Origin: Candidatus Nitrososphaera evergladensis SR1
GTDB taxonomy: Archaea; Thermoproteota; Nitrososphaeria; Nitrososphaerales; Nitrososphaeraceae
Length of the DNA: 64,000 bases
Direction: 5' to 3'
NCBI RefSeq assembly: GCF_000730285.1
Contig: NZ_CP007174.1
Location: 1,178,001-1,242,000 of the forward strand
A model generated the notes under the pieces. It made no database searches, was not told the DNA's origin, and worked only from the letters and a program-made list of their open reading frames with translations. Below, one piece after another: positions 1 to 64,000 of this stretch (positions are counted from its first letter, which is position 1; every line of letters begins with the position of its first letter). The translations under genes and the position numbers were made by a program.

Positions 1-123
1 GCTCATGGATTCTATCGTCACGTCGTATTCCTGGCCGGCGCTCACAGGCGCAAGCCTGAACGGCCGAGGGCCGCCAAAGCGCCTTGGACCCCGGGAGCCA
101 GAAGAACTGCCTTTCTCTTCCAA
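1..123 (-). CDS. TRAM-domain protein, N-terminal part (runs off left edge)
   Basis: Only about 41 N-terminal residues are inside the window. A Gly/Ser/Arg-rich tail (roughly residues 3-22) is followed by FRLAPVSAGQEYDVTIESMS, which looks like the first strands of a TRAM RNA-binding beta-barrel as found in small stand-alone archaeal TRAM proteins. The frame has a stop at 148-150 and no ATG before the domain, so the TTG at 121-123 is the likely start; a purine-rich GAGAGG lies just upstream in the message. The gene is divergent from fttA. The rest of the protein is not visible, so a larger TRAM-containing methyltransferase is not excluded, though the tail suggests the small type. Confidence 0.7.
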   Translation of the reverse strand, partial: MEEKGSSSGSRGPRRFGGPRPFRLAPVSAGQEYDVTIESMS

Positions 124-308
124 ATGTATGTGCCTCTCTTTTTCTCTCTAGCCACTAGAGTATGACGGGTTGATATTTCAACCTTGGCCAAATATTTAAT
201 ATGGGCTGTACACACTATGAGCAGTACAGAGACGTACGCATACATTCTGCCGGCATCTTTTTGATGACCGCGCATGATGAACACTAGTGAGTGTGTGAGA
301 TTGCATTA

Positions 309-2192
309 ATGCAGCGTAGGCCACAAAGCGAACCAGGCAGCCAAAACATAATGGCAGTGATACTGCAGAGTCTGCCGCAAGAGGCCGCGCTCACAAAAAT
401 AGAGTACGAAGGCCCAAAAATTGCGCTCTACTCAAGGAACCCGGCCTATCTGATGCAGAATAGCCAGGTCGTCTCCAACATGGTCAACACCATAAAAAAG
501 CGCATCGTGGTGCGCACCGACGAGTCGATCCGCAAGCCGCAGGCCCAGTCTGCAGAGATAATATCAAAATCTATACCCGCGGAGGTGGGAGTTGCTGGGA
601 CGTTTTTTGACCCCGTGCTTGGCGAGGCTGTGGTGTTTGCAAAAAAGCCCTGGATGCTGGCGCAGACCGGCGAGGATTTTGACAACATCGACCTTGCAGA
701 AAAGACCGGCTGGCGCGTCAGGATTAGAAAGGCACCGCGCAGCATGGCCGCGATTGAAAACATGTACCGGCTGATGGGCGAGACGGTCGCCGAGCGCACG
801 CGCTTTTACAGAGAGGTGGGCGACAAGATATTTCGCGACAAGCTGATTGGCGAAGCGGAGGCAAGCCTGATGACTCTTGGCGGCTTTGCCGAAGTCGGCA
901 GGTCGTGCATGCTGCTTGCGACGCAGGAGAGCAAGATCCTGCTTGACTGCGGCATTAACGAGTCTGCACGCGACTCGCTTTCCGCCCTTCCAAGGTTTGA
1001 CATCGCCGGAATCGGCATGGACGAGATCGACGCGGTGGTGCTCAGCCACGCCCACATGGACCACGCCGGCTTTGTCCCTGCGCTCTTCAAGTACGGCTAT
1101 GACGGGCCGGTGTACTGCACCGAGCCGACAATGCTCCTGATGGAGATTCTGCAGCAGGACTATGTCAAGAGGTCCAAAAACCCATTGTACCTGGAAAGGG
1201 ACATCGAGCGCGCCCTCGTGCACACGATACCCCTCACGCACGGCATCGTTACTGACATCTCGCCTGATGTCAAACTCGTATTGTCAAACTCGGGCCACAT
1301 GCTAGGCTCCGTCTCGGCGCACCTCCACATCGGAAACGGCGACCACAACCTAGTGTACACCGGCGACATGAAGTTCGGCAAGACGCTTGCGCTTGACAAC
1401 GCCTACTGGAACTTTCCCCGCGTCGAGACGATGATAATCGAGAGCACGTACGGGGGCAAGGAGGATATCCTGTGCCCACGCGAAGAGGCCGAGGCAAACC
1501 TTGCCCGCATGATAACGTCTGCCGCACACGCCGGCGGGCGGGTGTTGATACCGGTCCCGGCGGCAGGAATTGCGCAAGAGCTATTGCTTACGCTGGATCT
1601 TTTGAGCAAGGCCAGCAAGATAACAAACGTGCCTGTGCTGGTTGAAAAGATAATCTCTGACGCCACTGCCATCTACGAGGCGTATCCCGAGTTTCTGTCA
1701 CGCGATCTTAGGCCGCGCATAAGCGAGTCGGAGGAGAGCCCTTTTGGCTCGCAGTTTTCGACTGTCGAGTCGTTTGAGACAAAGCAGGGCGAGCCGGCGG
1801 TGATACTTGCGCCGTCGTCAATGCTTACCGGAGGCCCGGCGGCGGGCTACCTGAAGCAGATCGCCTCTGACCCGACGAGCAAGGTGATAATGGTGTCGTA
1901 CCAGGCGCCGGACACGCCCGGCAGGCTGCTATTGGACGGCAGCCGCCAAATAACCGTAGAAGGCGAGGCGCTAAGCGTGCGCTGCCAGATAGACCGCATC
2001 GATGGCTTTGCTAGCCACAGCGACTACAACCAGCTTATGGCCTACGTCAGCAGGCTTAGGCCCAAGCTCCGCAGGGTTCTCGTAAACCACGGCGAGCGGC
2101 CAAAAGCGCAGAACCTGGCAAGCCAGATAAACAAGATATTCAAGATACAGACGCAGCATCCGCTGGTACAGGAAGCGATAAAGCTACTTTAG
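309..2192 (+). CDS. fttA: aCPSF1/FttA transcription-termination ribonuclease (KH + metallo-beta-lactamase + beta-CASP)
   Basis: Archaeal cleavage-and-termination factor of the CPSF73 family, which cuts nascent RNA at U-rich 3' ends and promotes transcription termination. The N-terminal ~140 residues are the archaeal KH-type RNA-binding region (IEYEGPKIALYSRNP, then IVVRTDESIRKP). The metallo-beta-lactamase fold follows with the zinc motif HAHMDH at about residues 247-252 and TGDMKFG further on. The beta-CASP domain ends with SHSDYNQL and VNHGE near the C-terminus. Length (627 aa) is normal for the family. ATG 309 is preferred over the upstream in-frame GTG at 291 because relatives begin with a short Gln/Pro-rich leader before the first KH domain. 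The 3' end overlaps convergent sepF by 9 nt. Confidence 0.95.
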   Translation: MQRRPQSEPGSQNIMAVILQSLPQEAALTKIEYEGPKIALYSRNPAYLMQNSQVVSNMVNTIKKRIVVRTDESIRKPQAQSAEIISKSIPAEVGVAGTFFDPVLGEAVVFAKKPWMLAQTGEDFDNIDLAEKTGWRVRIRKAPRSMAAIENMYRLMGETVAERTRFYREVGDKIFRDKLIGEAEASLMTLGGFAEVGRSCMLLATQESKILLDCGINESARDSLSALPRFDIAGIGMDEIDAVVLSHAHMDHAGFVPALFKYGYDGPVYCTEPTMLLMEILQQDYVKRSKNPLYLERDIERALVHTIPLTHGIVTDISPDVKLVLSNSGHMLGSVSAHLHIGNGDHNLVYTGDMKFGKTLALDNAYWNFPRVETMIIESTYGGKEDILCPREEAEANLARMITSAAHAGGRVLIPVPAAGIAQELLLTLDLLSKASKITNVPVLVEKIISDATAIYEAYPEFLSRDLRPRISESEESPFGSQFSTVESFETKQGEPAVILAPSSMLTGGPAAGYLKQIASDPTSKVIMVSYQAPDTPGRLLLDGSRQITVEGEALSVRCQIDRIDGFASHSDYNQLMAYVSRLRPKLRRVLVNHGERPKAQNLASQINKIFKIQTQHPLVQEAIKLL

Positions 2193-2477
2193 GTCGTACG
2201 CGCCGCGCCATATCTTGACGCCCGGAGGCGTTATGACGATGCGCTCCTCGCCAAGCCTTGCAATGTCGCCGCCAACAGACTGCGCATAAGAGTACAGTTC
2301 TTCTACCACCTTGCGCAGCTCCTCTACGTCTTTTTGTGCAAGAGGGGTCACCCTGAGGATGACAATCATGTGCTTTTTGATGTCCTCCTTTACTCCCTGG
2401 GCGTCTGTGATGTCCCGTAGGGTCAGCGCTTTTAGGTAGACTGGCGCTTTTTGAGTAGTGGTTGGCCTATCCGTCAC
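2184..2477 (-). CDS. sepF: SepF, FtsZ-associated cell-division protein
   Basis: Small SepF-family protein (97 aa) that in FtsZ-bearing archaea tethers FtsZ to the membrane. The core reads YLKALTLRDITD, then HMIVILRVTPLAQKDVEEL, and ends GGDIARLGEERIVITPPGVKI, the characteristic SepF beta-alpha core with the conserved GGD..RLG..R...TP segment. The N-terminus is short and only weakly amphipathic, so the membrane-targeting helix seen in many SepF proteins is not obvious. The start is GTG 2477; a weak AT-rich box lies about 25 nt upstream. It is convergent with fttA. Its presence beside a distant cdvA (44 kb) fits thaumarchaea, which carry both FtsZ and Cdv division genes. Confidence 0.9.
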   Translation of the reverse strand: MTDRPTTTQKAPVYLKALTLRDITDAQGVKEDIKKHMIVILRVTPLAQKDVEELRKVVEELYSYAQSVGGDIARLGEERIVITPPGVKIWRGAYDLK

Positions 2478-2612
2478 TTGACTTGCAGAAGAAAATTCGA
2501 GCCCGCTCTCAATAGTCTAGTTGGTCAAAAGTCATTCACCGGATTGTTGATTTTAACTTGTGAGGCGGGAAAGAGGAGGTTCTGCCCGATTTTGGGCAAA
2601 AAGTAAAGAGGG

Positions 2613-3671
2613 CTAGATGCGCAGGGCATCGGTCTCGGGCACGCCTGCCGGCACTGCCTCGAGCTCTCGTTCCTCTTTTTTGTCTGCCATCGTTACTTTG
2701 ACCTTGGATGCTGCGTCCTTGGGTGCGTCAGAGTAGCGCAGGACGATTGCTGCCGCTCTGGCAATGGTGGCCTCGTCGTGGGTTTTCCCGCGCAGTATGC
2801 AGGTCGGTCCAACGTGATCCTTGGCTTCAAGAACGATATCGGTATCATCGACTACGAGCGCCTTTATCACCTCGTTTTCGTCCTTGTTCCTGCCCACTAC
2901 CAGTTTTTCTGCAGGCGTGAGGCGAAAGTGGCGTCCGACCTTTAAAAGCTCGATATCGTTTATCGTCGGGATGTCGCCGTCTGCGTGCTCCATTGCATCC
3001 TCTATGCGCTTTGAAAACGCCGGGTCGGTAAGCAGACAGCCGCCGGCTGCGTTTGGCGGCTCTTGGACGCCAAAGTGCTTGGCAAGTGCCAGCTGGCCTT
3101 TTCTTGACCTGCCTTTGATATCGCCCATGTTCTCTCGCTTTATCAGGCCCTCCTTTTCGGCATCTGTCGGTGGAAGGTGCTTTGCCGACAGCGGCCTTAA
3201 CACCTTGCCCTCAAGGCCCGTCTCGTTTTCAATTATGTGCAATGCTTTATTATTCTGGCTCATGGGGCGCTGGAACAACACTTCGCCCGTCACTACAAAG
3301 TCGGCGCCGATTTTTTCCATGTGCTCCTTGGCCGCGCCGTACATCATCTCCCTACAGTCGATGCACGGGTTCATGCCCGAGCCGTAGCCGTGCTTTGGTT
3401 TTTTGAGCATGCGGAGGTAGTCCTCGCCAAAATACACCGTCTTTAGTTTCACTCCCAGTTCGTCGGCCACCTCCTTTACCCTGTGGCCGCAGCCCTTGCC
3501 GCAGTCAAAGTCGCAGAATGGCGTCTTTATCGCCACTGCCTCGACGTCGACTCCCTGCTCCAGCATCATCCTTACTGCGAGGCTGCTGTCCAGACCTCCT
3601 GAAAGGAGCGCTACTGCCTTTGGCTTTTTTGTCTCGACGTCGTCTTTTTTCTGGGCATCCTGCTGCGACAT
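2613..3671 (-). CDS. PP-loop tRNA thiolation enzyme (MnmA/ThiI-like)
   Basis: Adenine-nucleotide alpha-hydrolase enzyme (352 aa) that most likely activates a uridine base of tRNA for sulphur insertion. The PP-loop ATP-binding motif SGGLDSS lies near residue 25. A CDFDCGKGC cysteine cluster and the catalytic-type NPCIDCREMM follow, then GEVLFQRPMSQ, and a C-terminal part with GGCLLTDPAFSKR. This is the short COG0482-like form found in many anaerobes and archaea rather than full MnmA, so the modified position (U8 or U34) cannot be told. ATG 3671 is chosen over the longer frame to 3746 because a TTTTTATA box sits at about 3706-3713, some 38 nt upstream. It probably has its own promoter. Confidence 0.8.
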   Translation of the reverse strand: MSQQDAQKKDDVETKKPKAVALLSGGLDSSLAVRMMLEQGVDVEAVAIKTPFCDFDCGKGCGHRVKEVADELGVKLKTVYFGEDYLRMLKKPKHGYGSGMNPCIDCREMMYGAAKEHMEKIGADFVVTGEVLFQRPMSQNNKALHIIENETGLEGKVLRPLSAKHLPPTDAEKEGLIKRENMGDIKGRSRKGQLALAKHFGVQEPPNAAGGCLLTDPAFSKRIEDAMEHADGDIPTINDIELLKVGRHFRLTPAEKLVVGRNKDENEVIKALVVDDTDIVLEAKDHVGPTCILRGKTHDEATIARAAAIVLRYSDAPKDAASKVKVTMADKKEERELEAVPAGVPETDALRI

Positions 3672-3826
3672 TATAATATACAGCTGGATGTGGTCAGTTT
3701 CGTTATAAAAAGGTGTGTGCCCCGTCTCTGACTCACACGCGCTCATGGGTTAGCCGTTTGACTCCTCTGCGTGCTCTTTAAACGGGGTGTACAGTAGACT
3801 GGCGCTCGTAGGTATTTGTGGCTTTC

Positions 3827-5482
3827 CTAAAGCGACAATAGCGCGGACAGGTCTATCTCAAACGCCGCCACAGGCACGCGCAGCTTGAAATTGTCTATTG
3901 CAAGCGGCGTGATTTCACCTATTGTGCCAACAACGCCTTTGTCTATACTTATCTTGGCGCACCTGCCCTTGATGTACAGCGGGTCATCAGACGCCTTTGT
4001 TGTTATTGCAGACACGCCAAACCCGGAGGAGAGCAGCGCCTGCATGGCCGACTTGATTTCGGTGTAGCCTGCCTCGCCGTGCGCAACGACTGCTGCAACC
4101 TGCCACCTTTCGACTATCTTGCCGCCGTCGTCATGCCGGTGGAACGTCTTGCCTATTTCAAACAGCCTCTGCGGGTATTCTTCGTGCACGTTTCTGGAAA
4201 GTGACTGCAAAAGCGACGGGACAAGCGAACTTCGCAGCACCTCATGCTCTATGCTCTTTGTCCCGTCCACTGCCAGAATGTCGTATTCCGGCCTTCCGCA
4301 AAGCGAATACTGCACTTCTCTGCTAGTGAGCGAAAAGTTGAATGATTCGAGCATTCCAAGGCCAGTCATCGTCTGCCTGATGGCGGAGAAGTATGAAGAA
4401 AGAGCCGAGCGCTGGCCCGAAGTCGGCGACACCGGGAAATTCGGCTCCATGCGATAGATTCCATAGCCTATTGCGACTTCCTCTGCAAGGTCTATTTCGT
4501 GGGTGATGTCGGTCCTGTAGCGCGGGATCGTACACGCTATTTTATTTCCAGTCGCCTTGGCGTCCAGCCTGCTCTTTTTCAGGCATTCTGCAATTTCCTT
4601 TGCAGTCAGGTTCAGGCCGAGGATCTCATTTACGTATCCTGCACCGACAGACATTTTCCTAGTTGCAGCGTCTGGCGTCTCTAGCTTTTTGCCATTGTCG
4701 TCTATAGTGACAGTCTTTATCTGGAATCCTGCGTCAAAGAGCGTGACTGCAATAACTGCAAGCGCGTCGTCGGCAGCTTTTTTGTCGGTAGCCGTAACCT
4801 CTACAAACAGGTTTTTGCATTTTTCATCTACCTTGGTCGCTTCGCCATTGATGACCGGCGGAAGCGAAAGCGTTGTCCCTGCGCTGTCGATTATCACTGG
4901 ATATTTTTCCGCGCCGGCAAGCAGGTGGCCGTACACCCTGCCTGTCTCTGTTTCTTGCAGTATCTGCTCAACAGTCTGCTCTTTAGAGCCGGCAAGCGGG
5001 ACAAACGAGTAGTCGCTGCTTGCAGTCGTATACCTTACCGGGAATTTTATTGCGTCAAGGTTGTGCATTCCTATTGACGCCTTTTTCCTGCGCCTGCCGA
5101 CCCCGTTGTGCAGGTCCTCCTGCATCGATATCAACTGCTTTATCGTCTCGTCGTCTAGCTTGCCGTTCTTTGCGGCAAGCGCGACCACAAACGGCCTGAC
5201 CTTTTTTACTGACCTGTCTACCTTGACGGCAAGGCCGCTCTTGCCTGACAGCCTGAATTTTGGCATCCCTGTCTCCTTGCCGACAAGCCCAGCAAGCGCC
5301 CTTGCAATGCCATAGTCGGAAGAAAAGTCCGGCCTGTTTGGGTTGTATTCCACCCTTACGACGTCGCCGTCGATACCTTCGATGTCGAGGCCGACAAACG
5401 GCAGCATGTCAAGCGCTTTTTCCACCTTGACGCCGGGCAGGAATTTTTTCAGCCTGTCAAGTGCGACGTTTACAACTGGCAT
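3827..5482 (-). CDS. pheT: Phenylalanyl-tRNA synthetase beta subunit
   Basis: Beta subunit of the (alpha-beta)2 PheRS. It begins MPVVNVALDRLKKFLPG, carries the YNPNRPDFSSDYGIARAL segment of the archaeal/eukaryotic type, B5-type DNA-binding-like and catalytic-like domains in the middle, and ends with a core that includes the RYRTDI and DLAEEVAIGYG motifs. At 551 aa it has the usual length of the archaeal form, which lacks the bacterial N-terminal EMAP and C-terminal anticodon domains. The start ATG 5482 is preferred to the in-frame ATG 5503 because AGGAG at 5492-5496 is well spaced before it. The gene overlaps the end of pheS by 13 nt, so the two are translationally coupled. Confidence 0.96.
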   Translation of the reverse strand: MPVVNVALDRLKKFLPGVKVEKALDMLPFVGLDIEGIDGDVVRVEYNPNRPDFSSDYGIARALAGLVGKETGMPKFRLSGKSGLAVKVDRSVKKVRPFVVALAAKNGKLDDETIKQLISMQEDLHNGVGRRRKKASIGMHNLDAIKFPVRYTTASSDYSFVPLAGSKEQTVEQILQETETGRVYGHLLAGAEKYPVIIDSAGTTLSLPPVINGEATKVDEKCKNLFVEVTATDKKAADDALAVIAVTLFDAGFQIKTVTIDDNGKKLETPDAATRKMSVGAGYVNEILGLNLTAKEIAECLKKSRLDAKATGNKIACTIPRYRTDITHEIDLAEEVAIGYGIYRMEPNFPVSPTSGQRSALSSYFSAIRQTMTGLGMLESFNFSLTSREVQYSLCGRPEYDILAVDGTKSIEHEVLRSSLVPSLLQSLSRNVHEEYPQRLFEIGKTFHRHDDGGKIVERWQVAAVVAHGEAGYTEIKSAMQALLSSGFGVSAITTKASDDPLYIKGRCAKISIDKGVVGTIGEITPLAIDNFKLRVPVAAFEIDLSALLSL

Positions 5483-6966
5483 CTTGGCACGCTCCTGAGC
5501 CATGAAACCCTGTTGATGTAAAGGTCACGCACGTCGTCCAGTCCAAAGCGCAGCATCGCTATTCTTTCAAGGCCGCCGCCCCACGCAAGCACCGGGTTTT
5601 TGATTCCAAGCGGCCTTGTCACTTCTGGCCTGAATATACCCATGCCAAACAGCTCGACCCACTTTTCCAGCCTGTCGTTGTAGACCATGCTCTGGAGCGA
5701 CGGCTCGGTGTATGGAAAGAACGTCGGCCAGAACTTGACCTTCTTTATGCCCATCCTTGCGTAGAACTCTTTTTGCAGTCCCATGAGGTCCCGGAGCGAC
5801 GCCTTTGGCGCGGTGGCAACCCCTTCAACCTGATGGAACTCGACAAGGTGTTTGTACGACACCTTTTCGTTTCTGAACACCCTGCCGACTGAAAAGAACC
5901 GCGCAACTTCTGGCTTTGTCTCTGCAAGGTGCTGGAGCGTGACTGGCGTGGTATGGGTGCGGAGCACCATGCGCTTGGCTTCCTCCGGGTTCCAGCCGCT
6001 CCATCCCTGCTTGTGGACGCCTGACACTTTGGCAATCTGTTCCTTGCTTGCCGGGATTTCCTGCCTCTCGCCGGAAATGTAGAACGTGTCCTGCATCTCC
6101 CTTGCAGGATGGTCCTGCGGGGTAAAGAGCGCGTCAAAGTTCCAGAATCCTGACTGCACCATCGGGCCGTCAATCTCTGAAAAGCCAAGGCCTACAAAGA
6201 TCTCTTTTACCTCTTCGATGATGTCGACGAGCGGGTGGCTCCTTCCCGGGTACACCGCCGGAGCAGGCGCTTCAACGTCAAGCGCGCTAAACTCGACCTC
6301 TTTCCATTTTCCAGAAGTGATGAGTTCTGATGTTAGCCGGCGCTCTTGCGCTTTTTCGCTCTCAATGGCCGGCAAGAGTGCCCTGCCTGTTTCCGTGATG
6401 GAAACGCGCGATTCTTTTTGTTCTTTGATCGTGACGTATTTGGGGCGCTTTTTCAAAAGGTCAAGACCCTTCTTTTCCTGCTCTGACAGTGCAGAAGAAT
6501 CGATGCTATCTGGTGATGACTGCAGGCGTGCAAGCAATACTTCTTCTGCAGACTGGGTTTCTGCCGTTTCGGTCGCAGACATCCTGTTGCCTTCTGCAAA
6601 CTGGATCCACTGGTTGCGCCTTGCGCCTGACACTGCCGCGTTTACTTCGTCGCCCTTGAGCGCGCCTGACGTCAGGACATCTGCCATTGTTGTTTTTCCC
6701 TCCTTGACTGCTCGGACAAGTCTCCTCTCAGGCAGGCCCGATTGCGCCGCTGCTGTTCCCGCTGCATCAAGCGCAACTGTAAAAGTTGAAAGCTCGTTTA
6801 CCGAAGCAAGGTTCTTGAACTTTAGCCATTCTACTCCGCGCCTTGCCTGGTCTATTGAAAGCGACGCGGCCTCGGCAAGTTTTTCAATCGAAAGCTCCTC
6901 TTTCCCAGAGAGCGCCTTTAATATCGCCCGTTCAATCGGGTGGAGCGCCGCAGCGTCGCTACTCAT
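5470..6966 (-). CDS. pheS: Phenylalanyl-tRNA synthetase alpha subunit
   Basis: Catalytic alpha subunit of PheRS (498 aa). Residues 1-200 contain winged-helix DNA-binding-like repeats typical of archaeal and eukaryotic PheS (HPIERAILKAL, then RRLVRAVKEG and ITETGRALLP). The class II core starts around residue 240 with HPLVDIIEEVKEIFVGLGF; motif 2 region includes RFFSVGRVFRNE and FHQVEGV, and motif 3 is LGIKNPVLAWGGGLERIAML. It is the first gene of a pheS-pheT operon. Divergent trpS begins 63 nt away, so two aminoacyl-tRNA synthetase units share one promoter region (6967-7029), where TTTTTAAACG lies about 25 nt before the pheS start. Confidence 0.97.
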   Translation of the reverse strand: MSSDAAALHPIERAILKALSGKEELSIEKLAEAASLSIDQARRGVEWLKFKNLASVNELSTFTVALDAAGTAAAQSGLPERRLVRAVKEGKTTMADVLTSGALKGDEVNAAVSGARRNQWIQFAEGNRMSATETAETQSAEEVLLARLQSSPDSIDSSALSEQEKKGLDLLKKRPKYVTIKEQKESRVSITETGRALLPAIESEKAQERRLTSELITSGKWKEVEFSALDVEAPAPAVYPGRSHPLVDIIEEVKEIFVGLGFSEIDGPMVQSGFWNFDALFTPQDHPAREMQDTFYISGERQEIPASKEQIAKVSGVHKQGWSGWNPEEAKRMVLRTHTTPVTLQHLAETKPEVARFFSVGRVFRNEKVSYKHLVEFHQVEGVATAPKASLRDLMGLQKEFYARMGIKKVKFWPTFFPYTEPSLQSMVYNDRLEKWVELFGMGIFRPEVTRPLGIKNPVLAWGGGLERIAMLRFGLDDVRDLYINRVSWLRSVPRCQL

Positions 6967-7029
6967 TGTTCAGGGTTGTCAGGTGGGAAGAGTTTTTAAA
7001 CGTTAGCGCGGTGTCTTTTTGATCATCGT

Positions 7030-8205
7030 ATGTCTTCGCCCGCGGACGATGGAGCAGCAGAAAAGAGCAACAATAATAACAATGACTTTACAGTCACCCC
7101 GTGGGAAGTCGAAGGCGAGGTCGACTACAACAGGCTCATCGAAAAATTCGGCACGCAGCCGATAACGCAAGAGCTCTTGCAAAAGATCAAGAGCATGACC
7201 GGCGAAGTGCATCCGATGCTGAAACTGGGCTATTTTTTCTCGCACCGCGACTTTGACTGGATACTTGACAAAAAGCAAAAGGGCGAGAATTTCTATTTGT
7301 ACACGGGCAGGGGCCCGTCAGGAATGGTCCACATGGGACACCTGATGCCGTGGATGTTCACGAAATACCTGCAGGACAAGTTTGACTCTAAACTGCTCTT
7401 TCAATTAACGGACGACGAAAAGTTCCTGTACGGGCAGGACCGGACGCGTGAAGAAACCAAGCGCTACACGTACGAAAACATACTTGACATCATCGCCATC
7501 GGCTTTGATCCTAAAAAAACAAAGATAATCGTCGACACAAAGCACATTGAGCACCTGTACCCGATAGCGACAGAAGTTGCCAAGCGCATCACGTTTTCCA
7601 CGGCCAAGGCAGTCTTTGGCTTTACCAATTCCACAAACATTGGCATGATAGGATTTCCGCCGATACAGGCTGCGCCGTGCTTCCTTCCTTCCATCATCGA
7701 GGGCAAAAACACGCCCGTGCTCATCCCTGCCGCCATCGACCAGGACCCGTACTGGCGCATGACCCGCGACGTTGCCGACAGGATGGGCTACTACAAGCCT
7801 GCCCAGGTGCACAGCAAGTTCCTGCCCGGCCTTGGCATGATGGGCAAGATGTCGTCGTCCAAGCCAGAGACGGCGATATTCACTACAGACGAGCCGGAGG
7901 TCGTGGAGAAAAAAGTGTCGTCTGCATTCACGGGAGGCCAGCCCACGATAGCGCTCCAGCGCCAGCTGGGAGCAAACGCGCTAGGCTGCCCCGTGTTCTG
8001 GTACCTGCGCTACTTTTTTGACACTGAAAAGCAGTCTGATGAGAGGATGCTGAAATGCAAGAGCGGCAACCTGCTGTGCGGCGAGTGCAAGGCCGACTTG
8101 GCAAAGGGCGCCAAGCCCTTCGTGGTCGAGTTCAAGAAAAGGCGCGAAAAAGCCAAAGACGTCGTGGCAAAATTCATGTACGACGAAAAGCCGATAGAGC
8201 CATGA
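7030..8205 (+). CDS. trpS: Tryptophanyl-tRNA synthetase
   Basis: Class I synthetase of the archaeal/eukaryotic TrpRS type (391 aa). The HIGH signature appears as GPSGMVHMGHLMPW near residues 96-109, and KMSSS appears as GMMGKMSSSKPETAIF near residue 275. The C-terminal domain contains a CKSGNLLCGECK cysteine pair. Odd feature: the N-terminus carries a five-Asn run encoded by mixed AAC/AAT codons, which lies outside the conserved fold. Its stop overlaps the ATG of the next gene (ATGA), so both are probably co-transcribed. Confidence 0.97.
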   Translation: MSSPADDGAAEKSNNNNNDFTVTPWEVEGEVDYNRLIEKFGTQPITQELLQKIKSMTGEVHPMLKLGYFFSHRDFDWILDKKQKGENFYLYTGRGPSGMVHMGHLMPWMFTKYLQDKFDSKLLFQLTDDEKFLYGQDRTREETKRYTYENILDIIAIGFDPKKTKIIVDTKHIEHLYPIATEVAKRITFSTAKAVFGFTNSTNIGMIGFPPIQAAPCFLPSIIEGKNTPVLIPAAIDQDPYWRMTRDVADRMGYYKPAQVHSKFLPGLGMMGKMSSSKPETAIFTTDEPEVVEKKVSSAFTGGQPTIALQRQLGANALGCPVFWYLRYFFDTEKQSDERMLKCKSGNLLCGECKADLAKGAKPFVVEFKKRREKAKDVVAKFMYDEKPIEP

Positions 8206-8498
8206 AGAGCCTGAAATTTGCCTGCGACGACAGGTACGAGGCAGAGAAGCTTGCGGGCCTGGTGTCTGTGCAAAAAGACGGCACCGTCTATGTCGACGGC
8301 GTCACTGCGGTAATCGGCAATGAAATAGTGATAAAACTAAAGGACAAGTCTTCGCATGCAGTTGTCCTGAAAGACAGGGAAAACGTCACAAAACTTGAGG
8401 CGCTGCTGTGCGATATTGCAAAGGGAAAAACGACCATCGTCTCAAGCGACTTTGAAGGCGCGGTAGCGGAAATAAAAATAAAAGAAGAACAGGATTAA
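8202..8498 (+). CDS. Conserved-looking small protein downstream of trpS
   Basis: A 98-residue acidic/lysine-rich protein starting MKSLKFACDDRYEAEKL and ending IKIKEEQD. It is predicted to be alpha/beta and soluble, with no membrane segment or cysteine motif. Similar regularly spaced hydrophobic strands (VYVDGVTAVIGNEIVIKL) suggest a compact domain, but I do not recognise a family. The ATG overlaps the trpS stop by four bases, which argues for translational coupling and for this start rather than any upstream codon in the trpS body. Its 3' end overlaps the convergent gene by four bases. Confidence 0.75.
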   Translation: MKSLKFACDDRYEAEKLAGLVSVQKDGTVYVDGVTAVIGNEIVIKLKDKSSHAVVLKDRENVTKLEALLCDIAKGKTTIVSSDFEGAVAEIKIKEEQD

Positions 8499-8833
8499 CG
8501 CAGGTCCTTGTTCATTTCCTCTGTCAGTATCTCTTGTACCTTGCGAAAATACAGGCCGGTCGAGTAAGGCATCATGGGTATGTATTCCTCGATTACCTGC
8601 ATGACAGTCGGCACCGCCCTCTTTGACACGTCCATCTTGAACTTCATCCACAATATCCTGTCCTGCTCAAAGTGCACCTTGTCCTTCAGGTGTTCCGGCA
8701 CGAGCTCTCTTGACCTGTCCTCAACGCGCTTGTACCAGTAGGCAAGTATGTCCGGGTCAAGCCCTTCGCGCAGGTTCTTGACCGTGTTGTTTATCTTGCT
8801 TGCCGCATATTCTATTGGAGGTTCCTGTGACAC
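8495..8833 (-). CDS. Hypothetical helical protein
   Basis: About 112 residues starting at GTG 8833 (SQEPPIEYAASKINNTV). It is charged and helical, with FEQDRILWMKFKMD and VIEEYIPMMPYSTGLYFRKVQEILTEEMN as its most distinctive segments. No known domain is recognised. GTG 8833 is preferred over the ATG at 8875 because an ATTTTATCT box (8854-8863) lies 26 nt upstream, the usual leaderless spacing in this window. It is convergent with the small gene after trpS. Confidence 0.7.
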   Translation of the reverse strand: MSQEPPIEYAASKINNTVKNLREGLDPDILAYWYKRVEDRSRELVPEHLKDKVHFEQDRILWMKFKMDVSKRAVPTVMQVIEEYIPMMPYSTGLYFRKVQEILTEEMNKDLR

Positions 8834-8895
8834 AGCTATACTGCGGCCGGATGCAGATAAAATCCCGGTAATCAAACAAGTTTGAGCCTGCCCTG

Positions 8896-9372
8896 TCAGG
8901 CTTTTAACAACCTGCCGCTTTTGTCAATCTCGCCTGCGCGTATGCGGGTGGACGATATCGGCTTGCCGTCTTCTGCCTTGATGAGTGGAACTGATATCAC
9001 CTGCGCCGGCGCAAGGCCGTTTTTCCTCCTTATTTCGTTGAGCCTTGCGCCTTTTTCCTGCGTCTCGGCGCTTGCCACCAGCGCGCCAACGTCGCCTGTA
9101 GTGACTGCGGGGCCAAACTCGCTGTCAAGTTTTGCAATCTCGTAGTTGGCATTGTCGCCAAACTCTTTTCTTATCATGTCTTTCAGGTTTGCGATGCGCC
9201 GTGAAAAATCGTGGTTTATCTTTTTCTTGCCCTTTACAAACTCGTCGCTTGTGACCCCGATTATCACCTTGTCGCCGACCTCAAACGCCTTGGACAAGAG
9301 CGCGATGTGCCCTGCGTGGATCTCGTCAAATGTCCCGCCCGTTGCAACCACGCGGAATCTTTTCAACGCCAA
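8896..9372 (-). CDS. coaD: Phosphopantetheine adenylyltransferase, archaeal type
   Basis: Nucleotidyltransferase that converts 4'-phosphopantetheine and ATP to dephospho-CoA in coenzyme A synthesis. Residues 8-25 carry the GGTFDEIHAGHIALL signature with the catalytic HxGH-type motif; DFSRRIANL and the C-terminal ISSTRIRAGEID (the SSTxxR ATP-site motif) are also present. At 158 aa it fits the archaeal/eukaryotic PPAT family. The start is TTG 9372: a TATTTATTTATA box at 9387-9398 lies about 20-25 nt upstream, and the nearby ATG is out of frame. Confidence 0.93.
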   Translation of the reverse strand: MALKRFRVVATGGTFDEIHAGHIALLSKAFEVGDKVIIGVTSDEFVKGKKKINHDFSRRIANLKDMIRKEFGDNANYEIAKLDSEFGPAVTTGDVGALVASAETQEKGARLNEIRRKNGLAPAQVISVPLIKAEDGKPISSTRIRAGEIDKSGRLLKA

Positions 9373-9415
9373 GCGTATGCATTACTATAAATAAATATTA
9401 ACGCGCGCCGTCAGG

Positions 9416-10066
9416 CTACTGGCCTTTCTGGAATATCTTTATCGCCTGCGGAGGGCACACGTTCTCGCAGGCAAGGCAGAATATGCAGTCTTTTTCTCGT
9501 GCCATGAACGCCTTTTTCTCTGACGCCGGGTGGCCTGGAGTCTCTAGCCACTCGTACACGTTTACTGGGCAGGCCTCGATGCAGGCGCCGTCAGCTACGC
9601 ATATGTCAAAGTCGACGCAGACGTTTGTGCCCCATATTCCCAGTTGTCCGGGGGCGTCGAGCGGGCCCCAGACGTTGATGCCTTTGAACTGGCCTGCTAC
9701 CTGGCGCTTGCTCTTAAAGCCTGTGTCTATCGGGCCCTCCACCTTGGAGTAGCTTGTGCCCGAGCCTGTAAGTGAAATGGTGGTATCACCACTACCGCCT
9801 GCAGCAGGCGCCGCCGGGGCTGGCATTGCTGGCTGCGGAGCCGCGCTTGGCTTTGGAGCTGCTGCGGCCGCCGGACCTGCAGCTGCCGGCTTGGGCGCTG
9901 CCGGTGCAGCCATTTGCGCCACCCTTGTTTTCTGCCTCTTGACGACGCAGAGTTGATCGTGAACCTCCTTCATGCTCTGGAGGGTGTTGGGGTTAGAGTG
10001 AGTCAAAAGCGTCCCACAGTCTGCGCATACATACTCGGCAACTGTTGTTGTTGCTGCAGTAGACAT
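9416..10066 (-). CDS. Zinc-finger plus 4Fe-4S ferredoxin-like protein with Ala/Pro linker
   Basis: A 216-residue electron carrier. The N-terminus has a possible zinc site (CADCGTLLTH, then VHDQLC, about residues 14-41). An Ala/Pro-rich flexible linker fills about residues 53-90. The C-terminal half resembles the archaeal zinc-containing ferredoxin: DFDICVADGACIEACPVNVYEW holds one cysteine cluster and CIFCLACENVCPP the second. It should donate or accept electrons for ferredoxin-dependent oxidoreductases. A TATTAATTAAAT box at about 10093-10104 precedes it. Neighbours do not reveal a specific partner. Confidence 0.85.
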   Translation of the reverse strand: MSTAATTTVAEYVCADCGTLLTHSNPNTLQSMKEVHDQLCVVKRQKTRVAQMAAPAAPKPAAAGPAAAAAPKPSAAPQPAMPAPAAPAAGGSGDTTISLTGSGTSYSKVEGPIDTGFKSKRQVAGQFKGINVWGPLDAPGQLGIWGTNVCVDFDICVADGACIEACPVNVYEWLETPGHPASEKKAFMAREKDCIFCLACENVCPPQAIKIFQKGQ

Positions 10067-10199
10067 ATGATGATCTAGCTGGGGTGCAACTCATTTATTA
10101 ATTAAATGGTTATTTGCTGGATGGCCGGCTAGATCTGACTGGTTAATACCCAAAGAACGCGACGTGTAACCTTATTGGCTAGAAAAGCAATACAATTCC

Positions 10200-12005
10200 A
10201 TGAAGACTGCAGACATTGTCGCTGAAGCGTTGATGGACTGGGGCGTAGATGTCATCTTTGGGCTGCCGGGCGACGGCATTAACGGTTTCATCGAGGCTTT
10301 GAGGAGGCGGGCCAGCAAGATCCGGTTCGTCCTTGTCCGGCATGAAGAATCTGCCGCTTTCATGGCCTGCGCATACGCAAAATACACGGGCAAGCTAGGC
10401 GCCTGCGTGGCCACTTCTGGCCCGGGGGCGGTGCACCTCCTGACAGGGCTTTACGATGCCAAGGCCGATGGCGCGCCGGTCATCGCAATCACTGGCAGGA
10501 CATACTCTGACATGATGGGGTCAAACTACCAGCAGGACGTCGACCTGCTTGCGCTTTTTTCAGACGTGTCTGTCTACAACAACATGATAAACAGCCCCGA
10601 GCATGCCGAGATGGCAGTCGACATTGCGTGCAGGACCGCACTTGCCAAAAAAGGCGTCAGCCACCTTACCATCCCGATAGACGTGCAGGAAAGGGAGCTG
10701 CGCGGCATGTATTCCCGGCACAAGGTGGCCGGCCACACTTCTGACGCGCTTGTGGCCTATGCGATGCCCGATCCAAAGCTTCTAGAAAAAGCGGCAGAGA
10801 TACTGAACGCCGGCCGCAGGGTCGTCATGCTGGTGGGGCAGGGCGCACTTGACGCCACCGACGAGGTTATAGCCGTGGCAGAAAGGCTGGGCGCACCCAT
10901 AGTCAAGGCGCTCCTTGGCAAAGCGGTTGTTCCTGACGACCACCCGCTCTGCACCGGCGGCATCGGCCTGCTTGGCACCTCTCCATCGTCTGATGCGATG
11001 GCAGAAGCAGACACGCTCCTGATGGTGGGGACCTCGTTTCCGTACATCGACTATTTGCCCAAGCCGGGGCAGGCCCGGGGAGTGCAGATAGACCTATTTG
11101 CAGAGAAAATAGGGCTGCGCTATCCCGTCGAAGTTGGACTGGTCGGGGACTCTAGACTTGCGCTGTCGGCCCTGCTCCCGCTCTTGAAGGAAAAGAGCCA
11201 CGACTTTGCCCGCTCAAAGCAGGCAGCGATGAAAGAGTGGAACAACCTCTTGCGGGAGCGCAGCAGCCGCATAGAGATGCCGATGAAGCCGCAGTTCATC
11301 GCCCGGATAATCTCTGAAGAGCTGCAGGACAACGCCATACTTTCTGTCGACAGCGGGACCAACACAATCTGGGCCGCGCAGTACATCGACCTGAGAAAGG
11401 GGATGAAGTTCTCGCTTTCCGGCACCCTTGCGACTATGGCGTGCGCGCTCCCGTACGCAATAGCCGCGCAGATAGCGTACCCCGAGCGTCAGTCTGTTGC
11501 CTTTGTCGGCGACGGCGGCTTTACGATGCTGATGGGCGAGTTTGCGACAGCGGTGAAATACCAGCTGCCTATCAAGGTGGTGATAATAAAGAACAACTCG
11601 CTTGGCATGATCCGGTGGGAGCAGCTGGCCTTCCTTGGAAACCCGGAATTTGGAGTGGAATTTGCGCCAATAGACTTTGCCAAGTTTGCCGAGGCGTGCG
11701 GGGCCAAGGGATACTCTATATCCGACCCGCGCGACGCAAGGTCCCTCGTTCAGGAAGCAATGTCGCAGGACGGGCCGGCGATAATCGAAGCGCTGGTGGA
11801 CCCGTTTGAGCCCCCGATGCCTCCAAAGGTCGACCTTGACTTTGTCAGCAACATGGCCGAGTCGTTTGCAAGAGGCCAGCCGCACGCCCGGAGGATTGGG
11901 CTGACGATATTCCGCGACCAGGTGCACGAGGCGCTAAGAAAAGTGCACTCGCATAATGACAACAACAATGATGATGGCGGCAGTAGCAACAAAACACAAC
12001 AATAG
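10200..12005 (+). CDS. Thiamine-diphosphate enzyme, pyruvate oxidase/acetolactate synthase-like
   Basis: ThDP-dependent enzyme of 601 aa with the three usual domains. The N-terminal PYR domain has GLPGDGINGF and the catalytic glutamate in VRHEESAAFMA. The central domain around residues 195-330 is the FAD/nucleotide-binding-like region. The C-terminal PP domain carries the ThDP/Mg motif GDGGFTMLMGEFATAVKY ending in IIKNNSLG. Overall it reads most like PoxB-type pyruvate:quinone oxidoreductase rather than an IlvB subunit, and there is no small IlvN neighbour. The C-terminus ends in an Asn/Asp/Ser-rich tail (after about residue 580) encoded by an AAC/GAT microsatellite. Confidence 0.85.
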   Translation: MKTADIVAEALMDWGVDVIFGLPGDGINGFIEALRRRASKIRFVLVRHEESAAFMACAYAKYTGKLGACVATSGPGAVHLLTGLYDAKADGAPVIAITGRTYSDMMGSNYQQDVDLLALFSDVSVYNNMINSPEHAEMAVDIACRTALAKKGVSHLTIPIDVQERELRGMYSRHKVAGHTSDALVAYAMPDPKLLEKAAEILNAGRRVVMLVGQGALDATDEVIAVAERLGAPIVKALLGKAVVPDDHPLCTGGIGLLGTSPSSDAMAEADTLLMVGTSFPYIDYLPKPGQARGVQIDLFAEKIGLRYPVEVGLVGDSRLALSALLPLLKEKSHDFARSKQAAMKEWNNLLRERSSRIEMPMKPQFIARIISEELQDNAILSVDSGTNTIWAAQYIDLRKGMKFSLSGTLATMACALPYAIAAQIAYPERQSVAFVGDGGFTMLMGEFATAVKYQLPIKVVIIKNNSLGMIRWEQLAFLGNPEFGVEFAPIDFAKFAEACGAKGYSISDPRDARSLVQEAMSQDGPAIIEALVDPFEPPMPPKVDLDFVSNMAESFARGQPHARRIGLTIFRDQVHEALRKVHSHNDNNNDDGGSSNKTQQ

Positions 12006-12064
12006 CAGGCTATCTCCGACACGGAGTTAATAGGCTGGTAACGACAATCCGTATACGCGAAAAA

Positions 12065-12811
12065 ATGGCTGAGCGAGTCACTCACGTTGAACCTCACATC
12101 AAGGAAAGCAACTACATACGGGACCTCGTGTTTGGGTTTGGCGACGGGGTAAACACGTCGCTGGGCATAGTGGCCGGCGTGGGAGGTGCCATCATATCTG
12201 CAGACGTGGTCATCCTTGCCGCGCTGATAGGGATGTTCACCGGCGCAAAGGCAATGGCGGTCCAGAATTACCTCGCCGTAAAATCCCAGCGGGAGATACT
12301 AGAGTCAGAGATTAAACGCGAAGAACACGAAATAGAGACCGTGCCTGAACTGGAAAGAGAAGAGGTAGAAGACATTTACCGCGAAAAAGGATTCGAGGGC
12401 GAGGAGCTGAACAGGGTTGTCAGCAAGATAACCTCAAACAAGGACGTCTGGCTCAAGACCATGCTTACAGAAGAGCTTGGGCTCAACCTGGAAATCCTGG
12501 GCAACCCGCTGAAAGGCGCGCTGGTGATGTTTGGCTCTTTTCTGCTGGGCGGGATTCTCCCGATCCTTCCTTACTTTGCGGTCAAGGCCGGCTTGATGTC
12601 CCCGATTGCCGCCATCGTGATAGCCATAGTCATAAGCGTGGCTTCATCGTTCATCGTTGGCGCGCTAAAGGGGCGCATGGCAAAGAAAAGCTGGATAAAA
12701 GGCGGCATAGAGATGGCCGGGCTTGGCACTGGCATCGCGCTTGTCGGCTATGGAATTGGAGCGGAACTGGCAAAGGCAGGAATTGTAAGCGTCCCTCCTG
12801 CGGGGGGATGA
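12065..12811 (+). CDS. VIT1/CCC1-family metal transporter
   Basis: Membrane transporter (248 aa) of the vacuolar iron transporter family, which moves Fe2+ or Mn2+. The first helices include the signature YIRDLVFGFGDGVNTSLGI, followed by ADVVILAALIGMFTGAKAMAV. A charged, helical cytosolic segment (about residues 75-140, EREEVEDIYREKGF) corresponds to the metal-binding domain of the family. Three further hydrophobic segments follow (ALVMFGSFLLGGILPIL, AAIVIAIVISVASSFIVG, AGLGTGIALVGYGIG). It lies 59 nt after the ThDP enzyme and may have its own promoter. Confidence 0.9.
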   Translation: MAERVTHVEPHIKESNYIRDLVFGFGDGVNTSLGIVAGVGGAIISADVVILAALIGMFTGAKAMAVQNYLAVKSQREILESEIKREEHEIETVPELEREEVEDIYREKGFEGEELNRVVSKITSNKDVWLKTMLTEELGLNLEILGNPLKGALVMFGSFLLGGILPILPYFAVKAGLMSPIAAIVIAIVISVASSFIVGALKGRMAKKSWIKGGIEMAGLGTGIALVGYGIGAELAKAGIVSVPPAGG

Positions 12812-12852
12812 TGACGACGGCGGCTGCAACTGCTTAAAGCGCATACGCCATA

Positions 12853-14523
12853 TTAGTAACGCCTTTCTATCTCGTGGAACACAAGTTCTGCCAGCCTGTC
12901 AGGGTCGCCTGCCTGGACTATGTGCAGTCCCACTGCCCTTGCAAGTTTTGCCACCGGACCATCGTTCTCTCCTCCCTGATTGCTGGCCTGCAGCATGCCA
13001 ATCACGAGATCGATGGGCTCGCAGTCAAGGAGCTTTATCTTGGACTCCATGAGCCTTGTGCCCGTGGATTCCGGGTCCGAGTACGCAAGAAACGACACTG
13101 CTATCCTGCCGCCTCCTCCTTCTGCCTTTGTGCTTGGCGAAATGATATCGAACTTGTGGAGCACTCCGGATTTTCCCAGTATCTTGTTTCCAAGCACGAT
13201 CTCGATCCCGTGGTCCTGCATCATCGCCCTGACGGCGCCGGCGCACCTGTTAAGCAATATTGATTGCTGCAGGGTTTCAAGCTCCAGTGTGTATTCGCGC
13301 GAGTCAAGCCAGATGTCTGCGACGATGTTGTGCATGAACGACACCATCCCTGCAAGGTTGGTGCGTATGTTTATGTCCGGCCTCTTGCTGCCCTGCGCCC
13401 TTGCAGCGTTTGAAAAAAGCATTTCCTTGCCGTCGGCTATCATCACCTGCACGTCTGTCTGAAACGCCGATATGCGAAAGTCTATCGTGCCGTGCAGCTT
13501 TCTTACAATGTCTGCCTCTTCAGAGCTTGGCGCAGAAAGGACGCGCACCTTTACTCCCCTGCTTGCAAGCGACTTTAATACTTCAAGCACCGCCGGCGTG
13601 CTAAACGTCGGATGGAGGTTAAAGCCGATGTACAGTTCTGACTTGGCCGAGGTCAAAAGCGCCATCATGTTGCTTGTGTATTCCTTTTCGTCCGTGATTA
13701 TCCTAAACGACTCGGCCGGCTTGCCCGTCTTGAGCGCAGTGGCAATCGCGCCAAGCTCTATTCCAGAGTGGAACTCGTTGGTTGCTATTGACTGCATCGC
13801 CGACGCAAACGACTGCGAGTACGTCCACAGCGCCACTTCCTCTTCTGCCCCGCCTGCGGCCACCGTTATGAGTGCCTCCTCTTCGTCCTTGAGCACCATC
13901 CTCATCTTGGACTCCGCCCTGTGGCGTACCTCTGCAAACCCATCGTGCTTTGCCACTATGTCAAGCGCCTGAAGGTCTGTCACTTCTGTCAAGATTTCCA
14001 CTTTGACGCCCCTTGCTGCTGCAGCCGCAATTGCCTCGTACGCGCCAGAATAGTACATCTTGCCTAGGTCGCGCACCGACGTTATCATCGACATTTTCTT
14101 GCTTGCGTCCTTGGCAAGCCTTGTTACCGCGCGGTGGATCTCCTCGTTTCCCTGCAGGATGTTGAACTTGGCTCCGATCGCCTCTTCGGAAGGGACATAA
14201 AATTTTGTAAACTGCTCCAGTATCGAAGAGTACCTGCCCTCCGCAGCCCTGAGCTCGTCCTTGCGCCTGTCTATGAGCAGTTGCAGCGCCTTTTTTGGCT
14301 CAACGGCGATGAAGCTGACTGGCCTGCTCATGGAGGTCTCGACTATCCCTGCCTGCTTTAGCCTCTCTAGTATCCTGTACGTCGTGGTCCTGTTGATCTT
14401 TAGTGCAGATGAGAGCGAGCTGGCCCTTGCCTTGCCCAGCCTTGCAAGCCTCACGTACGCCTGGGCTTCCATTTCCTCAAGCCCAAACGCTTTCAGGTCT
14501 GCGACAAGAGGGTCTTCAGTCAC
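12853..14523 (-). CDS. TrmB-like transcriptional regulator with C-terminal extension
   Basis: About 556 residues. The N-terminal winged helix (LKAFGLEEMEAQAYVRLARLG, then SSALKINRTTTYRILERLKQAGIV) is the TrmB DNA-binding domain. A short coiled coil follows, then a phospholipase-D-like TrmB effector region (around residues 110-240) and a second repeat of similar type (about 270-400), so the protein is roughly twice the usual TrmB length. The start is taken as GTG 14523: the box TTTATATTAAT (14542-14552) lies about 24 nt upstream. Two 16-bp inverted repeats sit directly upstream of this box and face the divergent matrixin gene, suggesting autoregulation and control of the protease. Confidence 0.85.
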   Translation of the reverse strand: MTEDPLVADLKAFGLEEMEAQAYVRLARLGKARASSLSSALKINRTTTYRILERLKQAGIVETSMSRPVSFIAVEPKKALQLLIDRRKDELRAAEGRYSSILEQFTKFYVPSEEAIGAKFNILQGNEEIHRAVTRLAKDASKKMSMITSVRDLGKMYYSGAYEAIAAAAARGVKVEILTEVTDLQALDIVAKHDGFAEVRHRAESKMRMVLKDEEEALITVAAGGAEEEVALWTYSQSFASAMQSIATNEFHSGIELGAIATALKTGKPAESFRIITDEKEYTSNMMALLTSAKSELYIGFNLHPTFSTPAVLEVLKSLASRGVKVRVLSAPSSEEADIVRKLHGTIDFRISAFQTDVQVMIADGKEMLFSNAARAQGSKRPDINIRTNLAGMVSFMHNIVADIWLDSREYTLELETLQQSILLNRCAGAVRAMMQDHGIEIVLGNKILGKSGVLHKFDIISPSTKAEGGGGRIAVSFLAYSDPESTGTRLMESKIKLLDCEPIDLVIGMLQASNQGGENDGPVAKLARAVGLHIVQAGDPDRLAELVFHEIERRY

Positions 14524-14555
14524 GGCCGTAAATGGCCTTGGATTAATATAAAGTT

Positions 14556-14595
14556 GTTCGTACAAGTGAACAATTGACTGTTCGCAAAACTGAAC
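14556..14595. promoter_or_regulatory. Two tandem 16-bp inverted repeats, likely regulator operators
   Basis: GTTCGTACAAGTGAAC (14556-14571) and GTTCGCAAAACTGAAC (14580-14595) are two near-identical imperfect palindromes, GTTCG-N6-TGAAC, set 24 bp apart. They lie just upstream of the TATA box of the TrmB-like gene and also upstream of the divergent matrixin gene (AATATTAG box near 14606-14612). Position and symmetry fit a dimeric winged-helix regulator, probably the adjacent TrmB-like protein. Confidence 0.6.
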
Positions 14596-14623
14596 ATACT
14601 AGACAATATTAGTTTTCTCTTGC

Positions 14624-15379
14624 TTGACTGTGTTGTTGGCTGTATCATTGTCCTGCGTGCGGCTTTTTGTGGTAATTATCCCACTTTTGGTCATGCTGCC
14701 AGCGGCAGCGGCTGCCGCCGTTGTTACCGTGTCAACACCACCAAAAACCTACGAGAGCGTCGAGTTCCTCGAAGGGGTCGCAGAGCGCACAGCCGTGGAA
14801 GATGGCGGAGGGAGCCATTACACGATAGACACGAGGGCATTCTGGCTGGACAAGCCAAGCCTTGCGGTAGCTGTCGCCTCTTCTGACGGGGCAAGCGACG
14901 CGGCCGTCCAGAGCGTCAAGGATATGATATCCGGCAAAAACATAACAATGTTGTCTGGCCCATACTCGCAGTGGAATGACCTTCTTTCAGTGTTCCAGCA
15001 GGCGGCAGTCCCGCGCTTGTCGCTTGCAGATGAGGACGCAAGCGCAAACATCAAAGTGGTGCTGACAGACGCGGCGCAGCAAGACAACAAGCCGGGCAAG
15101 ACCCGCCTCCTTGCAGACAAGGCCACAGGCGAGATCGTGCAGGCCGAAGTATACGTCTATTCTGCTGACAAGCTCTATGGGCAGGGTATGCTGGAGTACG
15201 TGGTAGCGCACGAGCTTGGCCATGCACTTGGATTGTCGCATTCGACGGATCCTAAAAGCATGATGTATCCTCTGATGGAAGTTGAGGATGGCCACGTGGT
15301 AAACCAGCTTGGATTGTGCGAGATAGAGGGAATCTCTGCGCTCTATCTTGAATCAAGAATTGGAAGCGAAAACTGTTAG
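14624..15379 (+). CDS. Secreted matrixin-type metalloprotease
   Basis: Exported zinc protease of the metzincin clan (about 251 aa). An N-terminal hydrophobic stretch (VRLFVVIIPLLVMLPAAAAA) is a Sec signal peptide. The catalytic motif HELGHALGLSH lies at about residues 197-207, with the Met-turn SMMYPLM following. The prodomain-like middle carries no recognisable cysteine switch. The start codon is uncertain: TTG 14624 or the in-frame GTG 14630. It is divergent from the TrmB-like regulator and opens the cell-surface island. It could process surface proteins encoded downstream; that role is inferred from location only. Confidence 0.85.
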   Translation: MTVLLAVSLSCVRLFVVIIPLLVMLPAAAAAAVVTVSTPPKTYESVEFLEGVAERTAVEDGGGSHYTIDTRAFWLDKPSLAVAVASSDGASDAAVQSVKDMISGKNITMLSGPYSQWNDLLSVFQQAAVPRLSLADEDASANIKVVLTDAAQQDNKPGKTRLLADKATGEIVQAEVYVYSADKLYGQGMLEYVVAHELGHALGLSHSTDPKSMMYPLMEVEDGHVVNQLGLCEIEGISALYLESRIGSENC

Positions 15380-15388
15380 ATTTTGCGT

Positions 15389-16504
15389 CTACCCTGTTGT
15401 TGTGCCAGAGTCGCTACTGCTGCCAGAAGATGAGCTTCCTTCTCCACTACTACTATCGCCTGAGCTTGAGTCGCCTGTCGAACCTGAATCGCCCGAAGAG
15501 CCACTTCCTGCATCGCTAGAACCTGTGTCACTTGAAGAAGAGCCAGGCGAGCTTGTACTGCTCGAATCGCTTGAACCCGAGTCAGAGCCGGCAGTAGAAT
15601 TGTTGTCACTTGAAGAAGGATTGCTACTGTCGCCCGAACTGCCGCTTGCTCCTTCACTTCCAGAGTTTTGTTGCTCACTGCCGGGCTGCGAGGTCTGTTC
15701 GCCAGGATTCTGCTGCTCTCCGCTGCTACTCTGACCGTTTGGTTGTTGTTCTGCCGCCGGCTGCTCACTCTGGTTTTCTTGTTGCGTGCTTGTCTGATTC
15801 TGAACTGGCTGCTGTTGTTGTTCTTGTTGCTCGCCAATGCTTTGCGCCGGCTGCTCAACTGTCGGTTGTTGCTGTTGTTGCGAAGGTGGTATCTCTACTA
15901 CCTGCGGTGCTGTTACGAATACTGTTTCGGCATGGTTGTTGCCTGGGTTGACGTCCTTTGTTATCGAGGAAGCATCCGCCGTGATTATTGCCTGCTGGCC
16001 TATCTGCAAAGTCGTCGCGTCGATGGTTATCCGCGCCTCGCCGCCTGATTCGATTGTGCCAAGATAGCACTCGATTATGCCCCTGGCCTGATCCGTGCAC
16101 TGGGCACCGTCGATATGGTTCACGCGGAACAACGACATCTGGTAATAGGTCGACAGCTTTACCCCTACTGCGCTGTCGGGCCCTGCGTTCCTTGCCACCA
16201 AGCTGATGAGCGTCTGGCCTGGCTGGCCGCCAGAAAGATCTATTGAAAGTGAGGTTTCCGAATTCTTGGTCACTGCTTGGCCTGCTGCCGATGGAGATGC
16301 GCCCTCTTGCTGTTGCTGCGTCTTTATGTCGTCGATCTGCGCCTGCAGCGAGTCCGTCTTTGTCTGGAGCTCTCCAATAGCCTCCCAGATCGCCCTGAAC
16401 GGGTTGGTGGAAGAATCGTCGGCGAAGGCAAACGAGCCCTGTGATATGGTTGCGCCTATGACAAAAGCAAGCACAACAAAAGCTATAGGCTTGTTTACCT
16501 TCAC
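15389..16504 (-). CDS. Exported Gln/Ser/Gly-rich low-complexity protein
   Basis: A 371-residue secreted protein. A signal peptide (residues 1-28, ending FAFA) is followed by a short coiled coil (IGELQTKTDSLQAQIDDIKTQQQ), a beta-rich DUF11-like domain at about residues 80-200 (SLVARNAGPDSAVGVKLSTYY ... ITADASSITKDVNPGNNHA), a Gln/Pro/Asn-rich segment and a Ser/Gly/Asp-rich tail of about 110 residues. No C-terminal membrane anchor is visible. Sequons such as NQT, NQS and NNST could be glycosylated. It starts at GTG 16504, 27.5 nt from the centre of the ATTTAAAT box at 16528-16535, part of the motif shared across this island. Confidence 0.8.
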   Translation of the reverse strand: MKVNKPIAFVVLAFVIGATISQGSFAFADDSSTNPFRAIWEAIGELQTKTDSLQAQIDDIKTQQQQEGASPSAAGQAVTKNSETSLSIDLSGGQPGQTLISLVARNAGPDSAVGVKLSTYYQMSLFRVNHIDGAQCTDQARGIIECYLGTIESGGEARITIDATTLQIGQQAIITADASSITKDVNPGNNHAETVFVTAPQVVEIPPSQQQQQPTVEQPAQSIGEQQEQQQQPVQNQTSTQQENQSEQPAAEQQPNGQSSSGEQQNPGEQTSQPGSEQQNSGSEGASGSSGDSSNPSSSDNNSTAGSDSGSSDSSSTSSPGSSSSDTGSSDAGSGSSGDSGSTGDSSSGDSSSGEGSSSSGSSSDSGTTTG

Positions 16505-16527
16505 GCCTGTACAATAGATTGCTTATT

Positions 16528-16546
16528 ATTTAAATCTATCTTTAAA
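16528..16546 (-). promoter_or_regulatory. Shared surface-island promoter element, copy A
   Basis: Read towards the Gln/Ser-rich gene this is TTTAAA, GATAGA, TTTAAATAAT: two TTTAAA copies (16541-16546 and 16529-16534) with a 12-bp period, the second being the TATA box. Its centre is 27.5 nt from the GTG start at 16504. Confidence 0.7.
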
Positions 16547-16548
16547 TC

Positions 16549-17349
16549 TTAAGATGTCTTTGTCCCTACAAACAGGCAATGAGGCGCGCCGGTTGCCCTG
16601 CACGATGTCTCTGTGACCCGCCAGCTTCCGCCCATCGAGTGTGCGGCTGCGGCTGCCAGCGCGCCTGCCACAAAGTCGTCTACCGGCGCCTTTTCTGTCC
16701 CTCTCATCTCTTCTGCCAGGACAGAGTCGTACCAGGCAACTTCAATCGCGTTTTCATCCATCGCTATTATTTCAAACCTACCCCAGCCTTTTAGCTTCCA
16801 CAGCAGCAGAAACGATTCGATAAAGTCGCTTTCTGTTTTTTTTGCCACGTCGTCGACCAGCTTGTTGACCTCGTTCGCATAGTCTTTGCCCCACTCGTAA
16901 AAGAACGCGTGCACTTCAGTGCCGATCACTGACTTTGTGTATTTGTACAGGTTTGACAGCATGCTGGTCGGCATGACCATGACTCGCTTGCCGTCTGCTT
17001 CAAAAAGCCTGTTGTTCTCTTCAAGGAGCGACACCGCATAGTCCTTGAACGTGGCTTCCTCGTCCGCTTCGCCTATCTTGTCTGCAAGTATGCCTGCCCT
17101 GTCTGACTGGCTTACAAGCTTCCACAGCTTGGCCACTCCGACCTTGCGGCTGGTTATGATGCCATCGACCTTGAGCATGGACAGGTACTTTGACATGGCG
17201 CCCTGCGTAATGCCTACAAGCTCGGCAATCCTGGCCCCTGTTAGCCCTTCTGGGTGGCCGTCAAGGACCTTGGCTACCTCTTCCTTGATGAAACCGTAAT
17301 CCTGCCATCTCCGCCTGGACTGGGCGTTCTCTGCGTCTGGACTCTGCAC
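16549..17349 (-). CDS. HTH transcriptional regulator with V4R-type sensor domain
   Basis: A 266-residue regulator. Residues 15-80 form a winged helix (EEVAKVLDGHPEGLTGARIAELV, then ITQGAMSKYLSMLKVDGII). The C-terminal 150 residues resemble a V4R ligand-binding domain: helical FFYEWGKDYANEVNKLV, then a beta region ending WRVTETSCRATGAPHCLFVG, with the paired cysteines typical of V4R. It is the only regulator inside the block of genes carrying the shared promoter repeat, and its own promoter has the element in reversed orientation between TATA and start. That makes it the best local candidate for controlling the island; the ligand is unknown. The start is GTG 17349. Confidence 0.82.
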   Translation of the reverse strand: MQSPDAENAQSRRRWQDYGFIKEEVAKVLDGHPEGLTGARIAELVGITQGAMSKYLSMLKVDGIITSRKVGVAKLWKLVSQSDRAGILADKIGEADEEATFKDYAVSLLEENNRLFEADGKRVMVMPTSMLSNLYKYTKSVIGTEVHAFFYEWGKDYANEVNKLVDDVAKKTESDFIESFLLLWKLKGWGRFEIIAMDENAIEVAWYDSVLAEEMRGTEKAPVDDFVAGALAAAAAHSMGGSWRVTETSCRATGAPHCLFVGTKTS

Positions 17350-17358
17350 AGCTGTCGT

Positions 17359-17377
17359 ATTAAATATAGATTTAAAT
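17359..17377 (-). promoter_or_regulatory. Shared surface-island promoter element, copy B (regulator promoter, inverted)
   Basis: Forward strand reads ATTAAA, TATAGA, TTTAAAT with the same 12-bp period as the other copies, but pointing away from the regulator gene. The ATTTAAAT box (17370-17377) is 24.5 nt from GTG 17349, so the second half-site lies between TATA and start, a position expected for repression. Confidence 0.6.
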
Positions 17378-17454
17378 CCTTTTTAAGAGTTTGCCTTTAA
17401 ATTTACTCACAAAAGTAGCATTAGTGCCGCCTCAAGCTTGCAAACTGGCATTGT

Positions 17455-17661
17455 CTATCGTGCATTTCCCTTCAAGCCGAGGTTTTCGTTCAAGTTCAGC
17501 GTGAGGTTCTTGCCTGTGCTTGCAGCAGTAGGTGGTGGCGCATTGTTGTTATTATTATTGCCTTGCTGTCCCGGTGCAAAAGCGGCCACGCCTGCAATTG
17601 CAACCGCTGCTGTTATTACTATGCCTGCAGCAATCAGCGCGATCATCAAGCCCTTTTGCAT
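17455..17661 (-). CDS. Small single-span exported peptide with Asn run
   Basis: A 68-residue protein starting MQKGLMIALIAAGIVITAAV: one long hydrophobic helix (residues 4-30), then a linker GQQG followed by six Asn and a Pro/Ala stretch, and a short polar tail (STGKNLTLNLNENLG). It may be a membrane-anchored or exported peptide. The NLT sequon could be glycosylated. An AT-rich box (ATTTAAGA, 17687-17694) sits about 29 nt before ATG 17661, with a degenerate TTTCAA copy 12 bp further upstream, a weak version of the island element. No family is recognised. Confidence 0.65.
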   Translation of the reverse strand: MQKGLMIALIAAGIVITAAVAIAGVAAFAPGQQGNNNNNNAPPPTAASTGKNLTLNLNENLGLKGNAR

Positions 17662-17765
17662 GTGCAGAGGCTGTGTGCATCTTGTTATTTAAGAATATGT
17701 TGAAATTTTGAAAAAGAAAATAAAATAAGGAAAAAGAGGAGACTCGGGCTTTAACTCGCCAACTT

Positions 17766-18332
17766 TTACGACAGAGTTATTGTCCAAGTGATTGTCAGTT
17801 GGTCGTTGGCTGCCAGGCTCACTGCATTAAATGTGTTCTCGGCCATCATTGTTCCGCCGGATGAAGCAGTAAAGAGGCCTGCTGCCTGAGCGGCTGTCGC
17901 TCCTGTTGCAGTGAACGTCTTGCTGACAGTGAAAGTGCTTTGGCCGTTGGTGTGAGCGTATGTTCCCTGTGCTCTTGAAAGGCCATTGTTGGTAATCTCA
18001 CCTGAAAGGGTGGTGTCACCGGCTACCGGCGTGATTGCCGTGTTTGTCAGCGCTATGTAGTTTGCACCGTTCGAACCTGTGCTGTCTGATCCAATCTGGG
18101 CAGAAATAAAGTCCTTGCCTGCATTGGTGATCAGGTTGTGCTGTTCGTTGTGGTAGATTTCCTGACCGTCTCTTGTCACGCTAACAACGACGTAACCGCG
18201 AGGAGTCAGGCCATCGGTAGTAACGTTTTGAGCTCCAACAAGAGCAGAGCTAGGGATCACAAAGACCATCAGTGCGGCCAATGCGATGCCAGGTACTGCA
18301 CCCAGAAGGAGGCTCTTATTTGGCTGTGCCAT
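17766..18332 (-). CDS. Exported beta-rich protein, paralogue of the gene at 19007 (tail-fibre-like pattern)
   Basis: A 188-residue protein with a signal/anchor helix (residues 8-34) and a beta-rich remainder. Landmarks are HNLITNAGKDFISAQIG, YIALTNTAI, TTLSGEI, GGTMMAENTF and the end DQLTITWTITLS. The same order of landmarks occurs in the protein at 19007-19597, so they are paralogues. The pattern (a loss-of-turn start, ungapped beta strands, closing TWTITLS) recalls domains in tailed-virus structural proteins, but that link is only by eye. It may form surface fibres. ATG 18332 lies 27.5 nt from the ATTTAAAT box at 18356-18363. Confidence 0.75.
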   Translation of the reverse strand: MAQPNKSLLLGAVPGIALAALMVFVIPSSALVGAQNVTTDGLTPRGYVVVSVTRDGQEIYHNEQHNLITNAGKDFISAQIGSDSTGSNGANYIALTNTAITPVAGDTTLSGEITNNGLSRAQGTYAHTNGQSTFTVSKTFTATGATAAQAAGLFTASSGGTMMAENTFNAVSLAANDQLTITWTITLS

Positions 18333-18355
18333 ACCACCCCTTAGAACCTGCTATT

Positions 18356-18374
18356 ATTTAAATCTACTTTTAAA
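18356..18374 (-). promoter_or_regulatory. Shared surface-island promoter element, copy C
   Basis: In gene orientation TTTAAA, AGTAGA, TTTAAATAAT. The TTTAAA copies at 18369-18374 and 18357-18362 are 12 bp apart; the second is the TATA box, 27.5 nt from ATG 18332. Confidence 0.7.
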
Positions 18375-18448
18375 TTATAGAATAAAAGACTATGATATCC
18401 ATATATGGGGACAGATGCTTATAAAGTCCATGTACTCCTCTTCTACTA

Positions 18449-18898
18449 TTACTTTACTTCAAACGTCTTTGTAACACGGGCTTCCTTGTTGTCGACAAGA
18501 TCCTTGAACTTGATGTCGACGGTATACATGCCAGCTTTTCCCATGACTTTGCTTCCATAGTCAAACGACTGCGTAAAGTTGTACTTGCCGTGCGTGATGG
18601 TCATGAACCTGCAATCATCCTCTTTATTGTAGTACGACGCGCGCTCCCCGTTATCATTGTGCGTTGCTTCAACTTCTAGCGAATGGCAGTTGGAGCCATA
18701 TCCGTTTGCGGTAACTGCAAAGCTTGCATTTTCGCCTGCTGCATATTTTTCCTTCAGACCGTCAACCTGCAACGCGACCGGAGTAAAGTACGGCACGGCA
18801 ATCGCGTTCGTCTGCGCAAGTGCGACAAATATTGCAAACACTGCGGCAGCCCCTCCTGCAGCAGCTGCTATTGCATATTGTTTTTTTGTCCCCGGCAT
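18449..18898 (-). CDS. Exported beta-sandwich-like protein
   Basis: A 149-residue protein with an N-terminal membrane helix (residues 9-32, AAAAGGAAAVFAIFVALAQTN) and an extracellular domain predicted as an Ig-like sandwich: LQVDGLKEKYAAGENASFAV, CHSLEVEATHNDNGE, YTVDIKFKDLVD and TKTFEVK at the end. Two cysteines (about residues 73 and 95) could form a disulphide. No family is recognised beyond an adhesin-like fold. A GGGAG stretch about 15 nt before ATG 18898 suggests a leadered message from the ATTAATATAT box near 18950-18960. It is divergent from the gene at 19007. Confidence 0.7.
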   Translation of the reverse strand: MPGTKKQYAIAAAAGGAAAVFAIFVALAQTNAIAVPYFTPVALQVDGLKEKYAAGENASFAVTANGYGSNCHSLEVEATHNDNGERASYYNKEDDCRFMTITHGKYNFTQSFDYGSKVMGKAGMYTVDIKFKDLVDNKEARVTKTFEVK

Positions 18899-18964
18899 CT
18901 TCTTTTGGCTCCCTGAGCTTAATTTTTCTTCTTATTACGTATCGTCTATAATTAATATATCGAA

Positions 18965-18986
18965 TTTAAATATAGATTTAAATAAT
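18965..18986 (+). promoter_or_regulatory. Shared surface-island promoter element, copy D
   Basis: TTTAAA (18965-18970), TATAGA, TTTAAATAAT (18977-18986). The ATTTAAAT centre is 27.5 nt from the GTG start at 19007, exactly as in copies A, C and E. Confidence 0.7.
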
Positions 18987-19006
18987 ACCGACTTGGTTTA
19001 CAAACT

Positions 19007-19597
19007 GTGGACCGCAGACTCGTGCCTATTGTAGCAGCTGCTGGTATTTCAATGATTGTGATAGGCTTTACGCTGCCGGCGATTGCAAGCATGATTATTG
19101 ATGAGGGCAGACAAACAGAGGGCTTGGGCCTCCGGGGCAACGTGGACATGATCCTGTACGACCAGTCTGGAAACGTCAAGGACGAGCGTCACCTCGACAA
19201 CCTCATCGTAAGCGCCGGGATAGAGGGCGTAGCCTCCAGGATAGCGCCGCATGACGGCTCTGTAAACCCTAGCGCGCCGTACAACTATATCGCGCTCGGC
19301 ACAAGCAACACTCCTGTCGACGCAAGCCAAACCGTATTGTCTGCAGAGCTCACGACCGGGGCAAACTATGCGCGCATACAGGACACGACTGCGCTATACT
19401 CCACTGCGTCAGGCAACAAGCTCATCCTTTCAGTGACGTTTGGGCCTGGGCAGGCCACGGGCACTCTGCGCGAAAGCGGGATCTTTAACTCTGCGACCGG
19501 CGGCAACATGCTTGCAAGGCAGACTTTTGCGGACATTCAAAAAGCTGCCGGCGACACGCTGACAGTCACCTGGACTATTACTTTAAGCTCAACCTAG
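19007..19597 (+). CDS. Exported beta-rich protein, paralogue of the gene at 17766 (tail-fibre-like pattern)
   Basis: A 196-residue protein starting at GTG 19007 with a signal/anchor helix (residues 5-27). It shares with its neighbour the landmarks DNLIVSAGIEGVASRI, YNYIALGTSNTPV, TVLSAELTT, ATGGNMLARQTF and the end DTLTVTWTITLSST, and so is a diverged paralogue. Neither has cysteines. The two genes lie back to back around the 18449 gene and both use the shared promoter element, which argues that they are co-expressed surface components. Function unknown; a virion-derived fibre domain is one possibility. Confidence 0.75.
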   Translation: MDRRLVPIVAAAGISMIVIGFTLPAIASMIIDEGRQTEGLGLRGNVDMILYDQSGNVKDERHLDNLIVSAGIEGVASRIAPHDGSVNPSAPYNYIALGTSNTPVDASQTVLSAELTTGANYARIQDTTALYSTASGNKLILSVTFGPGQATGTLRESGIFNSATGGNMLARQTFADIQKAAGDTLTVTWTITLSST

Positions 19598-19814
19598 TCC
19601 GCAAACGCATTGCTGATGTTTTTTCTTGCGCGAAACTTTCTGATGTGCCAACAATAATGCGAGCGACAATTTTCAGTATTATTTATTGGAGGCCAAGCCA
19701 GCATCCGCCAAAAGTAAGCTGGCCTTCTAGTATCTCATTACTGGTGAGTCATCGATGTTTATGTTATAGAATTTTTACACCTTTTTGGGATACCGGTTTT
19801 CCTTTATCACTAAA

Positions 19815-19848
19815 TTTAAGCACAGATTTAAACATAGATTTAAATAAT
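19815..19848 (+). promoter_or_regulatory. Shared surface-island promoter element, copy E (triple repeat)
   Basis: Three half-sites at exact 12-bp steps: TTTAAG (19815-19820), TTTAAA (19827-19832) and TTTAAATAAT (19839-19848), with spacers CACAGA and CATAGA. The last is the TATA box, 27.5 nt from ATG 19869. Confidence 0.72.
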
Positions 19849-19868
19849 GATGCGGCTACAGGATGCTC

Positions 19869-22800
19869 ATGGCCAAGAGCGTGGGCGATGGCAAAAGTTA
19901 TGCTAGAAACAGGACAGTATCTGTGATAGTATTTGCAATTCTTGCAACTTCTGTATTTACCACTATAATCCCAAGTGCTGCTTTTGCTGTAACCGATCCT
20001 ACCGCAACAATGAACCTCTGGTCACCACATTCTGATTCAGGCGACGATGGCACTCCTGATGATACTTTCACGTTTTCTGCCGACGCTACTGCAAGCGCAG
20101 GCCTGCAAAGCATAGAGTGGGACTTTGACGGCGACGGCAACGTGGACGCGACAACCCCGATTTCGGGCGCACCGGATCATGTCAACGGCATAACTATAAC
20201 CCATGTCTATGGCGACGACAACGTCTACTGGCCGCAGGTGAGGGCAGTTGACGTGAACAGCTCTGTCTCTGACTGGAGCAGGTATAGCGTTGGTGGGAGC
20301 AACACGCCCCTTGACGTGTTCTGGCCTCCGCCTGTCATAACCATGCTTCAGTGGTCGCCCTTTGCGGCAGATGTTAATCTACCGATAACATTTTCCGCCA
20401 CCGCTTTTAATCCTGTAGGAGTACAGCTATTTGAATGGGACTTTGACGGCGACGGGGAGCCTGACGCGACCTCTCCAGCCACGCCGTTTGGTGCCCCGAA
20501 TGCTTCAAGTTCCATAGTCCACACGTATACTGGCGCCATTGCATCTTTTCCTAAGGTGAGGGCGCTTGATAATGACGACTTTTTGTCTTACTGGGATGTG
20601 TACGATGTCAACGGCCAGCCTGTACAGTTGGTGATAGGCAGTTCGTCCGTACCAACTGCAACCTTGGACCAGTGGAATCCCTACTCTGCCTCTGGCCCTG
20701 ACGGCCTCCCTGATACCGCGTTTACGTTCTCGGCCTCGGGTACTGCCGACGCGGGCATTGCGCACCTTGAGTGGGACTTTGACGGCGACGGCAACGTGGA
20801 CGCGACAACTTCGGTAAGCGGAGCTCCGACTTCTGTCAGCAGCGTCACCACTACGCATACCTACAACGCCGCTGGAATGTGGACGCCCAAGGTAAGAGTA
20901 GTTGATGTTAACGGTCTTCCATCCTCGTGGGCCGCTTTCATGACAGGCGGATCGCCCGTCAAGTTGGACACAGCGGCACCGCAAATGGGACCTACGCTAA
21001 ACTTCTCTCCGCGCGCTCCTTCTGACATTGGATTTGACGGCAGCACTGCAACTGCCTTTACGTTCACTGTTACCTATTTCCAACACCCCGTGAGCTTCAA
21101 GTGGGACTTTAACGGAAACGGCGTAATTGATGAAATAACGACCCAGCCTACCACAACTCACACCTACCCTGTCTATGGCTCGTATCTTCCGACCGTGACT
21201 GTGGTGGACGAATGGGGAACTTCCGAGCTGGCATTTCCAGTCAACTCTTCAAATGCTCAGGAAGATGTCGACGTGTCACCGGCAGCTCCAACTGCCACTT
21301 TGAACCAGTGGAACCCGTACAGTGCATCCGGAGCCGACGGCAATGAGAACACCACTTTCACCTTCTCCGCCGACGCGTCGGCCCCTGCAGGCATTGCACG
21401 CCTGGAATGGGACTTTGACGGGAACGGCACGGTCGACATGACAACACCAATTTCTGGCGCCCCGACTTTAGTCTCTGCAATCACTGCGACGCATGTCTAT
21501 GGCTCTGACGGCAACTATACTCCAAAAGTCAAGGCAGTCGACGTTGACGGCAGGGCTTCCGCATGGGACGCATTCAACTCTGGCTCTACCGTTCCAACTC
21601 TTGACGTTGCAAGCCCGCCGGCAAACAGCACGCCCGTTGCAAACGCGGGCCCTGACCAGATAGTGATCGTTGGAAGTACTGTGACGCTTGACGGCACTGG
21701 AAGCAGCGACGCCGATCCCGGCACCACACTGACGTACATGTGGGCGCAGAATACCGGCCCGGTAACGCTTGTGATAAACGCTTCAACAAACCCTGCCAAG
21801 CCGACGTTTGTGGCATCAACCGCAGGCACCTATACAATCGAACTTCGCGTAAAAGATCAGCTCGGGGCGACGAGCACGCCTGACACCGTGGTAATAACGG
21901 TGGTCAACGCGCCCATTGCCACGATGAACCAGTGGAACCCATACTCTTCGTCGGGTCCTGATGGCACCCCTACCACGGTGTTTACCTTCTCTGCCGACGC
22001 GTCGGCCCCTGCAGGCATTGTACGCCTGGAATGGGACTTTGACGGAAACGGCAGCGTCGACGCAACTACTATAGTAACTGGCTCGCCGACTTCTGTAACC
22101 GGCGTGACAAAGACTTTCACCTATGGCGCTGACGGCATATACACGCCGAAGGTCCGCGTGGTGGATGCTGGCAACAACGTATCTGCATGGGACACTTTCA
22201 ATTCGGGAACCACGATAATCCAGCTTGACGTGGTAACACCCCAGACAAGCGATCTGTACTGCGACGGCAAGACAATCGACCAGCTGATCGCGTCGCACCA
22301 GTACAACGTGATTGACAAGAGGAACACGAGTGTCGTTAACATTTACGGGACAAGCGGCAACGACCTGATACTTGGCAACAACCTCTCCAACTACATTGAT
22401 GGCAGGGGAGGTGACGACTGCATAATCGCCTTTGGTGGCGACGACACAGTTTACGACTATAACGGCGACAGCAGCGCAGGCGGCACAGACTGGCTCTATG
22501 GAGGCGATGGCAACGACAAGCTGTATGCCCTTAATGGAGACGATTACGTCTATGGCGGAAACGGCAACGACTACATACAGGGCTCGTACGGCAACGACAA
22601 GCTGTATGGCGAAGCCGGCGACGACACTATTGAAGATGTAAACGGAAATGACCTGTCTGACGGTGGCGCCGGCATCGACAAGTGCACCGACAGCCAGGGC
22701 ACCAACGACACGATAATCAACTGCGAACTGGGCCAGCCACCTGTCGCAACCTTGAACCAGTGGAATCCATATAGCGCCTCCGGAGCTGACGGCACTCCGA

Positions 22801-23585
22801 CCACTGCATTTGCGTTCTCTGCAAGCGCCACTTCCGCTACAAACGCAGGAATTGCCAAGTTCGAGTGGGACTTTAACGGGGACGGCAATGTAGACGCCAC
22901 TACTCCCATAACGGGCTCGCCGATGTCTGCAACTGCGACAGCATCCTACACATACAATGCGGCAGGCACGTGGACTCCAAAAGTGAGAGCAGTCGACATC
23001 TACAACCAAGTTTCTGCCTGGGATGCGTTCAATTCCGGAAGCACGATAATCAAGCTCGACACGTCTTTGCCATCGTCAGGTGATCTTTACTGCGACGGCA
23101 AGACAATCAAGCAATTGATAGCAAGCGGCCAGTACCACGTGATAGACAACAGGAACGGCCAGAGAAAGACCCTCAACGGCTCCAACGGCAACGACCTGAT
23201 ACTCGCAAGCAAGTACGGCGACGTAATAAACGCCAAGAAGGGCAACGACTGTGTCATCGGCGGCGCAGGCGACGACATCATCCACGGCCACCAGGGCGAC
23301 GACCAGATCTACGGCAACGGCGGCAACGACAGGATCTTTGGCGACGACGGCGCTGACAAGCTCTATGGCGGCTCTGGAAACGACGTCATCTATGGCGACA
23401 ACGGCAACGATGTCATAGTTGGCGGCGCGGGAAACGACGATATTAGCGGCGGAAATGGCAGTAACACAATCGACGGCAGCGACGGAAACGATGGATGCGA
23501 CGATGACCGCGGCCGCAGCAACATGCGCAACATAGAAAGGAACTATCGCAACGACCACCGCGACGACGACCACGACGATGACTAG
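19869..23585 (+). CDS. Secreted PKD-like/RTX calcium-binding protein
   Basis: About 1238 residues, exported by a signal peptide ending SAAFA (about residue 40). It contains at least seven PKD-like domains of about 110 aa marked by WNPYSASG and EWDFDGDGNVDATT, with an interposed domain of another PKD subtype (VANAGPDQIVIVGSTVTLDG). Two calcium-binding RTX blocks follow DLYCDGKTI-type leaders: one near residues 820-950 and one at the C-terminus, with nonapeptides such as GGAGDDIIHG and GGSGNDVIYG. The tail is Asp/Arg/His-rich and encoded by a GAC-rich microsatellite. ATG 19869 is chosen on TATA spacing (an ATG lies six bases earlier). It is probably a surface or matrix protein. Confidence 0.88.
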   Translation: MAKSVGDGKSYARNRTVSVIVFAILATSVFTTIIPSAAFAVTDPTATMNLWSPHSDSGDDGTPDDTFTFSADATASAGLQSIEWDFDGDGNVDATTPISGAPDHVNGITITHVYGDDNVYWPQVRAVDVNSSVSDWSRYSVGGSNTPLDVFWPPPVITMLQWSPFAADVNLPITFSATAFNPVGVQLFEWDFDGDGEPDATSPATPFGAPNASSSIVHTYTGAIASFPKVRALDNDDFLSYWDVYDVNGQPVQLVIGSSSVPTATLDQWNPYSASGPDGLPDTAFTFSASGTADAGIAHLEWDFDGDGNVDATTSVSGAPTSVSSVTTTHTYNAAGMWTPKVRVVDVNGLPSSWAAFMTGGSPVKLDTAAPQMGPTLNFSPRAPSDIGFDGSTATAFTFTVTYFQHPVSFKWDFNGNGVIDEITTQPTTTHTYPVYGSYLPTVTVVDEWGTSELAFPVNSSNAQEDVDVSPAAPTATLNQWNPYSASGADGNENTTFTFSADASAPAGIARLEWDFDGNGTVDMTTPISGAPTLVSAITATHVYGSDGNYTPKVKAVDVDGRASAWDAFNSGSTVPTLDVASPPANSTPVANAGPDQIVIVGSTVTLDGTGSSDADPGTTLTYMWAQNTGPVTLVINASTNPAKPTFVASTAGTYTIELRVKDQLGATSTPDTVVITVVNAPIATMNQWNPYSSSGPDGTPTTVFTFSADASAPAGIVRLEWDFDGNGSVDATTIVTGSPTSVTGVTKTFTYGADGIYTPKVRVVDAGNNVSAWDTFNSGTTIIQLDVVTPQTSDLYCDGKTIDQLIASHQYNVIDKRNTSVVNIYGTSGNDLILGNNLSNYIDGRGGDDCIIAFGGDDTVYDYNGDSSAGGTDWLYGGDGNDKLYALNGDDYVYGGNGNDYIQGSYGNDKLYGEAGDDTIEDVNGNDLSDGGAGIDKCTDSQGTNDTIINCELGQPPVATLNQWNPYSASGADGTPTTAFAFSASATSATNAGIAKFEWDFNGDGNVDATTPITGSPMSATATASYTYNAAGTWTPKVRAVDIYNQVSAWDAFNSGSTIIKLDTSLPSSGDLYCDGKTIKQLIASGQYHVIDNRNGQRKTLNGSNGNDLILASKYGDVINAKKGNDCVIGGAGDDIIHGHQGDDQIYGNGGNDRIFGDDGADKLYGGSGNDVIYGDNGNDVIVGGAGNDDISGGNGSNTIDGSDGNDGCDDDRGRSNMRNIERNYRNDHRDDDHDDD

Positions 23586-23711
23586 AATGCGGCAGAATGA
23601 CACTGGCAGAATGGGCCCAAGCCCCTTCCCTTTTTGCGCATGATTTTCTTGAACTATTCAGGCGTGCGCAAATGCCTGTTCTATAACCTGCATAAAGTAT
23701 TTTTTTATGTA

Positions 23712-25652
23712 ATGTCTAACTATAATCCACGGTTGAAACGACGGGGCTCTTATCGGCGTGAAACATCGGCAGCGCCGGGCATCGCAACCGCCCTTGTTCT
23801 CCTCCTTTCTGTTATTGCCATTCCGTCTCTGGTGCTGGCTGCTTCAGGCCCTGCCGTGACAATGAGAGTCTGGTCTCCGGGCCCCGGCGTGATAAGCATG
23901 GGCACCCCTGTCACATTCCGGGCAACCGGCACAGACGACGACCTTGCCGTGCAGGGGTTTGAATGGGACTTTGACGGCAACGGCGAGCCGGATGCCTATT
24001 CTGCTGCAGACTCGCCGGGCAAGTCTTCCTCCGGGTCAATAGTGCGCACGTTTTCTGCGCCTGCGACTGCCTATCCTGCGGTGAGGGCAGTCAACAGCGA
24101 AGGGTTTGTCTCTGCATGGGACGTTTATGACGTAAACGGCTTGCCTATCCAACTTGTGATAGGAAGCTCTGCGCCTCCAAAGGTGACGATGAACCGGTGG
24201 AGCCCGTATTCCGCGGCGGGGCCTGACGGCTCGCCGGCCACCTCATTTACGTTCTCTGCAAGCGCGTCGTCGGACGAAGGTCTTGCAAGAGTAGAGTGGG
24301 ACTTTGACGGCGACGGCAATGTTGACGCAACGTCGCAGGTCTCTGGCAAGTCCTCTATCTCTGCCACGGTTGATCACGTGTACGGCTCGCCGGGCTCGTG
24401 GGTCCCAAAAGTAAGGGCAGTCGACGTAAACGACCTGCCATCGCTCTGGGCCGCATATGCGGTCAACGGAGCGACAGCAAAACAAGAAACAACAATAACG
24501 CTGGACGTGGCTATTCCCGAGCTTGCAGCCACGCTGACATTCTCGCAGGAGGGCCCAACGACAAGCACTGGCGCAAACGGCTCGCCTTCTGCAACGTACG
24601 CTTTTAGCGTGACTTCAAGCGCAAACCTGACAGGTTATGAATGGGACTTTGACGGCGATGGGACGGTGGATGCGACTACAAGCACTCCGGCGACGCAGCA
24701 CACCTACCGAAAATACGGGCTGTTTCTGCCGACAGTCACGGTAAATGACGCGTTTGGCACGCGCGCACTTGTACTGCCTGTTGGCTTGAATGGCAGGCCG
24801 GCGTACATCGGCGTGCTCGGTGAAGCGCCAGTTGCAAGCATGGACCAATGGTCTCCTTTCTCTGCAAAAGGCGCTGACGGCAGAACTGGAATGGCGTTTA
24901 CATTTTCTGCAGGTGCATCGGCACAGGGCGGCGTACAAAAGTTCGAGTGGGACTTTGATGGCGATGGCGGGATTGACCTGATCACCGCCGTCGAGGGCGC
25001 GCCGGCATCTGCAACCGCGACAGCATCCTACACTTTTGACAGGGAGGGAAACTTTACGCCACAGGTGAGGGCAGTTGACGCGACAAACCAGACATCGCCC
25101 TGGGCTTTTTACGGCAGCAGTAATGCAGTCCATCTTGACGTTGCAGCATCGTACAGCCAGTCGGCGCAGCCCACGGCAGAAAAACCACTGACAGAAGAGA
25201 AGTACTGCGGCGGCATGACTATTGAGGAGCTGATAGCAAGCGGCAAGTACAACGTTGTCGACAAGAGGGACTCCGGCCAGAAGATGATATTTGGGACACG
25301 CGGCGCGGACCTGATAATCGGCTCTGGCGCACAAAACGTGATACTTGGAAGGGCAGGGAATGACTGCATTATCACCGGTGGCGGAGACGACTATGCGTTT
25401 GGCAATGAAGGCGACGATATTATCTTTGGAAGTGAGGGCCGCGACACTATCAACGGCGGGCCCGGAGACGATTTGATTTATGGCATGGCTGGCAACGACA
25501 GCATCAAGGCCAGTTCCGGGGACGACAAGGCAAACGGCGGCCTTGGCAACGATACTATCAACGGCGGCGCAGGAAACGACTGGTGCTATGGCGGAGGCGG
25601 AAATGATGCTGACAAGGCTATCAGCTGCGAAACTTCAGCGCCATTTGACTAG
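23712..25652 (+). CDS. Second secreted PKD-like/RTX calcium-binding protein
   Basis: A 646-residue shorter paralogue of the preceding gene. The N-terminus has an Arg-rich start and a signal helix (IATALVLLLSVIAIPSLVLA). Five PKD-like domains carry EWDFDGNGEPDA or EWDFDGDGNVDATS. A YCGGMTIEELIASGKYNVVDKR leader then introduces one RTX block (GGGDDYAFGNEGDDIIFG and similar), ending in a paired-cysteine tail. ATG 23712 is taken because a TTCTATAA box (about 23680-23687) is 28 nt upstream; the longer frame to 23634 lacks this. It lies 126 nt after its paralogue and does not carry the TTTAAA repeat. Confidence 0.85.
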   Translation: MSNYNPRLKRRGSYRRETSAAPGIATALVLLLSVIAIPSLVLAASGPAVTMRVWSPGPGVISMGTPVTFRATGTDDDLAVQGFEWDFDGNGEPDAYSAADSPGKSSSGSIVRTFSAPATAYPAVRAVNSEGFVSAWDVYDVNGLPIQLVIGSSAPPKVTMNRWSPYSAAGPDGSPATSFTFSASASSDEGLARVEWDFDGDGNVDATSQVSGKSSISATVDHVYGSPGSWVPKVRAVDVNDLPSLWAAYAVNGATAKQETTITLDVAIPELAATLTFSQEGPTTSTGANGSPSATYAFSVTSSANLTGYEWDFDGDGTVDATTSTPATQHTYRKYGLFLPTVTVNDAFGTRALVLPVGLNGRPAYIGVLGEAPVASMDQWSPFSAKGADGRTGMAFTFSAGASAQGGVQKFEWDFDGDGGIDLITAVEGAPASATATASYTFDREGNFTPQVRAVDATNQTSPWAFYGSSNAVHLDVAASYSQSAQPTAEKPLTEEKYCGGMTIEELIASGKYNVVDKRDSGQKMIFGTRGADLIIGSGAQNVILGRAGNDCIITGGGDDYAFGNEGDDIIFGSEGRDTINGGPGDDLIYGMAGNDSIKASSGDDKANGGLGNDTINGGAGNDWCYGGGGNDADKAISCETSAPFD

Positions 25653-25751
25653 ACTTGCAAACAAGCTTTTTTATGCAACTGTTTCCATGATGACCTGTCC
25701 ATCAGCATTTTCTGTTCCCTTTTTCGGACACTGTATACCTAGAGCAAAGGC

Positions 25752-25784
25752 TTCAAACAAGATTTAAACATAAATTTAAATAAT
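25752..25784 (+). promoter_or_regulatory. Shared surface-island promoter element, copy F
   Basis: TTCAAA (25752-25757), TTTAAA (25763-25768), CATAAA, TTTAAATAAT (25775-25784). The last two copies keep the 12-bp period. The expected transcription start is near 25805, leaving a leader with GGAGG at 25823-25827 before ATG 25838. Confidence 0.65.
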
Positions 25785-25837
25785 AAGGCAGTCTAACCCT
25801 ATAACGTGTCGGAGAGAGCCTTGGAGGCTACTATACT

Positions 25838-28800
25838 ATGCTAACCCCTAGATCTCTCTCCGGCATGATGCGGGACAGGTCGTTACTACTTCTCTTTGGC
25901 TTAGCAGCTGCTGCAGCGCTGTTTCTGCTCGTGGCAAACCCTGGTCAGGCTTTTGCAGAGCTCTCTCCAACACACTCGCAAAACGCAGCCGCAAATACTG
26001 CTGCCGACCAATCAACAACTTCGCCGCGCGTCTTCTCCAGGAGCATCGGCGACTCTGTCGCGGTGGCAAGCACCTTTGACAATCTTGGCGCAAGGGTTCC
26101 GCGTGTGTTTAACGTGGGAATCTCTGACGGCCTCAACATTGCGACCTCGCCGACGCCGCCTCCGCCCAGCAGCGCAGCCACTTCTACTACTTCTCCAAGG
26201 CCATCGACAGGATTGCAAGGAGCCGGAAGAGCAGAGGAAAAATTGGGCCCGCGCAACCCTGCTGAAAGCAAGGGCGACCTGACAAACAACAAGGATCAGA
26301 AGAACGGTTCAGTGCAGGAGCAGCCGCAAAGCTCTATCTCACAAGAACTGGAATCAGTCCTTTCGACCCTGATGCAGGACCTGCTGGGATCTGACGATTC
26401 CGAGCCGGACGATAGTAATAGTAGTCCGCAATCGATCCCCGTGCAGGTCCCTCCGACCATCTATATTGACTCGCTTTATGGAGCGTATGCTATCGCAGTT
26501 ATTGCAATCTCGGTCGGCAAGTCGCCACGCGTCGTAAGTATGAGGAGGCGGATCGTTGGGCTGTATGCTGTCAAGTCAGAAGACGAATCACGCGATGCAG
26601 AAATGCCGATGTACGCAAGGGTTACGATCATCGTCGTAGTGATTGTGACGGCAGTTGCGATGGCATCGGCCGCGGGACCTGTGGTGGGAGAGGCATTTGC
26701 CGATCAGGCGGCAGGGATCGCATACAAGAAGGGAACGACAGGCGGAGTAGGATACCGGCAATGGGATCCGGCAACGGCTAGTTGGAGCAGCGAAGTTGCA
26801 ATGACTACTGGTGTTGTCAGTGATATATACGCGGTCAAGTTCCTCTATAGCCCTGTAAGCCAGCTGAAGGTAATAGGCGTCATTGAATCAAACGGCGAGA
26901 TAGACATCTACTACTGTGAATTTGCATGCACTACTGCATCTAACTGGACCGGGCCGACGCTTGTAGCAGATGTTACTACAACAACGATTACTGCAGGCTT
27001 CAAGTACTTTGACATGGCTTTCGAGTCAACAAGCGGCGACCTGCTCATAGTATATGACAAGGTTACAACAACTGACACAAACGACTTTTTCTACAAGACG
27101 TTTAACCCTGCTTCCGGACTTTCAGGTGAAAGTGGTTTTAACTATAATACAGGTGATGGCACGAGCGACAACGACATACGCTACTTCAAGATGGCATCAA
27201 AACCGGGAAGTGACGAAATCGCCATGATCCTGTTAGATGCCACAGCCCAGGATGCAATTGCGTTCAGATGGACTGGCAGCGGCTTTACAAGCCAGCAGAC
27301 GATCAGTTCCGCGCTAGGAACCACGAGTATCACAGGTGAAGCCATCGGCATAGCCTATGAGACTTCAAGCGGGAACATACTGGCAGTCTCGGGCAACGGT
27401 GCCAACAGCATGACCTACGGGCGCTACACCGGTACGTGGACCACTGGCACTTTGAACCCTAACACAAGTACAACTTTCGAGGATGTAAAGTGGGTTTCGC
27501 TCAAGCCTGATCCTAGCGCCAGTTCCAATAGGATCATGATCTGCGACATAGACGACCAGAGCGACTGGAATTGCGCAGCAACTAACGGATCTACAATTCC
27601 TGCTTCGCTGACCCAGCTTGAGAGCAACACTGCAACAAGCACACGAAGGCCCGCGGACTTTGCATGGGATGCTACAGGTAGCACTGGTCTGACGCTATAC
27701 TATGAAAGCGGATCTGCAGACCTAAAGCGCAGGACCTATACTTCGGGGGCATTCAACGCCGAAAGCGCAGCCATATCAGTAACAAATGCCATAAGATGGG
27801 TCGCAGCAGCCACTGACGATGACACCAATGCCAACGCTGTTGACTCGCTCTGGGCAATATATGGTGATGCTACCAATGACGCCATCGGTGATGCTGAATG
27901 GGATGGAAGCGCCTTCACACTGAATGGCGAGACGACTATAACAAACAATGCAGGTGGCACCAACACAATCGAAGCGTTTGGACTGGACTTTCGTCATTCG
28001 CCAGGCAGCAGATCGATTTCCCAAACTATTACAGTATCTGACAGTATTACTGCAGCCAAGTCAAAGTTACGTACAATATCTGAAACCATTACAATATCGC
28101 CTGCAATAATCAAGCAAGTCACGCACCCGCTACCAAACACTCTGACTGTAGTTGATTCCATCGCAAGGTCCGTCACCGTAACGCCTGACAGCAACGTTGC
28201 AGGGATGGCGTACAGGTCCGACGACGGCACCAACGGAAGCAGCTCTCCAAAATACAGGGAATGGAACCCGACGACAAAGACATGGAGCTCTCAGGTAGAG
28301 CTTGAAAGCGCCGGAAGCCCGATACGCAACGCCTGGATAGAGTTCAGCCCAGTATCGACCAAGCGCGTGATAATAGTCCTGAGCGACGACGGCACGCTTG
28401 ATTCATACGTGTGCGACTTTGGCTGCACCACGCCCGGCAACTGGGCAGTCACCCATGACATCGTGGACCTGTGGAACGCCGTCACGCCTGCCATACAAAA
28501 GCGCCCGTTTGACATCGAGTTTGAAAAGACAAGCGGCGACTTGATGCTGGTCTACGACAAGGAAGACGGCGGCGACTCTACAACGGACTTGTTCTACCGC
28601 ATAATGCCCGATTCTTCGACCACATTTGGCAGCGAAAACGCCATTGACGACACCGGCTCTGGCGCGCCCGACAACGTGTACAGCTTTGTCCGCCTCGATT
28701 CGAGAAAGACCTCTGGCTCTAACGACCTCGGCCTTGTGGCCGCATCAGAGACAAACCACCGCGCAGTTGCCTGGTACTTTAACGGCGCGACGCAGACGTT

Positions 28801-31800
28801 TGGCAACATAAACACGCTTACGACATCCACCTCGACGGACATTAACTACGAGGGAGTTGGAGTAGCCTTTGAAACAAGCACGGGCGACCTAGTCGCCGTG
28901 GCTGCCGATGGCGCAGACGTTGTATACTCGCAATTCAGCGGGGGCTCGTGGAGCAGCATATCAACCGTAGGATCGATGGACCTGGACACCGTAAAATGGG
29001 TCCGGCTGGTCCCCAATCCTAACGCAGGCAGGATGGATATGCAACTCGTTGCCAGCGGTCCGCATGGTTCTTTCAACGGACTTAGCAGCGCATACTGGAG
29101 TGGAAGCGCATGGACAGTTTATGACAGCGACGGGGCGCCCGTAGGCAGCGACGACAACCTGCACGCCGGCACCACTGCCAGCAACTCTATCGACAGCACG
29201 GAGACTCGCGTGTTTGACTTTGCCTGGAACAACGCCGACGACTCGCTAAGAGGGATCTTGGTATGGGGCAAGAGCAACCAGCTCTCCTTCAAGAGGTTTG
29301 CAGCAACCTCTTCCTGGACGTCTGCCCTGACCATCACAGACGATGGCTCGACCCACCCGTGGGTTTCGCTCAACGAGCACACAAACCCGACCTCAGCGGA
29401 CGCAGTCTCGGTGCTTGGAGCCGCTATTGACAGCGATGCCGACATAAGCCAGCTCAGGTGGGACGGAGGCACCACCGCGGTATTTGCATGGACAGACGAC
29501 GGCGCAAGCACGGTGGGCAACACTTCGCCGGAATCCTTCCACGTTGATTTCAGGAGGTCGCCCGTTCTGAAAAAGTTCCCGTCGATAACGCTCACGGTGG
29601 CAGACGCGCTTGCCGCAAAGATGAGGGCCAAGGTGTTCCCAGAGTCCGTGACAATCGTAGTCTCTGTCGTGGCAGAAAAGGGCTCGCCGCTTGACTCGGC
29701 AAGGTCGGCCGCGGTCTATCGCTCCGGCACTGGAAGCGCGACCTTTAACTCGCCCAAGTACAGGGAGTGGGATCCTGCCACCCAGACATGGAGCGCAGAG
29801 GTAGAGCTTCCAAACACGGGAAGCGCGATAAGGGATGCCATAATACGCTTCAGCTCCGACTCGTCGCTCCGGGTGGTCGTAAGCCACAGCAGCGACGGCA
29901 CGCTCAACCTGTTCACATGCGACAACAACTGCGCCTCTGCCAGCAGCTGGACATTGGTGGCTGCCGACTTTGCAGACACGGGCTCGCCTGACCCAAGCAA
30001 GCCGTACAGGCCGTACGACATGCTGTTTGAGACTACTGGCGAGCGGCTGGTCATAGTGTACGACAAGGAGCTGACCGAGAACGCAGACTTTTACTACAGG
30101 ACGTTTGACGGAACCACGCTCTCCGCAGAGACAGGCGTCAACCTTGCCGGCGGGTCTGCCGACGCAGAAGAACTGCGCTACCTGCACCTTGCGGCCCACT
30201 CGACAACAAACGAGATGACGCTGGCAGTCCTTGATGCCACGAACCTAAAGACGTACGGCGCGGTCTGGAACGGCTCGGCGTGGGGCAACGTCCAGACGGT
30301 CTCTTCGTCCCTCAGCCTGGAAAACATCGACGGCGACTCGGTCGACGTGGCGTACGAGGCCCAGTCTGGCGCTTCCCTGGTGCTCTCCGGCAACGGACAA
30401 AACAGCGCGGCGTACGCAAGGTGGACCGGAAGCTCGTGGACGACAGGTGCGACAAACCCCAACCCCGGCGTGACGACCGAAGACGTCAAGTTCGTCAGCC
30501 TGAAATCCGACCCGCTTTCGTCGTCGAACAAGATAATGGCCTGCCAGTCAGACGATGGAAGCGCCCTTTCCTGCTCGCAGTTTAACGCCGGCACCCCCGG
30601 AACGTGGACCGTGGTAACAGGCAACACGGGCACCACCGCCGGCAGGGCATTTGACTTTGCGTACAACCCTGCAGGCACGACCGGTCTGCTTGTATCGTCG
30701 TCGGGAGCAAGCGGGACTCTGGACTACAGGGCGTTTAACGGCACCGCCTTTGGAACTGCCGCGACGCTGTCGGCCGCAGGCACGCACAAGTGGGTCCTTG
30801 GCGCCTCCGCAATCTCTACCACCGACGTGGTCAACTCGATGTTCCTCAAGTCAAACTCGAACTTTGACACTGGAGCGATAAAATCCAAGGCCGGCAAGAC
30901 CACGCTTGTAGGCGACGCCTCGCTTACAAGCGAATCTGGCAACGACACGTACGAAAGTATGCACATCGATTTCCAAAAGTCCAAGAAGGTCAAGCGTACG
31001 TCGGCCGACACGATAACCATCGTGCCATCAGTTGCAAGGGGCATCGGCAAGAGCCTTTCAGACACTGTGACAATCGCGCCTGCCGTGTCAAAGGGAGTCA
31101 GAAAGCCGCTAAGCGACACGATCAACATATCCGCCGTAGCTGCAAAGAATCCAAAAGTCGCGATACCTATTGCAATATCAGTGTCAGACTCTGTCAGAAA
31201 GAAAGTCACGCGCTCACTTCCAAGCACCATAACGATACAGGACTCGATAACAACAATCACAATCGTTAGGCCGTCGGTAACCCTGTCAATCGCCGACTCT
31301 GTTGCAGGGCACAAGGGTGCCGCAAGGTCCGTGTCTGATACTGCAACCATCGGAGTCTCTGTCAGCTGGATGTACCATGCGTCGCGCTCTGCATCTGACA
31401 CTCTGTCAGTGTCCGCTGCCGTATCTACGACCTTGCACCCAACTAGGTCTGTGTCAGTCACGCTTTCTGTAGCTGATGCGATAACAAAGAGCACTACAAA
31501 ATCCCTTTCTGACGCGGTGACCGTACTGCCTTCAGTCAGCAGGACGTATTCCCCGTCGCGTTCAATGTCTGACGCGGTGACGGTGTCGCCTGCGGTAGCA
31601 AAAGTGTACCTTGCATCCCGGTCTGCGGCAGAGGTGGTTTCGGTATCTGACGCGGTGGCAGGGACCAGCGCGTTTGCAAGGGCCATTGCAGACAGCGTTT
31701 CTTTGGCAGACGCCGCCGCAAGGCAAAGCGTCGCGGCAAGGTCGGCTGCAGACGCAATCACAGTGTCTGATGCAATCAGCAGCAGGACATTGCTTGCATC

Positions 31801-34800
31801 AAGGTCCCTGTCAGACACCCTGCCAGCATCAGATTCCATCAACAAGTCAATCTCTCGCTCTGTCTCTGACGCCGTGTCAATCGCGGACGTCATCATCAAG
31901 TCAGCCACGCGTTCGCTATCTGAAACACTGTCAGCCACAGACGCAATCTCGCCCACTGCAACGCGCCCGCTATCCAGCACCATAACCATAACCGACGCAA
32001 TCAGCCACTCAGTCTCCCGCTCCCTCTCTGACTCTGTCGCAGTGGCAGACTCGATAGCAAAGAGGGCGTCTCGCTCACTTTCAGACACTCTGTCAGCTGC
32101 AGACTCTGTTTCAAGAAGGGCGTCTACGTCGGCTGCAGAGACGGTGTCGATAGCCGATGCCATAGCCACGACCGCAAGGCGCTCACTTGCAGACTCTGTC
32201 ACGATGACAGACTCGACAAGCTATGTTGCTTCCCGCTCACTTTCAGACTCGATCTCGACAACGGATGCCGTATCAATTACTGTATCACGCTCACTGTCTG
32301 ACTCGGTGTCAATTACACCTGCGATCAACAGCACGACAAGCAGATCCATGTCAGACTCTGTGCCAATAACCGATGCCATAACCACCGCGGTCTCGCGCTC
32401 ACTGTCAGACAGTGTCGCGCTTGCAGACAGCGTGTCCACCTCTGTCAGCCGCTCCATTGCAGACACAGTATCTGTTACGGACGCGATTGCCAGGGCGGCT
32501 GCTGATTCAAGGTCGACATCTGACAGCATCAATGTAACAGATGCCCTGGCCACAACAACATCGCGCTCCCTTGCAGATTCGATAGCAATAACCGATGCAA
32601 TCACCGGCAAGACAAGCAGGTCAACATCGGACACCTTGTCGGCCACTGACGCCATATCGACCTCTGTCAGCCACTCGCTCTCCGATGCCGTATCAATGAC
32701 AGACTCTGTCACTAGCGCCGCCTCGCGCACAATGCAGGAGACGCTGTCGGTTACAGACACGGCTGCAACAAACGCGCCGAGGTCGCCATCCGACCTGATG
32801 ACAGTCGAAGATGCGATTGCCACGTCAACCTCACGCTCGCTATCTGACGCAGTCGGCGTGACAGACGCCGCCTCTTCCTCCACCTCGGTACTGGCCTCTG
32901 TTTCAGACTCGCTTGCAGTGGCCGACTCTATATCGACCAACAACATCAACCGCGTGGCAGTTTCTGACTCTGTGGCCGCGGCAGACTCTGTTACAGGGGC
33001 GCTTGCAGCATCGAGGCTTGTGGCCGACGCGCTCGTGATAGAGGATGCAACGGGCGCGCCTACCTCCTTTGCAAGGGAAATCTCTGATTCGCTGGTTATC
33101 GCCGACGGCGTCTCTGGTGGAAGCTCCATCAGCGTGCCGGTCTCTGACTCGCTTGCATTGTCCGACGCGATAGCAAGGACAGGCTCCGGGCCGTTCAGCG
33201 ATGCCGTGGCCGTCGCCGACTCTGTGTCTATAGGCATCAGCCGCTTCCTTGCTGACGCGATGCCGATGGCCGACTCGGTGGCGCTTCCAATCCCGCGCAC
33301 CATAAACGACGCGCTTGTACTAGCCGACCAGGTGTCTGCAAAGGCCGGTACTGCCGTATCCGTCGTCGACTCGCTTGGCGTCAACTCGCAGATAACCGAC
33401 GTGTCGGTGCACTGGAACAGGGTGTTTGAAGAGGGAGTAGACCTGGCTGACTGCACGCCGTTTTCGTGCAACCAGTCGCTGCACTTTGACGAAGGCCTGA
33501 ACCTGGCAGACGGCGACTTCTTTACCTCGCCGCCTGGACGCATACTGCCTACCACCCTCGCCGTGACAGACAGCATAGCAGTCAATAGGCCGCAGACATT
33601 CATAACACTGGGCGACTCGGCAGCAGTGTCTGTGGCAATCAAGCCGCTCCTGCCAATCCTTGTCAACGATCACGCCGACAATCACGGCAGGCCGCCGAAC
33701 TTGTCCGTTCCGGGCACCTACACCTGGGATGGGACTCCCGCGGACCTGAGGGACGCTATTGAGCTAGATCCGCTCTACTTTAACACGACTGTAATCAGAG
33801 ACGACCTGCCAAACCAGATAATAACGCTCCGGCTTAGGGACGTGACCATAGTGCCTACTGCAGACCTGCCGGCAAACAACACGCTCATATCTGACCGCGC
33901 CGCAAACATCCCGGCAGGCGTGCCTGTGCAGGTGCGCGTCAACTTTATGGACACTCCTGCCCTGTCTGGGCACTCTGGCTTCATCCAGTCGCTGGACGTA
34001 CAGTTCACCCCTGCCATGCTCACCACCGACTTTGGCCTTATCGTGACGCCTATGGATGTCCCGCCTGCAGGAGCAACCCTGCCGCCGGAGGAGCTAAGGC
34101 CGCTGTACATCGACGTCAGGTGGTGGGGCAACGTCCCCGGAGGCTCTGACCCTAGCGTCCAGAGCTACTATCAGCATCCGCCCACTTTCACCTTCACGGT
34201 AACCGACGACTGGGCAAGATCAGAATCCGCTGCAAGGGACGCAAACGGGGTGCCACTCATAAAGATCAGGCTGCTCAACGAGGGTACCAACCAGTGGGAG
34301 GAGGTAAACACGGTACAGAATCTATCTGCAGGTAACGGGACATACACCTTTACTGCAACCCTGCCGCACTTCTCTGACTATGTGATAACCGCGGTCAAGA
34401 GCGCGACTGCGGGCTCTGGCACAGGCACTTCTTCTTCGCATGTGCCACCACCACCTGTGGTGCCAAAGACCTTCGCAGTGAACCTGGCCGACTCGCTGAC
34501 GCTTGCAACGTCGACAAGCAACAAGGCAGTCGCCGTGATAGAGGAGTTTGTGAACGAAAAGTTCTCTGCAAGGCTCCTTGACTCTGTCAAGATATCCAGC
34601 AGGCCAGTGGCGTACAACACGTTTACGATACTCAAGGACGTCGATGTGTCAATAACGGTGGTTGACGTCAAGCAGAAAGACGTGGCGCCTCCTAGCGCGA
34701 CGGCGGTGCTCCAGACAGACATCACGAACGCCGGCGACCAGGCAGAAAAGTTCACGCTCAACTTTTGGTACAACGACCAGACGGGCAAGCGCGCCTTTGA

Positions 34801-35503
34801 CCTGTCGCAGCAGGTAGAGGTAGAGGCGCACGGGTCCAAGACGCTGCAGGTGACCATACCTTTCACAGAGCCGGGCACATACCGCGTCACAGCTGAGGCA
34901 AGATCCGTGCCTGAAAACGACCTGCTCGAGTCTACGCAGCTGACAGTCGTTGTCCCGTGGCTCTCTGTGTATCTGTACGTGCTCATGACGGTGGCGATAG
35001 CCATACTTGGAGGCTCGGCAATCGCAATAGCGTTGTACATGGCAAGAAATGGCATGATGATTACAGCAGCAGGCGCAGGGACTGCCGGAGCACTGATACT
35101 ATTGCTTGGACGCAAACGCAAGCCGCGCGTGAGGGTGGCAGAAAGGAAATTGGCAGACAATGACGATGATGATGACGACAACTATGATCTGCTGGTAAAC
35201 GTCAAGCTTGCAAACGGCTCTGAAGGCAGGCTAGCACCAGGCGAGCGCATGGCGCTGTTTGACTTTGAGATAATCAACAGGTCAAGAAGAAAGCAAGAGT
35301 TTGTACTGGCCTATCACCTGGTGGACATGGCCGGAACTACGATGCCCGAGTCGGCAGCCGAGATAAAGATAGGCAAGCGCAAGATCCAGTTGCGCAAAGC
35401 CAAGATCGAGCTCCTTGCAGGAGCCTATGTGCTCCACGTAGAGGCAAGGACCGCAAAGGGCGAAGTCCTTAGCAGCGACCGTGTCAGCGTGAGGACTGCT
35501 TGA
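25838..35503 (+). CDS. Giant 3221-residue surface protein with propeller-like modules and serine-rich repeats
   Basis: The N-terminus has a signal or anchor helix (residues 15-41) and a Pro/Ser-rich linker; a second hydrophobic helix follows at about 258-285, preceded by M256. Three homologous modules of about 500 aa start near residues 292, 787 and 1289, each opening with YREWDPATxTWSSEV-type strands like a beta-propeller. Residues about 1720-2600 are some 40 tandem 18-20 aa units of the form SRSLSDSVSITDAIS. A beta-rich domain (about 2610-2860) and an Ig-like domain follow, then two membrane helices (about 3043-3098), an Arg/Lys stretch, an Asp run and a soluble C-terminal domain (likely cytoplasmic or second Ig-like). 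It is preceded by promoter copy F and a GGAGG site. Probably a stalk-like adhesin. Confidence 0.85.
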   Translation: MLTPRSLSGMMRDRSLLLLFGLAAAAALFLLVANPGQAFAELSPTHSQNAAANTAADQSTTSPRVFSRSIGDSVAVASTFDNLGARVPRVFNVGISDGLNIATSPTPPPPSSAATSTTSPRPSTGLQGAGRAEEKLGPRNPAESKGDLTNNKDQKNGSVQEQPQSSISQELESVLSTLMQDLLGSDDSEPDDSNSSPQSIPVQVPPTIYIDSLYGAYAIAVIAISVGKSPRVVSMRRRIVGLYAVKSEDESRDAEMPMYARVTIIVVVIVTAVAMASAAGPVVGEAFADQAAGIAYKKGTTGGVGYRQWDPATASWSSEVAMTTGVVSDIYAVKFLYSPVSQLKVIGVIESNGEIDIYYCEFACTTASNWTGPTLVADVTTTTITAGFKYFDMAFESTSGDLLIVYDKVTTTDTNDFFYKTFNPASGLSGESGFNYNTGDGTSDNDIRYFKMASKPGSDEIAMILLDATAQDAIAFRWTGSGFTSQQTISSALGTTSITGEAIGIAYETSSGNILAVSGNGANSMTYGRYTGTWTTGTLNPNTSTTFEDVKWVSLKPDPSASSNRIMICDIDDQSDWNCAATNGSTIPASLTQLESNTATSTRRPADFAWDATGSTGLTLYYESGSADLKRRTYTSGAFNAESAAISVTNAIRWVAAATDDDTNANAVDSLWAIYGDATNDAIGDAEWDGSAFTLNGETTITNNAGGTNTIEAFGLDFRHSPGSRSISQTITVSDSITAAKSKLRTISETITISPAIIKQVTHPLPNTLTVVDSIARSVTVTPDSNVAGMAYRSDDGTNGSSSPKYREWNPTTKTWSSQVELESAGSPIRNAWIEFSPVSTKRVIIVLSDDGTLDSYVCDFGCTTPGNWAVTHDIVDLWNAVTPAIQKRPFDIEFEKTSGDLMLVYDKEDGGDSTTDLFYRIMPDSSTTFGSENAIDDTGSGAPDNVYSFVRLDSRKTSGSNDLGLVAASETNHRAVAWYFNGATQTFGNINTLTTSTSTDINYEGVGVAFETSTGDLVAVAADGADVVYSQFSGGSWSSISTVGSMDLDTVKWVRLVPNPNAGRMDMQLVASGPHGSFNGLSSAYWSGSAWTVYDSDGAPVGSDDNLHAGTTASNSIDSTETRVFDFAWNNADDSLRGILVWGKSNQLSFKRFAATSSWTSALTITDDGSTHPWVSLNEHTNPTSADAVSVLGAAIDSDADISQLRWDGGTTAVFAWTDDGASTVGNTSPESFHVDFRRSPVLKKFPSITLTVADALAAKMRAKVFPESVTIVVSVVAEKGSPLDSARSAAVYRSGTGSATFNSPKYREWDPATQTWSAEVELPNTGSAIRDAIIRFSSDSSLRVVVSHSSDGTLNLFTCDNNCASASSWTLVAADFADTGSPDPSKPYRPYDMLFETTGERLVIVYDKELTENADFYYRTFDGTTLSAETGVNLAGGSADAEELRYLHLAAHSTTNEMTLAVLDATNLKTYGAVWNGSAWGNVQTVSSSLSLENIDGDSVDVAYEAQSGASLVLSGNGQNSAAYARWTGSSWTTGATNPNPGVTTEDVKFVSLKSDPLSSSNKIMACQSDDGSALSCSQFNAGTPGTWTVVTGNTGTTAGRAFDFAYNPAGTTGLLVSSSGASGTLDYRAFNGTAFGTAATLSAAGTHKWVLGASAISTTDVVNSMFLKSNSNFDTGAIKSKAGKTTLVGDASLTSESGNDTYESMHIDFQKSKKVKRTSADTITIVPSVARGIGKSLSDTVTIAPAVSKGVRKPLSDTINISAVAAKNPKVAIPIAISVSDSVRKKVTRSLPSTITIQDSITTITIVRPSVTLSIADSVAGHKGAARSVSDTATIGVSVSWMYHASRSASDTLSVSAAVSTTLHPTRSVSVTLSVADAITKSTTKSLSDAVTVLPSVSRTYSPSRSMSDAVTVSPAVAKVYLASRSAAEVVSVSDAVAGTSAFARAIADSVSLADAAARQSVAARSAADAITVSDAISSRTLLASRSLSDTLPASDSINKSISRSVSDAVSIADVIIKSATRSLSETLSATDAISPTATRPLSSTITITDAISHSVSRSLSDSVAVADSIAKRASRSLSDTLSAADSVSRRASTSAAETVSIADAIATTARRSLADSVTMTDSTSYVASRSLSDSISTTDAVSITVSRSLSDSVSITPAINSTTSRSMSDSVPITDAITTAVSRSLSDSVALADSVSTSVSRSIADTVSVTDAIARAAADSRSTSDSINVTDALATTTSRSLADSIAITDAITGKTSRSTSDTLSATDAISTSVSHSLSDAVSMTDSVTSAASRTMQETLSVTDTAATNAPRSPSDLMTVEDAIATSTSRSLSDAVGVTDAASSSTSVLASVSDSLAVADSISTNNINRVAVSDSVAAADSVTGALAASRLVADALVIEDATGAPTSFAREISDSLVIADGVSGGSSISVPVSDSLALSDAIARTGSGPFSDAVAVADSVSIGISRFLADAMPMADSVALPIPRTINDALVLADQVSAKAGTAVSVVDSLGVNSQITDVSVHWNRVFEEGVDLADCTPFSCNQSLHFDEGLNLADGDFFTSPPGRILPTTLAVTDSIAVNRPQTFITLGDSAAVSVAIKPLLPILVNDHADNHGRPPNLSVPGTYTWDGTPADLRDAIELDPLYFNTTVIRDDLPNQIITLRLRDVTIVPTADLPANNTLISDRAANIPAGVPVQVRVNFMDTPALSGHSGFIQSLDVQFTPAMLTTDFGLIVTPMDVPPAGATLPPEELRPLYIDVRWWGNVPGGSDPSVQSYYQHPPTFTFTVTDDWARSESAARDANGVPLIKIRLLNEGTNQWEEVNTVQNLSAGNGTYTFTATLPHFSDYVITAVKSATAGSGTGTSSSHVPPPPVVPKTFAVNLADSLTLATSTSNKAVAVIEEFVNEKFSARLLDSVKISSRPVAYNTFTILKDVDVSITVVDVKQKDVAPPSATAVLQTDITNAGDQAEKFTLNFWYNDQTGKRAFDLSQQVEVEAHGSKTLQVTIPFTEPGTYRVTAEARSVPENDLLESTQLTVVVPWLSVYLYVLMTVAIAILGGSAIAIALYMARNGMMITAAGAGTAGALILLLGRKRKPRVRVAERKLADNDDDDDDNYDLLVNVKLANGSEGRLAPGERMALFDFEIINRSRRKQEFVLAYHLVDMAGTTMPESAAEIKIGKRKIQLRKAKIELLAGAYVLHVEARTAKGEVLSSDRVSVRTA
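30994..33640 (+). repeat. Coding tandem repeat, about 54-60 bp period
   Basis: About 2.6 kb encoding roughly 40 units of 18-20 residues with consensus S-R-S-(L/M/A)-S-D-(S/T/A)-(V/L)-x-(V/I)-(T/A)-D-(A/S)-I. Units differ in DNA sequence (TCG, TCA, TCT and AGC serine codons are mixed), so the repeat is ancient or codon-randomised and not a recent expansion. Single units also occur near residues 65-110 and 720-780 of the same protein. Confidence 0.85.
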
Positions 35504-36171
35504 GCGCCCGTCTTGTTGTTATTGTTATTCTGGCCTGCCGCAGTGCGCTCTGTGAAAGGCATAACTGTGCGATACAACATGGAAAGGGTGCCGCAAATAC
35601 ACCCGCGCTCCTTGCGGCTGCGCTTGTTATTTTCTTTGCAATGACAATAATGACGACGATGATTCTGCTGGTATGTGTCCCTGCCTTTGCCCAGGAAGAA
35701 AGCGGGCAAGCCGCCGAGCTGTCGCTAGAGCGCCAAGTGCAATCGCAAGGGCTGTTTCCTGCAGCAGGCGATTATGTCCGCTACGATGTTACTATCAGGA
35801 ACACAGGACCGTCGGCCATAGAAGGAAGGTCGCTCTGGGTGGACTTTGTGCCCATGCGTGGCGGGCATGAAGGGTCAAGTGCCAAGTTTGAAGTGCCATT
35901 GCTTGCACCAGGTGCAAGCGCACAGCTGCACCTTGGGCCATTCAAACTGCATGACGCCGGCGAGTATGCACTCTATGTTGGAATCAATAGAGGAGGCGAT
36001 GCCACAAGCCCTGATGACCTTGCGCTCAATACCCAGCCTGACGTGCCCCTCGACTCTGTAACCGCCCTTGATCCCATTACAGCCATGGCACTTCCCGCGG
36101 GCATGGGAATCGCGGCCGCCGGCGTGGCGCTCCTTGCATGGCTCTTTTATGCGAGGAAGAGACGCGGCTGA
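35500..36171 (+). CDS. Membrane-anchored Ig-like (CARDB-type) protein
   Basis: About 223 residues. A hydrophobic N-terminal segment (LLAAALVIFFAMTIMTTMILLVCVPAFA) acts as signal or anchor. The outer domain, residues about 75-170, has the strand pattern of CARDB/Ig-like domains (YVRYDVTIRNTGPSAIEGRSLWVDF, then LHDAGEYALYVGINRGG). A C-terminal helix (MGIAAAGVALLAWLFYARKRRG) with positive residues anchors it. TTG 35500 overlaps the stop of the giant gene by four bases, so translation is probably coupled; ATG 35641 is a possible shorter start. It is likely a partner or anchor of the giant protein. Confidence 0.72.
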   Translation: MSARLVVIVILACRSALCERHNCAIQHGKGAANTPALLAAALVIFFAMTIMTTMILLVCVPAFAQEESGQAAELSLERQVQSQGLFPAAGDYVRYDVTIRNTGPSAIEGRSLWVDFVPMRGGHEGSSAKFEVPLLAPGASAQLHLGPFKLHDAGEYALYVGINRGGDATSPDDLALNTQPDVPLDSVTALDPITAMALPAGMGIAAAGVALLAWLFYARKRRG

Positions 36172-36222
36172 CGTTCCTACCTGAATATCCTTATATAACA
36201 AACAGCAACACAAAAGAGTCAA

Positions 36223-37992
36223 ATGAACAGCTGGGGCAACATTGGACGCCCCCTTGTCATAATAATAACGGTTGCGCTCGCCAGCATGACTGCGGTGTCC
36301 TCCTTTCTCGTGTACACGGCGCAGCAGACCGCCGAGTCAAAAATAGCACTGGCGGCGTCGCAGACGCTCAGGAACAACCTGGCAGGGGACGCCCAGGCAG
36401 TGTCAAGCAGGGTATCTATCACCCTTGGCAATGCAGAGCGCCTCCTCGCCGCCTCCGCTCTTGCGATTGCAGGCAAGGATGCTGGTAGCGACTCTGTCCG
36501 GGATACACTGCTGCTGACAAAATCTGCACTTGGCCCGTACGCAGACAATATTGCCTTGATATCTGTCGAAGGCAAGCTCCTCTATATCGCAAGCCCGAGC
36601 ACGTCCCTCCCGATAGGCTCGGATCTCTCAAATAGGCGAGTTTACGAGCTGCCACTTGCCACCAACAGCCCGTACGTTAGCCCGCTGCTCTCAGACTTGG
36701 GGAGCGTTCCGCGTTTTGCCGTAGCGGTCCCTGTCCCTCAATCTGCCACAAACGGCTCTTTTAATGGAGTACTTGCAGCCCTCGTGCCTATCAGTTCGGC
36801 CAAGAACATTTTCCTTGCGCCATACGCGTCTACTGACAAGTCGCTGATGCTGGTTTCAAATGACGGGACAATTCTGGTTCACCCGTCAGACGGGCTGGTG
36901 GGCAAGAGCATCACAAACGGCACCCTCCTCGGTCTGGTGTCTGAAGATACAAAGGAGATGGTGCAACAGAGCCTGCAGCTCATGTCGCAGGGCAAATCCG
37001 GCGTACTGCAATACAAGGATCGGGACGGAAACGAGACTCTGATGGCGTACGAGCCGGTGCTTGTCAACGGAACATACGTGTTGTCTGTCGCGGTATCAGA
37101 GACCACATCCGTGGTGCAAAAGCCCTTTGTGGATGTCTTTGTTGAGAGCCAGAACTTTAACCTCCTTGCCACGGTCCTGATAGCCGCCATTTCCGCGATA
37201 TTCATAGCGTTCATACTCGTGCTCAACAGGCGCCTCTTTACCACCGTCAGCAAGCAGGACGAAAAGATCTCCAACCAGCTGTCCGAGCTCACGGCTGCCT
37301 ATGAGCGGCTGAAGGAGCAGGACGTCATTAAAGACGAGTTTATCAACATAGCCGCGCACGAGCTGCGAACCCCCGTGCTCCCCATAGTCCTTAGCGCCGA
37401 GAACCTTGCCGACAGTATGCCCGATAACGACAACGTCAGGATAATCCTGCGCAACGCAAACCGCATCACAAAGCTGACAAACGACATCCTTGACGCAAGC
37501 AGGATAGAGAGCAACACGTTCAAGCTCCAGAAGCAAAAGACCAGCATCAAAAAGTTGATTGAGGAGGTAATTCAGGACGCGCAGCTAAAGATACCAAAGG
37601 GGCAGGATGTCGAGATTGTTTTCGAGGCAAAAGTGCCTTCCGCAATGGAGGACCTCATGATCGACCGGGACAGGATAAGCCAGGTGCTGGTAAACCTGCT
37701 GGACAACGCAATCAACTTTACCGAGTCGGGAACAATACACATCGTGCTAGAGCCGGACGGCGAAGCGGGGCGAGTAAAGGTGAGCATTACCGACAATGGC
37801 AAAGGAATCGATCCTTCAGTCAAGCCCAAGCTGTTTGGCAAGTTCGTGTCAAAATCCGACAGGGCAAAGGGAACGGGCCTTGGGCTCTACCTGTGCAAGG
37901 CAATAGTCGAGTCGCACGGGGGAACGATATCCGGCGAGAACAATGCCGCCGGCACGGGAGCGACCTTTTCGCTCACTCTCCCCATGAATTAA
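36223..37992 (+). CDS. Membrane sensor histidine kinase with Cache-type sensor
   Basis: A 589-residue kinase. A first membrane helix at about residues 9-31 and a second at about 310-332 bracket an extracellular double-Cache sensor (IALISVEGKLLYIASPS, then GTILVHPSDGLVGKSITNG). A short coiled coil leads to HisKA with the phospho-acceptor H in NIAAHELRTPVLPI, then the HATPase: LLDNAINF (N box), DNGKGID (G1) and GTGLGLYL (G2). No receiver or PAS domain is attached. ATG 36223 has a TTATATAAC box 26-28 nt upstream, so it has its own promoter although it follows the giant-protein pair by only 51 nt. It may sense small molecules and control the surface genes; no response regulator is adjacent. Confidence 0.93.
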   Translation: MNSWGNIGRPLVIIITVALASMTAVSSFLVYTAQQTAESKIALAASQTLRNNLAGDAQAVSSRVSITLGNAERLLAASALAIAGKDAGSDSVRDTLLLTKSALGPYADNIALISVEGKLLYIASPSTSLPIGSDLSNRRVYELPLATNSPYVSPLLSDLGSVPRFAVAVPVPQSATNGSFNGVLAALVPISSAKNIFLAPYASTDKSLMLVSNDGTILVHPSDGLVGKSITNGTLLGLVSEDTKEMVQQSLQLMSQGKSGVLQYKDRDGNETLMAYEPVLVNGTYVLSVAVSETTSVVQKPFVDVFVESQNFNLLATVLIAAISAIFIAFILVLNRRLFTTVSKQDEKISNQLSELTAAYERLKEQDVIKDEFINIAAHELRTPVLPIVLSAENLADSMPDNDNVRIILRNANRITKLTNDILDASRIESNTFKLQKQKTSIKKLIEEVIQDAQLKIPKGQDVEIVFEAKVPSAMEDLMIDRDRISQVLVNLLDNAINFTESGTIHIVLEPDGEAGRVKVSITDNGKGIDPSVKPKLFGKFVSKSDRAKGTGLGLYLCKAIVESHGGTISGENNAAGTGATFSLTLPMN

Positions 37993-38234
37993 TTGAGTGG
38001 TTTTATTTTAGGTGGTATTGTAGCGTTTTTGCGTCGGTTGATGGGACTATGAGAGGTGAAACGCTGCCTGAGTGTATGCGGCAGAACTCGAGAAACCGTT
38101 TTAGTACATTCTTAAATAATGGTATTACCTACAAGAAACACTAGTTGTACGCGCTAGAGCGCATAGGTCTTGCTTCTTCTCGCCATGTAACGATGATAGT
38201 ACAGAAAGAAAACGAGGGAGGAGATTTTGATTAA

Positions 38235-38531
38235 TTGTCAGCGTACGATGACAGGAATCAAGTTGTATCCAGGATCCAAGAGAAGTTGCGGGAATTCTTG
38301 TTTACCGAAACCGAAGTTTTCTACTACCATCTTGAAAACGTAGGCGTAAGACGTGACGAAATACTAGACAAGCCAGAGGAATTCGTTGATGCACTCCATG
38401 ACATTTTTGGCAACGGGGCCGCCCTTATAGAGAGCGCCATCATATCAGAAATAAAAGCCTCGAATTCAGACACCGCTGCGAAACAGGGCCTTGTGGATGT
38501 GCTAAAGTCCATCGAGAGGAGGGCTAAATGA
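38235..38531 (+). CDS. Small helical protein upstream of TackOD1 gene
   Basis: A 98-residue, all-helical acidic protein (SRIQEKLREFLFTETEVFYYHLENV ... ALIESAIISEIKAS), with no membrane segment or cysteines. I do not recognise the family. A strong GGGAGGAG site at about 38216-38223 is well spaced before TTG 38235, which decides the start. Its stop overlaps the ATG of the TackOD1-type gene (ATGA) by four bases, so the two are translationally coupled and probably act together. A TTAAATAATGG box near 38113-38122 could drive a leadered message. Confidence 0.72.
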   Translation: MSAYDDRNQVVSRIQEKLREFLFTETEVFYYHLENVGVRRDEILDKPEEFVDALHDIFGNGAALIESAIISEIKASNSDTAAKQGLVDVLKSIERRAK

Positions 38532-39511
38532 GCGGCATGGAACTTGATAATAATAATAATAATAGTAGAAGCATAATAGATCTCAAGGATGACAGCACGC
38601 TTGCGTTTCTGGCATCTTATGCAAAGAAGCACAGGGAGGACATCCCGCCCCAGTTCAGACACGGCATAGGCATAATCTACGAAATAGAGAACGCTGACCT
38701 TTCCTTTGAAAGGATAAGGAACTATGAACAAGAAAAATTGCTGTCTGTGACAGGTTCCAAGTCCTACTCTGCATGTCCCAGATGCAAGAGTCTGCTTCTG
38801 TCGCTGAGGCTCTCTTGCCCCGACTGCAAGAGGCCCTCTCTCGCAAGATCAGAGATAATGATACACTATAGCTGCGAATACTCCGGGCCTGTGGAAGAGT
38901 TTGTCTCTCAAAAGGACAGCGAGTACGTATGCCCCAAGTGTTCAAAGCAGATGAAACGCGTAGGAATAGAGTACGGCAAGCCCGGCATAGGATTCAAGTG
39001 CCGTGACTGTGGAAGGGTTTTCCAGTACCCTCTTGTGATCGCAGTGTGTCACAACGGCCACGAGCTGAAGGTAGACGAAATCGACCTCCAGCATTTTCCT
39101 ATATACAGGATCAATGACGAAATACGAAACTTTGCAGAGGTGACAGAGTACTTCACCTCGGTTCAACAGGCGCTCACGGGCAGGGGCCTCGAAGCCCAGG
39201 TCCTCTGCAAGATAAGGGGAGGTAGCGGCGTCACCCACATAATACCGCTTGTAGTAAGGACGGCAAAGGCTCCTGTCATCGTGGATTTTATTTTGGATGA
39301 ATCCGGGTTTGATGCCAAGATACTGCAAAAGATACTGAGGGGGGCGGATCTCAGCAAGTACGTCATGCTCTTGTTCGTGCCGGAAGGCTTGGTCAGCAGG
39401 CTTGCGCCAATCGTCAACCCGGAGAAGATAAAACTCGTGCCTCTTTCTTCCGGCAGCAAGAGAGAGGATCCGGCCGAGGTCGCTGAAGAGGTAATCAAAG
39501 CTGCAGGCTAG
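38528..39511 (+). CDS. TackOD1-type metal-binding protein
   Basis: A 327-residue soluble protein. The centre has a zinc-ribbon arrangement typical of the thaumarchaeal output domain TackOD1: CPRCKSLLLSLRLSCPDC, then HYSCEYSGPVEEF, YVCPKCSKQM and FKCRDCGRVF (about residues 78-170). The C-terminal 120 residues form an alpha/beta domain (VTHIIPLVVRTAKAPVIVDF ... YVMLLFVPEGLV) without a phosphorylatable Asp, perhaps an inactive receiver or nuclease-like fold. An Asn run (residues 7-12, DNNNNN) sits at the N-terminus. It lies in a short operon-like array with a helical protein before and a glycosyltransferase 25 nt after it, hinting at control of exopolysaccharide synthesis. Confidence 0.78.
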   Translation: MSGMELDNNNNNSRSIIDLKDDSTLAFLASYAKKHREDIPPQFRHGIGIIYEIENADLSFERIRNYEQEKLLSVTGSKSYSACPRCKSLLLSLRLSCPDCKRPSLARSEIMIHYSCEYSGPVEEFVSQKDSEYVCPKCSKQMKRVGIEYGKPGIGFKCRDCGRVFQYPLVIAVCHNGHELKVDEIDLQHFPIYRINDEIRNFAEVTEYFTSVQQALTGRGLEAQVLCKIRGGSGVTHIIPLVVRTAKAPVIVDFILDESGFDAKILQKILRGADLSKYVMLLFVPEGLVSRLAPIVNPEKIKLVPLSSGSKREDPAEVAEEVIKAAG

Positions 39512-39536
39512 GCGCGTTGCCATCTTTATCGCGTGC

Positions 39537-40841
39537 ATGGCCGCGCTAGCAGCTTTTGCCGCGCTAGCGCCGTCGGCGTTTCTGTTTTCGCTGGCCGTGG
39601 GAATTACTGCGATCTATACTGCGTGGGGCGTCTACCATCTCGTAGTTGCGATGTCGGGCATAAAGCCTCCCATGAGCTTCGACACGAGGCTTGAAGCATA
39701 CCCAAAGATCTCCGTAATAATCCCGGCAAGAAACGAGCCGATACTTGGGAGGACTATCGAGTCCTGCCTTTACCATGTAGACTACCCCTTAGACAAAAAG
39801 GAGATAATTGTAGTCGTAGACGACGAGGGAGGCGAGCGCATTGCCTTCTGGTACCAGCAAAAGCATCCAGAGGCGGTCAAGGTACTTGCGCGGCGCCAGT
39901 TTTTCCCCACCAAGCCGTCTGCGCTAAACGACGCCATGCTGCTTTGCAGCGGAGAAATCGTGGTGATAATGGACGTGGAGGATATTCCCGACAGGGACGT
40001 ATTCAAAAAGGCCGCCGCAGCCATACAGGGAGGAGGTAAGCAGGCGGTGCAGGTCATGCTGCGCATAGGCAACACCGAGGACTCGTGGATATCCAAGATA
40101 TTTGCCATGGAGTACGCAGGATGGTTTCGCATAATGCTCAACGGCAGGTCGAACCTGGGAATGTTTGCACCCCTCGGCGGCACGGGGAACTACTTTAGCA
40201 GGGCCGCGTTGCGCTACGTGGGCGGGTACGAGCCGACGAACCTGGCAGAGGACGCTGAACTTGCAATACGGCTCAGGATTGCCAGGTGGAATGTCTCGAC
40301 ACTTGACGCCCGGCACTGGGAGGAGGCGCCAGTCAAGTTTGACGCATGGCTCAAGCAGAGAACCCGGTGGTTCCGCGGATGGATGCAGAGCTTTTGGAAA
40401 TACTCTGGCATATTGTTGCTCCAGCCGACTGTTGCAAAGAGGATGGGTTTTCTAGGGATATTTTCGACGCTTGTGATGCTGGTCAGCCCGCTCATAGTGG
40501 TGCTCAACTTGGTCGCGTACGCGATCACCGCGTTATGGCTGCTTGGAGGGTCGGGATTGGTCCCGCGGCTGATTACCGCGGATACCGTCCCTTTCTGGAC
40601 TATAATACCGCTTGGATTCAACGGCCTTTACTACTACATCTGGATAAAGGGGGCCAGGCTGGAAGGCATAGAAGTGAAGACCCTCAAGTATCTGCCGCAC
40701 ATGTTCTTTTACATGAATGTCATGATGCCCATTGCATCTTTGCGGGCTTTTTATCAGGAGCTTTTCAAGTCCGTCTTTTGGGAAAAGACGACCCATCACG
40801 GAAGGGGCGTAAGGTCGACCGCGGTAGAAAAGCACCAGTAA
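39537..40841 (+). CDS. Membrane family-2 glycosyltransferase (cellulose/hyaluronan synthase-like)
   Basis: A 434-residue processive-type GT2 enzyme. One or two N-terminal membrane helices are followed by the GT-A domain: KISVIIPARNEP, VVVDDEGGER (first Asp), VVIMDVEDIPDRD (DxD), TNLAEDAELAIRL (catalytic base region) and QRTRWFRGW (the Q-x-x-R-W motif of processive enzymes). About four C-terminal helices follow, fitting a membrane channel. It probably polymerises an exopolysaccharide at the membrane; the sugar cannot be told. No PilZ domain is fused. The start is ATG 39537, 25 nt after the TackOD1 gene. Confidence 0.92.
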   Translation: MAALAAFAALAPSAFLFSLAVGITAIYTAWGVYHLVVAMSGIKPPMSFDTRLEAYPKISVIIPARNEPILGRTIESCLYHVDYPLDKKEIIVVVDDEGGERIAFWYQQKHPEAVKVLARRQFFPTKPSALNDAMLLCSGEIVVIMDVEDIPDRDVFKKAAAAIQGGGKQAVQVMLRIGNTEDSWISKIFAMEYAGWFRIMLNGRSNLGMFAPLGGTGNYFSRAALRYVGGYEPTNLAEDAELAIRLRIARWNVSTLDARHWEEAPVKFDAWLKQRTRWFRGWMQSFWKYSGILLLQPTVAKRMGFLGIFSTLVMLVSPLIVVLNLVAYAITALWLLGGSGLVPRLITADTVPFWTIIPLGFNGLYYYIWIKGARLEGIEVKTLKYLPHMFFYMNVMMPIASLRAFYQELFKSVFWEKTTHHGRGVRSTAVEKHQ

Positions 40842-40955
40842 AGTGTGCTATACCTGCGGATACTGTCAAATATTATCGCCGGATCATATGTTTTGTCTTT
40901 CAAAATTCACATCCGACGAACTGGCGATATCAAACAAGTCGTCTTCTGGATATAG

Positions 40956-41759
40956 TTATTCTTTTGGAGTCGGGTTTGTCTCGTCGGTGATGAGCTGCAG
41001 TAAGTCGGCCCTCGTAAACGGCTTTCTTAGAACCTTCACGTTGTTGTTCTGCACCTTTTTGGCTATCTCTTCCTGCGTGTACTCAAACGCCGTGATGAAT
41101 ATGACCTTGGTATTAGGCGAGATCGGGTGGATTTTCTTGTAGGCTTCAAAGCCGTCCATCCCAGGCATCCTGATGTCCATGATTGCCATTCCGTACTCGG
41201 CGCCGTTGCTTGTGGCGTTCTCTATGGCCTTGACGCACGCAGGGCCGCTTTCAGCAGTCTCGACGTCAAACCCGCGTTTTTTGAGCACCTCTCGTATGGA
41301 GCTGCGTATGTCTTCTTCGTCGTCTACAATTATGGCCTTTTTCAGTTTAGTCGGAAAATGCCTTCCAACCGACGAATAGATGTCGGCAATTGCGCCGGGA
41401 TCGACTATGCCTATTGCAATCAGCGTGAGGTCGTTTTCCAGCGGGTACATGATGATGTCCATCGCGTTGTACTGCACGTGGATGTTTGACGTTATCCCTG
41501 TCGTCGGGCTGTTGACGTTAAAGGCGCCCTTGGCAATGTTTGTGCGGAGCGCCGTCTTGACAATGTCTTCAGGCGAGAGCTGGCGGATGGAACTCTGCGG
41601 CAGCTGGCGCGCGGCCTTGGCCATGATGTTTGCATACTTATCCGTGACCATAACAAGGTCTAGCTGCTTGTTTTCTGCAAGAATGGTCTTGCAGCGGCTA
41701 GTATAATCAGTTTCTATGTTTGGCGTACTGAATGAATTCCCCTTTGATTTTAAAAACAT
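40956..41759 (-). CDS. Response regulator with N-terminal roadblock-like sensor domain
   Basis: About 267 residues. The C-terminal 120 residues are a receiver domain: AIIVDDEEDIRSSIREVL, phospho-acceptor Asp in GMAIMDIRMPGMDGF, Thr/Lys positions in FITAFEYTQ and LRKPFTRADL. The N-terminal about 130 residues (YTSRCKTILAENKQLDLVMV ... MYPLENDLTLIAIGI) look like the thaumarchaeal roadblock-like DUF6659 type, an identification I make only by eye. No DNA-binding output is present. The ATG at 41759 is preferred over the longer frame to 41816 because the extra residues look random. It is convergent with the glycosyltransferase and divergent from the ThyX-like gene. Confidence 0.85.
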   Translation of the reverse strand: MFLKSKGNSFSTPNIETDYTSRCKTILAENKQLDLVMVTDKYANIMAKAARQLPQSSIRQLSPEDIVKTALRTNIAKGAFNVNSPTTGITSNIHVQYNAMDIIMYPLENDLTLIAIGIVDPGAIADIYSSVGRHFPTKLKKAIIVDDEEDIRSSIREVLKKRGFDVETAESGPACVKAIENATSNGAEYGMAIMDIRMPGMDGFEAYKKIHPISPNTKVIFITAFEYTQEEIAKKVQNNNVKVLRKPFTRADLLQLITDETNPTPKE

Positions 41760-41875
41760 TATGCTACCCGAGTGGCAATCACAGCAAAAGTGGCTGGTAC
41801 TTGAGATATGGCACACGTTGGTTTTTAATAATGGGCCTGACCTTGGCTTGATGAGTGAGAAGATGGTGATGTGGC

Positions 41876-43534
41876 GTGGCGGCTGATGACCATGGTGCGT
41901 TTTTAGACTCTTTTACTGATGAAGAAAAAGCAGTGCTTGCGGGCCACTTTTCAAACGCCGACAGGGCGGTGTTTGCGGTAACTACCCCAAGGCAGGTGGA
42001 CAGGGGCGCGCTGATGTCCCGGTATTCCCGGACTGACAAGAGTATGCGCCGGGTCTTTCTTGACGAGTTTGCCAAGAACCCAAACCGGGGCGAAGAGTTT
42101 TACCGCAAGGTCTTGCTTGAATACGGCGACGACTCGGTCGCCGAGCTTGGCGAGGCGCAAGTGGCCCTTGAAGGCATATCAAACATTGCCGCAAAAAAGA
42201 TAGAGGACCGCAGGATCGGGCTTTCGTACCTGGAAAAATCGTCTCGCTATGTCCCGTTTGACAAAAAGGTCGCCGGCGGCATGTATCGCTATCTGCGGGA
42301 AGGCCGCATAATGTCGTCAAGACATGCGGACCACTACCTTGCGGCATGCGACCTTGCCTTCGATACTTATAGCAAGAGCCTGCTAGCCATGACAAATTTC
42401 CTCGAAGAGCAAGAGCCGATAGACAAGTTCTCGTTCTTTGATTCTTCGTTGCAAAAGGAAAGGCAGTTTGGCGGCCTACGGGAGCAAAAGGACATCGACG
42501 CCGCGCAGCGCATATACCGGGCTACGATAAGGGCCAAGGCGCTTGACCTTTTGCGCGGCCTCCTGCCTGCCTCCACCCTGACAAACGTCGGCATAACCGG
42601 CAACGGCAGGGCGTTTGAATACCTTCTCACGATAATGCACGGCTCGCGCCTTTCAGAGCTGCGCTCACTTGGCGAGCAGCTGTTCTCTGAACTTAACGGC
42701 GTAATACCATCGTTTGTCCGGCGCGCAAACGACAAGTACGGCCAGGCCATGCAGGCTTATTTTGCAAAGACGGAGAACGCGGTGCGGGACCTTGCAAAAA
42801 AGCACCTGTCCGGAATGAACTCAGAGTCAAGCCCTGAAAAGGTCCGGCTGCTAGAGCCGGAGGACAACTTTGCCGCCGAAGTCAAGGTGGCCTCTGCCAT
42901 CCTGTACGAGCAGGCTGACGGCAGGCCCCTTGAAAAAGTAATGAGGTACGTCAAGTCCATGCCGTCGCAGGACAGGCACGGCATAATCCGCGCATATACT
43001 CGATACCGAGAGAATCGCCGGCAGAGGCCCGGCCGGGCCTTTGAGATGGTTGACTGTATCTTTGAACTGTTCACCAACTTTGGCATGTTCCGCGACCTGC
43101 ACCGCCACCGTGTGCTCACGCTTGAGCGGCAATTGCTGTCTACGAGGCACGGCTATGACATGCCCGGGGAAATCAAAGAAGCCGGCCTTGGCAAAGAGTT
43201 TCAAGAGTGCATGTCTGCGTCAAAAGATGCCTACGAGGCGATTGCAAAAGAGATGCCGGAGGAGGCGCAGTACGTCGTCAATTTCGCGTACCGCTATCCC
43301 TACTTTATGAAGATGAACCTGCGCGAGGCCTGCCACATGGTCGAGCTTCGTACAGTGCCGCAGGGCCACCCTGACTATCGACAGGTCTGCCAGGAAATGT
43401 ACAGGCAGCTGCAAAAAGCCCACCCCGTCCTTGCGGAGGGGATCAAGTTTGCAGACATGAATTCATACCAGCTGGAGCGCTTTGACGCCGAAAAGCGCAC
43501 CGAGAAAAAGAGGCAGGAATCTGAAAGACAGTGA
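41876..43534 (+). CDS. Doubled ThyX-like protein with split motif
   Basis: A 552-residue protein built of two ThyX-like halves. The N-terminal half carries [13 protein letters not shown] and [15 protein letters not shown], which aligns with the ThyX signature RHR-x2-S-x-N-E-x-S-x-R-Y but has Arg in place of His and Leu in place of Asn. The C-terminal half retains RHR in [21 protein letters not shown] but has lost the S-x-N-E part. True ThyX is a single domain of about 220-250 aa that uses FAD to make dTMP. Whether this form is an active thymidylate synthase, or a related flavoprotein, cannot be told. The start is GTG 41876, the first in-frame start after the stop at 41867. Confidence 0.85.
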
Positions 43535-43544
43535 ATGGCTTTGT

Positions 43545-43619
43545 ATGGTAATATATGCCAATAACTACCATTGCTGACCAATCTTTATATATTACCATGT
43601 AATACCATTATACGGTAAT
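43545..43619. promoter_or_regulatory. Repeated ATTACCAT elements around the promoter of the 43624 gene
   Basis: Copies of an (A)NTACCAT octamer occur at 43545-43552 (inverted, ATGGTAAT), 43564-43571 (ACTACCAT), 43591-43598 (ATTACCAT) and 43601-43608 (AATACCAT); GGTAAT at 43614-43619 mirrors the third. They flank the TTTATATATT box (43584-43592). Such clustering around a TATA box suggests regulator binding sites. Confidence 0.5.
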
Positions 43620-43623
43620 CGAA

Positions 43624-44088
43624 ATGGTCGATACAAGCAAGTCATCCAAGGAAGACGCAACAACGGCGACAAGCAGAGCAGAAGTGATAGAAGCAGTAAA
43701 GGACAACTATATACGCACAGTAGACGAGATCGCAAAGGTTCAGCCGCAGTATTTACAATCAATCTCTAACCTCCAGCTGGACTACATCCAGACAACCAAG
43801 AACGTGATTCAGACAGCATTCTCTGTACAAAAGCAGGTGGCAAGCAACGTGAATATCCCGGCAACTCCGTATGCAGACCTCTTTGTGAAGCAGGCAAACG
43901 AGATAACCAATAACACGATCAGGGCGGTAGGCATCAACAACCAGCTGACCATCAACGCGCTGGACGCCGCAAGGGAGAACCTAAAGATCTACAACAGGTC
44001 AATAGACGCAGTCACCGACTTTGGCACCAACGTAGCCAAGGCGTGGACCGCATTCTACACACAGTCACAGCAGCAGTTCACACGCTAA
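43624..44088 (+). CDS. Phasin-like helical protein
   Basis: A 154-residue all-helical protein rich in Ala, Gln and Asn, without membrane segments. Long amphipathic helices (YLQSISNLQLDYIQTTKNVI, VKQANEITNNTIRAVGINNQ, AARENLKIYNRSIDAVTDFG) recall phasins, which coat polyhydroxyalkanoate granules. Thaumarchaea of the Nitrososphaera group are known to carry PHA synthase genes, so a granule role is plausible, but the match is only by composition and helix pattern. It is flanked by the ATTACCAT repeat cluster upstream and a strong terminator downstream, so it is probably a well-expressed single gene. Codon choice is clean (few rare codons), in keeping with that. Confidence 0.7.
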   Translation: MVDTSKSSKEDATTATSRAEVIEAVKDNYIRTVDEIAKVQPQYLQSISNLQLDYIQTTKNVIQTAFSVQKQVASNVNIPATPYADLFVKQANEITNNTIRAVGINNQLTINALDAARENLKIYNRSIDAVTDFGTNVAKAWTAFYTQSQQQFTR

Positions 44089-44107
44089 GTACGTCGCATA
44101 CTCCAGA

Positions 44108-44153
44108 AAGGCCTTTTGGCCTTCTCTCCTTTTTCTCCTTTTTCTCCTTTTTT
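44108..44153 (+). terminator. Hairpin plus T-tract terminator
   Basis: AAGGCC-TTTT-GGCCTT (44108-44123) followed by repeated TTTTTCTCC tracts to 44153, 20 nt after the stop of the phasin-like gene. T-rich tracts alone terminate archaeal transcription; the hairpin adds to that. Confidence 0.75.
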
Positions 44154-44266
44154 GTATAATGTCAAATTCAAGCGCAATTCCGTAAAGTCCGGTAAAACGC
44201 CTGCTGACAAAATAATGCAACAATTTTGACACCGTCATCATTATACCTACTTACAAACAATTGCGC

Positions 44267-45100
44267 ATGAGCGAAGAAAAGCTCGCATTCGTAGGCAAGC
44301 AAGTCAAGGACATCTATGGGACATTCATCGGAAAAGTAGTAGGCATAATCACAGAAATCGACGGCGAGATCGAAAGCGTCGGCGTGGACTGCGGCTCTGC
44401 AGGCATCAAGCAGCTCCCGTACGAGCAGCTGGTGGTCCAGGGCGATTTCGTGTTCTTTATTCCAAAGTGGAGGCTTGAAGCGCAGAAACTCATCAGGCAA
44501 AAGTCGCTCACGCTCAAGAGGATAAAGGCACTTCATGAGATTGTCGCAGAAAACGACGGCATGAAGGAGGATGCAGAGCTTGTGTCGATAAAATACGAGA
44601 AAAAGCTGAACGAGCTCAATGAGGCCGAAAAGGCAGTCGGCGACAAGCTGGCGGCGCGTCTTGCAGAGCTTGACGCAGAGGCCAAGCAGGTCAAGGCAGT
44701 GCTCTTTGACGCCAAGCTCCAGTTCAGGAGCAACGAGATGAAGGAAGAGACGTACCAGCAGGTCAAGATAAACACCGACGAGCTGGTCGAGCACATCAAC
44801 AACGAAAGGACCGAGATTGGAAACGTGAGGGCCAAGCTGTCAGGGCTGACAATCGACAACATAACGACCGATTCAGCGGCAACAACAACACCGACAGCTC
44901 CTACAGTGGATTCGGTGCCAGCCACCGCCACGACTGCCGAGCCAGCTTCGCACTCTAGTACCACGGCAGACTCTCACGGAGAGCCAGTAACCGCTACGCC
45001 TGCAGAAGAAAAGCCGATAACGGTCACTGCAAGCAGCAACAACAACAACGAAGAAGGCCACGACGCGGCCTGGCTGAATCAGGTAATCCAGCAGCAGTAA
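44267..45100 (+). CDS. cdvA: CdvA cell-division protein
   Basis: CdvA recruits the ESCRT-III homologue CdvB to the division site. Residues 1-70 form the PRC-barrel-like domain (VGKQVKDIYGTFIGKVVGIITEIDGEI, then DCGSAGIKQLPYEQLVVQGDFVFFIPKWRL). A coiled coil follows at about 75-200 (LKRIKALHEIVAEND, NELNEAEKAVGDKLAARLAELDAEAKQVK). The tail is Thr/Pro/Ala-rich with an Asn run, and ends DAAWLNQVIQQQ, perhaps the CdvB-binding peptide. Length (277 aa) fits the thaumarchaeal form. ATG 44267 is chosen: a TTATAC box is about 23 nt upstream. cdvB and cdvC are not in the window. Confidence 0.88.
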   Translation: MSEEKLAFVGKQVKDIYGTFIGKVVGIITEIDGEIESVGVDCGSAGIKQLPYEQLVVQGDFVFFIPKWRLEAQKLIRQKSLTLKRIKALHEIVAENDGMKEDAELVSIKYEKKLNELNEAEKAVGDKLAARLAELDAEAKQVKAVLFDAKLQFRSNEMKEETYQQVKINTDELVEHINNERTEIGNVRAKLSGLTIDNITTDSAATTTPTAPTVDSVPATATTAEPASHSSTTADSHGEPVTATPAEEKPITVTASSNNNNEEGHDAAWLNQVIQQQ

Positions 45101-45115
45101 AATAAACACATCCCA

Positions 45116-45160
45116 CGCCGGTTTTTCCGGCGCGCTTTTCTTCGTTTTCTATTTTCCCTC
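45116..45160 (+). terminator. Hairpin plus T-rich terminator after cdvA
   Basis: CGCCGG-TTTTT-CCGGCG (45116-45132) followed by a TTTTC/TTTTCT-rich stretch, 15 nt after the cdvA stop. It also lies at the end of the convergent oxidase gene. Confidence 0.7.
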
Positions 45161-45195
45161 TGGTGCCTTGGTTTTTTTGCTTTTACAACTTGCTA

Positions 45196-46725
45196 TTAGT
45201 GCTCAATGTGCGGCTCTTTTCTTTTATAGTCGTAATATACTTCTCCAAGCTGGAATGGATCGTTCATGTCCGCGTACCTGCCTTTCATTGCGCTGTGTAT
45301 CAGGTTTGCGATAAACAGCACCATCGAAGTGCCGATTGTCCACGCGCCTATCGTCGAGATCTGGTTCATCAAGATGAGCGGCTCCGTCGGCACGTAGTCA
45401 AACACGCGCCTTGGCTGCCCGTACAGGCCCATGAGGTGTTGCGTTATAAAAGTAAGCGACACCCCGACAAACAGGAGCCAGAACTGTATCATTGCCGCCT
45501 TTTCGTTATACATCCTGCCGGTCATCATGGGGAACAGGTAGTAGATGAACGCAATGAAGGCAAAAGTGATGATCCCCATCAAAAAGAGGTGCATGTGCCC
45601 AACTACCCAGTAGGTGTCGTGCGTGATAAAGTCAAGCGGCATGGCGGTGTTTACAACGCCTCCGGCTCCGGCCAAGTAGAACGTTACTATCCCGCCGACC
45701 ACGTATGCCATCGGGGATTTGAAACTTACCCTGCCTCCCCACATCGTAGCTATCCAGTTGAACACGTGCATGGCAGACGCAGGAACCGCTGCAAGCGTTC
45801 CTACCATGAACACGGTCTTTTCGGTAAAGCTCTCGCCTGTCGAGAACATGTGGTGCCCCCACGATGCAAAGCTTACAATGGCCAGCAGTACAAATGCGGT
45901 TACTCCCGACTGGTAGCTGAATATGGGCTTTCTTGAAAATCTGGGAATGATCTCATACATCATGCCTATGGCGGGTATCACAAAGACGTACACTTCAGGG
46001 TGGAACGTGAACCAGAACAGGTGCTGGTACGCTATCGGGTCTCCGCCCCTTGTCGGGTCAAAAAAGCCCGTTACCCCAAGCCTGTCCGTGTACAGCATGA
46101 TGAGCGCTGTGGTGAACGTCGGGAGCGAGACCAGTAATATCAAAGATGCAGTAAAGATGGACCAGACAAACAGCGATGTCTTCATCAACGGCAGGTCCGG
46201 GTGCTTCATCTTTAGTATCGTGACTATGAAATTTATCGAGCCGAGGATTGACGAAAGCCCAAGTATCTTTAGTCCAAATATCAACATGTCTGCAGCTGGT
46301 GCTGGCGCTTTGGTCGTAGAATAAGGCGGGTAGAGATTCCACGTAGTGTCTGCAAACCCGAGCCATATCAGGCCCGCCGCCACCGGTATCATCCAGAACG
46401 CGATTGCATTGAGCTTTGGCCATGCCATGTCTTTGTACCTGACCATGATTGGTACCAGGTAGTTCCCCACCCCTGCTCCAAAAGGCAGTACCCACAAAAA
46501 GAGCATCGTTATTCCGTGCGTGGTAAACACCCTGTGGAAGGTAGTCGAATCTGGAAAGACCTGCTGGCCTGGCAGGAACAGCTCGGTGCGTATGCCCATA
46601 GCAAGCGCCCCTCCGATCATAACAGCAGTGATGGAGAAAACTATGTAGAGAAGCCCAATGTCAGTGTGATGAGTAGAAAAGAGAATTTCCCACATGGGGC
46701 GAGGTTGTTTTGCTTCTAGGACCAT
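45196..46725 (-). CDS. Haem-copper oxidase subunit I, A-type
   Basis: Terminal oxidase catalytic subunit (509 aa) with 12 predicted membrane helices. Metal ligands are visible: the helix-II histidine in FTTHGITMLFLW, the CuB His and cross-linked Tyr in FHPEVYVFVIP, the CuB pair in WGHHMFSTG, and the haem ligands in HDTYWVVGHMHLFLMG. The Glu/Tyr pattern of the HPEVY motif marks an A-type enzyme. It reduces O2 to water and pumps protons, ending the ammonia-oxidation electron chain. ATG 46725 is preferred; the upstream GTG 46755 adds a non-conserved leader. No cupredoxin subunit II is adjacent on this strand, which is unusual. Confidence 0.94.
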   Translation of the reverse strand: MVLEAKQPRPMWEILFSTHHTDIGLLYIVFSITAVMIGGALAMGIRTELFLPGQQVFPDSTTFHRVFTTHGITMLFLWVLPFGAGVGNYLVPIMVRYKDMAWPKLNAIAFWMIPVAAGLIWLGFADTTWNLYPPYSTTKAPAPAADMLIFGLKILGLSSILGSINFIVTILKMKHPDLPLMKTSLFVWSIFTASLILLVSLPTFTTALIMLYTDRLGVTGFFDPTRGGDPIAYQHLFWFTFHPEVYVFVIPAIGMMYEIIPRFSRKPIFSYQSGVTAFVLLAIVSFASWGHHMFSTGESFTEKTVFMVGTLAAVPASAMHVFNWIATMWGGRVSFKSPMAYVVGGIVTFYLAGAGGVVNTAMPLDFITHDTYWVVGHMHLFLMGIITFAFIAFIYYLFPMMTGRMYNEKAAMIQFWLLFVGVSLTFITQHLMGLYGQPRRVFDYVPTEPLILMNQISTIGAWTIGTSMVLFIANLIHSAMKGRYADMNDPFQLGEVYYDYKRKEPHIEH

Positions 46726-47041
46726 TGGACATGCCTCTTCAGCAAATCTCCCCACTTGAAGAGAGTTCGCTATAATGCTGCCCCATTCATAATTTAAAAC
46801 AGTTGACGATGTGACAGTTTTATTTTCTCTGAATTTGTTTTAGCGTCAGTTAATTGCTGCATATGTTAAATTCTTCTAGCGCCAAAATGTTTTTTTGCAC
46901 CAGCAATGAATCGCCCTTTGTAAGTCATGTCTTATTCTATGTATTATATTTGCAGGCAGCCATAATGCCAAGTAACTTTACTGAACAAAGATGAGCAAGA
47001 CACATAAATAAAATGAGTCTTGAAACACACACAAGTACGGA

Positions 47042-47563
47042 ATGCTGCAGATAGCTGCTAAAAAGAAACTGCCTTTGTACGTGCTGCTGGGCTCGATCGC
47101 AGCAATCGCGTTTTTGGTGGCTTATGTAGCGGCAAACGGCACCGGCGAAGGGCCGGTTGGCGAAGCATTTGTAAACGAGGAGCTCCCGCCTCCTGGAACG
47201 TTTCCGTACTTTCTAAAGCCGATTACCTGGCTGATGATAGTGGTTTTTGCCGGCTGGTTCTCTTTTATGGAACTGATGAAAAACCAGATCAAGCTCCTCG
47301 ATGACAACTGGCGCTATTTTTACGCAATGGTCCTGTTCATAATAGTGGCTATTTCTTTTTACGAAATCCTCTACAACTTTATGTACTGGGGCGCTATTCT
47401 GTCCAAGCAGCCCGAGGCCGCGCTCGACCCTGACAACGTGGCAAACGGCTTTCCCTCGCAGCTCTATCAGGTAAACATCGTGTTTGCCACCAAGGTGGGC
47501 GTCACCATCTTTGCCTGCGCGGTGTACGCACTGGCCTTGCTAAAGTTTTCCGGCAGCAGATGA
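47042..47563 (+). CDS. Four-span membrane protein, possibly oxidase-associated
   Basis: A 173-residue protein with four predicted helices (about residues 10-32, 59-82, 90-120, 143-168). Between the first two lies a short outer loop with EGPVGEAFVNEELPPPGTF. No metal-binding motif is seen. It is divergent from the oxidase subunit gene, which raises the possibility that it is an accessory subunit of the same complex, but no homology is recognised. ATG 47042 has a TAAATAAAAT box about 27 nt upstream. Confidence 0.75.
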   Translation: MLQIAAKKKLPLYVLLGSIAAIAFLVAYVAANGTGEGPVGEAFVNEELPPPGTFPYFLKPITWLMIVVFAGWFSFMELMKNQIKLLDDNWRYFYAMVLFIIVAISFYEILYNFMYWGAILSKQPEAALDPDNVANGFPSQLYQVNIVFATKVGVTIFACAVYALALLKFSGSR

Positions 47564-47618
47564 AGTCTTTCTTTAAAGGATTAATTATGTCGCCCAGATC
47601 CAATGCAATAATACTGGG

Positions 47619-48542
47619 ATGCCTGACATACAGGATAATGCACATCGCTACTTTGCAACCTCAGTCGCCCTCGTGACCACCGACGGCAAGTCGGGCAAGA
47701 ATGTGATGGCGGCAGAGTGGGCCATGCAGGTCTCGTACGAGCCGATGCTTATTGCAATATTTATCCATGACTCTCCGACATTGTGGAACATAAAAGAAAA
47801 CGGCATGTTTGGGGTCAACATTGCCGCAGACGACCAGGCAGAGATTGTCAACATCGCCGGCGGCTATTCCGGGACAGAAATAGCCAAGCTTGCAATACCG
47901 CAGACTTTTCAGACATACGCCGGCAAGGGCGTCCCCATGATAAAGGGGTGCGCGCTTGCTTGCGAGTGCAAGGTTATGTCGGTGCAGGAAATGGGCGACC
48001 ACGTGATGGTAGTTGGAGAGGCCATTTCTGCAACGTTTGACGAAAAGAAATCCCCTCTGATATACACGCGGGGAAACTACCGCAAGATTGGGGGCAAGCT
48101 TGCGTCGGGCAGAAAAACAGTGCGCCTGTCTCCAAAGGCGTTTGCCGAGTTCAAGCGCATGTCCGGCGGGCAGTTTGTGCTAAAGGCGGCAGTTGCAGTT
48201 GTCAGAGATGGTAGAAAGACGCTGTTTGTAAGAATGGAAAGCTCTTCGTCATGGATGCTGCCCGCAGTCGTGCCCGAAAGGGGCACGGACTATAAAAAAG
48301 CGGTTTCCCTGCACCTGAAGTCAATAGGCGTGCAAGCGCAAATTGAGGGAATCGCTGGAATTGAGCGCATGATGCTAAAGTCCGGCAAGCAGCAGTCGCT
48401 GCGGGCAAACTTTGTCGTGTTTTCCTGCACTGCCAACGCAATAAAAGAAGACGACGACAACAACGACAACAAAAAAGGATGGTTCCTGCATCCGCCAAGG
48501 AACCTGCTGCTAAAGAGCCTGCTGCTATTTCAAAAGGCCTGA
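47619..48542 (+). CDS. Flavin reductase-like FMN-binding domain fused to a degenerate Nudix-like domain
   Basis: A 307-residue two-domain protein. Residues 1-170 match flavin-reductase-like split-barrel proteins (RYFATSVALVTT, then NVMAAEWAMQVSYEPMLIAIFI, TLWNIKENGMFGVNI). Residues about 185-290 look like a Nudix fold (VLKAAVAVVRDGRKTLFVRME, WMLPAVVPERGTDYKKAVSLHLKSIGV) but the box G-x5-E-x7-R-E-U-x-E-E has lost the catalytic Glu pair, so it should not hydrolyse nucleotides. An Asp/Asn run (DDDNNDNKK) follows, then a hydrophobic C-terminus. The domain may bind a nucleotide ligand. The 3' end overlaps the convergent aminotransferase gene by 18 nt. Confidence 0.82.
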   Translation: MPDIQDNAHRYFATSVALVTTDGKSGKNVMAAEWAMQVSYEPMLIAIFIHDSPTLWNIKENGMFGVNIAADDQAEIVNIAGGYSGTEIAKLAIPQTFQTYAGKGVPMIKGCALACECKVMSVQEMGDHVMVVGEAISATFDEKKSPLIYTRGNYRKIGGKLASGRKTVRLSPKAFAEFKRMSGGQFVLKAAVAVVRDGRKTLFVRMESSSSWMLPAVVPERGTDYKKAVSLHLKSIGVQAQIEGIAGIERMMLKSGKQQSLRANFVVFSCTANAIKEDDDNNDNKKGWFLHPPRNLLLKSLLLFQKA

Positions 48543-49883
48543 GCTGGCGATTTTCTCTGTCGCTTCCAAGAGCTTCTTTACGTCTGCTTCGTCGTGCGCG
48601 TACGAGATGGCTCCCATCTTGGTCGGCAAAAAGAATACGCCGTGCTCTGCCATGAGTGCCGTGTGGTATTTCACCAGCTTGCCCTTGTCAGACGTTGCAA
48701 CGTCTGTCGCGTTTTCGACGTCTGCTGTCCCCTCCTTTACAAAATGCGTCAGGAAAATTGAATTGGTGCCAGTAACCCTGCACGGGACGCCAGCATCTGC
48801 AAATATCTTGGCAAGGCCCTTTCTTGCCATCTCGCCCAGCCTGTCTACCTTGCCATATACCTTGCGCTCGTTTTTCTTCAAGAAATCAAGCGTGGCAAGG
48901 CCGGCGGCCATCGTGGCAGGGTTTGCCGAGAACGTTCCCCCGCCGATTGCGCAGCGCGCCTCCTTTTCCCTTATTGAAACAGGGTCGGCAAGCGACATGA
49001 TGTCCTTGTCTCCGCACACGACCCCGATTGGCATTCCGCCTCCGCAGATCTTGCCCAGCGTGAACAGGTCCGGCTCAAGCCCGTACGTGCCCTGCGCGCC
49101 GTGCAGCGAAAGCCTGAATCCAGTCACTATCTCGTCCAGGATGAAAAGTGCGCCGTTTTTCTTGCAAAATTCCTGCAACCCTTCAAGGTAGCCTTTTGCC
49201 GGCGGTATGCAGCCTGCTCCTCCAAGGACCGGCTCTATTATGACGCACGCAAGGTCGTCCTTTATAGTCTCCAGAACCTTGAGCGACGCTTCAAGGTCAT
49301 TAAACGGCACGGACTCGACGTACTGGCCCTCGTCCTGTACGAGCCCCGGTCCCTCTTCTGCTTCAAAGGGAAAGTTGACAGTCTGCATCAGGGTGGTGTT
49401 AAAGCCGTGCCAGCCTCCTATCGCCTTGGCGATTACGCGCCTTCCAGTCTTTGCGCGGGCAAGCCTGACTGCGTACATCGTGGCTTCAGAGCCGGTGCTG
49501 CTAAAGCGCATCATCTCCGCCCTTGGCATCAGCTTTTGGATGGCCTCTGCCAGCTCCACGGACACGTCGTTTACAACGCCGTACAGGGTGCCGTTTTTTG
49601 CCTGCTTTGCAAGCGCAGAGGCAACGGGCGGCGGCGAGTGGCCAAGGATGAGGGCCCAGTGGCCCATCCAATAGTCAGTGTACTTGTTGCCGTCGACGTC
49701 AAAGAGGGTCTTGCCCCTTGCCGCGTTCACAAAGAACGGGTACGGCTCGAAATAGCGGATGTTGTGGCTGATGCCTCCCGGAAACAGCTTTTCTGACCTT
49801 GAGTAAAGGCGCCTTGACTTGCCTGTCTTTGCCTTGTAGCGCCTTATGTAACTCTCATAATAGTAGTAGTGGTCGTTGTTCAT
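48525..49883 (-). CDS. GSA aminomutase-like class-III aminotransferase
   Basis: PLP-dependent aminotransferase of 452 residues. PLP-site features are GSEATMYAVRLARAKTGRR, FILDEIVTGFRL and the Schiff-base lysine in LFTLGKICGGGMPIGVVCG. It is closest to the glutamate-1-semialdehyde aminomutase group in overall layout. However, the N-terminal GSA-AT signature PGGVNSPVRAF is replaced by PGGISHNIRYF, and the start is a Tyr/Asn-rich tail. It may therefore act on another substrate; true HemL would be expected elsewhere in the genome with hem genes. No haem genes flank it here. Confidence 0.85.
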   Translation of the reverse strand: MNNDHYYYYESYIRRYKAKTGKSRRLYSRSEKLFPGGISHNIRYFEPYPFFVNAARGKTLFDVDGNKYTDYWMGHWALILGHSPPPVASALAKQAKNGTLYGVVNDVSVELAEAIQKLMPRAEMMRFSSTGSEATMYAVRLARAKTGRRVIAKAIGGWHGFNTTLMQTVNFPFEAEEGPGLVQDEGQYVESVPFNDLEASLKVLETIKDDLACVIIEPVLGGAGCIPPAKGYLEGLQEFCKKNGALFILDEIVTGFRLSLHGAQGTYGLEPDLFTLGKICGGGMPIGVVCGDKDIMSLADPVSIREKEARCAIGGGTFSANPATMAAGLATLDFLKKNERKVYGKVDRLGEMARKGLAKIFADAGVPCRVTGTNSIFLTHFVKEGTADVENATDVATSDKGKLVKYHTALMAEHGVFFLPTKMGAISYAHDEADVKKLLEATEKIASSGLLK

Positions 49884-49968
49884 GTGGTGAACGTAACTGC
49901 GTGCGGGCTAGATCATGTATAATCTTTTTGCAAGCAGATCGTTTATTTTGCCCGGCCGTGTCCTGACA

Positions 49969-50142
49969 ATGAAGAATAAGATGATGATGAACTGTCTGCA
50001 GTGCCACCATACGTACCAGGCCCACGAAAAGAACTCTCCGAGGGCCAGCTCTATACTGCGGGTCGGCAAATGCCTGGTGCCCGGATGCGACTGCACGCAG
50101 TACGTGGACAAGATAGAGACTATAGACGAAGATCTGCTCTAG
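49969..50142 (+). CDS. Small zinc-binding-like protein
   Basis: About 57 residues (starting MKNKMMMNCLQCHHTY) with the cysteines CLQC and CLVPGCDC arranged as a zinc site (two pairs about 30 residues apart) and an acidic end (IETIDEDLL). Small zinc-ribbon proteins of this kind are common in thaumarchaea. A TTTATTTTG box about 25 nt upstream of ATG 49969 supports this start over the longer frame from 49915. It overlaps the convergent gene by four bases. Partner unknown. Confidence 0.65.
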   Translation: MKNKMMMNCLQCHHTYQAHEKNSPRASSILRVGKCLVPGCDCTQYVDKIETIDEDLL

Positions 50143-50405
50143 TTGCTATTGAGGTTTCTAAGGGACGGCGGGATTTTTGCGTCTTCCTCCGTAATCTTGG
50201 GCAGCGGCTCAAAACCGTACTGCGCTCTCAGGGTTTCCTGCTGCTGGCGCATCACCTCGTCAGAAAACTTGGGACCGATATGGCCAAACCATGCCCACAG
50301 GAGAATGACTATTGCAAGAGAAATGCCCATTACAAGTATGCACGCCGCTACCGCTGTCATGTGGTATCCTCCCTCGGGTTTTTCGTGATGAGCGCACATG
50401 GCCAT
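50139..50405 (-). CDS. Small single-span membrane protein
   Basis: About 88 residues beginning MAMCAHHEKPEGG, with one membrane helix (TAVAACILVMGISLAIVILLWAWF) and a cytosolic, glutamine- and charge-rich tail (DEVMRQQQETLRAQYGFEPLPKITEEDAKIPPSL). The ATG at 50405 is chosen because TTTAAAAAG (50428-50436) is 27 nt upstream; the longer frame to 50495 has no such box. No family is recognised. Confidence 0.65.
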   Translation of the reverse strand: MAMCAHHEKPEGGYHMTAVAACILVMGISLAIVILLWAWFGHIGPKFSDEVMRQQQETLRAQYGFEPLPKITEEDAKIPPSLRNLNSN

Positions 50406-50514
50406 CCGTAGTTCAAAACCTCGGCTTTTTAAACCTATTTTCCTGCACCTGCGCGCGCCATGATAGCCACCCGCATAATCTTTAAGGTGCAGCACACCAA
50501 CTTGCTAGTGAAGG

Positions 50515-51183
50515 TTGGACCTAGAGAGCTTTGTAGCCGACGTCACGTCCCTTGCAGACAGAATGGCCGCCGGCGAGCCACAAGAAAACATCCAGCGACT
50601 CGACTTTGTCAGGAGCAGGCTGATAGGGCTCTATCAGAGAAACCTGGTCAAGATAAACCACTCGGCGATGGAGCTGGTGTGCGCCAAGCACCTTATCCGC
50701 GACGGCTACTCTGTGGACGTCGAAAAGCAGCTGACCGACATCCTGGTCTGCGACGTCTATGCGACCAAGGGCGATGGCGTGGCCCTCGTAGAGATAGAGA
50801 CCGGCTTTATCCCGCCAGAGCACGCGCTTGACCCCTTGTCATATTACGCTGCAAGGATTGCAAGCAAGATTGCACGGTACAGCAAGCACTCAAACAAGTT
50901 CGTCCTTGCGACCCCTCCCGTCAGCATACTGCCGATACCAAACCTGTTCAGGCGGCCGCCCCGGGACAGGACTGCCGAGGAGGTAAAGGAGGTCAAGGCG
51001 CTGTGCGACAGGTACTATTCAAACCCTCCAATCGGCGAAGAAGAGATCCTTAACGCGCACCTCCACATGGTCTACATCATCAACATCGACGCCGGCCGGG
51101 TGGTAGAGATGGACATAGACTTGTACCTGGAAAAAGTGGGCGAGATGCTGGCAAAGGGGATGGCCGGCATATCTAGCAGCTAG
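50515..51183 (+). CDS. PD-(D/E)XK-like protein paired with a helicase
   Basis: A 222-residue soluble protein. The centre (about residues 62-100) reads LIRDGYSVDVEKQLTDILVCDVYATKGDGVALVEIETGF, which looks like a PD-(D/E)XK nuclease core: an upstream Asp (ILVCDVYA) followed by an acidic E-x-E (VEIETG). The lysine of the motif is not at the usual place, so activity is uncertain. The C-terminus (VYIINIDAGRVVEMDIDLYLEKV) is conserved-looking. It starts at TTG 50515 with an AATCTTTAAG box about 30 nt upstream. It is convergent with the SF2 helicase gene (4 nt overlap), so an association with DNA repair is only a guess. Confidence 0.68.
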   Translation: MDLESFVADVTSLADRMAAGEPQENIQRLDFVRSRLIGLYQRNLVKINHSAMELVCAKHLIRDGYSVDVEKQLTDILVCDVYATKGDGVALVEIETGFIPPEHALDPLSYYAARIASKIARYSKHSNKFVLATPPVSILPIPNLFRRPPRDRTAEEVKEVKALCDRYYSNPPIGEEEILNAHLHMVYIINIDAGRVVEMDIDLYLEKVGEMLAKGMAGISSS

Positions 51184-52490
51184 AGTATCGTCCTTTGCCC
51201 GCGCGCAGGCCTTTTGCCGCTGTCCCGGGGCGTCCTTGCTGACCTGCTCTCTTCACTTAATGATGATTTTTCAATTGCGGCATTTACCATCTTGACAATA
51301 TTCTTGTCCTTCGTGTCCCTGACGTGCACGACGTAGACAAGCGCATGGTCCTTGCCTTCTGCCTTTCTCACCACCCTGCCTATCCTCTGCGCCACGCGGT
51401 TTGCGTTTGCGGCACTTGCAAGGATTATGGCGATGCCGACCTGCGGCACGTCGTAGCCTATCTCAAGCGTGTGCACCGACAAGAGTGGGTAATAGTCCTT
51501 GCCCCAGCTGCCAAGGATCTCCTCGCGCTCGTACCTCGGCACGCCGTTGTGTATTGTCCTTGCCGGGATTCCCGACGACTCGAGCATGTCGCGCAGCTGC
51601 TGTATCGAGTCGACAGTCTCGCTAAATATCATTATGCGCTCCTTTGGATGCTGCTTGACAATGTCTACCGTGGCGTACAGCTTTTGCTTTGTGGAGCTGA
51701 GAAGCTCTTTTCGCTTGCGCACCATCGCAAACCACTGCTTTGCCAAGGACGCCCGGGCTCCTCCGCGCATAAGCACCTTTGTCATCCTTGCCGGGTCGTA
51801 CACCTGCAGTTTCCTTGAGATTTCCTTTATCGCGCCGGTTGCCTCGTCGTAGATCTTTTGCTCCTCGTCTGTAAATTTCACCTCGACTTCCTTTACGACT
51901 GGCCTTGCAAGCCTGCCATCTGACACGGCGTCTTTTATCATGTATTTTTTCACGGGCGGGGCGACCACAAGTATCGTACCGTAGCGCGGGTCGCGCTCGT
52001 CTATGGTTGCAGTCAGCCCAAGTATTGCCTTGCCCGGGTCTTCAACGATTACGTCAAATATCCTGTCAAATTCTACAGCAGTCTCGCTAACCAGGTGGAC
52101 CTCGTCAAGCACCACCATGTCTGCCTGCCTGACAAGGTCAAAGTTGTTGATGACGCTCTGGTAAGTGCTTATCGTTATCTCCCTGCTGGCGTCCTTGCGC
52201 TCGCCGTAATAGGTGCCGATCGCGCCCTCGTCGATGCCGTAGCTGAGGAGGCGCCTGACGTTCTGGCTGATGAGCACAATCCTTGGCACGATAAACAAGA
52301 TGGCATATCTCTTTTTGCCCGACTGGATGGCCGCCTGCCTTGCGCACTCCCACGCAATCTCTGTCTTGCCAGTGCCGGTGCTAAATATCACCGAGCCTCT
52401 GCGGCCGTTCTGCATCCACGCCTCTGCCGCCTCTGTCTGGTCTCTCTTGAGCTCAAAGGGGAACTGGAGGCTTGCTATGGCCGGCAACAC
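51180..52490 (-). CDS. SF2 DNA helicase, XPB-like
   Basis: A 436-residue helicase. Motif I is FSTGTGKTEIAWE (Walker A), motif II is MVVLDEVHL (DEVH), motif III is GLTATIDERD, and motif VI is ANRVAQRIGRVVR. The overall arrangement is close to archaeal XPB-type translocases, which open DNA in repair or transcription, but it lacks the long N-terminal damage-recognition part. The C-terminus is Arg/Ser-rich (SARTPRDSGKRPARGQRTIL). It starts at GTG 52490, with AAGTTTTTAGTG about 30 nt upstream. It is divergent from tsr3 by 64 nt. Confidence 0.85.
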   Translation of the reverse strand: MLPAIASLQFPFELKRDQTEAAEAWMQNGRRGSVIFSTGTGKTEIAWECARQAAIQSGKKRYAILFIVPRIVLISQNVRRLLSYGIDEGAIGTYYGERKDASREITISTYQSVINNFDLVRQADMVVLDEVHLVSETAVEFDRIFDVIVEDPGKAILGLTATIDERDPRYGTILVVAPPVKKYMIKDAVSDGRLARPVVKEVEVKFTDEEQKIYDEATGAIKEISRKLQVYDPARMTKVLMRGGARASLAKQWFAMVRKRKELLSSTKQKLYATVDIVKQHPKERIMIFSETVDSIQQLRDMLESSGIPARTIHNGVPRYEREEILGSWGKDYYPLLSVHTLEIGYDVPQVGIAIILASAANANRVAQRIGRVVRKAEGKDHALVYVVHVRDTKDKNIVKMVNAAIEKSSLSEESRSARTPRDSGKRPARGQRTIL

Positions 52491-52554
52491 ACTATTGACT
52501 TGGTCAAGCCTGCACCACTAAAAACTTTAATGGTGTTGCAGGTCCATGCAGCAT

Positions 52555-53061
52555 GTGAAGCCGCAGGTCTACATGATGCGCCAGGACGACCCGTTCAAGT
52601 GCACTGCGGCAAAGCTTGCAAAATTCAAAATTGCCGAGCCCGTGAAATTCATACGCAAGGACGCAATCGTGCTAAACCCGTTTTCCGAGACGCTGCTCAC
52701 GAAAAACGACGCAGGCATTGCAAGCTCTGTGTGCGCGGTGGATTGCTCGTGGGAGCGGGCCGACGACGTCGCAAAGCACCAGCGAGTGTTTTCTGCCGGC
52801 ATCGGCCGCAGGCTGCCTGCCATGCTTGCGGCAAACCCTACGAATTATGCAAAACTTGGCAAGCTGTCAAGCGCAGAGGCCCTTGCGGGCGCGCTGTACA
52901 TCCTTGGCGACAGGCAGACGGCGGCAGAAATAATGAACAAGTTCAAGTGGGGACACACGTTTTTGGAGCTGAATGCCAACTTGCTTGAAGATTATTCAAG
53001 CGCCGAGACGCAAGAGCAGATGATGCAGACAGAGCTAGAGTATTTTCCAAACCTAAAATAA
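52555..53061 (+). CDS. tsr3: rRNA aminocarboxypropyltransferase Tsr3
   Basis: SAM-dependent enzyme that adds the aminocarboxypropyl group to a hypermodified uridine of small-subunit rRNA. Family hallmarks are VYMMRQDDPFKCTAAKLAKF at the N-terminus, IVLNPFSE, VCAVDCSWERAD and RRLPAMLAANPTNYAKLGKLSSAEALAGALYI in the core. At 168 aa it has the normal archaeal size. GTG 52555 is preferred over ATG 52546 because the CTTTAAT box (about 52525-52531) is then 27 nt away and the leader matches relatives. RNase P RNA follows on the same strand. Confidence 0.93.
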   Translation: MKPQVYMMRQDDPFKCTAAKLAKFKIAEPVKFIRKDAIVLNPFSETLLTKNDAGIASSVCAVDCSWERADDVAKHQRVFSAGIGRRLPAMLAANPTNYAKLGKLSSAEALAGALYILGDRQTAAEIMNKFKWGHTFLELNANLLEDYSSAETQEQMMQTELEYFPNLK

Positions 53062-53082
53062 CAAGCAGTGCCAATATGGTTT

Positions 53083-53362
53083 GCGAGCCAGCGGGCGGGC
53101 GACTCGAAAGAGAGGAAACTCCTCCCTCGCTGCAGGCACCCGAATTGGCGACAATTAGCCGGAGACGGCTGGCGACGGAACAGAAAAGAGATCCGGTCGG
53201 GACAATACCATGATGGCGCAAGCCTGAGGTTTCCGATACCGGAATGAAACTGCCGACCCGGGTGGAGCAAGGCCAAACAGAGCTCAAGGGTCCTGCACCT
53301 GCTCAGGTTGGCTGCTCAGCGGAATCCCGCCTAGAACAGAAGGAGGGTTACGGCTGGCACGC
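53083..53362 (+). ncRNA. rnpB: RNase P RNA
   Basis: Archaeal RNase P RNA. The terminal helix P1 pairs GCG-A-GCCAGC (53083-53092) with GCTGGC-A-CGC (53353-53362). Conserved blocks are visible: GAGGAAACTCC (CR-I) near the 5' end, GGAGCAAGGCCAAACAGAG (CR-IV) in the centre, and AGAACAGAAGGAGGGTTACGG (CR-V) before P1'. A CTAAAATAA box at 53052-53060 is 27 nt before the 5' end. It processes the 5' ends of tRNA precursors. A T-tract follows at 53370-53376. No reading frame here is credible. Confidence 0.93.
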
Positions 53363-53367
53363 ACACA

Positions 53368-53377
53368 TCTTTTTTTC
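53368..53377 (+). terminator. T-tract terminator of rnpB
   Basis: TCTTTTTTTC immediately after the P1' strand of RNase P RNA fits an archaeal oligo-T terminator. Confidence 0.65.
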
Positions 53378-53434
53378 ACAAACAACCATAGACAAGCATT
53401 ATTACGCACCAGTACGCCAGAACATCAGCAATAA

Positions 53435-53758
53435 ATGGCCGGCGGCCTGCGGATGATAAAAATCGATTTTTACGTGCCTACAAAGACAAAGGACGGCAGA
53501 GACATCGACCCAAAAAAGGTGGACGACATAATAAACCAGATCTGGCCTCGATACCGCGGAGCCACAAAACTGACAGGCACTGGATACTACCGGGCCAAGT
53601 CGGGCAAGGACGAAGTGACGGAAAGCTACTTGCTGTCAATAATCACGGGATACGACAAGCCGTTCAAAGCCGACCTGAAAAAGTTCAAGGAAAAAATAAG
53701 GAACGAACTCTGCCAGGAAACTGTCCTGATAACATGGCATTCTATCAAAGTCCTGTAG
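53435..53758 (+). CDS. Small hypothetical protein
   Basis: A 107-residue lysine-rich protein (MIKIDFYVPTKTKDGRDIDPKK ... KADLKKFKEKIRNELCQETVLITWHSIKVL). It appears as a compact alpha/beta fold without membrane segments; I recognise no family. Two start codons are possible: ATG 53435 or ATG 53453. A CATTATTAC box about 30 nt upstream favours the first. It follows rnpB. Confidence 0.65.
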   Translation: MAGGLRMIKIDFYVPTKTKDGRDIDPKKVDDIINQIWPRYRGATKLTGTGYYRAKSGKDEVTESYLLSIITGYDKPFKADLKKFKEKIRNELCQETVLITWHSIKVL

Positions 53759-53826
53759 GCTGTGGAAGCAGATTCCCTAGTCTTGCCCGTTAAAGTTTAT
53801 CAATTAGATAGCTCTAACTTATACCA

Positions 53827-53997
53827 GTGGCGCAAAAAGGCTCCGAGGACGAAAGAACAAGAAAACCTGCCGTCAAGCACCGGCAGTACGATGACAAGAC
53901 GCTAGAAAACATGATGCGCTACTACAACCTTGGCGAGAACTATGAATCGCTCTTGCGCTACATAAAGCGCCGCGGTCTTGTTGAAGGCGACTCTTAG
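53827..53997 (+). CDS. Very small basic protein (56 aa)
   Basis: GTG 53827 opens a 56-codon frame (AQKGSEDERTRKPAVKHRQ, then DDKTLENMMRYYNLGENYES and LLRYIKRRGLVEGDS). It is a charged, helical protein with no known domain. The AAGTTTATC box at 53793-53801 is about 28 nt upstream, in line with the leaderless spacing seen elsewhere. Codon usage matches neighbouring genes. Confidence 0.65.
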   Translation: MAQKGSEDERTRKPAVKHRQYDDKTLENMMRYYNLGENYESLLRYIKRRGLVEGDS

Positions 53998-54017
53998 ATA
54001 ATAATAACAATATATCC

Positions 54018-54422
54018 TTGCGCATCTTTGCTCTATACACTGTGCGCGTCATTATTGCAGTGGCAGTCGCTGTCGCAATCGGCGTTGCGTTTGCAGGGTA
54101 TTTCGCATACACCTGGCTGTCAAGGCCGCAGTACGCGCTCGAAGTAGACGCAACGAGGGACACGACTGACATTTCCGGCACGCTGTACCGCATCAGGGTG
54201 GCAAACGTGGGTCTTGCGCGCCTGACAAACGTCTCGGCGGAGATGGGAGCCGGCGATGTCCAGACCAAGGACTTTTTGGACCCGGGCCAGACCTACTACT
54301 TCTACCCAAACCCTGACACGCTTGCGCCGACCATCAAGGTCACGTCTGACGAGGGAATCAAGGTCGTGACCGACTACCGTACGCCTACAAAGGTGCTTGG
54401 ATTGCCGGGCGGCGGACGCTAA
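54018..54422 (+). CDS. Membrane-anchored beta-rich small protein
   Basis: A 134-residue protein with one N-terminal membrane helix (VRVIIAVAVAVAIGVAFAGYFAYTWL) and an outer beta-rich domain resembling Ig-like/FxLD domains (LYRIRVANVGLARLTNVSAEMG, DFLDPGQTYYFYPN). The family is not recognised. The start is TTG 54018. The following RsmB-like gene lies 48 nt downstream, so it may be read from the same promoter. Confidence 0.65.
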   Translation: MRIFALYTVRVIIAVAVAVAIGVAFAGYFAYTWLSRPQYALEVDATRDTTDISGTLYRIRVANVGLARLTNVSAEMGAGDVQTKDFLDPGQTYYFYPNPDTLAPTIKVTSDEGIKVVTDYRTPTKVLGLPGGGR

Positions 54423-54470
54423 TGTGGAGAGATATAGTATAAATGGACACGAGCGCCCATTTTCTGGCGT

Positions 54471-55433
54471 TTGACGCTCCTCTTTGACCGGTCTGCCCGG
54501 TCGACTGCGCTTGCGGACAAGTACGGCTATGGCGAATGGCTCGTGGGGCGGTTTTTGCAGCACGTGCCCGAAGTCGAGCGCTTTATGGAAAAGATGGAGC
54601 AGCCTCCATCGCAGTACATACGCGTCAACACGCTCAAGACTACCCGGGACGACCTTGAAAGCAGGCTTGCCGCAAAGGGGTTTGAGCTTGAACCGACCGC
54701 CCTCTCAGAAGTGCTCAAGGTAACCAAGGCGCCTATGGCGACAGGCGCCACCAACGAATACCTCCTTGGCCACTATTACATACAGGACCTGAGCTCCTGC
54801 ATGGCAGTAGAGGCGCTGGACGCGCAGAAAAGCCAGTCGGCGCTGGACATGGCGGCCGCGCCAGGCGGCAAGACGACGCACATTGCGCAGAGGATGCAAA
54901 ACACCGGCTCTATAGTTGCGCTGGAACCGAACACAAAGAGGGCAAGGTCAATGTCGTTTAACCTGGACCGCCTTGGCGTGGCAAACACGTGCATACTCTG
55001 TGCAGACGCTCTTTGCGCCACGGCGGGCCTTGGCAAGGAAAAGTTTGACAGGGTGCTCCTTGACGCGCCCTGCAGTTGCGAAGGCGTTATAGCAAAGGAC
55101 AAGACAAGAAAGACAAGCCACAGCCCGCAAGACGTGGACTATTGCGCAGGCCGGCAGGAAAAGATGCTTGAGGCTGCAGTCGGCGCCTGCAAGCGCGGAG
55201 GCATTATAGTTTATTCGACATGCTCTTTTGCGCCGGAGGAAAATGAAGTAATAGTTGACAGGATGGTGCGCAAGTTTGGAGTGTCAGTCGAGCCCATGCT
55301 GCATGGAAGCGAGGGGCTTGCCCACTTTGGAAACATGGAATTTGACAAAAGCGTCAGAAACGCAAGGCGCTTTTATCCTCACATACATGACACCACCGGC
55401 TTTTTCGTGGCAAGGATGAGGGTGGTGCCCTAA
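54471..55433 (+). CDS. RsmB/NOP2-family RNA (cytosine-5) methyltransferase
   Basis: SAM-dependent RNA m5C methyltransferase (320 aa). The N-terminal helical part includes YIRVNTLKTTRDDLESRL. The Rossmann fold carries the SAM motif LDMAAAPGGKTTHIAQ, the catalytic DAPCSCEGVIAKD and the second cysteine in YSTCSFAPEENE. It probably methylates rRNA or tRNA. It starts at TTG 54471 and is followed after 5 nt by a Nip7/PUA-domain gene, an order typical of archaeal genomes. Confidence 0.93.
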   Translation: MTLLFDRSARSTALADKYGYGEWLVGRFLQHVPEVERFMEKMEQPPSQYIRVNTLKTTRDDLESRLAAKGFELEPTALSEVLKVTKAPMATGATNEYLLGHYYIQDLSSCMAVEALDAQKSQSALDMAAAPGGKTTHIAQRMQNTGSIVALEPNTKRARSMSFNLDRLGVANTCILCADALCATAGLGKEKFDRVLLDAPCSCEGVIAKDKTRKTSHSPQDVDYCAGRQEKMLEAAVGACKRGGIIVYSTCSFAPEENEVIVDRMVRKFGVSVEPMLHGSEGLAHFGNMEFDKSVRNARRFYPHIHDTTGFFVARMRVVP

Positions 55434-55438
55434 GAAAG

Positions 55439-56065
55439 ATGGCGTTTAGAGAGTTGACGCGGCAAGAGCAGACGCTTGTCAACAGGGCGCTTGACCGGTG
55501 GGGCGTATTTGAAGCGCTTGAAGGGCAAACGTTTCTCATGCATGACGAGAGTGGCAAGGTCTGCTTGGTGTCAAGCGAGCTTGCAAACATGGTAAAGATT
55601 GTACAGCCGGACACGGCCGGCCTTGTCGTTGGCAGCATCGGCAAAAAGAAGAAGCAGTTTACGCCCGCCCTTGCCGGGGCAAGCCTTTTTGCGCGCCTGT
55701 GTGACAGGGAGAAGAAAAAATACTATGTCAGGGTGGGGGATAATGCGGAAAAGCTGGTGCTGTACGGCCGGGACGTGATGGGAGATTCTGTTATCGAAGC
55801 GTCGCCCGAGCTTGACGAGAACGATCTTGTGATAATACTGAATGCCGGAGGCGAGGCAATAGGGATTGGCCGGACGCGCTTTTCCGGCAAGTCTATCCTG
55901 CAAAAGGGGAGGGTAACCATAACTACCCTTGCCGACGCGGGAAGTTATTTGCGCGACGAAGACGGCAGCAATGACGAAGAAGAGCGACAGGCAAAGATGA
56001 CGAAGACGACGGCTGCGTCGTCCCGCCGGCAACCGCCAAAAAGGGCTTTTACCAGCTATATCTAG
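55439..56065 (+). CDS. Nip7-like/PUA-domain protein
   Basis: A 208-residue protein with an N-terminal Nip7-like domain (RELTRQEQTLVNRALDRWGVF) and a C-terminal PUA domain (LYGRDVMGDSVIEASPELDENDLVIILNAGGEAIGIGRT), followed by a polar, Lys/Thr-rich tail of about 35 residues. Such proteins bind RNA and assist ribosome or tRNA maturation. It forms a two-gene unit with the RsmB-like methyltransferase (5 nt spacing). It overlaps the small convergent gene at its 3' end. Confidence 0.85.
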   Translation: MAFRELTRQEQTLVNRALDRWGVFEALEGQTFLMHDESGKVCLVSSELANMVKIVQPDTAGLVVGSIGKKKKQFTPALAGASLFARLCDREKKKYYVRVGDNAEKLVLYGRDVMGDSVIEASPELDENDLVIILNAGGEAIGIGRTRFSGKSILQKGRVTITTLADAGSYLRDEDGSNDEEERQAKMTKTTAASSRRQPPKRAFTSYI

Positions 56066-56217
56066 CCCGTCTCTACGGACACATTCTGGAGGACAGATGC
56101 GATATAATCCGCCGTGGTGCCTAGCTCCTCCGTTATGGACTGGATCGACATCCCGCTGTCGTACAGCTCAAAGATGCGCTCGTCGAGGTCGTACTTGGCC
56201 TCTTCTTCTGTTCTCAT
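56062..56217 (-). CDS. Tiny HTH-like protein (51 aa)
   Basis: ATG 56217 opens a 51-residue frame: RTEEEAKYDLDERIFELYD, then SGMSIQSITEELGTTADYIA and SVLQNVSVETG. The pattern, a helix, a turn with G-M-S-I-x-x-I, and a second helix, resembles a resolvase or sigma-70-like helix-turn-helix without other domains. It is probably a small DNA-binding protein. It ends four bases inside the convergent Nip7-like gene. A weak AT box lies about 36 nt upstream. Confidence 0.65.
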   Translation of the reverse strand: MRTEEEAKYDLDERIFELYDSGMSIQSITEELGTTADYIASVLQNVSVETG

Positions 56218-56332
56218 ATATAGCTACCAAGCTGGGAATCGGCCGTTTGAATAATACGGGTATTGATCTATAAACTATGTACAAGCTTGTAAAATAAATT
56301 AAAGCGGTGGGGAGGCGCAGCTCTTTTGTGCG

Positions 56333-57418
56333 CTACTTTCTGGCCTTGAACAGGATGAACACTGCTATTGCGCCCATCATTCCGCCGAGCACGAGGAGCA
56401 CCTGTATTGGGAAGTTGCCAGTTGCCTGCTGTGCACCTGCCGGTGCTTCCGCTGTAACAACCGCAAAGTTGCCACCTGCAGCCTGGTCAAGACTGGAAAA
56501 TCCTGAAATCTGGATCTGTCCGCTTGGGGCTGGCACCTGTGAGTGGGCCTGTACCTGGGCTCCGCCGATTGTGGCCGTTGCGTCCTCCTCCTCTGGCTGG
56601 AAGGTTCCTTCTCTAAAGCTGCTCTCGCCAAGTGAGTAGATCGACACGACCTTTGCGCCGCTCGACTCTTTGAAGAATGACGACGACTCGACCAGGCTTC
56701 CTGATGGGTCGAAGAGGAAGTGCCATGTGCTCATCGGTTGCTTGAACCTGTCAAAGTTCAAGATGGAAGTATTGAACATGCTCGAAAGCTGCGAATCGAA
56801 TATCTGCTTGGCAAGGTCTTTATGCGTCTTGTCAAGGAAGTTGATTGGCTTGGTAATCTCTATCTCGCCCACGTCTGGTGCCTTGAGTAGTATCGGGTCT
56901 GTGACAGTTATTCTTCTCCATTCAAGGTCGACTGCCTGGCTTGCAGATGATGACGCGGATTGGTTTCCACCACCACTACCATTACCGCCGCCGCTTATCA
57001 CGATTTTTTCCATCTGGGGTACTGCCTCGATCTTGAGAGTTATGGCAGCGTTGTCCGGGGCGCCTTTCAGTACTCCTGTATAGGTGATCGTCATATTGGT
57101 GACCACCGCCGGGCTCCGGGCCTGCAGCAACGCCTTGTTAAATGCTGCAATGGCATTTGCTACGCCGTTGTCTGTGCTGCTTGTATTGCCTTTCACCGTG
57201 AATTGGATGCGGTCCTGCTTGCCGTTAAGCTCCTGCGAAATCGGGCTGCCTGACGGGTAGCGGAGCGTGATGTTCTTGACGGCGACATAATGTCCTTCTG
57301 CCTTGTCAGTCTGTGGGACCAAAACCGCGTTCATGTCATTAGCAAAAGCGGCTGGGGCAACACTGAACGCCAAAAGCGTGGCAAACAACATCGCAACAAC
57401 TACGGATAACGACTTCAC
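56333..57418 (-). CDS. Secreted, membrane-anchored protein of unknown function
   Basis: A 361-residue exported protein: signal peptide (residues 1-26, ending AAFA), a beta-rich body with repeated VAVKNITLRYPSGSPISQEL and VTNMTITYTGVLKG segments, a Gly/Ser/Asn-rich linker, a second beta region (FRITVTDPILLKAPDVGEI-like), and one C-terminal membrane helix (FPIQVLLVLGGMMGAIAVFILFKARK). The topology fits a cell-surface protein anchored by its C-terminus. No family is recognised. Several NxT/S sequons may be glycosylated. Divergent cofD starts 118 nt away. Confidence 0.8.
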   Translation of the reverse strand: MKSLSVVVAMLFATLLAFSVAPAAFANDMNAVLVPQTDKAEGHYVAVKNITLRYPSGSPISQELNGKQDRIQFTVKGNTSSTDNGVANAIAAFNKALLQARSPAVVTNMTITYTGVLKGAPDNAAITLKIEAVPQMEKIVISGGGNGSGGGNQSASSSASQAVDLEWRRITVTDPILLKAPDVGEIEITKPINFLDKTHKDLAKQIFDSQLSSMFNTSILNFDRFKQPMSTWHFLFDPSGSLVESSSFFKESSGAKVVSIYSLGESSFREGTFQPEEEDATATIGGAQVQAHSQVPAPSGQIQISGFSSLDQAAGGNFAVVTAEAPAGAQQATGNFPIQVLLVLGGMMGAIAVFILFKARK

Positions 57419-57535
57419 GAGAGAAAAGTTCCTTTGGCTGTTTTATAATCTTTGTTGTACTGTACGATGGGATGTTGCGAATTTCGTTGCGCCCGGCAGA
57501 TATAATAAAACGGATTTTGCATATTCTGTCCGCGT

Positions 57536-58525
57536 TTGATTGCAGTAATTGCAGGCGGCACCGGCTCTGTCAAGCTGGTAAGAGGTCTTGCCCTGCTGCT
57601 GGAGGGGAAAAGACCAAAGGAAGAAGGCATGAGCGTAATCGCAAACGTGGGCGACAATATCTGGCTCTATGGGCTGTACATCTGTCCTGATATCGATACA
57701 CTAGTCTACGGGCTTGCCGGAATACTTGATGAAAAACGCGGCTGGGGCATCAGGGGCGACACGTTTTCCTTCCTTGACCAGATGAAAAGGTCCGGCGTGG
57801 ATGCGTGGTTTGGGCTTGGAGACCGGGACCTTGCCACACACGTCTTGCGTACAGAGATGATGAAGAGGGGTGGAAAGAGCCTGACTGAAGTCACAGCCTA
57901 TTTTGCCGAAAAATTCAGAGTGGCAGCAGACAGCAAGGTGTTACCTGCAACCGACAGCGAAGTGGAGACAATGATAATGACCTATGACGATAATGATGGT
58001 GATGCTGCTGTTGCTGCTGGCGAAATGCACCTGCAGGAATTCTGGGTTAAAAACGCCGGCAGGCCAAAAGTGCGGGGTGTGCGCTATCGGGGAATCGAAC
58101 AAGCGCAAGCCACAAAACAAGCACTTGCCGCCATAAAGAATGCGGACAGGATAATCATTGCGCCTGGAAATCCCGTGTCCAGCATCGGGCCCACGTTGGC
58201 CCTCAAAGACATCAAAGCGGCGCTTGCAAAAAGGCGCGCAGACGTGGTTGCAGTGTCGCCGATGATAGGCAACGCCGCAGTGTCCGGGCCGGCGGCCAAG
58301 TACCTGAGTGCCGTAGGCGTACAAGCCTCCGCAGCAGGCGTCGCAGAATTTTACAAAGAAGTCGCCGGCTCTATAGTCATAGACGGCAGGGACCGGGAAG
58401 TGGCAAGCAAGACAATAAAGCGGCTTGACATGGACGTATACGAAACAAACATAACCATGCAAGGAAGACAAGACGAAGTCCGGCTCGGCAGGTATCTGCT
58501 GCTACTGCTGCGGAAGTCTCGATGA
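57536..58525 (+). CDS. cofD: 2-phospho-L-lactate transferase CofD
   Basis: Coenzyme F420 enzyme that joins the lactyl-phosphate donor to the deazaflavin Fo. The N-terminal GGTGSVKLVRGL, the VGDNIWLYGLYICPDIDTLVY segment and the IIAPGNPVSSIGPTLAL loop are characteristic. At 329 aa it is slightly long because a microsatellite-encoded insertion (DDNDGDAAVAAG, about residues 150-161) lies between conserved blocks. It starts at TTG 57536. It is followed directly by cofC, so the two form an F420 operon. Confidence 0.93.
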   Translation: MIAVIAGGTGSVKLVRGLALLLEGKRPKEEGMSVIANVGDNIWLYGLYICPDIDTLVYGLAGILDEKRGWGIRGDTFSFLDQMKRSGVDAWFGLGDRDLATHVLRTEMMKRGGKSLTEVTAYFAEKFRVAADSKVLPATDSEVETMIMTYDDNDGDAAVAAGEMHLQEFWVKNAGRPKVRGVRYRGIEQAQATKQALAAIKNADRIIIAPGNPVSSIGPTLALKDIKAALAKRRADVVAVSPMIGNAAVSGPAAKYLSAVGVQASAAGVAEFYKEVAGSIVIDGRDREVASKTIKRLDMDVYETNITMQGRQDEVRLGRYLLLLLRKSR

Positions 58526-58526
58526 A

Positions 58527-59210
58527 TTGACAACAACAAAAACAAAAACAACAATAATTGCCATAATCCCTGTCAAAAAGTTTGAAAACTCAAAGAGTCG
58601 CCTGTCGGCCGTCTTGAGCGTCCAAGATCGTGTGCGGCTTGCCGGGCTCATGCTGCAAGACACGCTTGCCACGCTTGACAGGTGCAAGTTGCTTGCAGAA
58701 ATTGTGGTAGTGTCATCAGACGAAAGGGCAGGTGAGATAGCCAGGAAATACGGCGCAACCGTTCTTTTCCAGGCGCAGGATGCCGGGGTCAACTCTGCAG
58801 TGGCAGTTGCAGACAGGTACGCGGTGCAAAAAAAGAACGCTGGCGCAACCATCGTCATCCCGCAGGATCTGCCGCTACTTGGCGCGGGCGACGTTGACGG
58901 CATCTGCTCAGCCGCCGCCGGGCGCTGCATAGTTATCTGCCCGTCGCTTCGCTACGACGGCACAAACCTGCTCTTGCGCATGCCGGCCGATGTCATTTCC
59001 ACGTCGTACGACAACAACAGCTACGAATCGCACATCGTGTCTGCAAGGGCGCAGCATGCGGCTGTTCGCGTTATCGAGCAGGAGCACCTTATGTTTGACA
59101 TCGACACCCAAGAGGATGCAAGGCAGCTTGCGCAGATGGATCCGCGCCTGGTTGTGGCCAAGAACGTGGCCTTATTTCTGAAGGAAAAAGCGCTGCTGTC
59201 ATCATTTTGA
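58527..59210 (+). CDS. cofC: 2-phospho-L-lactate guanylyltransferase CofC
   Basis: Nucleotidyltransferase (227 aa) that makes the GDP-activated lactate donor used by CofD. IIAIIPVKKFENSKSRLSAVLS is the N-terminal signature, with EIVVVSSDERAGEIARKYG, TIVIPQDLPLLGAGDVDGI and VICPSLRYDGTNLLLRMP in the core. A Thr/Lys leader encoded by ACA/AAC repeats precedes the fold. It begins at TTG 58527, one base after the cofD stop, so it is translationally coupled to cofD. Confidence 0.92.
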   Translation: MTTTKTKTTIIAIIPVKKFENSKSRLSAVLSVQDRVRLAGLMLQDTLATLDRCKLLAEIVVVSSDERAGEIARKYGATVLFQAQDAGVNSAVAVADRYAVQKKNAGATIVIPQDLPLLGAGDVDGICSAAAGRCIVICPSLRYDGTNLLLRMPADVISTSYDNNSYESHIVSARAQHAAVRVIEQEHLMFDIDTQEDARQLAQMDPRLVVAKNVALFLKEKALLSSF

Positions 59211-59537
59211 CGACAAGATGCGCACAGTGGGGCTGTACGACGAAATGAGCATCTCTACCCTTGACCCTATCTGGAGGTCCTTTGCGTCGCGCTCTGACAC
59301 GGGGTACTTTACCACGGTGCCGCGCTTTATGTCAAAGACCCTGTCATCGTCCTCTATCAGGACAGAAATGGTGTTTGTGAGGTTCCTCTTTTCTCCGAAC
59401 CTGAGCACGCCAATGCCCTTTTCAACAATCTGGCCCTTTACTATCGCGGAGCTCTGTGCCGAGGTTGCAAGTGCAACTGCGCCAAGCACGATGAGGCCGG
59501 CGCACAACACGACGGTCAAGTCCTTCCAGTCCGGCAC
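59202..59537 (-). CDS. Small membrane-anchored OB-like protein
   Basis: A 111-residue protein with one N-terminal membrane helix (LTVVLCAGLIVLGAVALATSA) and an outer or cytosolic beta-barrel-like domain (VKGQIVEKGIGVLRFGEKRNLTNTISVLIEDDD). It resembles an OB-fold or a nucleic-acid-binding domain, but the family is not recognised. It starts at GTG 59537; the TTATTTATAAG box lies about 47 nt upstream, leaving a short leader. It overlaps the 3' end of cofC by nine bases. Confidence 0.7.
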   Translation of the reverse strand: MPDWKDLTVVLCAGLIVLGAVALATSAQSSAIVKGQIVEKGIGVLRFGEKRNLTNTISVLIEDDDRVFDIKRGTVVKYPVSERDAKDLQIGSRVEMLISSYSPTVRILSSK

Positions 59538-59626
59538 AGGTGCGAGGATATTTTTGCCCGGCTTATGTCTGTTCTTCTTCTTATAAATAACGGAGACGGT
59601 GGAATAACGCAGGTAACAGTATTACG

Positions 59627-60283
59627 ATGCACCCCGAGCTCCTGGTGAAGGCGCTTGCCGCCATGTCGCAGGACACGACGACGCTTGACCAGTTCTGCCA
59701 TAAAGCCGGCATTGCAAGCAGGTCTGTGGCAAGGAGCCTTGCGGAGGGTCTTCTTGCCCGGGGCATCGGCAGGGGTTCTGCAAGCGCCATCATGTCTTTT
59801 TCCCCTGGCGACAGGCTGGCTACGGCCGCACTTGCGCTGGATGCGGGGTGCGATCCAGAGCGCGTGTCGCAGCATCTGACCTGGAAGGACTTTGAGCAGC
59901 TTGCCGCCGGCGTGCTTGCCTCGCTTGGCTACAGGACAAGGACCAACGTGCGCTTTACAAAGCCGCGCATGGAACTTGACGTTGTGGGCACAAGCGCCGC
60001 CGGCCTTGCGCTTGCTGTTGACTGCAAGCACTGGAAGAAGGGCGGCCTATCGTCAATATCGCAGCATTGCGCCAAGCAGGCGAAAAGGACGGAAGAACTG
60101 CTAAGAAGGGAAAGCGAAATATCAATGGCCGTGCCCGTCGTCATGACCCTGCATGCGGCAAATGTGCGCCTTGTGGGCGGGATGCCCGTAGTCCCTGTGG
60201 CAAAATTCCACTCGTTTGCAATGGACGTGAGCGGGTTTCTCGACGAGGTCTTGGTATTTACGCGAGAACCTGCATCGCGATAA
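59627..60283 (+). CDS. Mrr-like PD-(D/E)XK endonuclease
   Basis: A 218-residue protein. An N-terminal helical region (about residues 1-80), perhaps a winged helix (LDQFCHKAGIASRSVARSL), precedes a nuclease-like core: WKDFEQLAAGVLASLGYRT, then RMELDVVGTSAAGLALAVDCKHWKKG, giving E ... D ... D-x-K with the K in DCKHW. This is the restriction-endonuclease-like fold of Mrr/YraN type. There is no methyltransferase next to it, so it is more likely a housekeeping or repair nuclease than a restriction system. The 3' end overlaps DUF2070 by 26 nt. Confidence 0.82.
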   Translation: MHPELLVKALAAMSQDTTTLDQFCHKAGIASRSVARSLAEGLLARGIGRGSASAIMSFSPGDRLATAALALDAGCDPERVSQHLTWKDFEQLAAGVLASLGYRTRTNVRFTKPRMELDVVGTSAAGLALAVDCKHWKKGGLSSISQHCAKQAKRTEELLRRESEISMAVPVVMTLHAANVRLVGGMPVVPVAKFHSFAMDVSGFLDEVLVFTREPASR

Positions 60284-62054
60284 AGACTGCAACCGTGGTT
60301 CCGACAAACACCTTTGTTATGTTCATGGCCCGGTCCAGCGCCCCGGAATAGTCCTGAAACTGCTTTTCGCCCATCACCTTGACCTCGGACCGGGCGGATG
60401 CAACCTCGTACGTACAGGGGCCTGCTCTTTCCTGCGCTATATTGCACATCTCTGCGTAGGCGTCCGCTATCGCGTCCTGGCTGCTTGCGCCTCCAAGGGG
60501 GAAATAGCCCTCGCTTGTTCTCTTGCCTGAAGTAGAATGGGTGTCAGACGAGCACACCTCAAGCATAATGGTGGTGCCCTCCTTTGCCCTTGCCACCACC
60601 TTGTCCCGAAGGGCATTGTCCATGTTGTTCGAGTCGGCCCATCCTATGGCGTACGTCATGCCCTGTGTGGAAATTGCCATGACTGCAAGGCCTGACTGCC
60701 CGAGGTCGTGTGCGCCTTGAAGGCTGTTGCCGTGGTGGTGCCTTGCGTCTGCAAGGCTTGCAAAGCCCACTGAAAACTCGGCCTGCGCGCTCTTGCCTGC
60801 TTCGTCGAGGCATTTTTTTGCCGCAGATATGATGTCGGAGGTGTCCTGCCCGTCGAGCTGCGCTCCCATTGCGTTGTGGCAGTCTACAAGCAGCAGGTGG
60901 TCCATGCCGAGCCCTGCCGCGTACGATTCAAGCTCTTTTCTCACGCTCTGGGGCACGTCTTCCATTCCCTTTGGCGCAAGCGAGAGCATGACAAGCGCGC
61001 TCCTGCCAAACGCAATCGCAGTGACAGTCGCATTTCCCTGGCGGTGCTGCACCGGGAGCGAGCAAGTTTTGCCTCTGCTTTCGATGACTGCTCTTGAAAG
61101 GCTGCCGACGTATCTTTCGACCTCTGCCTTTGAGGGGATGTTGAGCGAGTGGTCTGACACGCTGTGCATGACAAGCGCGCTCCTGCCAAACCTCTCGTAA
61201 AGCACGTACGGAAGGTTGCTTCCGCCCACGCTTCCAAACGGCCCTGGATGGATATCAGGAAGGATTATCGACGATGGCGACCTACTACCCGCCGGTCCTC
61301 CTTGGGAAATAAAGCTGATGACCTTTGTTGACACTGACTCGTCGTGCGCCCTTGACTCAAAGTATTCTTCCAGGCCTCCCGGCTTGTTTTCTGTCCACGC
61401 AGAAAGGAACGCCTGCAGGACGCGAAAAGTGCTAGAGATTTCCGGCCTTCCTGCCCTGTCGACTATGGTGGCCCACGAGATTGCAAGCGCCACAAATACC
61501 GCCCCAAACCCAAGGCCGACCGGATCGTAAATGATGTCATAGGACTGCGCCGGCACAAACGCCAGAAAGAATACGAGCGGCTGGACGAGGCATATTGCGA
61601 CTGCCCTGCCCATGCCTGCGCCAAACACCGACACAAAGATCCCGATGCGCAGGCCGGCGGCAAGGAGCATCCCTGCCACGATATAGCCAGTAGTCTCTGG
61701 AGGTTTTGCAAAAACCGCGCTTGCCAAAACGCCTACGATGACGGTGATCGCCCAAAGCAGGTTCGCAAACGACGCAACGTGCACCACCTTGGACATCTTG
61801 TTGACCGGCGTCCCCTTGAGCATGATAAAGTCGAGGTACGTGAGCCCGACAAGCACTGCGAGTCCAAGTGGCAGGTGCACTGCAAGGGCAAGCAGGTCTG
61901 TCTGGAGGTGGAAAATGTGCGATACTATGATGACCACTGCGGCGCAGGCGAGCATCATCGCATACGACGACCGGAGCGAGCCGGGCGTTATCCTTGTAAA
62001 AGACCATCGTCTATGGATGTTGGAAACATCGTCGTCCTGCTTTGCCGCAAGCAT
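60258..62054 (-). CDS. DUF2070-family membrane protein
   Basis: A 598-residue archaeal protein. Six or seven membrane helices occupy about residues 32-200, followed by a large soluble domain with SSIILPDIHPGPFGSVGGSNLPYVLYE, HSVSDHSLN, LLLVDCHNAMGAQL and VEFSVGFASLAD-like strands, and one C-terminal membrane helix. The His- and Asp-containing loops (DIHPGPFG, DCHNAMG) may bind metal. DUF2070 proteins are widespread in archaea but without a known function. The gene starts 12 nt after sec61 beta, so the two are probably co-transcribed and a role near the translocon is possible. Confidence 0.9.
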   Translation of the reverse strand: MLAAKQDDDVSNIHRRWSFTRITPGSLRSSYAMMLACAAVVIIVSHIFHLQTDLLALAVHLPLGLAVLVGLTYLDFIMLKGTPVNKMSKVVHVASFANLLWAITVIVGVLASAVFAKPPETTGYIVAGMLLAAGLRIGIFVSVFGAGMGRAVAICLVQPLVFFLAFVPAQSYDIIYDPVGLGFGAVFVALAISWATIVDRAGRPEISSTFRVLQAFLSAWTENKPGGLEEYFESRAHDESVSTKVISFISQGGPAGSRSPSSIILPDIHPGPFGSVGGSNLPYVLYERFGRSALVMHSVSDHSLNIPSKAEVERYVGSLSRAVIESRGKTCSLPVQHRQGNATVTAIAFGRSALVMLSLAPKGMEDVPQSVRKELESYAAGLGMDHLLLVDCHNAMGAQLDGQDTSDIISAAKKCLDEAGKSAQAEFSVGFASLADARHHHGNSLQGAHDLGQSGLAVMAISTQGMTYAIGWADSNNMDNALRDKVVARAKEGTTIMLEVCSSDTHSTSGKRTSEGYFPLGGASSQDAIADAYAEMCNIAQERAGPCTYEVASARSEVKVMGEKQFQDYSGALDRAMNITKVFVGTTVAVFIAMQVLA

Positions 62055-62066
62055 TTCCCACTGCGC

Positions 62067-62237
62067 TCATCCGGCTGGGAAAATGATTCTGATAGCGACC
62101 GAGATTCCAATCATTGCGCCAGCGATAGCCATGACTATCTCGGGCTTGACCTTTATCCCCTTCGTTTCGTCTTCAAAGAACCTAAGAAGGCCTGCGCTTG
62201 AAGCCGGCAGCGGGGCATTCTTTTTCTTGCTGCTCAT
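62067..62237 (-). CDS. Sec61 beta translocon subunit
   Basis: A 56-residue protein translocase subunit. The N-terminus is polar (SSKKKNAPLPASSAGLLRFFEDE), followed by the conserved KGIKVKPEIVMAIAGAMIGISV and one membrane helix (AIAGAMIGISVAIRIIF), which is the whole of the archaeal Sec61 beta (SecG) family. It starts at ATG 62237 and ends 12 nt before the DUF2070 gene on the same strand. Confidence 0.9.
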   Translation of the reverse strand: MSSKKKNAPLPASSAGLLRFFEDETKGIKVKPEIVMAIAGAMIGISVAIRIIFPAG

Positions 62238-62281
62238 TTACGGTTCTAGTCATACTCTCTTCTTTTAAATACATTCCGATG

Positions 62282-62665
62282 CTACTTTGCAGAAAGCGCC
62301 CTCATCTTTTCGAGTATGCGCAGGTATGCTTCCAGCAGCTCGGCCTTTTGTCTCTGGATGGCTGTGTCCTTTTCGTCACGAAGTTCAGAAGCAAGCTCTG
62401 CTATCTTGCCCTCGACAATGGCCGCCGAGGGGCCAAGGCCTGTTGTTGCTGCCTGGGCAGAAGGAACGACTGCTACTTTTTGCTGCTCCTCCTGGGGCAC
62501 GCTCTCATTTCCGCAGTTGATGCAGCTGGTCCTGCCTGCAAGCCTCACCTGCACTCCTCCACACTTTGGGCAGGGCTCGCTTACAAGCGTGCCTCCCTTG
62601 AGAAGGGCGGATGCGGCGCTCTTTATTCTTACGCCGCCCGCATCAGCAGTGGCAGAAGAAGACAT
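62282..62665 (-). CDS. Zinc-ribbon protein of the autoantigen p27/UPF0148 family
   Basis: A 127-residue protein. The N-terminus has the family signature: SAASALLKGGTLVSEPCPKCGGVQVRL and RTSCINCGN, forming one zinc ribbon with two CxxC pairs. The C-terminal half is a coiled coil (LASELRDEKDTAIQRQKAEL, LEAYLRILEKMRAL). Members of the family occur in most archaea next to sec61 beta or RNA-related genes. ATG 62665 is chosen over the longer frame (62692) because an AGATATTTG box is about 29 nt upstream. Confidence 0.85.
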   Translation of the reverse strand: MSSSATADAGGVRIKSAASALLKGGTLVSEPCPKCGGVQVRLAGRTSCINCGNESVPQEEQQKVAVVPSAQAATTGLGPSAAIVEGKIAELASELRDEKDTAIQRQKAELLEAYLRILEKMRALSAK

Positions 62666-62990
62666 ACGAAAACAGATTGGGGGCACCTGCACAAATATCT
62701 TGTCGTCGTCGTTCCTTGCTCCTGTGGAGGCGTAATCAGTCTCTTAATTGAAAAAGCCAAAGTCGTTTAAATATTAGGCTGGCCTAAGGACTTTTACTCG
62801 GTGAAGCTGGAGCACTGGGACTACTGGCATCATCAGTCACTAACCATCAATACCACCAGCATGGCCCTGGGTAGCAGCGGGAATGACTTTTCTCTCTCCC
62901 CTGCACGCCTTCGGTCCTCTTCTTTTCTGTTGTTTCCTCTCTCACGCATAACAAGGCTTAATAATAGGCATCGTGAAATCGTGTTACTCG

Positions 62991-63299
62991 ATGGCGGTTA
63001 TCTGCAAGAAATGCGGCCTCCCTGATGACCTTTGCGCGTGCGGGGAGCTCGACAAGGAAGATGCACGAATTGTCATCCGCCTAGAGACGCGGCGATGGTC
63101 CAAGACTACCACCCTTATAGAGGGCATCAACCCCAAGCTCTCTGACATGCAGAAAATAGTCAAGGATCTAAAGAGCAGCTTTGCCTGCGGGGGAACCGCC
63201 AAGGACGGCTTTATCATGCTTCAGGGCGACCACCGCGACGATGTCAAGGGCTACCTCGTAAAGAAGGGCTTTAGCGAGGAAGCAATCGAAGTCCAGTAG
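62991..63299 (+). CDS. Translation initiation factor aIF1 (SUI1)
   Basis: A 102-residue SUI1-domain protein that secures start-codon selection on the small ribosomal subunit. A short N-terminal zinc-ribbon-like segment (VICKKCGLPDDLCACGELDK) is followed by the SUI1 fold: RIVIRLETRRWSKTTTLIEGI, SDMQKIVKDLKSSFACGGTAKDG, IMLQGDHRDDVKGYLVKKGF. The start ATG 62991 has a CTTAATAATAGG box (62955-62966) about 28 nt upstream; the longer frame from 62973 lacks one. Confidence 0.93.
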   Translation: MAVICKKCGLPDDLCACGELDKEDARIVIRLETRRWSKTTTLIEGINPKLSDMQKIVKDLKSSFACGGTAKDGFIMLQGDHRDDVKGYLVKKGFSEEAIEVQ

Positions 63300-63352
63300 C
63301 AGCAAATAGAGATAAGTTATTTTACTTGCTTCTGTAATTAGCGTCAAGAGAA

Positions 63353-64000
63353 TTGCAACGGGACGGTCTCTTGATTCCCTTTGCGGCGCTTGCCGTGGCA
63401 GTCGCGCTAACCATATTTGCCTGGTACACCGTGACAGTCTTTGTCAATGGCATAGAACAGGCGCGCTTTGAGGATGAAGTCCTTGCAACCGTCTTTTCCA
63501 TAAACAATCGTATGCAAGAGTACGAGCAGGTGCTATTTGGCGGAAAGGGCCTCTTTGCCTCGTCGCAGCAGGTAGAGCGAGCAGAGTGGAAGGCTTTTGT
63601 CGACAACCAGATGATCCAGAACAGGTTCCCCGGAGTGCAGGGCGTTGGCTTTGTCGAGCGCGTCACCGCCGGCGAACTTGCGTCGCACGTAGCAAGCGTG
63701 CGCAACGAAGGGTTTGCAGGTTATGTTGTAAGGCCAGATGTCCAAAAAGAAGTGTATTATCCTGTAGTGTTCATCGAGCCGTTTGACGCGAAAAACCGTC
63801 AGGCGCTTGGCTTTGACATATCGTCAGAGCAGGTGAGAAACGCGGCAATATCCCGTGCGCTGGAAAGCGGCCAGACGACCATAACGGGCAAGATAACACT
63901 TGTCACGGAAACCCAATCCGACATGCAGAGCGGGTTTCTGATGCTGGTTCCCGTGTACGAAAACGGTATGCCTGCCGGCACGCCAGACGAGCGCCGTGAA
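63353..64000 (+). CDS. CHASE-domain membrane sensor, N-terminal part (runs off right edge)
   Basis: The first 216 codons of a sensor protein. After TTG 63353 one membrane helix (LIPFAALAVAVALTIFAWYTVTV) leads to an extracellular CHASE domain: MQEYEQVLFGGKGLFASSQ, then NRFPGVQGVGFVERV and YPVVFIEPFDAKNRQALGFDISSE, ending VPVYENGMPAGTP. CHASE sensors are usually followed by a second helix and a histidine kinase or cyclase; that part is beyond the window. A TTATTTTAC box about 30 nt upstream supports the start. Confidence 0.85.
   Translation, partial: MQRDGLLIPFAALAVAVALTIFAWYTVTVFVNGIEQARFEDEVLATVFSINNRMQEYEQVLFGGKGLFASSQQVERAEWKAFVDNQMIQNRFPGVQGVGFVERVTAGELASHVASVRNEGFAGYVVRPDVQKEVYYPVVFIEPFDAKNRQALGFDISSEQVRNAAISRALESGQTTITGKITLVTETQSDMQSGFLMLVPVYENGMPAGTPDERRE

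Follow-up and report, generated by a model that had tools for sequence, protein, structure and literature searches.

The doubled ThyX-like protein encoded in the window (the whole 64,000-nucleotide stretch of the Candidatus Nitrososphaera evergladensis SR1 genome that was analysed) is very likely the working thymidylate synthase of the cell, acting as a dimer of doubled chains that imitates the ThyX tetramer and contains two live, composite active sites and two dead ones. The residues that build the active site of an ordinary ThyX are divided between its two halves along the lines of published subunit roles, and the same division recurs in doubled proteins from archaea, bacteria and a phage.

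Two Thy1 domains and a divided set of active-site residues

When the halves were scanned singly with the Pfam Thy1 model (PF02511), the N-half scored 61.3 bits and the C-half 82.4 bits, both above the gathering cut-off of 24.8 bits, which upholds the description of the protein as doubled and ThyX-like that had been made from the DNA letters. Profile comparison with single-domain ThyX gave E-values of 8e-31 for all N-halves and 3e-31 for all C-halves; by profile, both halves are ThyX. An AlphaFold2 model of the whole chain, of moderate confidence (pLDDT 73.7, pTM 0.69), repeated its order of elements in both halves (e.g. E94-102/H103-111/E118-121 and E393-400/H402-409/E414-416), and its best PDB matches were ThyX structures (4fzb, 6j61 and 1kq4; target TM-score about 0.6-0.77). 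A model of the N-half alone was of poor quality, and searching PDB sequences with the whole chain returned only weak matches to Mycobacterium tuberculosis ThyX (E 0.02-0.04). Full-length relatives of the doubled protein are found in archaea and in bacteria. A pseudogene or frameshift reading of 41876-43534 was rejected because the frame is uninterrupted and its conservation extends from end to end in both. Just downstream on the same strand, a 154-aa open reading frame (window 43624-44088) has, by eye, the look of a phasin-type granule protein.

Three subunits build each active site of M. tuberculosis ThyX (PMC6514825). Subunit A contributes the RHR motif (residues 95-97) and Arg199; subunit B contributes Ser71 and Arg190, which reach the FAD phosphates; and subunit C contributes Arg87, Ser105 and Arg107 to dUMP, with Tyr108 as a lid (PMC6514825). 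Because RHR and S-x-R-Y are provided by different subunits even in ordinary ThyX, domains that hold only RHR and domains that hold only S-x-R-Y can jointly form complete sites. The preliminary description had proposed such a split signature, and it was confirmed: the N-half has SYLEKSSRY without RHR, the sequence IEDRRIGL standing before it at the RHR place of ThyX, and the C-half has RHR without S-x-x-E/Q-x-S-x-R-Y, so that the canonical one-domain motif RHR...SxxE/QxSxRY is complete in neither half. The chain as a whole (in M. tuberculosis numbering) carries RHR and R199 in its C-half and S71, S105, R107, Y108, R172 and R190 in its N-half. Feature positions are collected in the table.

Table. 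Features of the doubled ThyX gene; A, B and C are the subunit roles defined for M. tuberculosis (Mtb) ThyX.
Feature	Window positions	Strand	Remarks and basis
Doubled ThyX ORF	41876-43534	+	GTG start, 552 aa, stop included
N-terminal Thy1 domain, aa 69-278	42080..42709	+	Pfam PF02511, half scanned alone, E 1.4e-16
C-terminal Thy1 domain, aa 334-518	42875..43429	+	Pfam PF02511, half scanned alone, E 4.6e-23
GDDSVAE, aa 84-90	42125..42145	+	S87 = Mtb Ser71, B role, FAD phosphate; alignments and PMC6514825
SYLEKSSRY, aa 117-125	42224..42250	+	S122/R124/Y125 = Mtb Ser105/Arg107/Tyr108, C role, dUMP and lid; alignments and PMC6514825
RGLLP, aa 227-231	42554..42568	+	R227 = Mtb Arg172; N-halves only; putative C role
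GNGRAF, aa 242-247	42599..42616	+	R245 = Mtb Arg190, B role; alignments and PMC6514825
RPGRAFE, aa 384-390	43025..43045	+	C-half-specific motif at the place of the ThyX Ser71 loop; alignment
RHR, aa 410-412	43103..43111	+	A role, FAD; alignments and PMC6514825
VLTLERQLL, aa 413-421	43112..43138	+	C-half place of the lost dUMP motif S-x-x-E/Q-x-S-x-R-Y; alignments
MNLREA, aa 480-485	43313..43330	+	R483 = Mtb Arg190, kept in the C-half too; alignments
R492	43349..43351	+	= Mtb Arg199, A role, dUMP; alignments and PMC6514825

An HMM of single-domain ThyX by itself left some halves aligned only in part, so MAFFT was used to align the halves of 84 doubled proteins jointly with 14 single-domain ThyX sequences; the 84 came from seven divergent groups spanning archaea, Acidobacteriota, plasmids and a phage. 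Scoring covered each column that is conserved among the single-domain sequences, and then whole residue sets in each protein. R95, R97 and R199 were kept in 84/84 C-halves, and H96 in 75/84, the nine f14 proteins having Gln. S105, R107 and R172 were kept in 82/84 N-halves, the exceptions being L086, which lies on a truncated contig, and L087. Among the 84 proteins, the complete A set was absent from every N-half and the complete C set from every C-half; nor did any half contain, after alignment, the complete canonical motif that had been named beforehand as evidence against a split. Given the profile E-values and the conservation across 84/84 doubled proteins, the division of the motif is not a matter of chance. 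Instead of two defective halves, the protein presents a division of labour along known subunit roles that extends beyond this genome.

The partition is not total, because in the archaeal form Arg190 is present in both halves and the N-half has Asn in place of Arg87, a C-role residue. Nearly all N-halves keep Ser71 (Asp in five f14 proteins) and nearly all C-halves replace it, and Arg199, present in 44% of N-halves overall, is lost from the archaeal ones. Arg172 probably belongs to the C role, as judged from its segregation with the N-halves; it lies outside the list of roles in the portion of the published account that was consulted. Four residues of the C-half-specific motif (R384, P385, R387 and E390) are invariant in the alignment from archaea to Aminicenantes. 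The f14 type (L097-L106) is a shorter doubled ThyX, with open frames of about 440-496 aa and RQR for RHR in all nine C-halves.

Thymidylate supply in the genome and the class

The nearest named relatives of the genome are Nitrososphaera ammonia-oxidising archaea. A profile search of this near-complete genome (a 2.95-Mb single contig) detected one Thy1 locus, the doubled gene itself, and gave no match to ThyA (PF00303) or to thymidine kinase (PF00265). The check for a separate thyA or single-domain thyX that had been suggested at the outset thus returned neither. The genome encodes dTMP kinase and FolD; three matches are thymidylate-kinase-like, two of them adjoining (C1:39874-41219). There was also no match to dCTP deaminase (PF22769) or dUTPase (PF00692), two models that likewise missed the control Thermotoga maritima, a ThyX organism. 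No source of dUMP was thus found in this genome, which counts against a thymidylate synthase role.

Throughout the class, Thy1 was detected in 228/250 genomes and ThyA in 9/250, and a published COG count places ThyX in 4/4 Thaumarchaeota and ThyA in none (PMC5954106). Two genomes of the class have a ThyA-like gene in addition to the doubled ThyX (L051 in G121 and L054 in G063), and in two f11 genomes (G202 and G208) ThyA was detected but Thy1 was not. Cultured strains of Nitrosopumilus, a genus among the carriers of the doubled form (L013, L015), lack thymidine kinase, and thymidine is the most abundant identified metabolite that the cultures release (PMC6899801). Release of thymidine without thymidine kinase implies de novo synthesis of dTMP in a genus with the doubled form. 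In phage Tunturi_5 (L156:441-3033), the doubled ThyX gene directly follows a dCMP deaminase gene. Based on genome content, the class counts, thymidine release by Nitrosopumilus and this phage neighbour, loss of thymidylate synthesis by the doubled protein is unlikely. Ammonia-oxidising archaea rank with the most numerous microbes of soil and sea, and the doubled ThyX appears to be their only dTMP route.

A proposed composite enzyme and its alternatives

We propose that a ThyX was duplicated and fused, and that its halves then shared out the roles of the tetramer subunits. The C-half, with RHR and Arg492, would be the FAD-carrying A subunit; the N-half would be the C subunit that binds dUMP and provides the lid (Ser122, Arg124, Tyr125 and Arg227) and, in addition, the B subunit, which covers the FAD phosphates (Ser87 and Arg245). 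Pairing of two chains would give a pseudo-tetramer of four domains, with C-halves at the A and D places and N-halves at the B and C places. In this geometry, which like the assignment of each piece to a chain is inferred from the published subunit roles, two sites made of one C-half and two N-halves would be complete and presumably active, and two made of one N-half and two C-halves would be dead, having neither RHR, nor S-x-R-Y, nor the Ser71 loop. Speculatively, the dead sites may be filled by the conserved RPxRxFE motif, which the C-halves have where the Ser71 loop has been lost. Neither half is expected to work alone, because the flavin side appears to have been kept by one half only and the substrate side by the other.

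The doubled protein resembles canonical ThyX (PF02511, TIGR02170; T. maritima TM0449 and M. tuberculosis ThyX) in its fold family, in the FAD and dUMP residues of its combined halves and, by prediction, in having multi-subunit sites. It differs in that each chain has two domains where canonical ThyX has one, with RHR...SxxxSxRY incomplete in each, and in its predicted assembly, a dimer of two-domain chains with two live sites rather than four. Judged from its residues, the doubled form would work like ThyX, yet it is not canonical by either the one-domain motif or its score against the NCBIfam ThyX equivalog TIGR02170 (63.4 bits, below the curated cut-off of 87.9).

This low equivalog score is among the points in favour of a protein that no longer makes thymidylate and has turned the ThyX fold to some other flavin- or nucleotide-based chemistry, as is the existence of ThyX-fold enzymes with other substrates, the UMP/dUMP methylase PolB being among the structure matches. 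We regard such a departure as very improbable, since all catalytic residues are present when the halves are combined and the genome has no other detected dTMP route. It was one of two options in the preliminary description and has lost ground with the finding that the genome has no further Thy1 locus and no ThyA or thymidine kinase match; the other option, a composite site, has gained strong support from the distribution of residues over the halves and from the published subunit roles. A composite site could also be housed within one chain, so that a monomer would work through one A + C interface and need no second chain. Fusion of the halves would fit this arrangement, and the dUMP and flavin residues require just two subunits, but the B-role residues Ser71 and Arg190 are also in the N-half, the place of the B partner is apart from that of the C role, and published ThyX requires the tetramer for activity (PMC9931769), all of which make a self-sufficient monomer very unlikely. 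It is extremely improbable that a single half does the catalysis and that its partner is a decayed copy or one kept for regulation or as a scaffold: although such asymmetry is frequent after duplication, and the C-terminal part of the f16 protein has both RHR and SxxQxSQR, both sets fell within one half in 0/84 proteins of the type found here, and strictly conserved catalytic residues are present in both halves.

If confirmed, the dimer of doubled chains would provide a clean case of a symmetric enzyme that splits its active-site roles between duplicated halves, and would make it testable why and how homo-oligomers turn asymmetric and give up half of their sites. Its dead sites would offer inactive controls within the same enzyme for work on the debated ThyX mechanism, and the proposal refines the current annotation, 'FAD-dependent thymidylate synthase'.

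A second division of ThyX and the history of the doubled form

In the f4 and f15 types of the same class, ThyX is encoded by a pair of genes that mostly overlap, by about ten bases (L032-L034, L037-L040, L079-L082 and L107-L109), and f16 is a fused version of the small and large chains (L047, L050 and L070-L073). With f16 included in both counts, the small chain has Asp71, Glu74, His75 and Arg190 in 12/12 cases and lacks the RHR motif, R107, R172 and R199, and the large chain has RHR, S105, R107, R172 and R199 in 15/15 and has neither the Ser/Asp71 loop nor the N-terminal helix. By the published roles, the small chain would serve as B and the large chain as A and C. As in the doubled ThyX, two sorts of subunit appear to share the tetramer, each with the active-site residues that the other lacks; in f4 and f15, however, B falls to the small chain and A + C to the large, and the chains have their own genes, except in the fused f16. 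The f4/f15 division is independent support for the role-based reading. It seems fairly likely that the fourfold symmetry of ThyX has been lost at least twice, along two axes of the tetramer, with A set against B + C in the fused form of archaea, Acidobacteriota, plasmids and phages, and B against A + C in other Nitrososphaeria, each form retaining two live sites beside two dead ones. Each loss would thus have cost an essential enzyme half of its active sites.

Duplication of the ThyX domain in Chloroflexi was noted in 2009 as uncharacterised, in a paper without active-site analysis (Valas and Bourne 2009, PMC3224940). This form shares with the doubled ThyX described here the presence of two Thy1 domains per chain; the Thermomicrobium roseum protein (L159) groups with the f7 type and not directly with the archaeal type. 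Literature on division of the active site in a doubled ThyX, or on a published activity of the archaeal doubled protein, was not found in a partial search that most subscription papers lay outside. Chlamydia ThyX may also be about 530 aa long; it forms no part of the evidence used here. The Chlamydia enzyme has been assayed as active (PMC3498832).

In a tree of the halves, the midpoint root separated the C-halves (82/79) from the N-halves, which fell together with the single-domain enzymes, and the inner order of the N and C sides largely matched, as expected of one old duplication. The T. roseum halves were on the matching N and C sides; the deep branches were long and of modest support, and the long branches make the placement of f14 and f7 uncertain. 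The archaeal halves clustered with an Acidobacteriota type (support 100/97 for the N-half and 89/89 for the C-half), which suggests transfer of the doubled ThyX between domains of life. Carriers on plasmid records included Bacillus, Paenibacillus, Parabacteroides, Thermomicrobium, Miltoncostaea and Euzebya; no viral relatives were found in IMG/VR contigs. The best full-length Acidobacteriota matches were 39-45% identical to the archaeal protein, and three Acidobacteriota matches (G503, G515 and G299) had one in-frame stop codon each, which may reflect decay, assembly error or readthrough.
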